Shown here piece by piece: positions 1 through 64,000 of a stretch of 64,000 nucleotides of DNA; the first letter of the stretch is position 1; each line of letters begins with the position of its first letter. Made by a program: the position numbers and the translations under genes. The stretch comes from Allacma fusca (taxonomy: Eukaryota; Arthropoda; Collembola; Symphypleona; Sminthuridae). Location: NCBI GenBank assembly GCA_947179485.1, contig OX359249.1, forward strand, positions 49,859,402 to 49,923,401, written 5' to 3'. The notes beneath the pieces were generated by a model. The model made no database searches. It saw nothing but the letters and a program-made list of their open reading frames with translations, and was not told where the DNA came from.

Positions 1-1514
1 GACTCAAATTATTCTCGGCAGATAACATTTCCATATCTTTTTATTATCATCCCTCTCATCTCCTCACATCCAACCTTACATCACAATCTCACATACACAC
101 GCTTCCCCAAACATCCACTCACACATATTTACATGAGGAGACTGGCCCAGGCAGAAATATACCTGTCGATGCGGTGCAGACATATTCCGAAACATGCGTC
201 ATTTACAAGCACGGCAATTCCAAATTAGGTACAAAGAGTCCCATGTAACTATATTTATATGTACGTATTCCTTTCCAGTATGTGCCCTCGACGCTGTTCA
301 ATTCTCCCTAGAACTATAGGCTCAGTACGGCTGAGTTACTATTTGGGTAAAGTTAATGGATGCCCGAACATTCCGAGGACGCACGGCATTGACCCGGGTT
401 TCTCGTAATCACTCTTTCCCAAGGAGTAAAAACAATAGTGCACGGCTCCGAGTGCTATTCATTATACGATTTACCAGCTCTACTGTAAAACACTAGCTTG
501 ACTCTGGTCTTTATTTTCGCGTTTCCTCTACTTTTATATAAATTGCTGTATCAGAGGATAAAATCCTGATGTAACTCCTGAAGTATTGAGCGTCGAGTCA
601 AGAGCAATAACTAATTCGAGACGTCGTCCTGACCCCAAATAAAGTTTCATTTATAGTCTAATTGTAAGTTTTTTTTAGGATTTTTTTCCCGGTTTTTTTT
701 TTGTAATGAATGAAAATTTTGGCAAGTTCTTTGCCAAAATCCACAGTGCTGGTCTAATGCTTCCAGAGATCAAGTAATAGTACAGAGCGGAATTAAATGT
801 CTGCAAAATTACTAAAATATTGAAATAGACCATGTCATCAGACAATGAACAATACAACTATAACCATTGTATATGTACATATGTATTTACCAGTGCGGGA
901 CTTGGTTTTGAATATTTAAGAATGGCTGGTAAAATTTTATTTTGTGGTCGTGGGTATCTATAGATACATAGAAATCACACTGAAGGTACTAGATATGTTT
1001 AAGAGCATACTTTCAGTGTAGGTACATATCTATCTATAGTTAATGGTCCGACTGGTTTGTACCTGTCCCGAGTACTGATCATTGTGCCTACCTGTCTGTC
1101 AGACTCTGGCTTGGATTAATCTCCGCATCCCTCGATTTGTCAACATGTTTGAGGTTGGGAGCCAATGAATGAGCCGTTGTTGTATGTAGCTGTTGATGGA
1201 CGCTGAGGAAAATTTGAGGGTGGTGGTAGGGAAGGTTTGGGGAGTCTGTTGGGACTCCATGGAGCATGTACGGAGGAAACAGAATTTGTCGGCATGAAGG
1301 AGCGAATTGTGCTATCACTTCAAAGAGACGGGCAAGAGTCAAAGGGATGGAGAGCGGATATCCGGATAGACTCATTATTCCAGCACACTTGCACAGAGTC
1401 TTGTGTTTAGAGAGCACTCACTACTCCTGGCCTTCGACACTGTGGTATAGAGCTCACCTATCCCTTTTCAGACTGATTTGACGGCAGGACTGATACGGAA
1501 GAGTTATACTTGTG

Positions 1515-1553
1515 TGGTAGGTAGGTAGGTAGGTACATATGTACATACATACA
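1515..1553. repeat. (GTAG)n / (CATA)n microsatellite
   Basis: A run of GTAG units passes into TACATATGTACATACATACATG. The same tetranucleotide mix recurs many times in the left half of the window, for example near 9010-9050, 9230-9255 and 11594-11617. Confidence 0.85.
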
Positions 1554-2245
1554 TGGGGAACTCTACCCTACACACTCCATATCCTTCCATAGCAACTCTT
1601 CCCTCTCGTTTGCTATTGGGTTGATTTGTCTTTGTTGATATCTTCCCCATGTCTGACTGATTTGGCCGCATTTCCTTCCTCCAGATATATGAGAGACATA
1701 TCGGGTCTGAGGGGAAAGGAGAATGTTGGAGTGAAGAATAATGAAGATGTGTAAACTCAGGAAACCAGCTACTACTAGGTTTGAGGCTGATTGCCGCCTG
1801 ATGTTTTTTGCACATGAACATCATCCTTCACATCTCTCCCTCTCTCCCATATCTCATCAGTGAAGAAATGAGTTTAAAGGGGCTTGTCTTGAAACCTGCC
1901 ATTTTGTAGAAAATTACCAAAGTCGTTGTTCATATCAAAAAGATGTCAGGGAGGACTGTCTCCACCAAGAGGTGATCTATCTGTACAAGAGTTTTCTCTT
2001 CCTTGTACTCAATCCGAACCACTACAGACCCATCGATTTTTAAGGAATGCTACTGCGTTCTGTACGCTACGCAGTTGATGTTCCCAGTCAAGTTCAGAAC
2101 AGAAGGACCGAAGGAGAAGTCTCGGCATTCTTGAGGACTTGGCTCTTTCGCATGAGACACAATATGAGTTTGGGTCTACTCCGTATGCATAAATGATCAT
2201 TGGCTACTAGAATTGTCAAGTTTGTCATCTGCCTTACCTCCTGCC

Positions 2246-2248
2246 TCG

Positions 2249-2294
<46 letters not shown>
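2246..2294. repeat. (CT)n microsatellite
   Basis: Nearly uninterrupted CT dinucleotides. The Arg/Glu-alternating open frame on the minus strand here is only a translation of this repeat. Confidence 0.95.
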
Positions 2295-2295
<1 letters not shown>

Positions 2296-4273
2296 GTATT
2301 GCTCCTTGCGGGTAGATGAGCCGGCCAGTTGCAGGTCATAGTGGGGGTAAATCCATGTATGTACATATGTCAATCGTACAGCTTTTAGATGTCAAGTAAA
2401 TAACTAACCCTAATCACTGACTTGTGTTGCTGAAACTACAACCAGCTTTGTTCATACCACTGCCGTTACGTTGTAGAGTGTACTTGACATTTGACATAAC
2501 GTGTTTAAAGGGCTAAGAAGCAAAAAAGGAAAGATCTCCAGAGGATGGCTGCATTGCCAGGGGAAATGTACTCCCTCCGATAAAATCCACTACATGTAAA
2601 GCTATACTAATTCCGAATGAGGAAAGAATTAAATAACTAAATTCTTAGGGCATTAACTTCTACTCCTAAAAACTTGAGGATTTGTGAGGAGTTCCCTTTG
2701 ACCTCTTATCCAATGCTATGCATAGATAATGTAAAGTCATTGAGGGATGTGAGAAAGTGAATACCAATTCATAACCCACGGGTTGGAAGGAGAGTCCGGA
2801 GTCTCTTGTCATTATCTTCTGGAAGTAATGTGATGTCAGGTGAACGTGAATGATATGGCTTTGATGTGATACTTATCAGTTGATGACTTGTAAGATGCAT
2901 CATAAAGATGAGGTCCGTTGCCGCTTAATCTTTCCAAATGTGAGTAGCAATAAGTTGAGAGCTCTTCCAGGAATGTTGGCTCCCTCACTCTATTTGCATG
3001 ATTACATAAGTACATACACACATAGATATACATATGAGGAGGTGAGATGCAAACTGGAATAAGTCCATTTCGCAACATTTTCCAATGGGAACGGAAACCG
3101 ACCCCATTCCAAACGATTCCCAAGATTTACAAGCTCACAATATTTTTTAATTGTAGAGTTGTAGCTTCCTGTATTGGTCACACAATAATAATTATTATTG
3201 TCAAAATTCCAGGTTTAGTAATTACGGCAAGATAAATTTACATTTTTGACAACAAATTTGACATTCCATTCTTCACCAAACTTCTTCCTAAAGTAAGGCC
3301 TTCGTGTCAGGTAATTGAAGGTAACAGCGTAACGTAAATAATATTATCGTTCGTATATCTAACATTACTAACAATTAGTTAGACCTTACTTATTACATAA
3401 CTATGTATGTCTTGTACAGAGATTATTGAGGAAAACAGTATGTAAGAACATGTGGTGACTTCATCTGGGGACTGATTCCCATGTCCAGCCCAGAACCGTT
3501 CGGACAAACATATTCCGTCTGGGATCCTAACACACTATTGATCTAATGATTATACCCGCTCTTGATGACCTCTGACCTTTAAGATTTTATCCATGAGTAG
3601 CCCGACCTGTGCTTTAGAGTATATAATTTATTATGAAATAAAACGATTTGTAATAATAAATGACTTATCTCAGTTTGCACCTCACCTCTTTATAAGGACG
3701 GTTATATATGTAGGTTGAGGCACTTGTGAGTATGACCCCTCGTGGGTTTCACTGACTCCTCGAGTTTTCGATTGTACCGGGAATGTTACTAAGATTCAAA
3801 GCCATAGAAGAGGCAGAAAAGTAATAATATCACGTACATACTTGAGTCTCATGTTGATTATTAAAAGGTAGTTTATTTTGAAAACCCAGCATTGTAATAA
3901 CAATAAGGATGAAATCTTGATAAGGGAATTCGCAATTGAGTGGCAGCATGTTCTCGGAATGTTGCTGAAAATGTCCTTACTAGATACTTGTACCTCAGTA
4001 TAGGTATATAATTATATGTAAGTATAGTAGCCAGAGAAAATATAAAACTTGAGCTCTCTCCTCATATGTATGTAATGTGGTAAGGCAGACGGAAGTGGAA
4101 TGAGTGTTAGTTTGGATTGCTGGATGCAAATGCAAATACTTGGGAGGGAATGTTCGCAGGACATAAATAGCATTGTTATTGCTATTATTAGTACCACAGA
4201 GGACGTAGGACCTGTCACGAAGTTAAGATCCGTCTGGAATTCCTTATCAGGTTGCAGAACTAGGAGGTGAGGA

Positions 4274-4298
4274 GGAGAGAGAGAGAGAGAGAGAGAGG
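4274..4298. repeat. (GA)n microsatellite
   Basis: About 12 GA units in a row. Confidence 0.9.
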
Positions 4299-4507
4299 CC
4301 CGAGCCATGTATTTTGAAATCGCGTTGTTGACACGGACCGTGAAGTGTTATACATATAATACATGGCAGGAGAGATAAGATGATGATAATGGTCCGAGTA
4401 ATAACAGTGCAACTGTCGACAGTGTCGACACAGAGGAAATCATAGTGATTATTTATGATTATTTGTAATGTGTATTCTGGAGGTGTGTGTGAGCAATTTG
4501 GACATGA

Positions 4508-4532
4508 GCACACACAAACACACACACACACG
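4508..4532. repeat. (CA)n microsatellite
   Basis: Slightly interrupted CA repeat. Confidence 0.85.
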
Positions 4533-5390
4533 TCATCCCTTCTTCGGCATTATCACTACGTTCAAGTAACTATATAGGTCCTTACATTTTTAACTTTAAA
4601 AACCAAATTTACACTTCTACTAGGAATCATACTCATACAGGATATCAGAGCAAGGCTACTACAATAAACCTCTACGCAAGCCTCAATTACTACATACAAG
4701 TCCTTACATATGCACTGAAACCCCGAAATTCCTAAACTAGTGTAATTACTTCAACGAAATAAGAATTTATGAAAATTCCCTATATGCTCAACATTTAAAC
4801 ATTTCCTACCATGTCCCTCTAAAGACCTTGAGTTCCTACAGGGAACATGAGAAAGTAGGACATTCGGAAGGGAAATTGTCTGTAATCAAATAAAAGGATT
4901 TATTACCGACTCAAGTCTTCTTATTTAATATTGTAACTCATGTTATTATTAATTTGTTGGGGTATAGAGTCTTATCATGTGTAATAATGATTAGACTTAA
5001 TTATCAGCATACAGAATTAAAATTTGCTTACTTTTTTGATCCAGTTTAGTTGAAATTTGAGTGGACCAAAAAACATGAGTACAGATAAATACTCCGTGAT
5101 GGAAAAATCTACCTCTCTACAGTTTCTAATAATTATTGAGAGTTAGGACAAATGTCCAATGAGGCCTAAAAAGTGGGAAAACGAATAATATTAATGGTGC
5201 CCACAGGTATTAAAAAAATAAGAGGTTGGATCGGATGGGTTGATGCGGAACAATAAGGCCAAGGGATGTATGGTGTGATCGACTGTGACGCGATAGCGTT
5301 TGGAAGTTTTAAAAATTAAGGTATTACCATGGCCATATGTTTTATGGTGAAGTGTTGTTGTGAATGCGACCTGGGACTGCGACCCCGAAG

Positions 5391-5410
5391 AGTGTGTGTG
5401 TGTGTGTGTT
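5391..5410. repeat. (GT)n microsatellite
   Basis: About ten GT units. Confidence 0.85.
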
Positions 5411-6164
5411 GCCTCTGTATGAATTGGGATGGGGGATGAATGAAGGGTAGATTCCGACTTGTACCTGTGTCTTCACTTATTTGGCTACGTTGGTGAGCAT
5501 TCAGTGTCAGATTAGAACGATGCATGTCACGTCTTTTGGTGGTTCGTACCCACTTGTCTTTTACGTATGTATGCATGGATCATTGATAGAAAGGAATTTA
5601 AGTTGAATAGAGGTTATAAAAAGTCCTTTGTTTGCGGAGCGCGGAAGCGGATGTATCGAAATTCTCTCATCTTCCTTTGAACCCATTAGGTTGAGGTCCT
5701 AGAGCTGCATTCACAAGAGAGTTTACAGGATGCTTAAAACCAAACCCGTGATACATCAGCACATCTCGTGCCTTCCATTTTTGTTGCTTTCCTCCATTCA
5801 AATATCAGTTTTTTCATGTACATATGTGACCATCAATAGTGCAGGTACTAGGATATAAAAGATTGTGAATGTAGGAATACAGCAGTTGATACTGCTGTAA
5901 AGGGTAGGACATACTAAATTTTGGTCTCAGCACCAAAATACCTGTTGGGCAGGGTGATCAACAACCTTTACCCCCTAGGTTCTCCGAGATGTAATGAGGC
6001 TACAAAATTGTTGTTTGTATAGAATTATATCCTGGGTAGGAAAAAAAATAATCCCAGGCAATCTGTCACAAGTAATTTAATCATAATAATAAAATTATAA
6101 CAAAAGTACAAAAAACTATTAAAGAATCAATTTAGTAAGAATTAAGGCCTATTCCAGTATTCCT

Positions 6165-7235
6165 ACCTTCGTCCAGTTGTCGTGGACATGACCGCAGGAA
6201 CTTCTTGAGTCCATCAGTGTCATGTTCCATGTCTTCCAGCACTTGGTGTACTTATCACTTCGTCCAAGTCATCACGAGTCTGGCATCATCGGTGGGAAAC
6301 TGAAAGAGGTGATCCTCGACTCTACATACCAAGTTGGCTCCGATATTTTCACACGGATTTAAATCAGGAGAGTTTCCAGGTCCTTATGATTTCCAGAAAG
6401 AGTCAATATTGTTGTCTAATGCGAAGATCTCGGAGAACATAGGGGGCAAATGTTATTTACCACCATGTACTACGATACTTATCCACAAATTGTAATGTTC
6501 CGATTAGGGGTGAGTATCTCGTTGGCTTTAAAATTCTCGTTTGTCTCGTTCTCGTTTTTGGAAAAAATACGAGAACGAGATATTCTGATAACGAGAGTAG
6601 CGAGAGTAAACAATTAACGAGGCAAACGAGACAGACCAAAATCATGGTTTTTATTTAGCTATATCTACATATAATACTTAATTGTAATTTTCTAAACAAT
6701 CTGGCGACAGAACATGGAAGTTTATTCAATTTTACTAATCGAAACAATCACAAAAACATTGTTCATTTTTGGATATAAACCAATAAATTTGAAAGCAAAT
6801 AAAGATCTCGAAAAGTGTAAATGACCACTTCTAATTTTAAAAACTAGGACCAAGAGTTAAAAAATTGTCTTAATTCTCACGATGGCAGGACAAAACACCC
6901 GATTTTTCAGTTTTTACAAACACTATCTAGAATTAATTTCAAACGATACTCTCGGTTAATTAAGCGAGATGTCTCGTCCTCTCTCGTTGATGAATCAAGA
7001 ACGAGATAAACGAGAATCTCGTCTCGTTGTCTCGCTATGCTCACCCCTAGTTCCGATACACGAGATATGTCCCCAACTCACACATCTCAAACTATTTGAA
7101 AGGTTAGAGGTGATGACTGGGTTAATTCTTCGTCATACTTGATAAGATGATGAAGGAGGAGCTTCAAATTCTCCGGGTCAGATTTGAAATCAAATTTGGG
7201 AAAAGCAAAACAGAGGCAGACATTTAGTATTACTA
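6165..7235 (-). pseudogene. Tc1/mariner-like transposase relic
   Basis: Read on the minus strand, 6346-6383 encodes GNSPDLNPCEN, the hallmark around the third catalytic acid of Tc1/mariner DDE/D transposases. It is followed by a Val-Glu-rich stretch and, in another frame, a VLEDMEHDTDGLKKFLRSCP-like tail typical of the C-terminus in this superfamily. Several frame changes and stops show it is dead. The segment at 7058-7235 continues the homologous region weakly on the N-terminal side. A 545-bp MITE (6505-7049) splits it. I did not find terminal inverted repeats, so the element limits are approximate. Confidence 0.65.
6505..7049. mobile_element. hAT-type MITE, ACGAGA-word family
   Basis: The ends are imperfect inverted repeats (TAGGGGTGAGTAT at left, TAGGGGTGAGCAT as the reverse complement of the right end). 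The element is flanked by a perfect 8-bp target duplication, GTTCCGAT, at 6497-6504 and 7050-7057. Eight-bp duplications are the mark of hAT transposases. The interior carries many copies of TCTCGTT/ACGAGA near both ends and has no coding capacity. It sits inside the mariner relic, so it is the younger insertion. Confidence 0.9.
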
Positions 7236-10200
7236 CAAGGAGTTTAGATTGTCGTAGGTTAGTTTAAGTTTGGCTCAATCTGGCTTACACTATTGGAACC
7301 AGTTATTATTTCCCTCCTACCATGCATATTATTATTCTTAAGCGAAATGCACAGACGTAACCCCGGAAGTCCTAAGCAAAGAACCAAGTGTAATATCTCA
7401 TTCGAACTTTTTTGGCAACCCGGGAATACATTTTGATTTTGTTAAACGGATTTAAAACATTTTAACTGCCAATTTTTGAAAAAAGACAAAGTACAAGGAA
7501 TGTAGATTACCCTGAGTAGATACAATTATACCAAATTTATTTGTACACATAAAAAGTGCAGAAGTTCACCACTGGCAGAGATCCTATGTTGTGGTAGATT
7601 GCTATGGCTAGGTTCCTTAAATATCTTGTTTATTTTTCGGAGCAAATCTTCAGTAGAGAACAAGTTACTATGAGGGTTGTCCCACTTGATTCATTAGACA
7701 CTTAAAAGTACTTTACAAAATACCATACGCTTAATGACCGTAAGTACTTATGTCCACAGCATTTTCGCACCTCGCAAAGCCACATTTTGACGTTTGACTC
7801 ATTGAATCCAGAGATTCGACCTTGATTTTTTTTGTATGGAATTTAGAATACCATGCGGACGACATTACGATCCTGTAAGCTAAAAACAACAAGTTCATTG
7901 CAACTTTTAAAACAAAGTTTACTATTAACATACATATGTAATTATGTATATGTACATACTAAGAATCCAGAAAAATATACATTTCCTTTAGACTTATTGA
8001 GGAGCTACACTACAGCGACATGAATTTATTTTTAAGTTTAATAAATTATTTGGGCTTGTGAAAAACGTGGAGTACATAAATATGTCTGTCGACCTGGAAA
8101 TCCCTTTGGCTTGACATGAATAACTTGTCTGATGCAACTACTGACTCAATGTACTAAGAATTAAGAAAGTATGGCCTATGCTGCCAAGACAAACGTCATG
8201 GCTTCCCTGAAACTGTATCAATTATGCCCAAATAAGTATTGCTTGAGAGCGCCTTCCCAAATATGTTGTTGATTACGTTTCTAGTGAATTTGGTGTAGAC
8301 GATTAGAACTGCAGTATGTAATGTTTAATGCTCTCGTTCAAGGAAATCTAGGAAAGCGCGACATAAGAACCACTGACATTGACAAGTACAGGATCTCATG
8401 CGAAGCAACTGTTCTATATGAGAGGGAAAAGTAATGCGAAACTAGAAGTTTATTCACGGGCATGGATAGCGCCAAACTATAAATTGGAGGGCGGATTTTG
8501 CATGTAGTAAAAATAAAATAAAACAAATAAAAAAGTAAAAGTGTTTTTCCCCTCCTATCCGCAGTCTGTAGTGAGGTGGTGAGGTCAGGTATGTAATAGT
8601 TTGCCAAGTCTGATAAGTAACTGTAAGTGAAAGAGAAACTGAATGAAATGCAATAAAACCCCTTGGTTTTGAACCTCTCTTTGAATTATTTTCTGGTTAT
8701 CTCTTGAAATCTTCTCTACTTTCCGTCCCCCCTCCCCCTTCCTCTCTTCCAGGAAATAACTGGAGGATTTTAAAGCAAGTCCTAATATTTACACGGATAT
8801 ATATATGATCTTGGGAGAAAATAGTTCTTTTAGCCCTTAAGTGAATAGATGAGGGCGGCGTTAGTGCAAATTACAAATTATTGGAATCTCCTTGAATAGG
8901 AAATGTGTTCAAAATGTTTCTACGTTCACTGGGTTTCGTCGGAACTGATGTAATTACTCCAATGTGGGAAGTGTCATTTGGGACTGGAGTACGGACAGTG
9001 GTAAGTGTGTACATACATTACATATGCATATATGTACATATGTGGAGGAAGCCATGTAAATAATATTCTGGACACCATTGGGACTTACGCTGAAAGGGAA
9101 GACACGTTGATGATTACCAAACAAGTAATTATGTAATTTATACATAATTAAACGGATCACATCCGTCCTCCATCTGTCCTCATCTTGCCTCAGAGACTCA
9201 ATCAGTTTGGGAACTCCTATTTCTATATACTTATGTATATACATATGTATGTATGGATTTTTTTACATGTGTGTGCATGGGCTCTGAGAGATGAGACACC
9301 GCAGTGTGGTTGCATTCTCTGGGAAAGTTAAATGTAACGTAAGAATTGAAATTTCATGCTTCAGCACTTGTGCAAAAGTTGTGTTCTCGAAAGTTTTCAA
9401 TTTATTTTACTATTTAGCCTGCTGCAGTCCCTATAAACAGGGTCTGTTTGTGATGCGTGGGGTTATCGTGAGAGTTTGTGGAGATGTAAATGGAAAGCTC
9501 TGCGTAGCCTTTAGGGCTCTTGCTGTTTTTTTTTACCCACTACTGTGCACGTCCATGTGCATACTCATATGTGTGGTTATCCCCTCATCTCACACCGGCT
9601 CCTGTTCAAACCTATGGTGTTCCTACGACCACAGCATTTACTACTTTCCTCCGTGTGGGCAAAGAAACTGATCTTATACTGTATATGTATAACCCAGCTA
9701 TGTACTTATATTTGGAATATCCTCTGAGTGTACGACGACGAGGTTGAGGAAGTGCTTTCTGCCTAAGGAAATTTACTCACGGAGTAGTTTGGACCCTTCG
9801 TATGTACATTACATTACATTGGATATGTCTATGCAGGCTATGCCAGGGAAAAATTATTATATTTACCCACGCTATCTTATAGTCCTCCCCAGAGACTTTG
9901 TATGGCTCTTACTACAGTTTTACATGTCATAAGTCTAAATTCTGTTTATACGGTACTGCAAATGTTGCACATTGGCGGCACTTTTTACATATTATTTATT
10001 TAAGTGTGGCTACTGGCTACCCTACTACAGATACTACGTACATATACATACCTAATTTTCAAATACTAAAACTGTACAGGTCGAATGTGCACAATCTATT
10101 CAATTTATGTCTGCTGTACTTCAGAGAGATGAAGGATTGTCCTCCCCTTTCACTGCGTCTCAGTGACTGCACCAGTTATACGTAAAATGGATAAGCGTCA

Positions 10201-10340
10201 AAATATCCGGAGATGGCATGTATCCGGAGGTCGCCACGTAACCAACCCACCACACAATATGTACATAACTTGCATTTACAATAATGATTTGGGAATTCTC
10301 AAAGTCTCCAGCTGGTGGAGTAAAAGCTACAGATTGACCT
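7236..10340. other. Non-coding DNA, no gene recognised
   Basis: I see no gene. A 126-codon plus-strand frame at 9291-9671 has no recognisable domain or codon pattern and is not called. CATATG-containing microsatellite words cluster near 9010-9055 and 9230-9255. Confidence 0.5.
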
Positions 10341-10540
10341 NNNNNNNNNNNNNNNNNNNNNNNNNNNNNNNNNNNNNNNNNNNNNNNNNNNNNNNNNNNN
10401 NNNNNNNNNNNNNNNNNNNNNNNNNNNNNNNNNNNNNNNNNNNNNNNNNNNNNNNNNNNNNNNNNNNNNNNNNNNNNNNNNNNNNNNNNNNNNNNNNNNN
10501 NNNNNNNNNNNNNNNNNNNNNNNNNNNNNNNNNNNNNNNN
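10341..10540. other. Assembly gap (200 N)
   Basis: Exactly 200 N bases, a conventional scaffold gap of arbitrary length. A short exon, for example a 5' UTR exon of dimm, could be hidden here. Confidence 0.99.
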
Positions 10541-12449
10541 TTTTTAAGTAACAATCTATGGCTGCATTAAATGCAAATCCTAAGGATCAGCTACCATAAA
10601 AGTTCTCTTTGAACAGGATTCATTTGTATGAAGCTTTTAGGGTTACAAAAGTAAGTGAGTGTAATTATTATAGCTTGGTGTGAAATTGACTTTAGACCCT
10701 TGAGCTTCAAAATCGGATCAAGGGATCGAAAGTTATTTTAAAATAGTTTTTCTAAGTATGAACTAGTAAAGCAAATACAGTTGCTTTTTCCGCAGCACGA
10801 ATGTTTTCAAAAGTTTTAAAAGCTTGTAACCCAGTCAAGCCCGGAGCCCACCAACTCTCATTGTTTTATTGAATTCGCGACATGTGGGGAGGTGCAGAGT
10901 ACATGACTGGAATGTCAGGAATGTTCCACCTTGGTACTAAAAGCTCTGCACAATTATTATAATATTGCTGTTGGGAAGTACTGACAGCTCAGACTGTAAT
11001 ATAATTAGATGATTAGTCATTGGGAACCTGAGGAAGGAATAATAATAATTTTCATACACTATACTGTATATAGGTACTCAATTCGGATAAGTACTCAGTG
11101 AGGAAATAGAGTTGTAGCTGGGAATGAGTAAACATGGACGAATCATTGGATCATACTAGTGTAAATATACTAGTGGTAATCATGTTTTGTTTGTGTATAC
11201 TCATCTTACAATCAGTCAACAAAGTTTGCAAATGTCAGTTATGTAAGTTTCGTTATCGGTTTCCGACACGAGAATCAGGGATTCTTAGAACTTGAGTACA
11301 TGTGGATGGAGGTGGGAAGGATGCCAGGACAAACCTTTGAGGATGTTATAAATGCACTGTATCGTGGAGTTTGTGAGAGCTTGGTTTCCAAGAATGGTTA
11401 CGTCACCGCATCGGCTCAATCAAAATTCAGAGAGCGACTCCTTCATACATTCTAGAGTTCCCATATTTACCGACTAGTATTGCCGCATGGGGTTTAGAAA
11501 GATCGCAAATCTTCCTACCCGTTTGGTCCTGGTTATATCTCCGGCCTACACAGATTGCCTTATATGGAGATATATGAACACACTAAATATATGCGTACAT
11601 ACATATGTATGTATGTGAGGGATGGGAAGCGCATGGATTGACAAGTTATTGAGTTACCGGAGCCTTAACGACTGAGTCGTGCCTTCCGTACAGCGGTTTA
11701 TTAACGAATAGTAGAATGCAATGAGGGAAGACCAGCATGAGCATTGTTGAGGCGATTGAAGCTGAAAATATGTCGATTGTTCATTTTTACACGGGCAGGT
11801 ATCGGAATTGATCGATTAATTTCCCCCTTTGTTATGAAAATAATTAATCATAATTTCCCATGTACGCGTTTAAATTTTCCTCGAGTATGAATAGCTATTA
11901 TATGCGTACTTAGATGTTGGAAGGTAATAGTAAGAAGAGCTTATGCTATATCCACGAACAGTATTGTGTGGGCTAGGTGTTATTTCAGGGTGGCGGGTTT
12001 AAAATAATTACAGAGTAAATAATAAAGTTATGTGATTGGACCTATATATCTGTATGTAATTACATATGCCTCTGTAATAATTACTCATATGATGTGGGTT
12101 GGTAAATAGGGGTGTTTGTTTAGTGTACTTATAGGTTGGAAAAAAAAGCCTTGGATTAAACTGACAGTTGGTTTATCATTATAAATTTCTTCGGTGAATT
12201 TTGCAAAGTATATTTACAAATAATGGAAATTACAAGTGAATTAATTTGAATTCCGGGGTAGTGGGTATTGAACGGTTTAATTTAAAAGGCTCCACGTGGC
12301 CGGGTTGTTTATTGTTGAGTGAGGAGTCAGAGTAAAAAGTAAATAATAAATAAAGGGTTGATATGAATGCAATAATAATCCATAATATTGTTGGTTGCCC
12401 GTGGTGTACAGAGTGGTGTGTGATGGATACATTTTATTGATTCTTTCAG
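10541..12449 (+). other. Sequence 5' of the first dimm coding exon, ending in a splice acceptor
   Basis: No open frame is convincing. The stretch ends in TTGATTCTTTCAG (AG at 12448-12449), a good acceptor four bases before the dimm start codon. Much of it is therefore probably an intron following an unseen 5' UTR exon. A palindromic TCATATGA lies at 12085-12092 (see findings). Confidence 0.55.
12085..12092. promoter_or_regulatory. Candidate Dimm/Mist1-type E-box (TCATATGA)
   Basis: A perfect TCATATGA palindrome about 360 bp before the dimm start codon. Mist1/Dimm-class bHLH dimers are known to prefer the CATATG core. The inference of autoregulation is weak, because CATATG also occurs widely in this window as part of microsatellites. 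Confidence 0.25.
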
Positions 12450-12452
12450 GTC

Positions 12453-12983
12453 ATGGTAGTTGTGAATATGACTGGGGACAGGATGGTAGACGATCACAGA
12501 CGAAGCCGTAAAAAAGTTGTTACCAAGCAAGTGCCACCGGAAGATCAGGATCTTCTTGAAGTGTTTGATGAAGAGATTTTAATGGGGGCGGACTTGGACG
12601 TGGACGTGGACTTGGACGACTATGATCAAGATGGGGGGGATGTGAGTAGTAACGATGACGATCTCGGAAGCAGTGGCAATTCCACATCCTCATCTTCGAC
12701 GTATCGGAATTCCGTGGGATCCACCACCTCTGACAGGGGAACCTCAGGGGGTAAGGGTGGGAAACGTGGTTCCTTAGCCGGTTCCACAAGTAGTGGACAT
12801 GTACACTATAATAGTAGTGCAAGTGATAAATCCGGAAGTGCTGGAAATAGTGCAAGTGCTGGGCGGTCTCAACATGAACGCAAGAGGAAGGCGGGTGCCT
12901 CAGCACGTGAAAGAAATCTTCGCCGCTTGGAGTCAAATGAGAGAGAGCGGCAACGGATGCACAGCCTCAATGATGCCTTTCAG
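12453..12983 (+). CDS. dimm: Dimmed/Mist1-type bHLH transcription factor, exon 1 (residues 1-177)
   Basis: Dimm (vertebrate MIST1/BHLHA15) is a nuclear class II bHLH factor that drives the regulated secretory programme of neuroendocrine and exocrine cells. This exon carries an acidic, Asp-rich segment (residues about 35-70), a Ser/Gly/Thr-rich linker (about 72-140), a basic stretch RKRK, and then the bHLH basic region and start of helix 1 (about 150-177). The basic region includes RRLESNERERQRMHSLNDAF, which is near-identical to the Dimm/Mist1 signature; the NERER core supplies the E-box contacts. Translation starts at the first ATG after a splice acceptor (AG at 12448-12449); a second in-frame ATG at 12468 is possible. 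The exon ends on a whole codon (phase 0) before GTATAT. With exons 19975-20111 and 25222-25336 it gives 260 residues. Confidence 0.93.
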
Positions 12984-15900
12984 GTATATATATTCACATT
13001 TTTATCCATCTTCCCTATATACTCTCTTACTCTCTACTTATACTCATGCTCTACGTCAATCTATATCCATCCATGTAATCTTTGAGACTTCGGACATGTA
13101 ATACAATTTTCCGTGTATGATTGGGGGGGGGGGCAGTAATCTTTCCTTATACAGATAGGTAGGTGAATTCCAGGGAAAAATCGACAGGGACTAATGGTAC
13201 ATACTTAAGTCGTGATACTTATCGTTGCGTGGACAATATCATATAAGTAGGTACTATTTGTGATTAGAGGATAGGATCCTACCTGAATTCCTTACACACA
13301 TACATAGTATGTACATATGTGCACTCTGCACCTGTCTACAATTTCCTTACAAGTCAACAGCTCTTGAAATCTCGGCAGCTTACTTGTCATTATTCTAAAT
13401 ATCCGCATCTGCCCGTGTAATGGGTGCTAAGGAAATATTTTTTGTTCTGATGTTTGTTTATGTGAAGTAATGAATGTAGTTAAATAGCTTTATTGCATCA
13501 AATGGCCATTAACCACCACATGGGCATCAGCTGTGATTCAATACATTATTATCGTATGTAGTCATCCTCAGTTAGTCAGCTATGTATATGGGTAAAGAAC
13601 CCTCTTGACTTTTAGTGAGAATGATATTCATTGGTGGTGGTAGACATTTCCACATAGTTTTGTAAATTTCGTATTTATTTTGTATTCAATGTATTTTACT
13701 TGAGTAAATAGTGGAAGTACGGGTATTTTTTTCGGGAAGAGGGTGTTGGGAGGGGAGGGGGTTTTGTAATACGTTTTGTGTACTTGGTGTTTGGTTGTAA
13801 TTGTTGTTTTGGTTGCTCTTATTAATATGGGTGTCACATTTACAATATATCTCATATCTCCTATATGCGTAATTACTTTAAACATAAAGAAAAGTTTATG
13901 TACTACGCAAGGTGTGTTAGTCGTAACTTTAAGTTAGTATCAAACTTTGAATCAACAAATATTCGAGATATGCCGTGAAATTCACTCTTGGAAACTTTTC
14001 TCCAGGCTGGAATCCTATGAATTGTTTAATTCCTCTTTAATGTATTTGTCTGTTTTATTGTTTATTTTTATGACTGCTCATTTGCGGTATTTACAATCAA
14101 GGCAAGTATTGTGTCCAATAGAAGAAAAATACCATACATACAAAAGCTTTGTTGTTCTTTTAGTATTTTTTCGTTGTAATAGCTTATGTATGTGTGTACT
14201 TATACATAGAAATAGAGTATGGGGAAGGTGGAGATTGCAGAACAGAGTTGCTCTTTTCCAAGTTACATTTTTGGGTTTCGAGCTTTCAGCTTCTTTAAAA
14301 TCACGCGGTTTTTGTGACGACGGTTCTACTTTTTTTAAATTTCTTAGCAGTATTTTACACAACCCTTCAAAAATAGAGACTTATTTTGACTAAGCACTGA
14401 GCCGATTGAGGTCATCTAAATCATAAAGTCAATTTGAGACCAACCTAAGTTAACATCAGCTCACTACCCCTGCAATCGAAACATCAGTCCTCTTAACTTT
14501 GTTGTTGTCTTAAATACTGTAGCTACCATTTAAAATACATTAGAGAGAAAAATCTTCTTTCTTCTACCTAACGACTTGTTTGAAAATTTGCAAGAACGGT
14601 GAAAGGGACCACTCTGAAGAGTTTGAAAAAAAAGTCCGGCGTCAACCTAAGGGACAAAAAACTTTAGAAATGAAAATATGTTATTTTAATAAGAGCTAAA
14701 TAGTTATATTAAAATAAAAGCATAAATCAAAATAGATGATGGTTTTAAAAAACACCAGAAGGACGTCGCAGACATGTACGAAAGGTATCCTGATTTGCAT
14801 TGTATGTAATGGTAAAAAAAATGTAACTCCTTGCGCTATCATTGGAATAATTAATAAAACTACGAAATCATACCTGGAGTGACTATCAGATGGAAATGCA
14901 CAAGAAGATAGCACCATTAAGTAATGGGAAGATTAGTCTATCTTGGAGTCAGTGACTTCATAAATTGTTAGGAGGTGCTTGTAAAGTCTGTGTTGATTTT
15001 GAAAAGGAAGGAGAGGGGTGGATTTTAAATTTAATAGAATATTTTTTTTAAATTGCAGTGTACATTTAAGCCAATCTTTAGTGTTGACACAGCCTTGTAA
15101 TCGGAGCATAAACACTGACCAATTTGTTTATCTGAATAGTATGGAGTATACAGATACACACGTATGTATGTATATATGCATAATTCACTGGCTGTTAACG
15201 TAGGACATATTATGCAGATAGTGAGGAATTTAGGGTAATATAATTACCATCTTTTTTTTAGATGAAATAGTATTTTCTTTCTGAATGTTAGAAGTTACGT
15301 ATGTAGATTGGGGAAGGTTTTGCTGTTGCAGAGATAATTTTTTATTATCCGCAGAAGGCACTTCTCTGCCCTTGATCACAGAAAGTAACCTGAGTTTCAT
15401 TAGTTGACAAGATGAGTCAGTCGCTCTCCAGGCAAATTACATTGTGGCAGTCCTTAAGAAATGTGTATGAATGGACTATATATTTTTTTTAAATAATTTA
15501 ATTTAAATTTTTTACGTTAATTCTTTCCTCTCACTTGCGCTTTGTAGCCTTATGATATCTGTAGTAGGCAGTTTGCTACCGAAGGCTTGCTAATAAATTT
15601 AGGGATGCCAGTGGTGTGGTCTGGACCACTGATAATGGTCCAATATCGACCTGGTCCGGTCCAGTCTTACATTTTAGTGGTCTGGTCTAGTCCGGTCCTA
15701 GATTTTAGTGGTCTGGTCTCACCTGGTCCTGGATTTTAATGGCCTTGGACCAGACCTTTGGACAGTTACAATTGGTGCAATACAATTGGCTACAGAACCA
15801 TGGTCCTAAAAGTATGCCAAATAAAACTGTATGATTTAACGAAATTCAGTGAAGAATATTTAAGCTCATTTTTGGGGATAAAAACAATTCACCGAGAAAA

Positions 15901-18900
15901 AAAACGGGATTATTTAATTGAACTCAAAGGTTCTCTGTACCATGATCCTTGGTCTGGCTTTTACCGAAAAACTGGACCAGCATAAAAACTGGATCAGACC
16001 AGACCATCGGCATGCCTACTAATAATGAAAAAGCTATAGTCAAATGTTTTCCACTTAAACCTAAGAAATGAAGAACCATGTGAACTCATGAAATTTTTCT
16101 GTCGCTGGAGTCATCTAGCATAGCATAACTGTTTAGCAGAGATGCTCGCACTGTGAATATTTCGTGTATTGTCTTTGCACTAATTGTCAATTATCACTGC
16201 GGCTGTGATTCTGCACTGTGGTTTATTAGCCTTTGTGGTTGTTTACTTGCAACTCTATTTTCTTTTTTCATCGTGTATGTTGATGTGCACTTCGAAACCT
16301 TGAGCTTTTAAAGTGTAATATTGCATGACCGTGGTTGAAGCAGGAATATCTGTTCCAGATACTGTTTCGGATTTGTGTAACTAATAATTTTACAGTTCCA
16401 ATGTTCATTAATACTGTATGCACTAATTGTAGCGTTTGTAAAGATACCACAAAGGGTATTAGTGGATTAATTAGTATTCTAATTAATATGTGTATATCAT
16501 TCATTTTTTGATGGGATATATCCTTCTTGTATAAAATGGTGCTATAAATACTCAACATTACAAGGGCTAACGTGAGAAGATTTGTTGTCATTGGATTCAC
16601 TTGAACAAGAAATTCAAATGACTGTTACACCAGAAGTTCAAAATTAAACAAGGGCTTAAATAGTCCGATGTTCATTCCCATCAAATTGTCTACAAACGAA
16701 CCTCAAAATATTTTTTCAAAGAAATTTTATATGGGAATAAAAATGAAAAATTTATCCATTTTTCCTCTCTTCAGAAATCTTCTTACAACTTTCCTTCACG
16801 TATGTGGAAAACAAAAATTGACCTATGTCAATAAAATATTTTTTTTTTAAATCTGGAACTAAATTTGATGGTTGAATTTGCATCCTTCTGACTTTGGATT
16901 GATAACATTATAGAATCGGGTAGATCAATTAAAAATAAATGGTATTAAATAAAATAAAATACAATCATCGTTTTTGTATATATGTGTAATAAATAGTATT
17001 AAGAAAGATGGTTTAATGTGTTCATATGTCCAGTGTAAAAATGTGAAAGATAGAATGTCAGGAACTTCCTAATTCCGCCAGTTGAGTATACTACTTGTAC
17101 TAGTGTAAGTTAATATTGTTTCTGGTTTCTTCAATGACAGATGTAATTGAGATAATTAATAGAACTGTGATCAGAACCATGTTTTGGAAATTTAAGAAAG
17201 TAGTAGGTAAAGAGCGGAGGCCGGACTCACGGCATTAGAATAATAAATTATTGAATTGTTTCAACATTTTTTCCCGTATTGATGCATACTTGAAATTTTG
17301 GAATATGGCGTGTATGAAAAATTGTATAATATTTTGTAGGAAACGTACGTGCATGCACGTTGCATTACGTTAATGTGATCAAAAATATTGTTGTGAAAGA
17401 TTCTTTTCTTTCCACTCCTCCTTGTGCGGATTGTATTCATCATTGATCTAGTATAAATGTTGTGTATATATCCAAGCATGCATGTACTACATTATAATTT
17501 TGGCAAACAGTTGTGTCTGAAATATGCTTAGAAACAAGTTCCTTGAGCGTAATCATTATTCATACAATTTTGTAGCAAGTACTAGGATGCATATATAAGA
17601 CAGAAATGCTGGCCTCTTTTCATACCTCTTTTATGTGTGCATGGGAAAATGGGAGTGAAGTGAAAATATATAATGATCCCATTTGCTATTTTTCATTTAT
17701 AGGATGGAATGTTTTATATGTGTGGTTGAAGGATACGGTGAAGAATCCTGTGTTAGCCGGTTATGAGTAAGGACTAGGATTGGCGATTGTTGTATACAGC
17801 TCATATGTGTACAGTATGCACGTAGTATTTTTCTGAACCGTTTACTCGGCAACTGCAGAGCCTTAATTTACTTTGTGGTTCGATTTCTAGTCATTAGTTG
17901 TGATTTGTGATAGTTAGCATGGGTGAAAGTCTTCGGAAAGTTTGTCTATCTGATAAGCATTAATTCTAACCACAAGATTTACGGTCTCATAAAATTAGAT
18001 ATGCCTGGCTTGACAGATTTTTGTGACGTGAAAAGATATTTATTGACGTGGTCATTCCACTCAACTTGTGTTCACCTTCCAAACCTGTTGCCCTTAATTA
18101 GTTCTGTATCAGTGCATCAGTGTTAATTGATTAGCTATAAGTCCTGCCTCGGTCATTTTTGTTATTTTGAGTCAAGAGTATAAAAATCCTACGTCCGCGT
18201 CCGGCTTGCTGTAGTGGCTGCTCTCTTTCAACATTTTCCCTCCTAACTGCTTTGGTCTGATCTTCCAATACTTCCCTGTACTTAGTTATTACTGTCATCT
18301 GATGAGGATTCTTTCCGTATAAATTCGAATGCGAATTATTTTAAAAAAATATTTTATTCTTAAACTGCTTCCAATTGGATGTATGTATGTATCTTGGTAA
18401 CTGACCCTACTGCTAAAGAAATGAAGGAAGAGAACGGGGAAAATGACACAAAAATTTTTATTACGGGAGTGATTTTCATAAAATTGAGTTTGCAGGAAAA
18501 ATAAGGTGTTTAAATGAATGTTCTTTAGGCATTGGAACATGCCCATGTTTTTTCATGGAAGTAGTAATGTTATTGCTCTCCGAATTAGTTTTATGAGGCT
18601 TATCGTTAGAGGAAGGTGACGTAGTGTTTATAAGTGTACGTTGTGCGTGCACAGATTATTTTATAAATAATATTGTAGTAAGATGTAAGAGGACGGAATT
18701 AGTATAGAGTTGTTCCCTCTTACTCCTCTGCTTTGATCTTGACCCTGACGCCTGCCCCAATTTAATAAAGAGAAGCACGACCCGCGATACGGTTCGCACC
18801 TACTTATGGGCATAACGAAAGTCAGTTCTAACAATAAGATTAATGCACATGCACAGACTGGTGGGATCTTCCTTAGTTTTTCCTCATCGTCTGCTCAGAG

Positions 18901-19974
18901 TCAGAAGAGAGTCTCACTGGTGTAACATATTATGTATGCATGCAAATGCGACCAAGAGAAATCTCTTCACAAAGTCACTAACTTCGGACAGCTTGAGAGG
19001 CTCTCCTATGAACAGGTTTGGCATGTCGAAGAAGAAAGCGTAACATCTGTTATTGTACTCTAGAACTTTTTGTATTTTCTGTGAATCATTTATAAGTGCA
19101 GAGATTTGTAGGTAGACTGTCAGAGTGCTGAATCAGCCAGAGTTGAATGGTATTCCGCATTTAAATTGATGACTGCAGTGCAGTATGATGGGGTTTTCGT
19201 TCTTGAAAATGGGTATGCTACTTCGCTCATTGTTAGTGAACGAAATACACGTGCACTTTTCAAAATCCTCGCATACATACAACCCTACCATAATACTGTA
19301 GTATTCATAGAATGTAGTTCAGATCTGAGTTGGTTTGCTATCCGTTTGATTCAGTACCAGGTGATCATAGAGAAGTTGAATTATTTTTCCTAAGTTCCAC
19401 AGTTGAGCTTCTATCTAATTATTACTGATTACATATGTAAACTAGATGGGGCTACAGTTGGTGCTAAGATCGACGCCGTATTCAAATTATACTTGTCCTT
19501 ACAGTACTGTTTAGTTATTTTCAATGAGAGTGACGATTCAATCCCAGGGGCATATTCGCGTCGACAATAACCCCGAAGAATTTAATCACACCGTTTAATA
19601 AACAAGAAGGATTACAAATTGACAGGTGTAGAATTACTATGGAAATGAAATGACAGGATTCAACTTCACAGCAATTCTGGAAACAACAATGAAATGCCTT
19701 TCGTTTCATTCACTTAAATTAGTCAGGCCCCCCCCCACATAAAGGCCCTGTTACAAGGGTACCTTGGAAAGTTGGCATAACATAACAATCACAGAATAAC
19801 GAATTTGAATTTGGCGCTCTAACCTTGGAGCAAACGTTTAAACTTTAATGGACACCGCACAAGCACAACTGTTTAGCTCGTTAAATAAAGATTGCTAAAT
19901 ATAGCTCGTTGAATAAAGCTTTACGAAAATTAAACATATTAATTAATCGTGTGTACTTTTTTTTTATGACTTAG
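12984..19974 (+). other. dimm intron 1 (GT-AG, about 7.0 kb)
   Basis: The donor is GTATAT at 12984 and the acceptor is a T-rich tract ending TTAG at 19971-19974. The intron holds an 11-G run at 13123-13133 and a MITE at 15600-16018. A hydrophobic 110-codon minus-strand frame at 16268-16600 has no recognisable homology and is not called. If unspliced, translation would run 34 codons into the intron and lose most of the HLH. Confidence 0.85.
15600..16018. mobile_element. MITE, GGTCTGGTCC-word family
   Basis: The ends are imperfect inverted repeats: TAGGGATGCCAGTGGTGTGG at left and TAGGCATGCCGATGGTCTGG as the reverse complement of the right end. The left third is filled with GGTCTGGTCC/GGTCCGGTCC words, and matching GACCAG words occur at the right. 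The flanks CTAATAAA and CTAATAAT suggest an 8-bp target duplication, but the spacing is off by two bases, so hAT origin is likely rather than shown. It has no coding capacity and lies in dimm intron 1. Confidence 0.75.
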
Positions 19975-20111
19975 CAACTTCGTGAAGTGATTCCTCACGT
20001 GACGATGGCACGAAAACTTTCAAAAATTGAGACTCTCACATTAGCCAAACACTACATTATGGCACTTACCAATGTCATTTGTGACATGCGCGGAGAAGAA
20101 AAGCCGTACAA
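19975..20111 (+). CDS. dimm: dimm exon 2 (rest of the bHLH, residues 178-222)
   Basis: This exon reads on in phase from exon 1 and completes the helix-loop-helix: QLREVIPHV, then a loop, then [28 protein letters not shown] and [12 protein letters not shown] are invariant or nearly so in Dimm and Mist1, and this settles the family assignment. The intron falls inside helix 1. The exon ends two bases into a codon before GTAAGTT, a consensus donor. The segment after helix 2 ([10 protein letters not shown]) resembles the short linker seen in Dimm proteins. Confidence 0.95.
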
Positions 20112-23100
20112 GTAAGTTAACTCAAATTTCATTCTATTCTCGATACGATTGGTTGTTTAAATCACATACTTCAACACAGGAGTGATACGTAAATGTGGGT
20201 GGATTGCTTCCTATAAGGCATGTGGAATCAAGGCGATGAAATTTTAAAGAGACAGCCAGATTAGCTCAATTAGTTTAGTACTATCGTAAAAAGACATCGG
20301 CTTCGCCAATGGAAAATACATATATGCTTCATATAAGCCATTTAGCTTTTATGGTAGTGTGTACGCGCGAGCGAATCTTTAAAGCGCGCTTAGGAGAGGG
20401 AGCGAAGATTTAAAATCCTTTTCTCATCTTGAAATTATGGTACATATAGGATTAAAAGAGACTTGTTGATTTAAGTTGAGTATTAGGTCCTGTCCACAGT
20501 GCTAGGAATGGGAGTCATCCATTAGAATTTGAAGTTTTGTAATTGAACGCTCCAATCACGAATTATTGGTTTACTAGAAAGTCTTCGGTAATTGTTTTAT
20601 GAATAATATTTCTTCAGTGGTTATGACTTTTGAAGTCATTGAATGTATAAGAACTACAAAAAGTTATAGTAAATATTTTAAAATCAGCATGTCACCATCA
20701 TGTAGACAATCCTCAAGGTTTCAGAAAAAATTAACTTGTAATGAGAAATCATCATTTATTCAGTAATAGTGCAGCCCGCCGTTCTACGAACAAGTCGAAG
20801 CCAATGTCAACATTAATGTCTTCCTGTCCTGTCCATTCCCTCACTTCCCTACCTTTGATACCTCTCCGGTCATCATAAATTCAAACTGGAAAATATTAAT
20901 CGAAACTCAGTAAATATACGGGAGACAAAATTATCTGTATAAGGGACTCGACAAACTTCTGTTCCCAATCCAAAATTACAAAACACAATGAATGCAATCC
21001 AATAAACTGTGGTAATTGCTTGTGGGATGCATGTGATGTTCCGTCAAGCCAGTTAAACCGGAGCCAGTTATTTAAAATTCTGTAGTTGATTCTTTAGTGG
21101 ACAAACTTCTACAGCGCTACTCTCCTTTTCTTAAGCACGTCCTTGTTTTGTTAATGCACTCGGAAGAAGATTGAGAGTTCAAAGAAAATTAAAACTTTGA
21201 TGCTTTTTCTTACGTCCTGTTGAACAAAGTATTATTTTCGGTAAATATTCTAGCCTTAAATTTAATATATAACTACAAATCGTTAACTCGTTACAAATCT
21301 CGGGATTTGCAACTGACAATGTACTGGGGACTTGGAGTAAGGAAGTAAAATAAAATTCCATGTTCCATGGCTGCACTCACGATTAGTGGGGAGCAGGACG
21401 GATGCGGAAGTTGACAGTGAACCACATAGGAAAATTTGGGAAGGGGGTCAATAACCATAATTGATTATCTGTTAAAAAGAACGGTTATCACATAATCCAA
21501 TGAACAGTCAAAGTAGAGATGTAATCCACCTTTGAACGGCTATTGTATACTGTGACCATGTTGTTTGTAATGAGCTCTTGAGCATGCGGATAGAATTGAA
21601 AAGATTGTGTAATAGGACCTTAATCTCCAATTGGTTTACCTGTGTTTATAACTGATTAGTATTCCAGAGCCGGTCTAGCAGGGCGTGTTTTCACCTGCGT
21701 ATATTTTTTACCTCAGAGGATGGTACCTTTAATACGGACTGTATAGTTTTTAATCTACAGTACTGTCTGTATCTAGCCCGATAGTAGTTAAATAGCCAGT
21801 CAGATTTTCCGTCTTTTGTATCTCTGATGTATTGGTGCTAGAACACGTCAAACTTTGCATTTTTCCCCCATCAACATGTATGTACATGCAAAATTACATA
21901 CTTTCGGACGGATTCATTTGGGTGCTTTTCTTTGACGTTAGAGAATTTGTCTGTATGGATAAATTCTTCACAGAGTAGTGCATCTAGTGAGTGTAATTAA
22001 TAAGTACGTGGTTTCTTTTTCATTTGGCATGGTTTTTGTACTAATTTGACTCCACTTGTGCATTATCACCTGTTAATCCCTGCATAAATAATTCTAGTCA
22101 GCCGAGGTTGTTCCAAGCATGGGGAAATCGCTCTGTGACATAGTGTAAATACTCATATAAATACATATAGTAGTCATATAGATATACTGGCAGGTAGGAA
22201 TTTTGGGAAGAAATTAAAAGTGATCATATTTAGTTGGGCAGTGGATCTCAAATCCATATAATCTCAACTTTTATCGTATCCAGTATTTACTCCGTCGGTG
22301 AGTTGAATCATTACAGTATTTTCCAGGGAAGTATTCATCTATTTGTCGTTTGCATGTGTAGACTGCGTATGATAAGTCATGGGCCTCTTCTCATAAAGTG
22401 ATATAAAAAGTAATTAAAAGGAAATAAACCACAGGCCTCCAAATCCCTGGAACACTCTTATTCGCTTTTAACAAAGGCAATTAAACTTTGATTGTGATTC
22501 CTAGGGCGACTTGGTCAAGCTTTGGTCAGTCAGTTAGTATAGGGAACGTTGTAGCAGTCTGTACAAATTCTGTGGATATTTTTATGCATGTGGTAAAAAT
22601 GACTGTGACGCTGTTTGAAAAATGAGCGAGGATCGAATGAGTGGCACTTTATTGTTAGCTTTTAGTATTTTTTATGTGCATAAAACCTCACCTGAGCTCA
22701 TTCATTTTTGCATGCAATGAGTTAACACCTCGCTGGTGCTAATGTTTCTGATGTTTTTCTAAATGTGGTCGACAGTCAACTGCAGGAATTTTTGTTGACG
22801 TAAAAAAGGTTGGACGAATGGCCGAATAATATAGATATTATTCGTGTTGCTTCCTAATGATGTGGAATAAATTACCTGGTTTCTATACTCCTGTCATCAG
22901 CATGATTGGGCCGGGTTCGGGCTATTTTCATAATTTTCTTCATTGAACATTGACAACAGTAATAGCATCTATATTTTGAGTCACCTTTACTTGTATTTGC
23001 TTGGGTTGGATAAATTTGAGTGATATATATTTGGGTTATACGCATACATGTTAAGTATCAGAATGCATTCAAGTTTTTTTCAGTGGATGTTGATATTCCA

Positions 23101-25221
23101 CATAACTTTGTTGCAATAAAAGTTAACCACTTCAGAGATATCTATTATATTATGTTGCTAGATCTATAAAGCTAAAGTAAGTAATGAAGAAAAATTACGT
23201 CCAAGTAGACGTAAATATGTACATACACCTTATCTGACTTGGTTCATATCTCATCAGCCCGCTGAATCACCCCACACTGGCCCAGTCTCAAGTCTCTTGA
23301 GATTTACAAATTACATTGCACATGCTTGGTGTGTTTATGAGTTTGTTTGTTTTGCCACCACAGAAATTATATGCGCAAGTTGAGAGAAGATAAAGTGTAA
23401 GTTCTTTTTGTAGATTATGGTTAAAACCGGTCCTATAATGTGAGTATTGTTTTGCGTATCTTAGCTGTAAGAATAAAATTATTCGCATGCACACACATGG
23501 TGACTGAACAGGACAACCAACCAGTCGCTCAACACACATAAACTCCTGTGAACTCAGGTACACATTTGAAGGTCGACTTTTCTGCATAAATGATAGATTC
23601 CGGGATGGAAAGTATAAATTCACGAAGTAAATATCTTTTCCTCGGAGTAAGACTAAAGCCTGAGTTTTGTCTGTAATTAGGAATTATATCATCACTGAGC
23701 ATACTTCAGAAACATCTCTACATCTAGAATCTACATCTCGAGTACAGGCATCTCAGTGCATCTCATGTATGTATCTACATGTACAGGTAACAGAGCCTCC
23801 CCCTCCCATCAGGTTAAGGTACAAAATATCCCAATCCCCCATTTTCTAGCAAATTGTCTTCTAGATCCAGGAACCTTTGTTTCAGTCCTGTCCCCCCAAA
23901 ACTCCCGATACAGCGCCCAAGGAAGTGGATCAAAGTATTTGGAGAGTGTTTTGAAAAACCTATGAAAGTATTGGAATTTCTTTAGACGCTCATTTGTAGG
24001 AAGTCTCGTCGGATTGTCAGCGAGCTGTTAAGCAGGTCCCTAGGTTAAGAATTGTGGGCATGACCAGTAAAAAAAATAGAGAGCAAGATGGGGGAAAGGA
24101 GTGAGTAGTGAAAGCCATAAAGATGGGGAAGAAGAGGAATTTCAATTGCTCTAAATTATATGTATATGTATGAACTGTGGGTACGTACTTACATATATGT
24201 CCGTTCGACCCATTGCAGTGTTTATTGGGAGAAATTATTCGGTTCTAGAGACCTTGTTTGAGGTATCCAAACTCAAAATTTCCAGACTCAGGATTTCTTT
24301 TTTAATTTTCGGTGATCACCCTCTGAAAATTGTCTTGTTTTACAAAATTCGGTACTAATATTCTCGTTGATATGATCCGCTTTAATGACATAGTTAGGTT
24401 TTTACATATTTACTATACCAATGGTCAACGATAAAACAGGTCTTGGCCTGTATTTGAGATATTTTCAAGATAAATTATTATTGATGGGAACCAGAATAAT
24501 AATTAGGATTCTGTTACACACAACAACAGCTAGCCGTAAAATTCGCTCAAGTTGTCTGTAGAAGATTATTTTGAGTGGCAGGCAAGAGTGTTTGATTGTT
24601 TAACAACCGTTTTAAAAGTACTAAGCGTGCCTCTGGTTCATAAAGATAATGAGATTTTAGCTACAGACTTTTTATAGTTCATAAATAATTTTTTTTAGTT
24701 TAGATAGAATAAATTCATGCCTATTCCCATAATCACTCATACATGTTAGCAAAAGGCAGGCGTGTTTGGTGAGCTGTCTGTCTAAAATTGATTCTGTTCG
24801 TCTGTAGGTGTCAGCAATGTCAGCATCGAGGAATTTAGATAGTCACATGACAAGAATGCTTCTAAATCAGTTGAAGTAGATATACATAGTTATTTATTTA
24901 TTCGCCATTCTTGTCGATTTAACCACCTGCCTTTACAACTGACAATCCGTTGTTTTGTGCGAATTCAGTTAAAGTTAACATGGCGCATGCCCTTCGTATT
25001 TGAATGTATGTATGAACCCAGCATCCAGCTACCTTACTACACGTATTTAAATCTGGTGTCATTATGGGAAATCTTTGGACATGTTTGGTTTTAACGGCTC
25101 GGGTTCCTAGTAAAGATGTATTTACTATCTGTGGGAAATTCTTCTGTCTTCATAGGAATTTGGAATGTCATGCAGGATATTGTACTAATGATTCTAATGA
25201 TATGATTTTTTGCTTTTGTAG
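20112..25221 (+). other. dimm intron 2 (GT-AG, about 5.1 kb)
   Basis: Consensus donor GTAAGTT and acceptor TTTTTTGCTTTTGTAG. I see no gene inside. A GGCTTCGCC hairpin motif at about 20290-20310 is shared with 37778-37800. Confidence 0.8.
20281..20312 (-). repeat. Hairpin motif shared with 37768-37800 (possible Helitron 3' end)
   Basis: On the minus strand, CATTGGCGAAGCCGATG forms a short hairpin followed by a T-run (TCTTTTTACG). The copy near 37768-37800 has the same stem and a T-run. Short GC-rich hairpins before the 3' end are typical of Helitrons and Helentrons, but no CTRR end is visible, so the class is uncertain. Confidence 0.35.
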
Positions 25222-25336
25222 ATTCTTGGAAGAGCTAGCAGCACATAATGAAGATGATGATAATGAAATTGAATTGGAAGAGCAAAATAATAATTCAATA
25301 TTTATATCATCTCCCTCCTCCTCATCAGTATCGTGA
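25222..25336 (+). CDS. dimm: dimm exon 3 (C-terminal tail, residues 223-260, stop)
   Basis: The acceptor is TTTTGCTTTTGTAG. One base completes the split Lys codon, followed by FLEELAAHNEDDDNEIELEE, a short Asn/Ser-rich tail and a TGA at 25334-25336. The acidic, low-complexity tail is much shorter than the C-terminal region of Drosophila Dimm. The upstream ATG-initiated frame beginning at 25064 is intronic read-through, not an alternative protein I can support. Confidence 0.8.
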
Positions 25337-25957
25337 CGTGCCTTCCTGGAAGAACTATTTGAAGGAACGAAACCTCTGACCTTGTTGTCTTAAGTTCAAA
25401 GATTCATTACCATATACACATATATACACACAGACATACTTTGAAGTGGCCACAGTAACGGTGTGCGTATTTAAATATACTTGACGAGAAATTATGTGAG
25501 TATATTATCTCACATACTTATAAACATGCATGAGAGAGGCGCCTTGTTGAATTGTGGGTTTACAAAATATTCACCCGACAGTTTCTATAGTGTCAAGTTC
25601 AGCAGTAAATTATCGTTTCTTATTTTTTTATACACGAGAAATCTCTGGAAAGACAATGTTGGAAATCGACGTGGGATCAATATGTAAAAAAAAAAAGCCA
25701 ACGTATCCACCCGAAACGAAATTTTCACGGGCTTCCAAAAGTTTGTTCAGCATCCGTCATAATTTTTGTTTTCAGCAAAAATGTGCTGACCCGAAGAGAC
25801 TCCGTGGTAGAAGCAATGACTTTTGTGAACACAAATAGCTGCTCATGTGTCCGCTCAATTACTGTCAGCTGTGGAATTAATCTAGTACTGACTGCTACTT
25901 GTAAAAAGAGAAGATTGTAAAAGCTGGGGACCGCTCTGTACCTATGCGAGCAATAAA
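25337..25957 (+). other. Probable dimm 3' UTR with poly(A) signal
   Basis: The sequence after the dimm stop has no gene. The first clear hexamer AATAAA after the stop lies at 25952-25957. Later AATAAA copies exist, so the true 3' end is unproven. Confidence 0.5.
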
Positions 25958-28900
25958 AGAAGATCGGTCCACTTATTTTGTATATAAACTCCGGTATGCG
26001 TCTCTTTGTATGTATATTCTAGGGGGAAATCTGTGCCTATAAGCATACTGTATGTAATTAGTATAGTTAACCTGAGTTAGTTAATTTTTTACGCTGGCTA
26101 CTTGTCATCTGTACTAGACTTCAAGTACCAACATCTGAATTACTACTACTATACTTTATAAATAATCGAATATACTTCTGTATGGCCTGTCAGGCATATG
26201 TTGTAGAGTCATTTTTGTCCTCCCTCATTATTAGTGTTTATATATTCTTGATATGCGTAATTATATACAACCAGCTCTACTGCGATACAGAGTAACTACA
26301 TACATGCTATATTCTCCAACTAACTGTTCTGCTAGATTGTGGCAGGTCAGTCTTTCTCGGATTTGTTTTTTGAAAAACACAGGACCAATTTTGTCATTTA
26401 CATTTGAAAAAAAAAACATCTAGCAAGAAAAGTCTGTGTCGAAAAGCTCGCATTCCAAAGAATTATCTTCAAGTCAGTGTTAGTCATGTTTCCTTTGCCA
26501 TTTTCCACAAGGCTTAACTTTATAGGAAACAAACAAATGTGTTTACAACATGGAATTTCACCTGAGCAATAGAAATGAAGACAGTGCAATAAATTCGGCA
26601 ATCAGCAAAGTCGGAATGCAAGAGAAGTTTTCAATGGAGTCAACTCTACACAGACATAAAAAATAGCACAATCATTAACAGAGTACATTTTATTCTGGAT
26701 ACTGGATTAAAATGATTCTCGTGCTATTGTAATGTAATCGCGACTACTCGGAGAGCTGTCGTCAGAGTTGTTAAGTTTAAAATGTACATTATTGGTGATT
26801 ATTGTGTTATGACCACACTTTGATCCTTGATATCTTATAACTACATGGATTTCAAGAGCAATATAACCTGTTAATATAGTCATGAAATATACTTGATTCG
26901 AAATGATTGGGACGAAATGAAGTATAGAAGCTTTATGTGATGTGTAGTTTCACTTCAACTCATATGTGCAGCATGAGTTATTATGTAGTTATTATTATTA
27001 TGTAATAATTATATGCAATTGTTGTAGTATCAGGCTCGAATAGGGAATATAGCTACGCTACAGTAATAACATAGAATGATTATGTCAAGAAAGAAATTTA
27101 TAAAATGCAATACTTACGAATGTTCAGCAAATCTACTGTTAAATGTCAATGCAAAACAATGAAAAATAGATCTTATGCTAAATTTGGATGTTCTGGTAAC
27201 TACGTGTTTGTAGTAATTATGTAAAATATTATTTGTTTGTTCCTCCTGTGAAGTTTTTACTTTATTCACGTTCCATGGATGCAATTTTTTTTTTAAATCT
27301 GCTATTTTTTAAGAAAGTCCAGTTTTTCATTTTCGTAATTATTATTGTCCAGATATACATAAGTGAGAATGCACCTATAGCCTCATGTTCGCGTAATATG
27401 GAATGTTATGCTTGTGTAATAATTGTACCAGTCTGTAGCAAGACTTGTAGGGTTTACTGCTGAAGCTGAAACTATTAGTGTTGACAGCAAAAGCGCAGCT
27501 GTACGACGTAATACTATTATGGCTGTACGAACCAGTTCGGATTGATTTCAGTAATTATGTTTAATATGCACGACTTCTTTCTCCATTTTATTTACTATAA
27601 TTACTTTGCCGGACTCCTTCGATTAAATTGTAAGGTGAGAATCAAATTTTCCATCATTGGCTGGCTGGTTAGTTCTCCATTAATTTTGATGCAAAGTATT
27701 GCGGAACTACAAGGAGACAGAACGAAAGTAGATGTCAGTGCAGCTCGGCACATCCTGGTGGTTTCGGTTTTCACCGAATCTTCAGTTTCATCTCTGTAGT
27801 GTCAAAGTGTCTGAAAGCAAAAGTTAAATATTGCGTGTACTTATATAACTATGGAACCGTTAGATTGTTAGTGTAGTCCCGAACTAAAGACCTGTAATTC
27901 GTATGATTAGTGCAAACTCAAGCTATGTTCATCTTCACTTAAATTTTAGAGTTACAAAACACGGTTTAACAAGAGAATAATATTTGACGATATACCTACT
28001 TCCTTGGTCGGATATATTTCCTCTAACATAATCCCTCCGGAGGTTATCCCTCGTAGGAGATAATCCCCCTCATTATTATGACGCTAAAAATCTTTCGCCT
28101 TTTAGCTCTATTTCTATGGAAACGTCATTTAGACCTTGCATAAAATTGTATCTTCCAATAACGCAATCCCGATTCTGTTGCAGTTACATAACACAGATAC
28201 CGTCCATATACTAAAATCCCTACACAGGTGTAATAATCAGGTTATTGCAAGTAAAGTTAGACTACTGAACCAGGTAAATGTAATTAATGGAAACCAAGTA
28301 AGTACCGTGACAATATGAGTACTATGTGATGTGATCAAGTAATCTCGTTAACATCAGGCTAGGTTATTGAGGCCATAGGTTGCTGAATGCAAGTAATGTT
28401 ATTAAAATACAGTTAAATATTTAACCTTTTTAGTTTTTGAAATATTTGATTAGGTAGTTTATATCAAGTTAAATGTTTCAACTGAATTAGGCTATTGAAA
28501 TAAAATTTGATCATTTGAAGCCACGTTTCATTCGATTTGAACTATTGTGGTTACTTTTTTCCATGGTACTGTGTTGTGAGATGTTTGAGGGAGGAGAAAC
28601 TGGAGGAGAGTGACATTATAAACTAGTTGATTCTCCTAGATTCTACCTTTTCTGACAGATTTTATTAATTTATTCTCGTTCAAATAGGCAAAGTATTGGG
28701 GCCAAAGGGTTAAAAACAGAGCTGGAGTTTTTTAAAGATTTCAAAATGAACAACAATTTATTGCCGCATAATTTTTTCCGGAAGACGCATTCACAATATT
28801 TGTAGGAAATTCATGGGATTCAAGTTAGCTTTTTTATCATCAACCAAGTGAAGTAATACAGTCGCAGGAGCCAGAAATCGGATTGGAGATTAATTCAAAA

Positions 28901-31900
28901 GTTGTCATCAGAAACAATGTTATTGCTACATTTAGACCAAGCGTGACATTTTTGTAACAATTTGAGACCTAAGTTGATGATATGAGATGTGACAGAATCT
29001 CAATGTTTGCTGCAAGTTAAGTTTGTAAGATTTTAAAGCATACATTTTTGCTGGCATAAAAAATGTAGAACCAGTCAATTTTTTCCTGTAAATTTTCTCC
29101 ACTTTCTTGCTGAGGTTACAATTCTCCCAACCTTTCTCTCTAATTTTACCAAATCTTCATGGGGATAACAATCAAGTAGTAGTCTGGAAATTCCGCACAA
29201 TTTCCTGCAAACGAGGATCGAAATGTATTCTTAAAATCCTTTTACGTAAGAAAAATTATCTGTAATCTTGAAACCTTAAAAAATGCCAGCTTTGTTTCAT
29301 GTTTGTGACCCCAATATGGGCGTATGTGAAAGCTGTAAATTTTAGATAATCTGGAACAAAATGTTCTACAATCTAGGGATTCAAGTAATTTTTGAGTGAC
29401 ACGCTTGTGTCGGCTGGAGAGTGGAAGTAATTCCAGTTACACTGTGTGTACTCTGTGAAACACTTCATTCACAGGTGCTTTGATTAATATAATTTTGAAA
29501 GATATTGGCGAACAGGGTCCCCACTTTAGGGAGCACGAATCTGTTTATCTCGATACGTTGAAGTGGGTACGAGTCGTATGCGTAAACACGTGTAAGTGAA
29601 TGTATTTTCTCGATGCAATGAGCTGTATTTATCTACACACTCACTAATTTATAATAAATGACTTCTAGCGATCACGTCAATATACTTGGTTGTAGACATA
29701 ACAAACAAAATGCATGGTTGTAGTTACTTTGACAACTGAGAATTCTGTTACTTTAGTACTTGGATTGCATTTGACAATTTCTGAGGAGGGATTATCTCCA
29801 CAAGCAGTAGACAATATGTTCGGAGGGATATCTCCGTACTCTTTTTTGTGTTGTAATTTACTCACTTCACTGCTCAAGGTAATTTCAAGTTATATATATA
29901 TTTTTTAATTACCTGGACTACAATAATTACCTAGGAAGTTTTTAATATTTGGAACTAATTATTCCGTGTGGTTTTGGGTCTTCAAATTATGAATAGCAGG
30001 AAGAGATGTTTGAAAATGTGAATAACCATCAGTTAACCACCAGAATATCCACGGCGTTGAGACTACCTCTAGTCTAGTTATATCCTCTGTGTCTGTAAAG
30101 ATTAGGTTTATGAAAGCTGAAATTACTCCGTTATGATAAAAAAATGTGTTATGAGAAAAAATTCTTGCTTCACAACGATTTACCACACCTCAGAATGGGG
30201 TGAATGGGAACGGGCAGCACAGCAGTGGTGTACAAGTCCAGTGTCAGTCATCATTATTTAAAACATGATGTCGTTCTTTCTAGTGATAATAGTTATCCTT
30301 GACAAATTGTTTTCTTGTGTTAAATGGCCACAAGATGGCAATATGGCATTACTGTATCGCTTTCTTCTCGCACTTTTCACAACATTTTTAAATATGAAAA
30401 TTAGTTTTCTCGGAAACTATTGCACTGATGTCAGCCAAAATTGAGGTACAGAGCCCTGCGCTGCCCTAAAACCGTATGAATCGTCGGAGCAAGTATTTAG
30501 ACATAAAATTGGCGAGTTTTGAACTTGTTTGTTGCATATTGATAACAATTTTTAGAGAAATTAAAAATATTGAAGAAAGATGTTAAGTGCTGCCGCACTT
30601 ACTTAACTTGTAACATTAAAATTTGAACTAAAACATGAGCTCACATGATAAGTCCTAGGGAGGCTGCCTGTAGGCAGTTCCATTGTATATGTTTATTCGA
30701 CCAACTTTTTTTAAAAAACCGGGCAGTTGGTATTAATGATTTTAAAAAAATAAAACAATAATATGTTGCTGTTCAAACATGCTTTCAGCTTTCCCGCTCA
30801 ATCAATTGACTTTGACTTCAATGAAATCACTACAACTGCCTTGACCAGTTTAACTGCTTTGACCAATTAAGAGGAGTTGGCTTTGAATCATCCGTGACTG
30901 CAGAGAAGTGCAGTAACAAAGGGTCCAAGTGTTATATTAAGGTCCAAGGTGCAATATATGGGACAGAATAATTAAAATTAGGTATAAGGGCGCACTACAA
31001 TTTCAGGAAAATAAATATGAAACGTAACTATGATAATTAAAAGAGTACTATAACTTGAATTTAAATTGCGCGTGGTTTATTTGTCCCCTATTTGACATTA
31101 AGGGTTTGCAGGACATCTGTGGGTTGATACTGTAACAACGCGCATTAAAGTTGTGTACATTGTGACGAGCATGAGTTTATTCGTGCCCTTTTTTGATTTC
31201 CTGAGGTCAAATAGATGACCCGATCTTCTCCAAAATCAATAGTCTTCTGACTGATTTATTGTTAGTAATGTGTCACTGGAAAGTTTGAATTGTCTGGTGA
31301 CATTTCATTGGTTCGGCAGTTAACAGGATGACGGACAAACAGACTACCACACATCCCAATGATCACAACAGTGACCTTTGTTTCAATGCGTCCCTACAAA
31401 CTGTACGAATTTGACGCTTGTAAAATACCTTCATAAACACTAATAGTCTTTGTATGTTCCATGCTGAATAGCACAATATCTACTAACCATTTGCAGTAGG
31501 CTGCTTTGCAGAAAATTCGTTTTAAAATGCAACAGAATGATTTGTTTATTTACCGAAAATAATCGAATGCTCATTACCCTCTCCTTGGGTTCCCATCTAA
31601 AAGCTTCCAAATTTTCTCATAACGGCTAAATGTTTTAATAGCGGGATAAATTAAATGTGTGATTTGGAACTTACAATAGAGACAAGATTTGACAATTATT
31701 TTAACCCAAATCAACATTATATTTATGCAAGAGTACTGACCAAGTAGAACAGCGCGCGTATAGAAGAATATACATACAAGCAAAAGTAATGTCATATTGT
31801 CTGTTGTATGATCGATATAACTTTTAGTAAGTTTTCGTTAAGGCTGTAAGGTACGAAATAAGATCGGGAAATTATTGCTCACTTGTATTTTAACTTGTAC

Positions 31901-34900
31901 TTGACTTATTAATTAGTAAGTCACTTGGACTTGAAACTACACTTGTCAAAGTACTAAGAAGATATTGGGACCACTCTATAGCCTATTGTACTCAGGTGCC
32001 CCTAAATAAGTTGGAAATTGGTGAAAGGAAAAACGAAATGTGATGGAAGGTAACTTTAGGACCCTTTTGAGGGCCTTAATTTTGGACGGGAGATTCAACG
32101 ATTGACATATTTTTTGTAATAAAATTCTTTACAAAGTGGCATTGCGTCCAGTCTTATTTCCTTTCAAGGATGAACCGTTACTTATTTGTATCACCTTGAA
32201 AATGTTTTGTCACAAATAGGGAGTTAGCGCTGCTTTTGACGAAGGGGAACTTGTAGATCTTTCTCTATCTTTTACAAGTTTCAGTTTGTAAGTTTTAGGC
32301 TGTCTTCGTTAGAGTTGAACGTTGTTCAGAAAGTTTGTACGTCTCATGATACCCCTTAACTTATAACGCCTCGCTACAAGTTCTACCAGTCATAGAAAGG
32401 GACGTATCACTTGAATAGGGAAAGTGATGTCACTTTCGTTCTATAATTTCTCTCCGCTAATTAAAGGCTGCACTAACCCCCTGCGTTTAAGAGAGCTTTG
32501 TCTTGAAGACGCACAAGCCACTTCGTACGAAGATTAAAAGAAATGATTGAGGTGAGGACACAGTCGGATCGACAAATAATAAAAACTGTTAAATGACAAG
32601 GTACTAGGGTTCAGAATGATTGTCAGTGTGCATACCTTCCATAGCTACTGAGTGTTAGAATCTTTTGTATGCAAAGTTGACTACTTTTGTTTATATTCAC
32701 TTTCCTTTCTATTAAAGCAATAATTTATTTATGTTCATAATTTTATTCTAATTCTGAATATCAACTTCCCTTTGAGGAACTCTCCCGTCCTGTCCATTCC
32801 AAATGTTTTCAACGGATGCATTCAGTTTCAAAGAAATAATGATTAACTTGGATTTGTGTTGTCAGATGACTCTAAGTAGGTATAGCTTGTGGTCATATTA
32901 TAATAAAGTCATGGTATGTAGTAACTGAAACCATTACCCCATGGAGTTTTCCTAAGCGTATGCGTATACTGTAGTCTGTAACAATTGGTTAATCCTGTAC
33001 TAAAAATTGTTCGGCAGAGAACAACACCCGACACTCGTCACCGTTGAACTCTTTAGTTGCAACACAGATGCAGAGTAAGATGCAATATAGTACTGATTAC
33101 TGATTGATTGTGAATTGGTTCCGAACCTTTCTCACACTCATATGCATGAGTTTCAGTTACTGTTTGTAATAACTCCTTTATAAGCTGAACTTCACGGGAA
33201 TAAAATTACGCAGGATGTAAAACTGGACCATTTAGAATAATGCAATAATTGTTATTTTAAAAGAGAATTAAAATTCAAAGCAACTCATAATAATATTGTT
33301 GACATTGACAAGGAGGTTGCTTTGGGAAACTATACACAGAATAAGAATTTATATTAAATATATTGATTAACGTATGTTGGCTAGTCTACCGTGAATCGAA
33401 GGAGTCATATTATTTCAGAATGGTATGTATTATATCAGCATAATTTTTGCCTGGGTCTTCATACATAAATATACTTTTAGTATAAATATGGTAAAGTGAT
33501 ATCATCTGCGCATATTATAAGTACCACAAAATCAGTCGTGAATATTGAAATTAAGGCTAGGACCATTGACAGAACTTAGTTCGCATATTAGATTTTGTGC
33601 AGTTTTTTTTGTACAAGTAATATAAGTACATATACGTAAGTATAAACCTACCTGATTATTATACAACGTTTGTAAGTTGATATGGGTTTTGGCTGATGTA
33701 GTATCGAATTAGTTTCCTTGGCAGTTTTCCTGTCGAACTGTGGACTCATTGGACAATCACATGAATTACATTATTGAAATAAATGGTAACCTCTCATTGG
33801 ACAGGAGTCGTTTTTAACTTTAGATGACAAACTCAATAACCTGTAGGATTTTTTTTATATAGAAAAAAAATTAAAATAGATGTACTTATAGATAATATCA
33901 TTCGTACTTACATACGTATATTGTATTACTACTTTTACCCAATAATTATTTTTTAGTATTTTCCGATGAAAGATTCTTAGCTCTAAGAAATGGACGTACT
34001 GAACATTGCAGGTTTATAGCAATGGTAAATAAATGCTTTATTTTTATATGATAATGTATGTATGCCATGCACGCTCAAATTCTTTTGCAAAAAAAGGGAA
34101 AGAAAATACTAGTGCTGTGTTAATGCAATTGAGTTCTTGGGTTCTAAATGGGTAAAAAACTGGCTATAAGCGTGAAGAAGCTTCAAGCAATAACAAATCT
34201 ATCAAATTTACAAAATTAAAGGTAACGTTGAGGTTTTAAAAGATATGATTTGTATAGTCATCGTGACGTTGTGGAATTCATCTGTTTATTATTATACTAC
34301 TGTGTTGCATGAACTTGTATATAATTATGTAAAACAAAATCAAAACAACTGATGGAAATGATGCTTAATATATTTACATCAAGTGGGTATTGATTGAGCA
34401 TCTTGACACTACATCAAAGTAAGCCTTTTACGTATTAGTACCATTAAAATAAACTGAAGCCTTATTTTCCCCTATTTTATTTTCTCATGTCAGCAGATGT
34501 TTTACAGTAACTTTAATTATTTCTCTAATGTTTCCACAAGGGGCGTCATGTATGACTGATATTTTACTATTTTTAATTCCGAATGTGGGTCACTATTTAT
34601 TTTAAAATTATGTTTTTAATAAGTAGTTACAAGTGTATAATTTGCTGTCGTTATGCATTGAATGCAATAATTAATATTGGAACGCTGGATTGGATCATGA
34701 GACGGTTTTAAACCCCTTTTCCTTAATTTTATCGAAGTATAGTTTATTATGTTTTGTGTTTTGTATTAAATTTAATTTATTGAGTAAGCATGCTTGTAAA
34801 CAAAACGATTGCATTTGTTTGATGGCGTGCAACTAATTTTTGTTTACGTCGCCACTTGTTTCTGTATTGTTTATAAGTAGTAAATGGCAGAGCCCCTTCT

Positions 34901-35980
34901 TTCCAAAGTTGTTTTGAGCTGGTACAGTTGCAGGAAGGAATCAAGAAAGTAATAATTGATGTGTTGGTTGTAGAAGGTACATAGGTCTGTTGATTAAGAA
35001 AAATATGTAAATGTGGAATGATGTAAAGATAAATAATGGAATTGTTGCAATGATTCAGTCTCCATCTGTAGTTTTGTGTGTTTAGCACACATGTGGTATA
35101 ATGCTGATTTGCCTCTATTCGGAATGGACGACCAGAGTTGAAGGGTCTACAATAATGTGATATATATCCAAGAGTGTATAGGAAAGAGTAGCAGACAGAT
35201 CAGCGATGACTATGCTATCCAAGGGCTTTGTTCTAATTGTCATGCAGTGTAATTGGTTTAAGTTTGAGTAATTGTAGCTTGAAAGAGAGTTAGCTGAGTT
35301 TTTATTCGGGTAGCGTACAATGCTGATAGGGAAGTAATAATTATTATTGCTAAAATTGTGTACATAAGATTTCAAGCTACGTTATATAACCATTGTGTAA
35401 GATTTTATTAAGTTTTTTTTAAAGAAAAGTGAAATATTGATTTTGAAAAGTCTCGGTTGAAAGAATGGTACCCACGCATATGACGGCAAGTTGCAATGGA
35501 AGTGTTAGTACACACTTGTTAGAATGGTTAATGGATTTTTGGTAATGGTCTGCTTGATTCTGCTCATTTGTGGATCAATGATAATTATAAAAGCAGTGTG
35601 GGATAAGTTCCAGCAATGCTTATAAGGAATCGGGTGGGTAAACTCGATTATACAATACAAAAAATAGAATCGGGCGAGTGCCTCAAAATTTTGAGGATAT
35701 CATATATGTATCCGAATAACATAGGTAAAGCTTTTATAATGTCCATTCGATTCAATATGTTTTGGAATAAACGATTATGCAATAAAAAAAAGTACGGTTT
35801 ACATGACAACTCTCCATATAATCACATTATTTAAAAAATCCGGGCCCAGGCGCGATCATAATTCCAATATCAACGAATAATATTTAAACCTTACTATGCA
35901 TATACAATGTATACCATAATAGTATTATTGTACCAGTACATTGGCAGCACGTAATTTCTCATTCATTTGTTTTACTTGTA
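25958..35980. other. Gene-poor AT-rich stretch
   Basis: About 10 kb in which I recognise no exon, RNA gene or transposon end. Open frames are short and without domains. It may include further dimm 3' UTR or plain intergenic DNA. Confidence 0.5.
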
Positions 35981-36025
35981 TACAAACATAGTTTACATTC
36001 GTGCATTGCATTATTCCTACCCAAA

Positions 36026-37009
36026 ATGTCTCCAAAAAGCAAGATTATATCTTTAAGCCAGTAGCTAATCAAGTTATTTTGGGTAACAAAAACCGGAAGA
36101 AACAATTTCAAGTTGAAATAAGCAATATGCTACAGTGATGGGCAAGTGGATAGCCTACCCTTCAGCCTTGCCTATAAAATATTGGAAAAACGACCCTACC
36201 TTCTGGGCTATAGGGATGCCCATTCCCTATAGCCCAAAACTAGGCAGATAGATCGCCTACCTTTTCCTTCCCTATTTTTCTCTGATCGCCTATGTAACAC
36301 CTTGTCTAGTTTTGAAGTGCAGTGGATTTGTGCTACGTAAGTTCTGTTTATTTATTAACGGTAGCACTAAATACTTCTATTATTCCTTCTTCTGTATTTA
36401 CCAGCAACCCCAAAACCAGATTCCAATCAAACGTTTAATGCGGCCCAATCGTACGTTTAGTCAGTATATGCATTGATTAATGAATTTGTTCTTATTCATT
36501 GCCTTGTAAAATCACCGATAGGTACCCTTCAACGTCATATTCTGACATGATCTCCGGACACCCTTCCTTTTCCTTGCCGATATAATTGGTGTAATATTTG
36601 CCTTCCTGTCCCCTAGCCTAGTATTTATAAAATGCCTACCCTTTTTTGTCAACCTCGCCTACATTTTTTCAGCATTTTCCAGCCCTCCTATACAATCGCC
36701 TATTTATAGGGTCTATATATAGGCGAGGTGCCCACCACTGATATGCTGCCAATAAGCTTTAGTTTTAGAAGACTTTGCAGGACAGCGCAAGATTCAAACC
36801 ATGAAACAAACTGTTTTGACAGATTTTTTAGTTTTTCAACTTCTGATTGATTTAATTATTACTTATGTAGCAATTTTTAAATTTTGCAAATCCCAGATCC
36901 ATAATAGCGTACTCAGCAACTAATTACACATATTCCGAGTAGTCAACGTTCTCTATAGTCAACTTTTATATACGGTCCCCTGCGATGTGACTATAAAGAG
37001 GTTTTACTG
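36026..37009 (+). pseudogene. pogo/Tigger-like transposon relic (3' end)
   Basis: The right edge reads GACTATAAAGAGGTTTTACTG followed by TA (37010-37011). Its reverse complement, CAGTAAAACCTCTTTATAG, matches the CAGTA(A/G)AACCTC termini common in pogo/Tigger elements, which insert at TA. At 36026 an ATG opens MSPKSKIISLSQ, similar to the start of CENP-B-type pogo proteins, but the frame stops at once. No left TIR was found. A 608-bp MITE (36133-36740) lies within it. Family assignment is tentative. Confidence 0.4.
36133..36740. mobile_element. hAT-type MITE, TATAGGC-word family
   Basis: The termini CAGTGATGGGCA and the inverted CAGTGGTGGGCA are flanked by an 8-bp duplication with one mismatch (ATATGCTA 36125-36132, ATATGCTG 36741-36748). 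The interior is rich in GCCTA/TAGGC and CCCTATAG words. It resembles the element at 57531-58413 in its GATGGGC terminus and TATAGGC words. It has no coding capacity. Confidence 0.85.
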
Positions 37010-37091
37010 TATTCATCCCTACTATTATTGTATTTTACGGTCAACGTCTCGATCCCGTCTCAGTCCCTCTCCTCTCTTAGTTGTTAGAACC

Positions 37092-37650
37092 ATAGATGTA
37101 GGTTTTTTTCCCACTCGCACTCACACTCGCACTTCCATAAAGAAAAATCCACCACTCCTACTCGTGCCCACTCATAGTCTGTCTGAGAATGTAAAACTCC
37201 TACTCCTACTCTCAGCGGTAACTTTAAATCTCACCACTCCTACTCACCTTTCGTGAGTTACTCAATGTTTTCATCGAAATATTTGCAAATATTAAGACAA
37301 GTTTTCCTTATCATTAAAAAAGCGAATATTAAGCAAAAAATGCATGACTTGTACATACATAAGTCGGCATTCCATACAATTGTTTGTATGATGTTATGAA
37401 ATATTTGGCAATAACCGCCAATCTTTTAATCGTGGCAATGCTAGCTTTATGCGGTTAATACAATGGTACGAGAAATAGCGAGTAGCAAAGCATGCTACTC
37501 CTACTCTTTTTCTATGCTACGATTTATACCACTCCAACTGACGACTTTTTTGGCGCCTTCACTCCTACTCTTTACCTTGCTACTTTCCTGTGAGTGTGAG
37601 TAGGAGTGTGTTGAGTGCACTCGTCACTCGCGAGTAGCCTCCATGTATGG
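37092..37650. mobile_element. hAT-type MITE, ACTCCTACTC-word family
   Basis: A perfect 8-bp repeat TTAGAACC at 37084-37091 and 37651-37658 brackets the element. The ends are weak inverted repeats: CCATAGATGTAGG (overlapping the duplication) at left and CCATACATGGAGG as the reverse complement at right. The interior is filled with ACTCCTACTC and CACTCGCAC words, with inverted copies near the right end. It has no coding capacity. Confidence 0.75.
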
Positions 37651-37767
37651 TTAGAACCGAATCCGTCTCAAAGTCCCTATCCCGTCCCGATTTTTGCCGT
37701 CCGTCCTGAGAGACGGTATCCCCAGTGAACATCATTGAGCGTGACCACAGTTTTACTCCCGCACGAG

Positions 37768-37904
37768 CATAAAAAACCATCGGCTTCGCCAATGCACACA
37801 TGTCACGGGATAAAAAACGCGCGTTCGTTTATCAGTTACAAATAATTGCTCCGCGATTATGTAAGGCTGCCGTGTAGGGCGGCATGAGCAATGTCCATCT
37901 CTCG
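37768..37904 (-). mobile_element. Fragment of a Helitron-like repeat, interrupted by the hAT at 37905
   Basis: On the minus strand this reads toward the CATTGGCGAAGCCGATG hairpin and T-run shared with 20281-20312. Together with 48299-48626 on the far side of the hAT insertion it would form one minus-strand element, since the hAT target duplication joins them. The class (Helitron or Helentron) is inferred only from the hairpin and from the AGGGCGATGTCAGCCCC start on the far side. Confidence 0.35.
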
Positions 37905-38543
37905 CTGGGGTTCCCAGACGTCCCGGAATGCCCGGGACAGTCCCGGAATGACAATCGTTGTCCCGTGTCCCGGAAGGGTGCATTCCGGGACACGTAAATG
38001 TCCCGGAAACGTCGAGCTCAAAAGGTTATGAAAATTAGTAGAGTTTTAAAGATAAAAATAAAATATTTCGTTCTAGAGGAGCTCGATTCAAACGAGAGCA
38101 TCATGTGTCATCTACATAGTAAAACTAATAAAATCGTAAAAATGTGATTACAAGAGTAACAAAATCGTTTAAGCATTAGGTAATAATTAAAAAGGTCTAG
38201 GTTTTACAATTCTGTATACGAAGAGGTTGTCAATTCAAAAAATTGTTACCTCGAATTGGCAAAGATAACCAGACCCCTGCTAGGATTTTGACGTGACTTT
38301 CTCTGTGAAGTATGAAGAATTTGGGTTTGTTAAATTCCGCATGTAAAGTTCCTAAAAACCTAGAGAACGGAGGTACTGAAATTAAAAAGTTTAATTTATT
38401 TTTAACCGAAAAATCTGGAGACTCATTAAAAATTCAACATATTTGCTGTTACAATACGACCGTAAATTACGGTCACCAGAATTATGAGTTTTAGAAAATC
38501 CAGGAAGAAAATCCATCAATTGTTGCTGCTAATTGGAAATATC

Positions 38544-39438
38544 CACAGCATTGGAAAATACTTATTTTTTTTCTCAAAATACAAAATAAAATACATTTGA
38601 AATAAAAGCCAAAATACAAAATACAAAATAAAAATACCTCCGTTAATTTTATGAAAATACAAAGTAAAAATGCATTATATTGTGGGTTATTCAAAATACC
38701 AAATACAAAATACGTATTTCAAGTACTTTTCTCAAAATACAATTTACCTCTATTTTTAACAGTTTTAGAAAAACAAGCTTTTTAAAAACAGAAAGCGAAG
38801 CCCTTTTGGGACTAAATATAATACCTGCATGACAACATAACCGCTCCACAGAGGCTGACGAGGCCTATGGAGTATTAAAATAAAAAACATTTCTTTGACG
38901 TTTTTATACTTGTCCAAAATTGCCAAACTGTCAGAAGTGTCCCACAGATAGTTTAAATTAAACACTCCAAAGTCTCCTGAATTGACTGCGATGAATTGAA
39001 TATTAATATAATAATATAATAATTATAAAACTGTAATGACTTGGCCGACTAGCGTAACAGAAAATTAGCTGACAATAAAATTCATTCTTCGACATGCAGT
39101 CAGGGAGAGGTTGAAGTTGAAATTCTTTCATGCTAAACCAAACGTTTTTGTTGTAAAATGCGATCACTCATACGAGTGTTTTTACACGCTGGTGACTACA
39201 GATGCCATGTACATTGGAACCTATCTGTGAAAAGTATGTTGAGCAAAATACTTTATTTGAAATACATTTTTATGGCACTGTTAGTAAGAAAATACAAAAT
39301 ACAATTTTATTCAAAAGCATGTAAAATATAAAGTATAAAATACTTATTCAATGCATTAGGGCTACAAAATACAATATACTCGAAGGTCTCAAAATACGTA
39401 TTTTAAAATACAGTATTCCCAAATACTATAATGCTCTG
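38544..39438. mobile_element. hAT-type MITE, AAAATAC-word family
   Basis: A perfect 8-bp duplication GAAATATC (38536-38543, 39439-39446) flanks ends CACAGCATTGGAAAATAC and, inverted, CAGAGCATTATAGTATTTGG. Both flanks are packed with AAAATAC/GTATTTT words. It resembles the host element at 59085-62953 in its CAGAGC termini and its word. It interrupts the hAT transposase pseudogene. It has no coding capacity. Confidence 0.85.
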
Positions 39439-40179
39439 GAAATATCACATTATACACAACGCTGTGAAAAATGCATGTATTAAATAATCAATCCCAGATA
39501 GCACAGGACAGGTTTTAGACGTCATATAATATGAAGAGTAACTGGTACACCAACTCATGATTATTTGGTCTCCAACAGAACAGAAACGTTTGTAACACCA
39601 GCAGATGAGACCCCTAGAGGCGTATCACAGACGTCTCATTTCGGGTACTAAACTGGTGCGTGAGTGGAGTGAAACTCAGGCGTAACTGATTCATTACTGG
39701 CACTGTTCTCGTTTCAAAGCCAGTTAACTTCCATATGCAAAAATGACCAAATTAAATGGTACATGACAAAAAACTATATTTCACGAATCTTCGTAAATAT
39801 TCATTTTTACTTAACACAGCAATCGTAACTTTTATACAATGAGAAAAACAAGAAATATAATTTTATATTTAATACCAAACGTATTAAAGCATGGCTGCTG
39901 AATTACAATGTAATATACAAATATACAAATGTAAGTTTAAAATTGATGTTATAAGTATATTCGAATTATTGAAATAATTAAAATGTGAGTTATTATATTT
40001 TGAGGGTAAAAAAGTGTAATTAAATGACGACCAGGAAAGTTTAAATGCCAAGTATTTCAGTTGGAATCTTCATCACTGCAGTTTACATTCTCATCCTGTG
40101 TAGTGTGCTGGAAGAAACTCTTTAAATCTATGAATACAAGAGATAAAATCTTTAACACAGAATGTATATACAACATAAA

Positions 40180-42173
40180 TCATTTGGCGTATACGGGGTA
40201 ATTTAAAGCAGCACCTTTCGACAACTTTCTTTCCAAACGTTGGTTAGCTCGCTTCAACCAGTCTCCGATTCCAATTTCCACGTCAAATGTCATCAAACCT
40301 TTACGAGTGAGTGGATTCTTTTTCAGACAAGCTGTAATAAAAACAATTTGTCAAATAGAAATTCAAATTGTTAAATCATCGCACTATACAGCATAATTAA
40401 AGCGTTCTTAATAAATACGTTTATTACTTAAAAATAAGGATTTCAATCGCAAATCCTCAAAGCACATTTTCTCGCGTTGCCCCTTGTAGCTAAAATTTGA
40501 CGCAACTTTATCGGACATAAGCTCTGCCAGCACTCTGTACAGAAACTTTGAACAGCTACGTCCACCAACACGGGACAGATGACTAATCTTAAATTTAAAA
40601 CAAGCGTTATAGGACAAAAATAATTAATCATATACATGCAATTGCCAGTCAATTTGTTTTACCAATTTTCGTTTGAAAACAGTATCCTGTGTGACCTGTG
40701 TACTTATGGCTTTGAGGTCTTCAACAGTTTCAGCAGGATTAAAATCGTCATCTTCAAATTCAGAGTCATTTTCAGGAACATTGCCCAGTTGAACTGAATC
40801 AATCTTTGCATGCAAATTTCTAACCGATTCCTGTATTTCAGAGAGTTGGCTCATTACAATCTCTAAAGTAGAAGTCCTTCTAGAAACTACAATTAAAATT
40901 GAGTTCAATGATTCCACTTATTTATCATTAATTTATGTTTTACTTCTGTGCATTAATGTGTGGTATATTGGAAACATTAAATTCCGGTGTCAAACACGGA
41001 GTTATTTAGCTAAACTATATATGTGAACTCCATTGTATTAATGCGTGATCACGAAAACTTTAAAATTTTACCTAATTCAGTTGGCGACAATACATCATAT
41101 GTGGAAGCCTCAGTATGCTGGGTAGTTTTCGAAGAAATGGGCAAAATGGAACCGTCAATATCAAACTGAATTTGAGAACCTCTACTTCTTTCCTGGGACC
41201 CCAAAGAAAATCCTTGAGATAGTTGGTCAGAATTCTCTACAACAAGCACTTCACGATCACATTCTACGCTGGAAGAGTCGGTTGTTTTCTCCGTGGTAAA
41301 TTCGGACTCAATTGTGACAGTTGCGGTCACTGGTTGAGGCGGTGGAGGTAACGTAATATCGTGCTGATTTTTCCGATTTTTTTTGCGATATTGCTGAGCA
41401 GCATCAGAACTTTCCAAATACTTTTCCTTCAATGAAGTCTGTGTTCGCTTTCTTTTTCGTCCTTCCGGTTCAGTGTCACTACACCAATCAGACATAGTGG
41501 TAGCTTTAGGAAGATCTTTGCGGTATTTCTCGAACGTATCTATATATGTAAGAATTAAACAATTTCATTTGACCTTATCATATTGAAATCCACACAATCA
41601 ACAACAATCGTTTGATACTCACTCAGAAAGTACGATAGCAAGATTAATTAATATACTGTTTCATAACAAATTATCAGAACTTTGTTTCAATCATAAATCT
41701 ACAAATATAAGTTAGGAACGTTCTTTGAAAACACAAACGTTTATCGTGCAAAAACGTATTTGTTTTGATAAATCTTCCCGTAACCATATTTTTTATTTCT
41801 GCTAAGTTTTAACAGAATCTAAATTTGAAATAGATTTAATGGATAAAATTTAAGCTATGCATGACAATTAATGCTTACATTGGTAAGAGTAATTTTGAAA
41901 TCATACAACGTGTCTGCGCAAAAACAAATATTTATAGAAACATAACATTCTGATCGATCTAGTGCAGCTTATATACATATATTTACCGTAAAAACAATTT
42001 GCAAGTTGGCCATTCCTTGCCCACCGCAGGCAGCGATTGGTTCTTCACAGCTTTATTGATAAATTCTGTCGATTTTGTTGGTGGCCACAGACAATCAATT
42101 TTATTTTTTTAATCCAAATCGATGGAACAACAGCAACACCCTCATTTTTTGTGAATTCTACAACACTGAACAT
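40180..42173 (-). CDS. DUF4806 protein of the CMC-like transposon (five exons)
   Basis: I place exons at 42173-41987, 41539-41072, 40886-40663, 40587-40428 and 40331-40180, all GT-AG with compatible phases (397 codons including TGA). Exon 1 begins MFSVVEFTKNEGVAVVP and, one frame over, DCLWPPTKSTEFINKAVKN, the usual N-terminal module of DUF4806 proteins. Exon 2 is charged and low-complexity, with a basic RKRKR cluster. Exons 3-5 form the DUF4806 domain: FKRKL, then SRVGGRSCSKFLYRVLAELM, then NFSYKGQREKMCFEDL, and finally a VEIGIGDWLKRANQRLERK helix. Exon 1 carries two 1-base homopolymer differences (an A-run near 42105, a T-run near 41993) that shift and then restore frame. Translated literally it meets a stop in between, so it is either slightly broken or mis-sequenced. 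Its function is unknown; its place inside the TIRs suggests an accessory transposition protein. Confidence 0.8.
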
Positions 42174-42321
42174 TCTCCTTATTCAAACAGCACCAGTGGA
42201 AACAAGGTAGTTTGATACGGTCCGCGAATCCGTTAGCTTGTAATTTTGACGCTTAATCTTAAAATCGGAAAGCGGGTGGACCTGCAATTCACCGAGTCTT
42301 TATTACATAAGATCCAGTTAG

Positions 42322-44226
42322 TTAGGAGTTGCATGGAAATTCAAAGAAATTTTTGTCAGCACATTCATAGCCAACTAGGACTTTCTGTCGAGATTGTTTC
42401 GACGTACATATGTTTTGGATTATAAAAATATTTCCATTTTTCAATTCTACACAGTTATCGCGGGGAAAATCTGATATTAAAATATTTGGCCCTAATCTTA
42501 TATATTCGTAACAGGGAGGCCCACAAGAATCTGGTAGTGAACGGGGCAAATATTGTTTATACTTGTGTCTTTTATAATCTGTCGTACTTGGCTGCACCGT
42601 ATTTATTTCATGCAGCCTTCGATGAATTTGCTGCAATACGCCATTAATTTTTTTAATCAGAGATTTTAGAAATCCGAGGTAATTTTCGAAGCGGAATGCA
42701 CTGAATTTATCAATAGGACCTAATTGCAGAACATCTTCACTTAAGTGTAACAACGAATGTACATTAATGGAAAAATTGTATTTTCCATAAATATTCCCGA
42801 AATGTTCAACACAATAAATCAACAATTCCTTTGCGTATTTATTGTGCTGAGTACATAGTACAGGATTTGCCAATATCGTTATGGCCACATGTAGAACTAA
42901 TAAATGCTGATAATGCTGTAATGGCAAAATTCCTTTCAAAACGACAGGACCGGAATATAGTAAAAAGTGTCTAAATTCCGTTGCTTTCCATCGTTTTACT
43001 TCATCTAGAGACCTAGGCCGTCTGTTGAAACTTATACTTGTCGCTGCACTTAATTTCTTCAAATGACTTGAAATTTGTAGGGACTGGGCTGTGGAAAGCC
43101 TGAATTTAGAAACTTTTCCGTTTAACCATAAAAGAATTAGTTTTTTGACAACACCTAAGCAAATTAAGTGCATATATTCGACGGGGAAACATTTGATTAA
43201 ATCTATGTGTAAATCTTCTATAATGCTTATTCCCGTATGATGTTGATCGTCTTCTTTATTTCTGAAGCTACAGTCGGTTCTGATAGGTGAATTCAGATCT
43301 TTAAAATATGTTCGATATTCTTCAAAGTTTCCTTCTATTATACACTTTCCACAACTTGAATAGCCAGTGTGACCTTTGGTACTCTTGACAAACGCACGAG
43401 CTGGAATATCACATACAAAGCATTGAATCTTAATTAGGTATGTTGTTCCATTAATGGTTACACCATTTTGAATGACACGTTTGCTTTCTTCTACAAAATC
43501 GCAAAGAAAGTCATTCACATTTTCTGGCTTATCTTTTTCTCCACACCAGAGCCCTACCACAAATGGATTTATGTCACTGTCAACAATGTAGCACAAAATT
43601 GGCACAAAATGTTTGTTGGAGCTTTTTGAAATAGGGATGCCATCAATGTTAAATTGAAGATTCAATAAAGTATCAGCAAGTGGAAAACTCTCAATATAAT
43701 TTTTTAAGCCATTTGATAATCCAAAATGACAGTAATACCCGGGACTCACTTTTTTAACGAAAGTTTTTCTTGGCGTGGAAACTAACGTTCGGGCATCCTT
43801 GGGTAACTTACTAAATTGCTTAAAATTTCGTATTTGGAGTATTTGAAGCAACTCATTTACATGTATATGCGGAACCTTATTTTTAACAGCCCAGATAGCC
43901 AAATCTTGTTGGGCATTGTCCACATCAACCGTGTCATTTCCGGAGTCACTTGAGTCACTTTCACTCACTTCAACATAAACTTGTGTACAGTCTGGATTTC
44001 CAGGCGTATTTCCAGTATTTGTCCAGGGAGAAATAATTCGTGGAGCAATATTTGGAACAATCGTATTTTCTTCATAGTTGGCTGCAAGAGGTTTTGAACA
44101 AACATTTGTAATAATTTGACCTAATTTCTCACCTTTATTTTTGCTGACGGTTGCCAATAGATCTTCTGTTTGCCTTTTAATGATGCGTCTATGATGTGCT
44201 TTAGAGTAGATCCTTGAAGACCGCAT
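42322..44226 (-). CDS. tnp2/CMC-like transposase (634 residues)
   Basis: A single uninterrupted 634-codon frame, the longest in the window. Recognisable landmarks in order: an N-terminal Lys/Arg-rich part, an acidic SESDSSDSGND stretch (about 90-100), LPKDARTLVSTPR (about 142-154), NIDGIPISKSS, NPFVVGLWCGEKDKPENVN, CDIPARAFVKSTKGHTGYSS followed by CGKC (a possible zinc site), PVEYMHLICLGVVKKLILLW, WKATEFRHFLLYSGPVVLKG, and NVHSLLHLSEDVLQLGPIDK before FSAFRFENYLGFLK. This series is typical of a widespread family of uncharacterised metazoan proteins related to plant tnp2 (CACTA/EnSpm) transposases. The family assignment comes from memory of those proteins. The candidate catalytic acids are the Asp of NIDG, the Asp of CDIPAR, and a late Glu such as that of FENYLG. 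It lies 149 bp upstream of the DUF4806 gene, transcribed the same way. Confidence 0.85.
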   Translation of the reverse strand: MRSSRIYSKAHHRRIIKRQTEDLLATVSKNKGEKLGQIITNVCSKPLAANYEENTIVPNIAPRIISPWTNTGNTPGNPDCTQVYVEVSESDSSDSGNDTVDVDNAQQDLAIWAVKNKVPHIHVNELLQILQIRNFKQFSKLPKDARTLVSTPRKTFVKKVSPGYYCHFGLSNGLKNYIESFPLADTLLNLQFNIDGIPISKSSNKHFVPILCYIVDSDINPFVVGLWCGEKDKPENVNDFLCDFVEESKRVIQNGVTINGTTYLIKIQCFVCDIPARAFVKSTKGHTGYSSCGKCIIEGNFEEYRTYFKDLNSPIRTDCSFRNKEDDQHHTGISIIEDLHIDLIKCFPVEYMHLICLGVVKKLILLWLNGKVSKFRLSTAQSLQISSHLKKLSAATSISFNRRPRSLDEVKRWKATEFRHFLLYSGPVVLKGILPLQHYQHLLVLHVAITILANPVLCTQHNKYAKELLIYCVEHFGNIYGKYNFSINVHSLLHLSEDVLQLGPIDKFSAFRFENYLGFLKSLIKKINGVLQQIHRRLHEINTVQPSTTDYKRHKYKQYLPRSLPDSCGPPCYEYIRLGPNILISDFPRDNCVELKNGNIFIIQNICTSKQSRQKVLVGYECADKNFFEFPCNS

Positions 44227-44294
44227 GGAAGAGCGATTGTACTTCAGATCAGCCTAAATGCAAATGGCAGTTTGCTTGGTTTAGTATATTCCAG

Positions 44295-46184
44295 CACTGC
44301 TGCCCGCCAAGTTTTAATTCTATTCTATTCTATTCTGTTTACAACTAATTCTTGTATATTCAAGTCCTATTATATTCTGCTAAAGGTTAGGCGAGGCTAT
44401 TCAAGTCTATTCCTATTCCAACAAAATTAGATAATTCCTATTCTATTCCTATTCAAATTCTATTCATCAGCAATTAAAAACCGTGCGCTGAAAACTAGTG
44501 GATAAAACGCGCTGTATAAATATAACTACATTTTCTTTCACAATTCCAATTTCCAGGTCCTTGAATTATAACTTGCTATTGACAATGATAATAAAATAAC
44601 TGATATTTACCAAATTTACGAGCCACTTCCAGGCAGAAGAGAATTAAATGGGCGTATAAATAATTACTTGTACTTAACAATTGGCAGTTAACAGGCCTGA
44701 ATTAATACAGTAATGCCTACCCTCAAAATATATTTCTAGCTTTCAGGGTGACGCCAGCCCCTTAGTAAAAAACCCTTGTCTGTACGTCCGTGCGGTATCT
44801 CAAAAACCGCTGCACGGATTTCAATGAAATTTATATTATAATGTTTTGAAAGAAATTCTGACATTAAAAAAAACTCAAAATTCGCCCTACTTCGTGGTAA
44901 GGAAGCGTCTACAAATTACGTCAGCTCGATAGTGGGTCCAACATTTAGTTGAAGTCTGACACGCAGGTGGATGGGTGCTGTATACGAGCGAATGACATTA
45001 TTACTGTCATCTGTCATCACTCATCAGCCTCATTTTATTACAAGGAGAGAATACGCACAAAAAATAAAATTGTATGGGATGACACCTCGAGTGTACAAAT
45101 TAAATCTCTTTATGAAGTCGCATGTTTTCTCTGCTCGAAAATGTAGTTTTGCATATATTCTACAGTTCACTTGATTTTCGAGTGATTCAAGGAACGGCAA
45201 TAAATGGCAACTTCTATCATTCTATGATTAGCATCAATGCCATAATACAATCAATGCCAGATGTATTTATCGATGCTAGTGCCTGTCAGTAAACATTTTA
45301 TGTAAGAATCAAGATAACGCATTAAAATGTCAAGCGCAAAAAACGATGGTGGATATCAATGGCAAGTACTTCGTAAACTATGGGAAGAAGCTAATGTTTA
45401 CAAAAAAGGATGAGTAGTTTTAAGTTTTTATTGATTATTGTAATCCTCTCATCAGTGCATCTCAAAGATGATCTACAAAGATTAACAACGCGACGGGAAA
45501 AAACAGCGACATCTCCATTGTATAATTTATTACGAATAATAGTAACAATAATTCCTGACCACCTGACCCATGACAAATCCAAACAGCAACGTATACAATT
45601 CCGTTCAGTAAACTTGAGTTCGGATTTTAGAATGTCTTGTTATGTTTAATTACACATTAAGTACTTCCTTCAGACTCGTCTGATTTTAATATACGAATCA
45701 ATTCACAGCTAAATTCGCTACTTTTAAATTTTGGGGCATTGTTCAATCGTAGCGTGTAAAGGTATGTGATGACATATAGCAGGGTGGGTGGGTCCAAGTA
45801 TCACTAAATGACCATATATGATTTGAGGGTGAGTGATTGGGTAATTAATGCATTTTGTGCTGATGTAATATGTAGACGCTCCCTAAGTGACGGCACCCTA
45901 CTCGCATTATCGCGTATCGATGATTTTTACACATGTAATCAAAGGGCTTTAGTTATTTTTTTTGTTTATGACATTCTCAGATGCTCAGATTTGAATAAGA
46001 ATTTCACTGTTTTTACTATTCAATTCTAATCTTGGCGTCAGGTGCATATTCTATTCTATTCTAGTCTGGGAGTTTCAAAAATCGAGCTATTCAATTCTAT
46101 TCAATTTATTTCTGTATAAATTTCGGCAATTCTATTCAAATTCCTATTTTCCTATTCAAGTCGGAATAGAATAGGGCAGCAGTG
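44295..46184. mobile_element. Non-autonomous hAT-type element, TATTC-word family, nested in the CMC element
   Basis: The terminal inverted repeats CACTGCTGCCC/GGGCAGCAGTG are perfect over 11 bp, and the 8-bp target duplication TATTCCAG is perfect (44287-44294, 46185-46192). Subterminal regions are filled with ATTCTATTC words (44318-44475 and 46050-46175). It lies 69 bp upstream of the transposase ATG, so it separates the CMC transposase from its terminal promoter region. A TCAGGGTGACGCCAGCCCC segment near 44743 looks like a Helitron-type start and may be a further nested piece. No coding capacity recognised. Confidence 0.9.
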
Positions 46185-46586
46185 TATTCCAGCCATTTAC
46201 AACGGTATCCGTTCTTTGTAAACATGCAATTTTAGCGCCAGAAATGATATGAGCGTAAAGACGTTTTAAAAACGTTGCCAGCATATTTTGTGGAGACCAA
46301 GAAGAAACCAGTTTGAGTAGTAATGTTTTGGTCACCGGCAGCTTTCAAACACAATTTAAAAACATCTCTTAGTTAGAAACGAGTTTAACCCCGAGTGGGA
46401 CGAAAAACCTCGTATGTTAAACTCGTCCTGTGCTATTTGGGATGGATGTTGAAGGCTTAGTTTTAATGGTTTTTAGCGAATCTAGCTCATCTGCGCAGAT
46501 ACTATACTTTTTAAAACAGTTATGTGAATTTGTGGTTGTGGCTTTCCTTACTTCCAGCACTGAACGGATTCCTTTCTAATAGGTCA

Positions 46587-47360
46587 TAGGAATGGGACTG
46601 TTCTGGTCCGGACAAGAAATTTTGGTCCCTTCTGGTCTGTTCCATGGTCCGTTCCGGTCTGTTCCATGGTCCGTTCCGGTCTGTTCCCTGGTTACGAAAG
46701 GACCAAATGCATCTGGTCCAAGAACCTTGATAGACCAATTAAACCTGGTCCAGCTCAAAGAACAGACCAGAATGCTTGGTCCTTTGTTTGGCCCGGACCA
46801 TTTGGAACGTTCCATCAAACATTTCAAATGATCGGAGCAGATTCGATAGATGACCATTTAAGTATTTCCAATTCCCGCGAATAGAATAGCATTGTTAGAT
46901 TGTACAGCATGATACGATCGAGAGACGATACATAAAAAATATAAAAAACAAAAGATAGTTATCATTCAACGTGCCCTGGAGAACATTCTTGCCTCCTGAA
47001 TGATTCATTGTGTCCGAGAGACGTTAATATTTAGTATTGGGTAGCAAGGAAAACATTTGTGAAAATTCCTGTTGTAAAAATATTTAAAAATTGCAATTTT
47101 CAGTGCTTCATTCATTATCATTTTGCTAACAATTTTACACTATGTTTCAAATAATCAAATAATTTTTTTTGCGTTATTTTGAGGAACAGAACATATGTTC
47201 CTGTTCCAGAAATTTGTACCGACCAGAGGGTTCCGGTCCTAGTCTAAATGACCTTATGGGCCTGGTCCTACACTGAGAACAGATAAAATGGTCTGGTCCA
47301 GGGTCAAGGACCAGACCATTCCAAGAAATCCTGGAACATTCCGGAACAGTCCCACTCCTA
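46587..47360. mobile_element. hAT-type MITE, GGTCCG/GACCAG-word family
   Basis: The ends TAGGAATGGGACTGTTCTGG and, inverted, TAGGAGTGGGACTGTTCCGG are flanked by a perfect 8-bp duplication ATAGGTCA (46579-46586, 47361-47368). Many GGTCC, GGACC and GTTCCGGTC words crowd both ends. It interrupts the hAT transposase pseudogene between the LPALNGFLS and ALKSYFLL segments. Excision of the element plus one target copy leaves the frame open. The open frames inside are only translations of the words. Confidence 0.92.
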
Positions 47361-48298
47361 ATAGGTCAGCTTTGAAGTCATATTTTCTATTGAAGGAACA
47401 AAGTGATTGCCCTGCTGTTAATCGCAAGGTTGTATATCATAACAGCAAAGAAGTTGCTGTGGAAGTAGAATGCCTAACCGAATGCTACCTATATATTGTG
47501 CACATTGTTTTACAATAAATGAATTCGCCCATTTTAATGTTGGAGTGTTATGATTGTACTTCTACGGAAGTTTACGCCATAATGAAATATCTTCTTGAAA
47601 GTTCTATAAACCGATATGATACATTTTACGGAAGTAGCGCTAATGCAATTCTGAAAAATTTACACCCGCAACAAAACAAAAGCGCTTTGAACAGGAAGCT
47701 TTGGATTTTTTTTAAATCACTGCAGACCAATTTAAGCAGACATTTTGATTTCAGTGAAACTAAATTTGTTTTGAAAATGGAACTACTAAATTTGAAATCA
47801 GAGGAATTCTTAGTATCATTGGCTTATTTACTAAATATTGCCGTTGCACTCGGCATTACATTAAACGAGGACCAACTGTACAATAAATATTGCTTACTTC
47901 GTCAAACTTGAGTTTTTTATTGTGATCGGTGATCGTGAGATCGGTCGGTGCAAGAGTTTTTTAAGAAAGATCAATGTCCTGAACTATTCAAGCTTATATC
48001 GTTCGTGCTATTAATTCCTGTTAGCAACGATTTTGCAGTTATTTCAGCATAATGAAGAAAGTTTAACCAGCCGTGAAAAACTTAATGTCAACAAAACTTG
48101 TGAAGGCAGAGCTTCAAGTCAGGCTTAATGTGCCCTTTTCATGTTGTGAATTGGTTTCTTTTTTGAACAAACCGGAAAACAAGAAAATGTTATTACATGC
48201 CAAAAAGGCTGAAAAATACAATTAGGAATCGTGTATACGTAAACAAAATTTAAAATTATTTTGTCCCGGAATGACGTTTCAAAAAAGTGTAAACCCTA

Positions 48299-48626
48299 AT
48301 CTCTCCTCACCCCCTTTATTGTATTATGTTGAGCTCATTTCAAAAATTTCCGTTACAAATTTTTTAAGCATTTCAAGGAAATCGGTCGAGTAGTTTCGGA
48401 GAAAAATTGCGGGATGTATAGATGTTATTCGCTGTATTTTTTTACGCACGAACACGCGGACCGATTTCAACCAATCACGAACTCACCCAAGTTTTCGGCC
48501 TGGACATTGTTCACAAAAAAATTTAAAAGAAAATCGGCCAAGTAGTTTCGGAGGAAAGCTGCGGGACAAACAGACCCACGGATAAAATTATTTCACATAT
48601 AAAGGGGCTGACATCGCCCTAAAACT
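48299..48626 (-). mobile_element. Helitron-like 5' region (minus strand)
   Basis: Read on the minus strand from 48626 it starts AGGGCGATGTCAGCCCC and contains CCGAAACTACTTGGCCGATTT and CCGATTTC-type motifs. It is similar in start and content to the plus-strand segment beginning near 44743 (AGGGTGACGCCAGCCCC). Such leaders are common in arthropod Helitron-like non-autonomous repeats. Its continuation is probably 37768-37904, separated by the hAT insertion. Confidence 0.4.
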
Positions 48627-49172
48627 GAATATTCGACTTAATTTTTCTTTGCAAGTACATACGTATTGCATATAAGCCTGTTAGCCTTTTGGTAATTGGT
48701 ATTCACAAACAATTAGGAGTTTAGATGATGATTTCGCTTTATGATGCTCTACGACGAATGATAATGATGATAATGAGAATACCCTTCGGTAGGCCTTCAG
48801 TTTAACATCTAAGTCCGTACACTAGCACAGCCTGGCATGCACAACTGCGGGTAGGTTTTCCACAATAACGTCCCGAAAGGGAGACAGAGTGTCCCTACAA
48901 TTTCATAAATTCGGTATTTGGAACCTAGATAAAGCCTAAAAATTTTATATAGCCTATTTTTATAGTTATTTCCAGTGGTTACCTGGGCTTCAGAAATCGA
49001 ATTTACGAAATTGTATACACGCTAACCCTTCACCGTTGATGTGGGACGTCGTTGTGAAAAACCTGCCAGAAGTTATGCATACTTGAGCACAATCCAGCCC
49101 CCCCCCTAAGCAACTAGGTGTTGAGTTAACACGCTTTTAGAATCATATGGTGCCCTTTAAAAGGTCTCTTGG
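48627..49172. other. Non-coding DNA
   Basis: I see no gene or element end here. A short part (about 48660-48720) resembles the flank of the hairpin motif at 20320-20370. Confidence 0.4.
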
Positions 49173-50520
49173 TTAAATTTCGCCGGCTAGCTTCTTGTGT
49201 TGGTACCTGCGCCGATACTGCGCCAATATATTGGAGTTTCGGAATGTCCCATGACATATTCCACACTGAATCCTGGGTCCATGGGCTTGGAGGTGCTGCG
49301 TTTTGGTGGACGTGTTGTTAAAACCCCGTCCACAAACTTCACATGTGTAGACCGGAGTTCCAACACGGGATGCCCGTGCCCAACCAATTCCTCCACCTCT
49401 AGTTTGTCCACCGCGAGCTCTTCTACCACGGTGTTTTTCACCTAGAGCTCTTCCACCAGTGGTCGGACTTTGACTCATCAATACAATACTTTAGCGCTAT
49501 TTTTGTACATTTGTCTTGTCCTGTACTGTGCTTTAGTGTAGTCTGTATATGATAATTGTTTCAATACAATGCTTTACTGTTAAAAGCACATCGAAATATT
49601 TTTCAATACTCTGCTGTACTCCACTTGTTGTGCAAAAACGCCCATCAATACTCTTCTTCACTCTACTAAGTTGTACATAAATAGTTATCAATACTGTGCT
49701 TTACCCATGGCTGTACGTATATATTCGTTGTTAACTATATAATATTTTGTTAGAAAAATAATATTTGGGTTAAAAATATTATATTATATTTAGGCATGAT
49801 GCTTTCGTTTGTCGACTTAAAATGTCTTGCTAAAAGTCTGACGTAAGTAGTTCGACGTTAATTAACTAGATGTGGTCCTTTGCGTGTATCATTAATTTGC
49901 TGTACTTTATATGATTTTGTATTATTTATAGCAATACGTTCCTTTGCTTTACTTGTTTTTATTGCTGCAGCGGCTTTTCAATACTGTGTCAATAGTTTAT
50001 GTTAGGAATAGGTGTAGATACTGTACTCTGCTTTATTTGCGAAACATAATGAGCATGCGTTACTGTAACAATGCTGTACTTTTATCAATATTGTACCAAA
50101 AAGTGCAGTACAGTCCGACCACTGTCTTCCACCTGGAGCTTGTCCACCTCCCGAAGTTCTTCCCGAACCCTGAACTCCAATTTCGGTGTCCTGGACAACA
50201 CTATCCGGCTGCGCCACTGGCTCTGCAGCGACAACTTTGGTCTCCTGACCACCCAACCCTAGCTGTCCCTCCGGGTCTGCAGCACCAACTCCAGCTTCGT
50301 GACCGCCAGCTTCAAGCTTTTGACCAGCATCATGGAGTTGAGTCTCTTGGTCACCACTTATTGCTGGTGCTTGAAGTGGCAACCGACGCATTGCTCCCCG
50401 CCGACGTACTCTCCTTGCCACTGGGCCACGATTGTCGCCATCATTATCCACTTCGTCGACAACTTCCTCTTCCAAAGGCACAATTATGTGATCCACGCTT
50501 GTGTCGTCAAATAAACTTTA
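49173..50520 (-). pseudogene. C2H2 zinc-finger ORF, 5'-incomplete, split by a MITE
   Basis: On the minus strand an open frame enters at about 50513 (after a possible AG acceptor), runs to 50125, is interrupted by the MITE 49457-50124, and resumes in the same frame at 49448, ending at 49173. The product begins with an acidic stretch (LFDDTSVDHIIVPLEEEVVD), then a Gln/Gly/Ala-rich linker, an RGRRARGGQTRGGG segment, and two C-terminal fingers. Finger 1 (CEVC, 12 residues, HLQAH) is canonical C2H2. Finger 2 (CGIC, 12 residues, then Y where the first His should be) lacks a ligand. No start ATG lies near the 5' edge, so an upstream exon is missing or lost. I cannot tell host gene from transposon gene; it has transposon neighbours on both sides. 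Confidence 0.6.
49457..50124. mobile_element. hAT-type MITE, CAATACTGTGCTTTAC-word family
   Basis: Perfect 13-bp inverted ends CAGTGGTCGGACT/AGTCCGACCACTG and a perfect 8-bp duplication TCTTCCAC (49449-49456, 50125-50132). Both halves are full of loosely repeated CAATACTGTGCTTTAC-like words in opposite orientations. It sits in the coding part of the zinc-finger ORF. It has no coding capacity. Confidence 0.92.
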
Positions 50521-50524
50521 GCAA

Positions 50525-50886
50525 ACCATGCATGTTTGTTTCCTGCACAAATCAAATCATACTGCATTGAAAGAATACACTGATTTTGTTTATAAACACG
50601 TTAAATTAAATATAACTTGCTCATTTACTACCCTCCCCTCATCAGAACAATCCGAACCATACCTGTGCCGTATTGGAGTACACCCTGTTAATATAAAACA
50701 GTCGGTCTCCTCACAGCAAATGAAGCAATATTTTAAACTGTTTTCAGGCATAATGAAAAATTCCAATCTACTTATCTATACCATTTACACCACCACGCTA
50801 CCAAGAACTGATTAACGGACAAGAAATGAGGCGTTGTAAAAACCTCCTGCTAAATTCCATTGCAGCGCATGCGTTAAGAGTCAATA
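50525..50886. other. Non-coding DNA between the zinc-finger ORF and the minisatellite
   Basis: I see no supported gene. A 95-codon plus-strand frame has no recognisable domain. Confidence 0.4.
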
Positions 50887-51108
50887 TGCGTTTAGCGCCA
50901 TTACAAACCATTTTCTAATCGCCATTGCCAAAATATATGCTAAGTGCCATCACAAACTATGCTGTATCATTACAAAACAATTATTTCTAAGCGCCATTGC
51001 CAAAATCTATGCTAAATGACATTACAAACTCTATGCTAAGTGTCATTACAAAACCAATGTTAAGTGTCATTGTAAAACCAATGGTAAGTGTTACTACAAG
51101 GCCAATGC
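50887..51108. repeat. Minisatellite array 1 (diverged 24-bp unit)
   Basis: About nine degenerate copies of TGCTAAGTGTCATTACAAAA-type units, more diverged at the left. The unit is the same as in the arrays at 51860-52171 and 53831-53998, all in one orientation. This array lies just beyond the C-terminal end of the MULE pseudogene. Confidence 0.85.
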
Positions 51109-51827
51109 GAAGCCGGGAAATAAAATGAAGTAGTAGAGGTTTCTTTTTAACCTTAGTTTAGATCAATTTATTTAGATGTTACTCGTGTTGCATAGACACA
51201 TTGACATTCTTATTGCTACACATATGCCAAACTGTTCTTAGGTAGTAAATAATAGAACGTTTGTTAAAATCATGTAAAACGTTTTTTATGTGATTGTCCA
51301 GCAGACGATACCTCTTCTGTGGAGGAGGTGGGTTGTTTTCCGCCAAGAATTGTATGACCTGAGTCTAGTCATATTCTGCTCCTTCATGAAGTTTTCAGCA
51401 CACCTCCACAGAGGTGAGTGACTCACGCCGGTCATGGTTTCATAGCGCGTGTGCCATCCCTCGAGGTTATAATTTGTCCGATGTTATCTTGCAATACTGC
51501 ATCGTGAACATTTCACACACAGATTGAACCGGGCTGGTCGCCATTGGCCGCGTCTCGGAGGAGTTCCAACCCACGTTTCTTCGAAGTACTGAATCAATGC
51601 TTGTATGCCATCAATAATCTTGGTTGACGATGTGGGTTTTGATTTCCTATATCAACGAATAGACTTCTTGTAATTTTACTCCATGGATGCATATAAAATG
51701 AACGAATCTATGCTATAGAGACCGGATATCTTATACATAATAAGGTCTCAAATGGTCCAATGGAACAAAAGCGACGAGGGCTGGAAAATGTCTCATTAAA
51801 AGAGCAAATTCAGCGTTGCTTCGGTAC

Positions 51828-52162
51828 CTGGAATATAAAGGAGCAGGCAATATAAAAACAATGCTTAGTGTCATTGCAAAGCTAATGCTAAGTGTCATTG
51901 TAAAACCAATGCTAAGTGTCATTGTAAAACCAATGCTAAGTGTCATTGTAAAACCAATGCTAAGTGTCATTGTAAAACCAATGCTAAGTGTCATTGTAAA
52001 ACCAATGCTAAGTGTCATTTTAAAACCAATGCTAAGTGTCATTGTAAAACCAACGCTAAGTGTCATTGTAAAACCAATGCTAAGTGCCATAGCAAAACCA
52101 ATGCTAAGTGTCATTGCAAAGCTAATGCTAAGCATCATTTTAAAACCCATGCTAAGCGTTAC
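51828..52162 (-). other. Candidate intron made of minisatellite in the MULE gene
   Basis: On the minus strand the coding sequence stops at MGLQ and resumes at YRSNAEF, exactly where MULE proteins are continuous. GT at 52162-52161 (ACA|GTAACG) and AG at 51829-51828 (CTTTATATTCCAG|GTACC) would join the two parts in frame without loss. The 335-bp interval is almost entirely the 24-bp minisatellite. Confidence 0.6.
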
Positions 52163-52171
52163 TGTAAACCC
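51860..52171. repeat. Minisatellite array 2 (13 units of 24 bp)
   Basis: Thirteen tandem units with consensus AATGCTAAGTGTCATTGTAA plus AACC. Units 2-9 are almost identical and edge units are diverged. The last unit extends over the exon/intron junction of the MULE pseudogene. Confidence 0.97.
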
Positions 52172-52824
52172 ATATGCTTAAAGCGAATGAATGCAAAATA
52201 CCTGTCCAGTATTGACCGTATTCCTTGGATCTGCCGCCATAGACATTGCTGGAAGTTGAAGAAACATCCCCGTATTTCCATTTCAGGAAAGGCCTGTCGA
52301 AAGGCGTTCATTACTGCGTATTCAAAATTGGTCATTATTGAGCTTGGTGCAAGCTCTACCTTCAGTTCTTTTAAAGCGGAAGCTAATCCTGCGTATGTTC
52401 CTTCCGTTTTGTTTGGCAGCAACGCAAACACAGTAGGCAAAGACCAGCACAAATGAAACCCATGTATGGAATAGATTTGATGAAACGGAAATGGGCACGT
52501 TTTGAATTCCATGTACCAATCTCAGTTCTCCGCTAAGATGTTTAAATCCCGTTCGGTTGTGAATACAACCATTCTTTGCGGTCCGGGTCCACTGTCATGT
52601 AGTAGAAAATTTCTCCAGTTGTTGCTTTTAGGTAGTCAGGCATGATAAGATATAACAATGAAGTTGGTAGACTTTCATTTCTGCCGATGGCTTGCCTCGT
52701 TTTTCTATCATTCTAGGCAAGCTTCGAGCTACCGGCATATGCGTTATTGCGCCTTCTTCTACCCCATCCAGTACATTAGCGATTATGTTGACAGGCCTGT
52801 CGTTTGTTTCGATCGCCTTTCTCT

Positions 52825-53313
52825 ATGGAGTGTGTGGTGTAAGGAAATTCAACCCACTATGAATCTTGCTCATGTCACGTCAGTCATGAGAATCTTGCTC
52901 AACATTTCTTGGAACATGCTCAACATTCGTTGAAAGTTGTAACTTGCTTCTTGCAAGTTATTGGACTCGAATTATTTTGGTCAATTAGTGCATTTGAAAT
53001 CCCTGCTGTTTGCGTTAACTTAATTAAGATTCAACTTGTAAGGAGCAAGTTCCAACGAGAATGTTGAGCAAGTTCCAACCAATGTTCAGCACGTTCCAAC
53101 GAGAATATTGAGCAAGTTCTAACGAATGTTCAGCACGTTCCAACGAGAATATTGAGCAAGTTCTAACGAATGTTCAGCAAGTTTCAATCAATGTTGACCT
53201 AGTTCCAGCCAATTTTCAGCAAGTTCCAAGCAATGTTGAGCAAGATTCTCATGATTGACGTGGCATGAGCAAGATTTCTAGTGTGTTGAATTTCCTTACA
53301 CTACACACTCCAT
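52825..53313. mobile_element. Foldback-type element with ~90-bp TIRs, nested in the MULE
   Basis: The left arm starting ATGGAGTGTGTGGTGTAAGG and the right arm (inverted, ATGGAGTGTGTAGTGTAAGG) match for about 90 bp with few differences. The flanks share TTTCTCT just outside each end (52818-52824, 53315-53321), which implies an 8-9 bp duplication. The centre (53040-53243) holds a GAGCAAGTTCCAACGAGAAT/GTTCAGCA tandem. It splits the MULE pseudogene between the FLYWCH region and the VNIIANVLDG segment. Long TIRs suggest a MULE- or hAT-mobilised foldback. Confidence 0.85.
53040..53243. repeat. Tandem ~24-bp repeats inside the foldback element
   Basis: Alternating GTTCCAACGAGAATATTGAG and CAAGTTCTAACGAATGTTCA-type units, about eight in all. 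The core words GAGCAAG and AGCAAGTTCCA are also part of the TIRs, so the array may have grown from a terminal repeat. Confidence 0.8.
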
Positions 53314-53545
53314 ATTTCTCTTTATTTATGCAATTTGTTTAAATGCCACATTGCTTCCAATCGCCGGGCTTTGGTTTGCTCGCCATTCAAATTGGTTACT
53401 TGATCATTTGTGGTAGCACATTTTCCGACAAGGACGTGATTTTCTATGGCATCATTCTCACGACATAGTGTCTCCAACCACCTTTTTGGGGCATTTCCTG
53501 TATCCACCGTACAACAAATGGTTTTTACCACGTTTTCCTGACTCT

Positions 53546-53830
53546 AATTATTGTAATTCCTTGTTTTTCCACTTCGCATTAAAAGACTAATAAATTAAAA
53601 TCACTGCAGATCACCACTGAAAACTTATCATGGAAAATAGGCACCGACAACTACAAAGCTACATGCTACACTGCTGCCACACAGATCATTACTTAATCTC
53701 ACGTTGTTGCAATGGGCACTAGCACCTATAGCATAAACGAGAACGCGGCTCAATCACTCTCGAGTGCGTTTGGTTCTAACTACCAATGAAAAATACGTAA
53801 CATATAAAAGCATGCCCCACTAAACACCCA
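53546..53830. other. Non-coding stretch 5' of the MULE pseudogene
   Basis: I see no gene. It may contain the 5' part of the MULE element. Confidence 0.4.
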
Positions 53831-53998
53831 AAGCTAAGCGTCATGGCAAAATCCTATGCTAAGTGTCATGGCAAAATCCTATGCTAAGTGTCATGGCAAA
53901 ATCCTATACTAAGTGTCATAGCAAAATCCTATGCTAAGTGTCATGGCGAAATCCTATGCTAAGTGTCATGGCGAAATCCTATGGTAAGTGCCATCGCA
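53831..53998. repeat. Minisatellite array 3 (25-bp unit)
   Basis: About seven tandem units of TGCTAAGTGTCATGGCAAAA plus TCCTA, a one-base-longer relative of the unit in arrays 1 and 2. It lies on the 5' side of the MULE pseudogene. Confidence 0.95.
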
Positions 53999-54120
53999 TG
54001 AGTGTTGGTTTCTGCTACATCACTTAGCATAGGCTGTTTGCATTGCCTTGTGGCAGTTCTCCGGGTGGCAGTTGGTTTTGTGGCAGTTGTTACCGCTTGC
54101 AATTTTGGATCGGTGGCAAA

Positions 54121-54200
54121 AAATTATTGGGGCAGTTGTGAGTGTGGCAGTTGTGGGTGTGGCAGTTGTGATTGTGGCAGTTGTGGGGGTGGCAGTTGGC
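54121..54200. repeat. GTGGCAGTTGTG tandem repeat
   Basis: About six 12-bp units with consensus GTGGCAGTTGTG. Looser copies extend left to about 54045. Confidence 0.85.
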
Positions 54201-54499
54201 CGGACACGACAGAATCACATGTCTTTCTTATAAAATTTGAAATGTTACGCAGTGCATGCTCATTAAGATAGCACACCAAAAAACAATAAAATTGGGTGAG
54301 CAAATATTGTGTACTTATAGAACTTTTAAAAAAGTTTGAAGCTCCCCCAAGCATAAAACGTAAAAGCATCTTCGTTTGGTTTTTAAAAACTTAGTTTTGT
54401 CATCTGTAGTTAACATCTACATGGTCAACACGTCGACAGTATATTTCTAGTGAATCTTAAGTTAAGCGTACAATGGCAAGACATTTTTGAAATTAAAAC

Positions 54500-56146
54500 C
54501 AGTGGCTCACCTACGGGGAGGGTACAGGGGGTACATTGTACCGCGTAAAAAGTCCCCTAGAGGGGTACAAGCATAGACTTGTGATCTCCAGAAAAGGTTG
54601 ATAACATGATAGAACACAGAAACTGAACTCCCCCTAATTATACAAAAGTAAAGGTGGATGTTAATTATCACAGAACCCAAATCAGGTTCTGTTAATTTCA
54701 GTCTCAAAAAGTACGACTGTTGCAATATAGCAGTGCATCTGGTAATCAAATTTTCCACTTTACAGGCTATTTCATCCAGCCATATTTTTTTAAGCAATCA
54801 ATGCAGTGTGGGTTTATGAACTGCATGATTGCGTCTAACAGCAACCTGCTAATTTTCGAGTGAATTATCAAAAATAATGGAGATTATAAATCCATAAAAG
54901 CAGGTGCCATGACATTTAACGTATCAATGTTTTGTGTGTACGTATTTCTTTGTTCTTTTACAAATTTTGCATCAGTGATTTGTTTGTTAAAGTTTTTATG
55001 GGGTTTCCAAATGCACATGAAATTAAATTTCTGGTTATTGTAAATTTTAATTCTGATTTTATAAAAATATTATCATTATCGGCCAATGTATGGAACTTGT
55101 GTCACAAATACACTGCAAAATAATGAGTGTCTCTTAAGTTTTTTGCACACACTGGCGAAGTCAGCGGGAAAATGTGTAACTTAAGTATCTGGATTATACA
55201 CACAGCTTATTTTCACAGGAACTTATTTTGGTTTGCTCCTTCTACACAACATTTTGAACCCAACCGAGATTTTGAGCAAAATCACACAAACACGGCGTTC
55301 TACCATCAGTGGCACTGTTCAAGCTTCGAATGTGTGCATTGACAATTTTAGAAAGCAGAAACGATAGAACGTCTTCAGTGTGCTTTGGAATCGCATTGAG
55401 GAAGACTGTGACGGTTTGCATTTAGAACGTTCTTCTCTTGGCCGAATCCACAAAACACCAAAGCGGTATGGAATAAATAATCCACCTGTCTTTACAACTG
55501 CAGAAGTGAATTACCAAAACATATCAACAATTTGATCGACCTTGTTGTTGTGGAACTCAAGCGTCGTTTTGATTAACTCTGGAGCACCAAGTAGATGCTA
55601 TATCAGATTTGTAACAGTTCAATTCTGAGAGACTTAATCATCAAATGACTGTGTTCACGAGATTGTAGGAGTAGAGAGCAGCTCTATAACAGAATTTTTG
55701 TCATGGTTTAAGGTCTGTGTCCCAGAAGTTCGTCAAATGTTCTCCGAAGTTAAGAACTTTTTAAACATTTTAATCGTTCTCCCAATCAGCTCCGCTACAG
55801 CTGAGAAATCATTTTCCACTTTACGGCGCATAAAAACATGTAAGATCCGTAATTGGACAGGAAACATTGCTGCGTCATTCACTGCTTCCCAGATATTGCA
55901 AAGCAACGACATTGAAGAGCTCATGATAACCTTCGTGAATAATGACTACCGCCAAAGGGTTTTTGGAATTTTTTTAATGTTTTTTACCGAATTTAGTTAT
56001 CACCCTGTTCTGCTCTACAAAAACGCAAAAGTCGCAACACATAAATAAAAAACACGAAAAAATATGGCACACTTTGTCATTTACATGAAGCATTTTTGGC
56101 GAGGGTCGTTGTACCCCCCACTTTTCCCGGCGAGGTTTAATCCCTG
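54500..56146 (+). mobile_element. hAT relic (ZMYM-type), limits tentative
   Basis: A left edge CAGTGGCTCACCTACGGGGA with GGGGGTACA and a right edge whose reverse complement is CAGGGATTAAACCTCGCCGG with GGGGGGTACAAC are weakly alike, as expected of decayed hAT ends. I find no target duplication, so the limits are a guess. The transposase remnant at 55330-56048 gives the class. Confidence 0.4.
55330..56048 (+). pseudogene. hAT transposase C-terminal remnant
   Basis: Plus strand: RIHKTPKRYGINNPPVFTTA followed by EVNYQN (about 55460-55520), then in another frame VVELKRRFD, and an open frame at 55698-56048 with LPISSATAEKSFSTLRRIKT. The last is the conserved motif of the hAT dimerisation domain. 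The pattern is the ZMYM/52-kDa-repressor branch, unlike the ZBED-like copy at 38380-48225. Frameshifts show it is dead. Confidence 0.8.
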
Positions 56147-56443
56147 GTTGTATTTGTTTTTCAAACCATACAACAAAATATTGCTGTTTTGCTATGGAAT
56201 ATGTATAAATTTGCATCTGTGTTCTAACGGCCAATTTTTACCCTTAAGTACAAAATCCGTGGTTGAGCGCCTGATTAAAACAACTTTTTGTATTTAATTA
56301 AATCTTTTTACGGTGAGAAAATATTTTCATAAACGTGCTTATATAATTTTCCCGAATTACACATTCAGCTTTTTTCAGTAATAGCTGATTACTCCCAGCC
56401 ATCATCGTGAGATGAATATAGCACCAACAGTGCAAAACAGATA
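56147..56443. other. Non-coding DNA
   Basis: I see no gene or element end between the hAT relic and the Tc1 element. Confidence 0.4.
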
Positions 56444-57212
56444 CACTGCCAGTCAATTGGCACTGCCCACCAACGCTGAAGATAGGACGTGGGGTGTTTT
56501 GGTTTGGGTCTGTATGGGGGTTCCTGGGCAGGTAACTTGGAATTTGTTGACGAAATAATGATTTCAGAATGTTACCAAGGAATATTGGATCCTAATATCA
56601 AGCCTGGCGCACGAAAACTTGGACTGGGTATCCATTTTGTATTTCAGGATGATAATGATCCTAAACACACATCTAAGCCAACATCAGCTTTCTTCCGGAA
56701 AAACAAATTTTTAGTGATGAAATGGCCAGCACAAAGCCCAGACATGATCCAAATTGAACAACTTTGAGATTTTATTGCGACGGAGTTGTAAAATTTCGAC
56801 ATTACTGGGAAACCCACGTCGAAAAATCAGGTCACCGTTATACGGGGAAAGATTCCCCCGAAGTTACCCGGAAGCTAGTGGGGACCATGCCCCGGAGGAT
56901 AGCAGCTGTCCTAGCAGTCAGAGGTAGGCCTACGCGGTATTAAAGTACAGTAGTTAAGTGGGAATTGAGGTAAAAAATTAGTTAAATGCAACCGTCCAAC
57001 TTCAAATGACGCCGATTTTTTAAAACAATTTTGTTTCAAATTTTTTTACAGTGTATGAGATGTACTGTGTACGTTATTACGTACCAGTATCTAATCCCCA
57101 TATGTTCGACATTAAAACCTGAATTTTTGACAAGATTCGCGTAACTGTGTAAACAGTTATTAGCAGTTATTCAAAAAAACATTGGGCGTCCAACTTCAAT
57201 TGACTGGCAGTG
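56444..57212 (+). mobile_element. Tc1-like element with perfect TIRs, internally deleted
   Basis: The inverted ends CACTGCCAGTCAATTG/CAATTGACTGGCAGTG are perfect over 16 bp and flanked by TA on both sides, the Tc1/mariner target. A second copy of the inner motif GTCCAACTTCAA(A/T)TGAC near 56994 is a likely direct transposase-binding repeat. At 769 bp it is about half the usual Tc1 length. The transposase begins in mid-protein right after the left TIR, so the 5' half was deleted. Confidence 0.93.
56484..56943 (+). pseudogene. Tc1 transposase C-terminal half
   Basis: The open part (56489-56767) reads NLEFVDEIMISECYQGILD, FQDDNDPKHTSK (second catalytic Asp) and WPAQSPDMIQIEQL (around the third catalytic acid). 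After a stop and frame change the end of the protein is still legible as KLVGTMPRRIAAVLAVRGRP before TAA at 56941-56943. This is a standard Tc1 C-terminus. The N-terminal DNA-binding half and the first catalytic Asp are absent. Confidence 0.9.
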
Positions 57213-57214
57213 TA

Positions 57215-57522
57215 TATACATATGTACGTGCATGTGCAAAGATAAGTTTACGAACAGCGGTGTAAACGTTTTATTGGGCAATAGTTAAGGCTTACTGCTT
57301 TGCATATATGTAGACGTTTTAGGGCATTAGAGTTAATAGCTCTTCCTGTTACATCACATAGTGATGCTACTCCTCAAAGCTAGTTTAATCTCTTTCCCAA
57401 ACCAAAAGCAAACATTGAATTATTTCGAACAGCGATTGAATTTGAGAAAATAACAATTTTATTTTCTGTATCAATCTTCAAATTACCATTGGCTATTCAA
57501 GGAGTCAGTCGCTAGTCCTTTT
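57215..57522. other. Non-coding DNA
   Basis: I see nothing recognisable beyond a short TACATATGTACGTGCATG microsatellite-like word at the left. Confidence 0.4.
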
Positions 57523-57530
57523 TGTCTGAT

Positions 57531-58413
57531 CAAAGATGGGCCCCTTGCCTATATCTAGGCACTTTTATAGGCAAAACTTCTAGGGAGGAAGCAAAAAAAC
57601 AAGAATCTAGGCTAGGATATAGGCAAGGTTCAATGGGATTTATATGAAAACAAAATATTATAGGAAGTTTTGGGAATAAATATAGGCACCTACGAAATTT
57701 AGGCTAGGACAAGTAATTAAATATAATCTGAACGGAACAGGTACGCTACTGATGCTGACATGCCGAGTAGGGGTATAGTCATGCAACTGATGCACTGAAC
57801 AATAAGCCGTATGCATGTAATTTCGAAGAGGAATATATAAGTTTGCATTGGGAAATCCCTACCTTTTATACTACAACAAATAAGAAATGGTTGTAAAAAC
57901 GCGGAGAAGTAAAGCGTGTTATAGCACGATTGTTAGGACATCTGGTCAACAATGATGTAACAAATTCCAGCGTGGAAAAGACCAACAGGTCAACAAACCA
58001 ACAGACCAACGTAGCAATAAATAAATATAGTATTATTAAGTATAGGGTATTTGGACATACACACATGCGGGGTTTTCGGTTTTCTGTAGGGACTTTAAGG
58101 GTGTACTTATATAGGGACAGTAGTTTTGAACTTCCTAATAGGGTATAGTTACACGATACTCCCAAAAGGACTATTATAAGAACATTTATAGGGATATATG
58201 TAGGTAGGCATCTCCCTGTTTCCTATATTATAGGAAGGATCTTCGTGTTGCTTTAGCCTTTATAGGATTTGAGGAAGGCGTTTCGTTGAACATTTCCTTA
58301 AAAGCGGGAGATAACTTGACGAGGATTATAATTATAGGCAAATAGGGAGGCGTATTATGTTAGTTTAATTATAGGAAGGAAATAGGCTAGGTGAATTAAA
58401 AGGCCCATCTTTG
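57531..58413. mobile_element. hAT-type MITE, TATAGGC-word family
   Basis: Perfect 12-bp inverted ends CAAAGATGGGCC/GGCCCATCTTTG and a perfect 8-bp duplication TGTCTGAT (57523-57530, 58414-58421). The interior is rich in TATAGGCA, CTAGGCTAGG and TATAGGAAGG words. Related to 36133-36740. No coding capacity. Confidence 0.92.
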
Positions 58414-58421
58414 TGTCTGAT

Positions 58422-59076
58422 TGCATTGTATTGACGAGTTCGAACTAGGACAAAACACCGGTTTCTACAGCTAACAAGGCTTGTGGTCTTAAAGTATCAA
58501 CAGTGTGGTCGCCAGATAAGCTTTTTGTGGAAACAATTTTTTTGTATTATTTTATCACGAAATAAGTTTTAATTACCAATTACGTTGTCGTTATTTAATT
58601 TTATCATATAAGAAAGAGCCGCAAGTAGGAAGTGGCTAAGGATTCATCGGGACCTTTACAGGGAAAAAGGTGTCAAGTTCCTACTTGTAGCATGGGATAT
58701 AGACCAAAACAATTTGTTATTCATTTTTTACCCAGCTCATAAAAACTAGAGTACATAGTAAATACATACGTTGGGAGACTGGTTCATCAAGTTAACTCGA
58801 AAGTGTCTGGGTGAAACATCCGCAGGCTGAATTAATAAAAAAAGTAGTCTGCAAAATGTGCATCTAACTATTCAGTACCCCTGACAGACAGAAGATCATA
58901 AAATCAAAAATTCGAATAGATTTTGTGCATGGGTCTCTGCGTTCCAGAGCGGAGTCGAGTAGTGAGATGTGAGAGCAACAATTTCAGTAACAGCATAAAA
59001 TTGGATTGACAATTCGTCGGTCATGCAACATTGGTTTTTAAAGGAGATCGTGATTTTCACCCGTGCTAATGAGTTT
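58422..59076. other. Non-coding DNA
   Basis: I see no gene or recognisable repeat. Confidence 0.4.
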
Positions 59077-59351
59077 AAATTTATCAGAGCTGTCCAAAAT
59101 ACATGCTCACCAAATACAAATTACAAAATACTAAATACATTCTTCCGGCGTCGAAAATACAAACTACAAAATACATTCTTCCGGCGTCGAAAATACAAAC
59201 TACAAAATACATTCTTCAGGCGTCGAAAATACAAAATACATACTCAAAACGTAGAAAATACAAATTACAAAATACTAAATACATTCTTCAGGCGACGAAA
59301 ATACAAACTACAAAATACATACTTGAAACGTAGAACATCCAAAATCTGAAA

Positions 59352-60461
59352 TCCTTTATTATTATTGAGCACTTCTGTTGATTTAAACCTTCGCGCGTTT
59401 GTAGTACAATTCAAACCTTCGCGGCTTATTTCACGAATTCAAACCTTCCCGGCTTATTCACTATACAGCCAAGCAAGTCGGTGGTATATACAACAAGCCG
59501 AGAAGCACAGCGGGCTGAAAGCTGAAACTCTGTCGCAGAGTAGAGGTTTTTCAGCTCGCTCAGCTCGCTGTTCTTCTCGGCATATACCAACTGCTTGCAG
59601 CATATTGGAAGGTCGCAATATTACGCCATTTTAGATTATCACTTAACAACGCTAACCATAACTATTATAAACATTAGACATAAATCATCAAATTTGGATT
59701 AAATTACGACTGGTAGTGATAAAAACTACGTATAATAATAATAATTTGATAAGAGGAGAATTTTAATGACTGAACTTAGTTCACATTCGTGTGGGATTCT
59801 AATTAGGAAGAATAATTACAAGCCTTAGCATCCAGAGTTTTGATCTTTATATCCCTAAAAATATCATTAGGAAGTAAGGATTGATTTGTAGGAACCATGG
59901 ACTAAAGTAAATATAGCAAGTTAAATGTATTGCGCTAATATGAAATCCTTTCATTTTTTCTATTTTAAATAATCAGTGCGTCCAGTGTCTGAGGCTTCAG
60001 TTGCAATATTGCGGTACAACGGATCTATATACAAATTATATTAACATAAAAAATCATATTTGATCAGCACGTTGTGCTGATCCACTAAGGGGTGAAGCAC
60101 CATACAGTGATGCAACAGCAAGGTTTAATAACGACGTTCGTATTAAATTGATCAAGCGATTAGTTAAATTCCACGTGTATAGCCAAATATTGAGTTTGGG
60201 ATAAAACTTTAGTGGGCCGAAAGCTGTTTCCCCATAATATTTTGATGATGAATTGCCAACTACCTATATGAAACGAATTGTTAGTCTTACAGTTAATACT
60301 TCACGACTTATATGAGATTACTTTGCCTGGCGAAGCGGGATATCAATATTAAGCCTTCTCGACAGACCTTGATACGAGATCTATTGCCATTTACACTTAT
60401 TATTTACGCTATTTATTTACACAAGTAATTGCTCCTGTGCGAAGCACGGGGCTTTTACTAG
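59352..60461 (+). mobile_element. Non-autonomous Helitron, copy 1
   Basis: It starts TCCTTTATTATTATTG after an A and ends with the hairpin CCTGTGCGAAGCACGGG, the spacer GCTTTTA and CTAG before T. TC start, 3' hairpin and CTRR end between A and T are the Helitron signature. It has no Rep/helicase coding capacity. A long imperfect palindrome lies at 59471-59600. Confidence 0.88.
59471..59600. repeat. Imperfect ~130-bp palindrome in Helitron copy 1
   Basis: AAGCAAGTCGGTGGTATAT pairs with ATATACCAACTGCTTGC, and GCCGAGAAGCACAGCG pairs with CGCTGTTCTTCTCGGC. The apex is CTCTGTCGCAGAG. Transcribed RNA would form a long hairpin. Confidence 0.85.
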
Positions 60462-61618
60462 TCCTTATTATTATTGACCACTTTCTCTGATTTAAACTTT
60501 CGCGGCCTTGGCTTTACAATTCAAACTTTCGCGGCTTATTTCACGAATTCAAACCCTCCCGGCTTATTTCACTATATAGGAAGCCGGTATGTACTACATT
60601 ATTTCACTATATAGCCAAGCAAGTCGGTGGTATATCCAACAAGCCGAGAAGCACAGCGGGCTGAAAGCTGAGACTCTGTCGCAGAGGAGAGCTTTTTCAG
60701 CTCGCTCAGCTCGCTTTGCTTCTCGGATATATACCAACTGCTTGCAGCCTGCTGAAAGCTCGCAATATTACGCCATTTTAGATTATCACTTAAAAGCGCT
60801 AATCATAATTATTATAAACATTAGACATAAATCATCAAATTTGGAATAAATTAAGACTGGTAGTAAGAAAAACTACGTTCGGTTACAGTACTGAATAATT
60901 TGATAAGAGGAGAATTTTAATGGCTGAACTTAGTTGACATTCGTGTGGGATTCCTATTAGGAAGAATAATTACAAGCCTTAGCATCCAGAGTTTTGATCT
61001 TTATATCCCTAAAAATATCATTAGGAAGTAAGGATTGATTTGTAGGAACCATGGACTTTAGTAAATATAGCAAGTTAAATGTATTGCGCTAATATGAAAT
61101 CCTTTCATTTTTTCTATTTTAAATAATCAGTGCATCCAGCGTCTGCGGCTTCAGTTACAATATTGCGGTACAACGGATTTATATACAAATTATAATAACA
61201 TAAAAAATCATATTTGATCAGCACGTTGTGCTGATCCACTAAGGGGTGAAGCACCATACAGTGATGCAACAGCAAGGTTTAATAACGACGTTCGTATTAA
61301 ATTGATCAAGCGATTAGTTAAATTCCACGTGTATAGCCAAATATTGAGTTTGAGAGAAAACTTTAGTGGGCCGGAAGCTGTTGTCCCATAATATTTTGAT
61401 GATGAAATGCCAACTACCTATATAAAAACGAATTGTTAGTCTTACAGTTAATAGTTCACGTCTTATATGAGATTACTTTGCCTGGCGAATCGGGATATTA
61501 ATATTAAGCCTTCTCGACAGGCCTTGATACGAGATCTATTGCAATTTACATTTTTATCATTTACACTATTTATTTACACAAGTAATTGCTCCGGTGCGAA
61601 GCACGGGGCTTTTACTAG
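60462..61618 (+). mobile_element. Non-autonomous Helitron, copy 2 (tandem)
   Basis: It begins TCCTTATTATTATTG at the very base after the CTAG of copy 1 and ends CGGTGCGAAGCACGGGG, CTTTTA, CTAG. It is highly similar to copy 1 along its whole length, with scattered substitutions and an extra ~45-bp internal duplication near 60575-60620 (TTCACTATATAG repeated). Same orientation, no coding capacity. Confidence 0.88.
60617..60746. repeat. Same palindrome in Helitron copy 2
   Basis: The same arms and CTCTGTCGCAGAG apex. The pairing is kept although the copies differ at several bases. Confidence 0.85.
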
Positions 61619-61877
61619 TTTAGTTTTATGGGATGCTAAAACGATTGCATTTCGTTTTACTTCATTGATGTGATTGGTTTTTGGCATAAACGGAATTTGC
61701 AAACACACAGAAAGTGCGCCAACAAAAAACACAAGTAGCTTATACAGCGAACAAAATACAAACTACAAAATACATTGCTTACTTTACTTAAGGAAGACAA
61801 AATACAAACTACAAAATACAAAATACATTGCTTCGTAAGACAAAATACAAACTACAAAATACAAAATACATACCTAG

Positions 61878-62858
61878 TAGAGCTTCCAATGTGTTCAACA
61901 TTTCTGTTCCGTAGGAAATTCCGTTCCGTTCCGAAACCTACAAATAATATTGGTCCCGGTTCCGTTCCGGCTGTCGGGACATCGGAACATTTGAACTGAC
62001 ACCGTTCGGAACACAGAAGTAAAGTATTTTTGCCGTTACAGGTTGTGTTCCGTTCCGTATTATGCTAGTTTTTCCGTTCCGAACCCGTTCCGTTCCGAAA
62101 TATCCCGGAATTGTTCACAACATATGCGTGTAATGCGTGTACAAATTACTGGCAACTTAATACATATACATGATATACTTTTAATAGATTGGATGCTAGG
62201 GAATGCTATTATTTAATTATATAAAATAATATTTAATAATAATTAGGCCATATAAAAAGAACTACTGTGCAGTATTATATAATTATTATTAATTATTTTT
62301 TAGTAATAAATATTTGTAGCGTGTATATTTCAATGGCCTAACAGTGTTAATTTCCTGCAAGCTTGCTTCATTACTGCTAATAATTTCGATTTCAGAATTT
62401 TCATTTCGAGAAAAATCGCCTATGCCCATGTTTATTAAACAAAATTAGTTATTCTGTTGATTTTCATGGAAAACGATACTCGCATTACATATAAGCATTT
62501 GCGCAAATTAAATCTGTGTTCATCCAATTTCGTTATTTTGGCAAAAAACTGCTTACAAGCCAGTGCGATAAGAAATGTGTTTCCATTCTAGTTGAACGAT
62601 GGCGCGACGCTTCAGAAATTGTACCGGGATCGGTTCGGAACGGAACAGAACAATTCCGCTTTCCGATGACATAAATTATATGGGACATTTTTCGTACCGA
62701 TGCTCTGAACCGTCCCGGTCCCAATATTATCGGTACAAGTGCTCATGTTCCGGTTTTGTCCCGATTCAATGACGGAACCAAAGAGAATGTTCCGAAAGTG
62801 TTCCGTTCCGTTTCCGAACACGGAACTTCGGGATTTCGGAAACCCGAAGGAAGCTCTA
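61878..62858. mobile_element. hAT-type MITE, GTTCCG-word family
   Basis: Perfect 10-bp inverted ends TAGAGCTTCC/GGAAGCTCTA and a perfect 8-bp duplication ATACCTAG (61870-61877, 62859-62866). Both flanks hold many GTTCCGTTCCG/CGGAACGGAAC words around an AT-rich centre. Nested in the AAAATAC element. No coding capacity. Confidence 0.93.
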
Positions 62859-62961
62859 ATACCTAGCCACGAAAATACAAAATACAAAAATGTATTTGAA
62901 ATACGTATTTGAAATACATGTATTTAAAATACCATGTATTTTGGGCAGCTCTGAAATTTAT

Positions 62962-63774
62962 GCACATTCTTTTATTTCAAGCAGTATTAAAATACACTTT
63001 CAGAGTTCAAGGATGATAAATTGAATACAAACTTAGGAATTCAATGCACTACGGCCCGTCAAAACCACTTTTCCAGTACATCACGCTCCCGAATTGTACA
63101 ACTTATTAAATTTGGAATTTTAAGTTTTTAAAATTTTATTGTTCTTTCTAATATTATTAAATTTTGAACATTGTTTAATGCTACCTTTGCTGGACATATG
63201 GCCAACAATTTCCAGATATCTCACAAAATAGAACCTGGGACTATTCCGGTCAGGAAAAAAGTTTGGTCGAAAGTTTGAACCATTTGAAATAGCATGGCCC
63301 AAATTCACGCCGAACCAATGAATCTGTTACAACCTTTCGGACCATTTTTGTGTACGGAGTAGACCGGACCGACCAAATTAGAAAGTCGAAGGGTTTTCGC
63401 AAGACGGCAAAGATGCTAGCCTATCCTACATGTAGGCCTACTTGTATGCCTATTTATAGGGCGCAAGCAATTTTCATTTTTGAATTCAGTACCGTTTTCT
63501 ATATTTTAAGATTTTCATATTTTTCATACGAATGTAAAAAAGGAAATTTGATTTTTTTTTCAAATTAGCTTATTATATAAGGAATTTCTGCACATTTAAT
63601 TCTCTCACATTAATTGTCATCAAAGACGCTAAACTGATTGTTGAATAAATATGTTGTATTTTTTACTTCATATCTTTACATACCAGGGGTCGGATTTTTG
63701 TAAATCTTTCTGGAAGATTTTTTTTTTATTTTCCCTGCTGGTTGTGATGTCCATGTTTGCAGCAAGTTTAAAAC
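62962..63774. other. Non-coding DNA with transposon scraps
   Basis: No gene. The part at about 63418-63470 (TAGCCTATCC, ATGTAGGCCTACTTG, CTATTTATAGG) resembles the TATAGGC-word MITEs. The part at 63235-63370 has GACCGGACC-like words reminiscent of the GGTCC family. Confidence 0.4.
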
Positions 63775-64000
63775 TCCCTGATGACAAGATAATTTCCGTA
63801 ATACATCTCAAAAAATTCAAAAATCCCTGCTGAAAAAAGGTCAACAAATTTGAAAAACCCTGTTGAAAAAATTTACTTCCCGTAAAACACCTCAGCAAAT
63901 TTGAAAATACCTGCCTAAAAAGGTCAACAGATTTGAAATTCCCTGCTGACAAAAATGGTTTCTGTAAATCACCTAAACGATTTCGAAAATCCCTGCCCCA
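63775..64000. repeat. Composite tandem repeat (~83-bp period)
   Basis: Segments starting CCCTG alternate between long (about 50 bp, with TTTCCGTAAT/ACACCTCA) and short (about 33 bp, AAAAAGGTCAACA(A/G)ATTTGAAA). About 2.5 composite periods are visible, and the array runs off the window. Confidence 0.75.

Follow-up and report, generated by a model that had tools for sequence, protein, structure and literature searches.

A transposon in the window analyzed here (64,000 nucleotides of the Allacma fusca genome, contig OX359249.1) combines a transposase gene with a gene of the DUF4806 type. The question raised by this locus is whether the second gene contributes to transposition, regulates the element, or was simply caught by it. 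Our leading idea, in keeping with the original prediction, is that the DUF4806 protein is a putative second transposition factor.

Element ends, target duplications and related copies

The element spans exactly positions 39493-46441, and its terminal inverted repeats (TIRs) pair at 16 of 17 positions. The TIR at the 3' end with respect to the genes (CCCAGATAGCACAGGAC, 39493..39509, + strand) has the same start base in other copies, and its partner at the 5' end is CCCAAATAGCACAGGAC (46425..46441, - strand). An AT duplication flanks the element on both sides (39491..39492 and 46442..46443). Other copies in the genome start and end at the same bases as that in the window, give or take one chance base. 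The claimed TIR-bounded mobile unit, with one mismatch in 17, is thus confirmed by its ends, its duplication, and further copies with the same limits.

The window family consists of the window copy and five further copies (L014-L018). Five of these six are flanked by 2-bp duplications (AT, TT, CC, TA, AA), and the sixth, L018, has no right end. We also evaluated eight elements from six other families, chosen where near-identical copies fixed one end, with transposases that are 43-62% different from that of the window. All eight had exact 2-bp duplications (TA, TC, TT, TA, GA, AG, TG, TG) and CCCAR..AGCAC ends. In total, 13 of 14 elements were traced to both ends with a 2-bp duplication (5/6 in the window family, 8/8 in the others), so the 2-bp target duplication claimed for this element holds in both sets. 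CCC was found at one end at least in all 14 elements, and at both ends in all eight from other families. A fragment matching only at the right end (L013/L019, C8:58959153) was excluded from the 14.

An unrelated 1,890-bp insertion with 11-bp ends (CACTGCTGCCC; 44295..46184) is nested in the window copy, some 70 bp before the start codon of the transposase, is foreign to the element proper, and is flanked by the 8-bp duplication TATTCCAG (44287..44294 and 46185..46192). The end of this insertion was matched from base 1 at 97-100% identity by the best 40 of 168 candidates, its own place included. The five other window-family copies are without it and are 4.6-5.1 kb long; the extra length of the window copy comes from the nested insertion, and 6.9 kb is therefore rejected as the size of the element itself. 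With this insertion, a shortened transposase, and a broken second gene, the window copy is decayed.

The original prediction also took the insertion to be proven by the continuity of a hAT gene around it, and this part was not borne out as an uninterrupted frame. The longest such frame over the joined flanks reached 59 codons and matched nothing in Pfam at E 1, and six ORFs neighboring the element had no Pfam match at E 0.1. A Dimer_Tnp_hAT domain at 55638-56045 was the only hAT domain in ten proteins scanned.

The transposase and the predicted second gene

The transposase is encoded without introns by an open reading frame of 634 codons plus stop (42322..44226, - strand). This frame is uninterrupted, as had been claimed, but it is not full length, ending 47 residues short of the end of the 679-codon transposase of the sister copy L021. 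Seven residues (D195, D273, C292, C295, H329, H330, and E514) were invariant among 13 aligned transposase members. When these members were compared with the D, D, C(2)C, H(3-4)H, E motif set that PMC12730594 gives for CMC/CMCT transposases, D195, D273, the CxxC at 292-295, and E514 were invariant, with catalytic roles that are assumed; H(3-4)H was not seen, and an invariant adjacent HH was found at 329-330. The window transposase itself (P0001) had no Pfam match above a cut-off. Sub-threshold or weak matches among the 13 members were to DUF4218 (six members), DUF1258 (four), and Transposase_21 (PF02992, tnp2; two, best E 3.6e-4). PF02992 exceeded its cut-off at C1:7408927 and C8:63171269, both inside family members from the P0001 list. 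PDB sequence searches with alignments of both element proteins returned no relative of solved structure, and a single-sequence fold of the transposase was uninformative (mean pLDDT 35.4).

The second gene lies downstream of the transposase on the same strand, and its five predicted exons follow one another from 42173 down to the stop codon at 40180. Exon 1 (41987..42173, - strand), drawn from a six-copy alignment, encodes the MFSVVEF..CLWPP module; exon 2 (41072..41539, -) is low-complexity, basic, and proline-rich; and exon 3 (40663..40886, -) covers the SEIQESV..FEDDDF region. Exon 4 (40428..40587, -) has the acceptor AAG, compared with CAG in the five other copies, and exon 5 (40180..40331, -), placed by eye against the six-copy alignment, has a CAG acceptor. 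This alignment and the divergent families back the five-exon pattern, and the gene is presumably spliced accordingly. In the window copy, 14 bp are gone at the end of exon 1, the A-run is shifted, and the frame is broken. By inspection, the second gene is damaged in all six window-family copies, and in L015 in exon 1 only.

Second-gene exons were found in matching order in all eight divergent elements, some of them incomplete. A stop interrupts exon 2 of L027, exon 1 of L031 is disrupted, and exon 3 of L041 was not recovered; the exons of L028 and L045 are open singly, and attempted joins gave no single frame. Joining the exons of L026 and L034 gives predicted proteins of 398 and 399 aa, which matched DUF4806 at E 5.7e-4 (20.6 bits) and E 1.7e-4 (22.3 bits), respectively, both under the cut-off of 25, and had no other Pfam match better than E 0.1. 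The exon-4 ORF of the window alone matched PF16064 below the cut-off (E 0.043). The five-exon DUF4806 gene that had been proposed stands in its exon pattern, is linked to DUF4806 through sub-threshold Pfam scores, and is not intact in the window. DUF4806 has been called a subtype of the BEN domain (PMC11075544, citing Pan et al. 2023, in the available part of that article). The second protein is predicted to carry a VVEF..CxWPP module at its N-terminus and a DUF4806 (BEN-type) module at the other end. A C-terminal module of the DUF4806 type is what it would have in common with the BEN-domain family (a label taken from the same part of PMC11075544), with the difference that the gene here lies inside a transposon.

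Linkage and joint divergence of the two genes

A tnp2-related transposase and a DUF4806-type gene recur between matching ends in the eight elements from six other families, supporting the claim that they share one mobile unit. Linkage was also evaluated by position, using transposase lists (the best 66-70 of about 1,450-1,520 candidates in each) and DUF4806 lists (the best 150 of 203 and the best 150 of 379, counting the first exon match per gene, to about E 0.05 and 0.02); counts from these lists are lower bounds and biased to close relatives of the queries. At least 66 of the 91 listed transposase loci had a DUF4806 match downstream within 9 kb, on the transposase strand in all 66, and none of the 91 had a listed DUF4806 match upstream. 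No DUF4806 match at the threshold used lay beside the other 25 listed transposases, six of which had weaker matches at the expected distance when inspected by eye.

For the reverse comparison, we sampled every eighth of 95 DUF4806 clusters without a listed transposase, viewing 1.3 to 3.3 kb upstream for all 12 and 2.5 kb downstream for the six without an upstream match. For 11 of the 12, a transposase in the same orientation lay no more than about 3 kb away; one of the upstream matches (L060) was a 62-residue fragment. The single miss (C8:50034475) adjoins a reverse transcriptase. Gene order was reversed at five of the 11 clusters, C1:70731095 and C12:23502422 among them, and the stretches fetched for these five (extended downstream for two) contained no convincing TIR pair. 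Because the pairing recurs both between ends and by position at many loci, the outcome that would have refuted the original prediction was not encountered within this genome.

The two genes also diverge together. Distances among the exon 4-5 proteins of seven families followed those of their transposases (Mantel r 0.905), with 9 of 5040 permutations as good. Codon mismatches were fewest at position 2 and most frequent at position 3 in all five pairs, as would be expected if the protein sequences are under selection. The shared strand and the parallel divergence of the two genes suggest a core role for the DUF4806 protein.

Subterminal motifs were also counted. Summed over seven families, ACGTC was observed 22 times (2.0 expected) and AAACGT 22 times (1.75 expected), for motifs picked post hoc after viewing many k-mers and uncorrected for that choice. 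In a first-order Markov control, the count of ACGTC or AAACGT was rare in simulation for L015, L027, L031, and L034 and weak for L025, and the motifs were not enriched in L041 and L045. This clustering fits binding to the element ends, although such sites could also serve a regulator.

Proposed role of the DUF4806 protein and relationship to TRC elements

Plant CACTA transposons require two proteins, one of which, TNPA, binds subterminal repeats. The element described here is like plant CACTA (En/Spm) in having two element proteins, one of them tnp2-type, and clustered subterminal motifs. It differs in that plant elements have CACTA ends and produce TNPA and TNPD from one alternatively spliced unit, whereas the transposase here is intronless; the likeness of the DUF4806 protein to TNPA is one of proposed role. 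We think it probable that this is a TRC-type cut-and-paste transposon of the CACTA superfamily whose relatives carry two proteins, with the DUF4806 protein as the TNPA counterpart.

Under this model, one strand would encode both a tnp2-related transposase of the DDE type and, separately, a DUF4806 protein predicted from five exons. The latter would bind short repeats adjoining the CCCAR..AGCAC ends on their inner side, pair the ends, and recruit the transposase, which would cut at CCC and insert with a 2-bp stagger at target sites that appear to be without obvious sequence preference. This TNPA-like, end-binding function is inferred, as are the binding of the protein to DNA, the sites it would recognize, and the requirement for it in transposition.

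The DUF4806 protein could instead be a carried regulator (a repressor, an anti-silencing protein, or a chromatin factor) that is dispensable for cutting and joining, which we consider unlikely but worth weighing. Plant TNPA, described as DNA-binding and essential for transposition, also acts on the element promoter (PMC1636069, in the portion available), and DUF4806 was undetected beside 25 of the 91 listed transposases; both points would suit a regulator. Linkage on one strand and joint divergence suggest the core role instead, as does the subterminal clustering to the extent that it fits end binding, although it is also compatible with regulator sites.

Within the CACTA superfamily, CCC ends with 2-bp repeats have already been described as characteristic of animal TRC elements, as in Tribolium (CCCTAGTAGCACCG..) and Aedes (CCCAGTCAAC), in the available text of DeMarco et al. 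2006 (PMC1636069). That text also describes a Transposase_21-type ORF, lengths of 4.5-9.2 kb, and spliced transcripts for a second protein; the present element is comparable in length, in its tnp2-related ORF, and in its presumably spliced second gene. Spongebob/EnSpm-4N1_HM of Hydra and insects, assigned to TRC by its authors, likewise has 2-bp duplications and a similar TIR (CCCAGCCAACATTGAC; Hydra end CCCAGCCAAC..), and differs in that its exact transposase is left unresolved by stops and frameshifts and that a second gene goes unmentioned in the available part of the report (PMC4298943).

The original prediction correctly stated that the ends are neither CACTA nor CACTG, and suggested from this a distinct CMC-related clade apart from known CACTA/TRC elements. 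Such a clade might also seem indicated by the weak Pfam scores of P0001 and by HH in place of H(3-4)H, but it is very improbable given the like ends and 2-bp repeats of the Tribolium and Aedes TRCs (PMC1636069) and of Hydra Spongebob (PMC4298943), as far as these sources extend, and given PF02992 above its cut-off in two P0001-family members. Because the CCC ends, 2-bp duplications, and tnp2-related transposase match the TRC elements in the available text of PMC1636069, no new clade is called for, and the window element is supported in part as a damaged TRC-type member of the CACTA superfamily, an animal relative of plant CACTA. That DUF4806 is a passenger host gene caught by chance in one or few transposons is scarcely credible, even with its annotation in zebrafish genes and Hydra gene models (PMC11075544 and PMC7642931, in the parts available), as the pair recurs in seven families with distance matrices in step, at least 66 of the 91 listed transposases have a DUF4806 match, and a transposase lies beside all but one of the 12 further DUF4806 matches that were sampled.

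While the ends and 2-bp duplications were already published for TRC elements, the second gene looks new. Among the papers listed in the literature searched, none linked DUF4806 to transposons, whether directly or through BEN, CACTA, or an EnSpm second protein. For the second proteins of Schistosoma SmTRC1 (PrA/PrB), no similarity to other TRC sequences could be detected, and their proposed DNA-binding role was left for testing (DeMarco et al. 2006, PMC1636069, in the portion available), whereas here a DUF4806-type gene recurs across divergent families. The linked, co-diverging gene is a definite candidate for that role. DUF4806, a Pfam domain of unknown function, thereby gains a proposed job, and "uncharacterised" DUF4806 genes could be reannotated as transposon genes.

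Extending the pairing observed in one genome, that of Allacma fusca, we tentatively suggest, at somewhat less than even confidence, that animal TRC/CACTA elements have DUF4806 as their hallmark second gene, encoding a BEN-type, end-binding transposase partner, that most animal DUF4806 genes are transposon genes or their descendants, and that certain BEN-type factors of the host may trace back to this partner protein. In a genome search with 137 candidates, PF16064 exceeded its cut-off at E 1e-3 in one place, a low yield that probably reflects an intron interrupting the domain, and a TRC-type transposase lies upstream of that place.

The window element, its copies and related families

The element at 39493-46441 is a genuine transposon of a known kind, present here as a decayed copy, and the part that appears to be new is the recurring partner gene of DUF4806 type (PF16064). 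The predicted matching ends were borne out at both 39493 and 46441: the element starts with CCCAGATAGCACAGGAC and carries its inverse at the other end (1 mismatch in 17), with AT directly outside both. Using the two ends as queries against the 392.7-Mb genome found both ends in five more copies and one end only in a seventh place. Flanking pairs were found for five of the six copies in this family (AT, TT, CC, TA, and AA), while the right terminus of the sixth, L018, is gone. The remaining copies are 4.6-5.1 kb long. In the window copy, 44295-46184 is taken up by a 1,890-bp insertion that is unrelated to the element and accounts for its surplus length; the ends of the insertion are 11 bp long (CACTGCTGCCC), and it is flanked by an 8-bp duplication (TATTCCAG), a duplication length that suggests a putative hAT-type non-autonomous element. 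The first 206 bases of this insertion had at least 40 matches at 97-100%, counting that in the window itself (40 scored of 168 candidates), and all of these matches start at its base 1. This high copy number at such identity suggests that it probably spread recently. The original prediction also had the frame of a hAT gene running on around the inserted transposon; none was found as an uninterrupted frame.

From a transposase search (1444 candidates, 70 scored), we completed eight elements belonging to six other families, chosen because near-identical copies fixed one end. These are 4,642-5,469 bp long, and all eight have CCC ends, which agree with each other at 12-16 of 17 positions. The left ends share CCCAR and AGCAC, separated by two variable bases; the right end of L034 has GGCAC. 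Exact 2-bp duplications flank each element (TA, TC, TT, TA, GA, AG, TG, and TG).

These features resemble TRC elements, defined in animals and fungi by DeMarco et al. (2006; PMC1636069). According to that paper, animal TRC ends start with CCC (Tribolium, CCCTAGTAGCACCG..; Aedes, CCCAGTCAAC), repeats are 2 bp, and the ORF contains Transposase_21. Spongebob of Hydra, named a TRC by its authors, has CCCAGCCAAC.. ends and 2-bp duplications (PMC4298943).

The transposase and its DUF4806-type partner

The 634-codon transposase frame of the window (P0001) is open, as predicted, and lacks 47 end residues present in its 679-codon sister copy, L021. In Pfam, P0001 gave sub-threshold matches to DUF4218 and E7 and nothing else. 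PF02992 (tnp2) was above cut-off at two loci, both inside members of the P0001 match list, so kinship to tnp2 is supported through relatives rather than by P0001 alone. Across 13 aligned members (P0001 and others 39-97% identical to it), D195, D273, C292, C295, H329, H330, and E514 are invariant. This is near the D, D, C(2)C, H(3-4)H, E motif set given for CMC transposases in PMC12730594 but inexact, with HH at 329-330 in place of H(3-4)H.

Alignment of copies predicts five exons with GT-AG introns for the second gene of the window family. Exon 1 would encode an N-terminal module (MFSVVEF..CLWPP), exon 2 is long and of low complexity, exon 3 is acidic, and exons 4-5 together would encode the C-terminal part. 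By eye, the gene is damaged in all six copies. In the window, exon 1 lacks 14 bp at its end and has a shifted A-run, and the exon-4 acceptor is altered; in L015, damage is limited to exon 1 and exons 2-5 give one open frame. Spliced alignment recovered the same exon order in all eight divergent elements, with the exception of exon 3 in L041, which places both genes between terminal repeats well beyond the window copy. L025, L026, and L034 each carry an open gene; in L027 exon 2 contains a stop, exon 1 of L031 is disrupted, and each exon of L028 and L045 is open singly but attempted joins gave no single frame. The five-exon pattern of the predicted DUF4806 gene is supported by these alignments. 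The Pfam DUF4806 scores of the spliced proteins (L026, E 5.7e-4; L034, E 1.7e-4) fall below the curated cut-off.

Distances between exon 4-5 proteins correlated with transposase distances across seven families (r 0.905; 9 of 5040 permutations as good). In all five pairs compared, mismatches in exons 4-5 were lowest at codon position 2 and highest at position 3, a pattern that purifying selection would be expected to produce.

Pairing across the genome

We compared 91 distinct listed transposase places with 161 listed DUF4806 clusters in this one genome. A DUF4806 match lay downstream within 9 kb for 66 of the 91, always on the same strand and in 64 cases at 1.2-2.7 kb; none lay upstream. Six of the other 25 had weaker matches at the expected distance, judged by eye. 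For 95 DUF4806 clusters no transposase was listed, and every eighth of these was sampled (n=12). Six had a same-strand transposase on the upstream side, at 1.3-3.3 kb (one a short fragment), five had the order reversed, and one adjoined a reverse transcriptase. The single genome place over the Pfam DUF4806 cut-off has a transposase upstream, 33-38% identical. The two genes thus lay close together at 11 of the 12 sampled clusters. Terminal repeat pairs were not established in the stretches fetched at reversed-order loci, which are thus only candidates for single elements. In these (L070, L072, L073, L074, and L075), DUF4806 comes first and a transposase of 31-42% identity follows on the same strand.

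Stretches fetched upstream contain CCCAGCAACACAAAGT (L065) and CCCTAATAGCAC (L067), the latter resembling the Tribolium TRC end; matching partner ends were not found there. Four DUF4806 matches about 12 kb apart form a one-strand tandem array on C9 (2809926, 2821878, 2833830, and 2845831), with a short transposase fragment (L060) upstream of the last.

A proposed two-protein scheme and the surroundings of the element

We consider a two-protein TRC-type transposon with a DUF4806 partner fairly probable, our confidence being slightly lowered because the window family has no undamaged second gene. The likeliest scheme is cut-and-paste with two proteins. The DUF4806 protein would bind subterminal repeats and pair the ends, as suggested by its linkage to the transposase and co-divergence with it, by the clustered motifs near the ends, by its description as BEN-type, and by the example of TNPA. 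The transposase would cut and join with a 2-bp stagger; this follows from the termini, the target duplications, and the conserved acidic residues, which we assume to be catalytic. DUF4806 is described as a BEN subtype in PMC11075544 (citing Pan et al., 2023). For Schistosoma, PMC1636069 reports that spliced transcripts encode second proteins, for which other TRCs showed no similar sequence, and its authors proposed that these proteins bind DNA as TNPA does. The literature passages searched held no DUF4806-transposon link, and Repbase or subscription journals may record one; the recurring partner gene turns an open question into a testable one.

Within 250 bp of the ends, summed over seven families, ACGTC occurred 22 times (2.0 expected from inner parts) and AAACGT 22 times (1.75 expected). 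In a per-family Markov control over 300 bp (1000 simulations), one or both counts were reached in at most 12 simulations for L015, L027, L031, and L034; L025 was weak (ACGTC, 32), and L041 and L045 showed no enrichment of either. Those two have clusters of TTTAAGA (0 and 2 of 1000), and L041 alone also has clusters of GATATC. Picked after viewing many, uncorrected, these motifs are only suggestive as candidate binding sites.

Beyond the element, a GGTCC/TGTTCC-rich repeat begins at about 46587-46800 (387 candidate genome places, 40 scored), and 51734-52453 holds long low-complexity frames of short repeated units (KCHCKTNA, TLSIGFAM). A hAT C-terminal dimerisation domain at 55638-56045 on the plus strand (Dimer_Tnp_hAT, E 1.7e-4) is apparently a separate hAT remnant.
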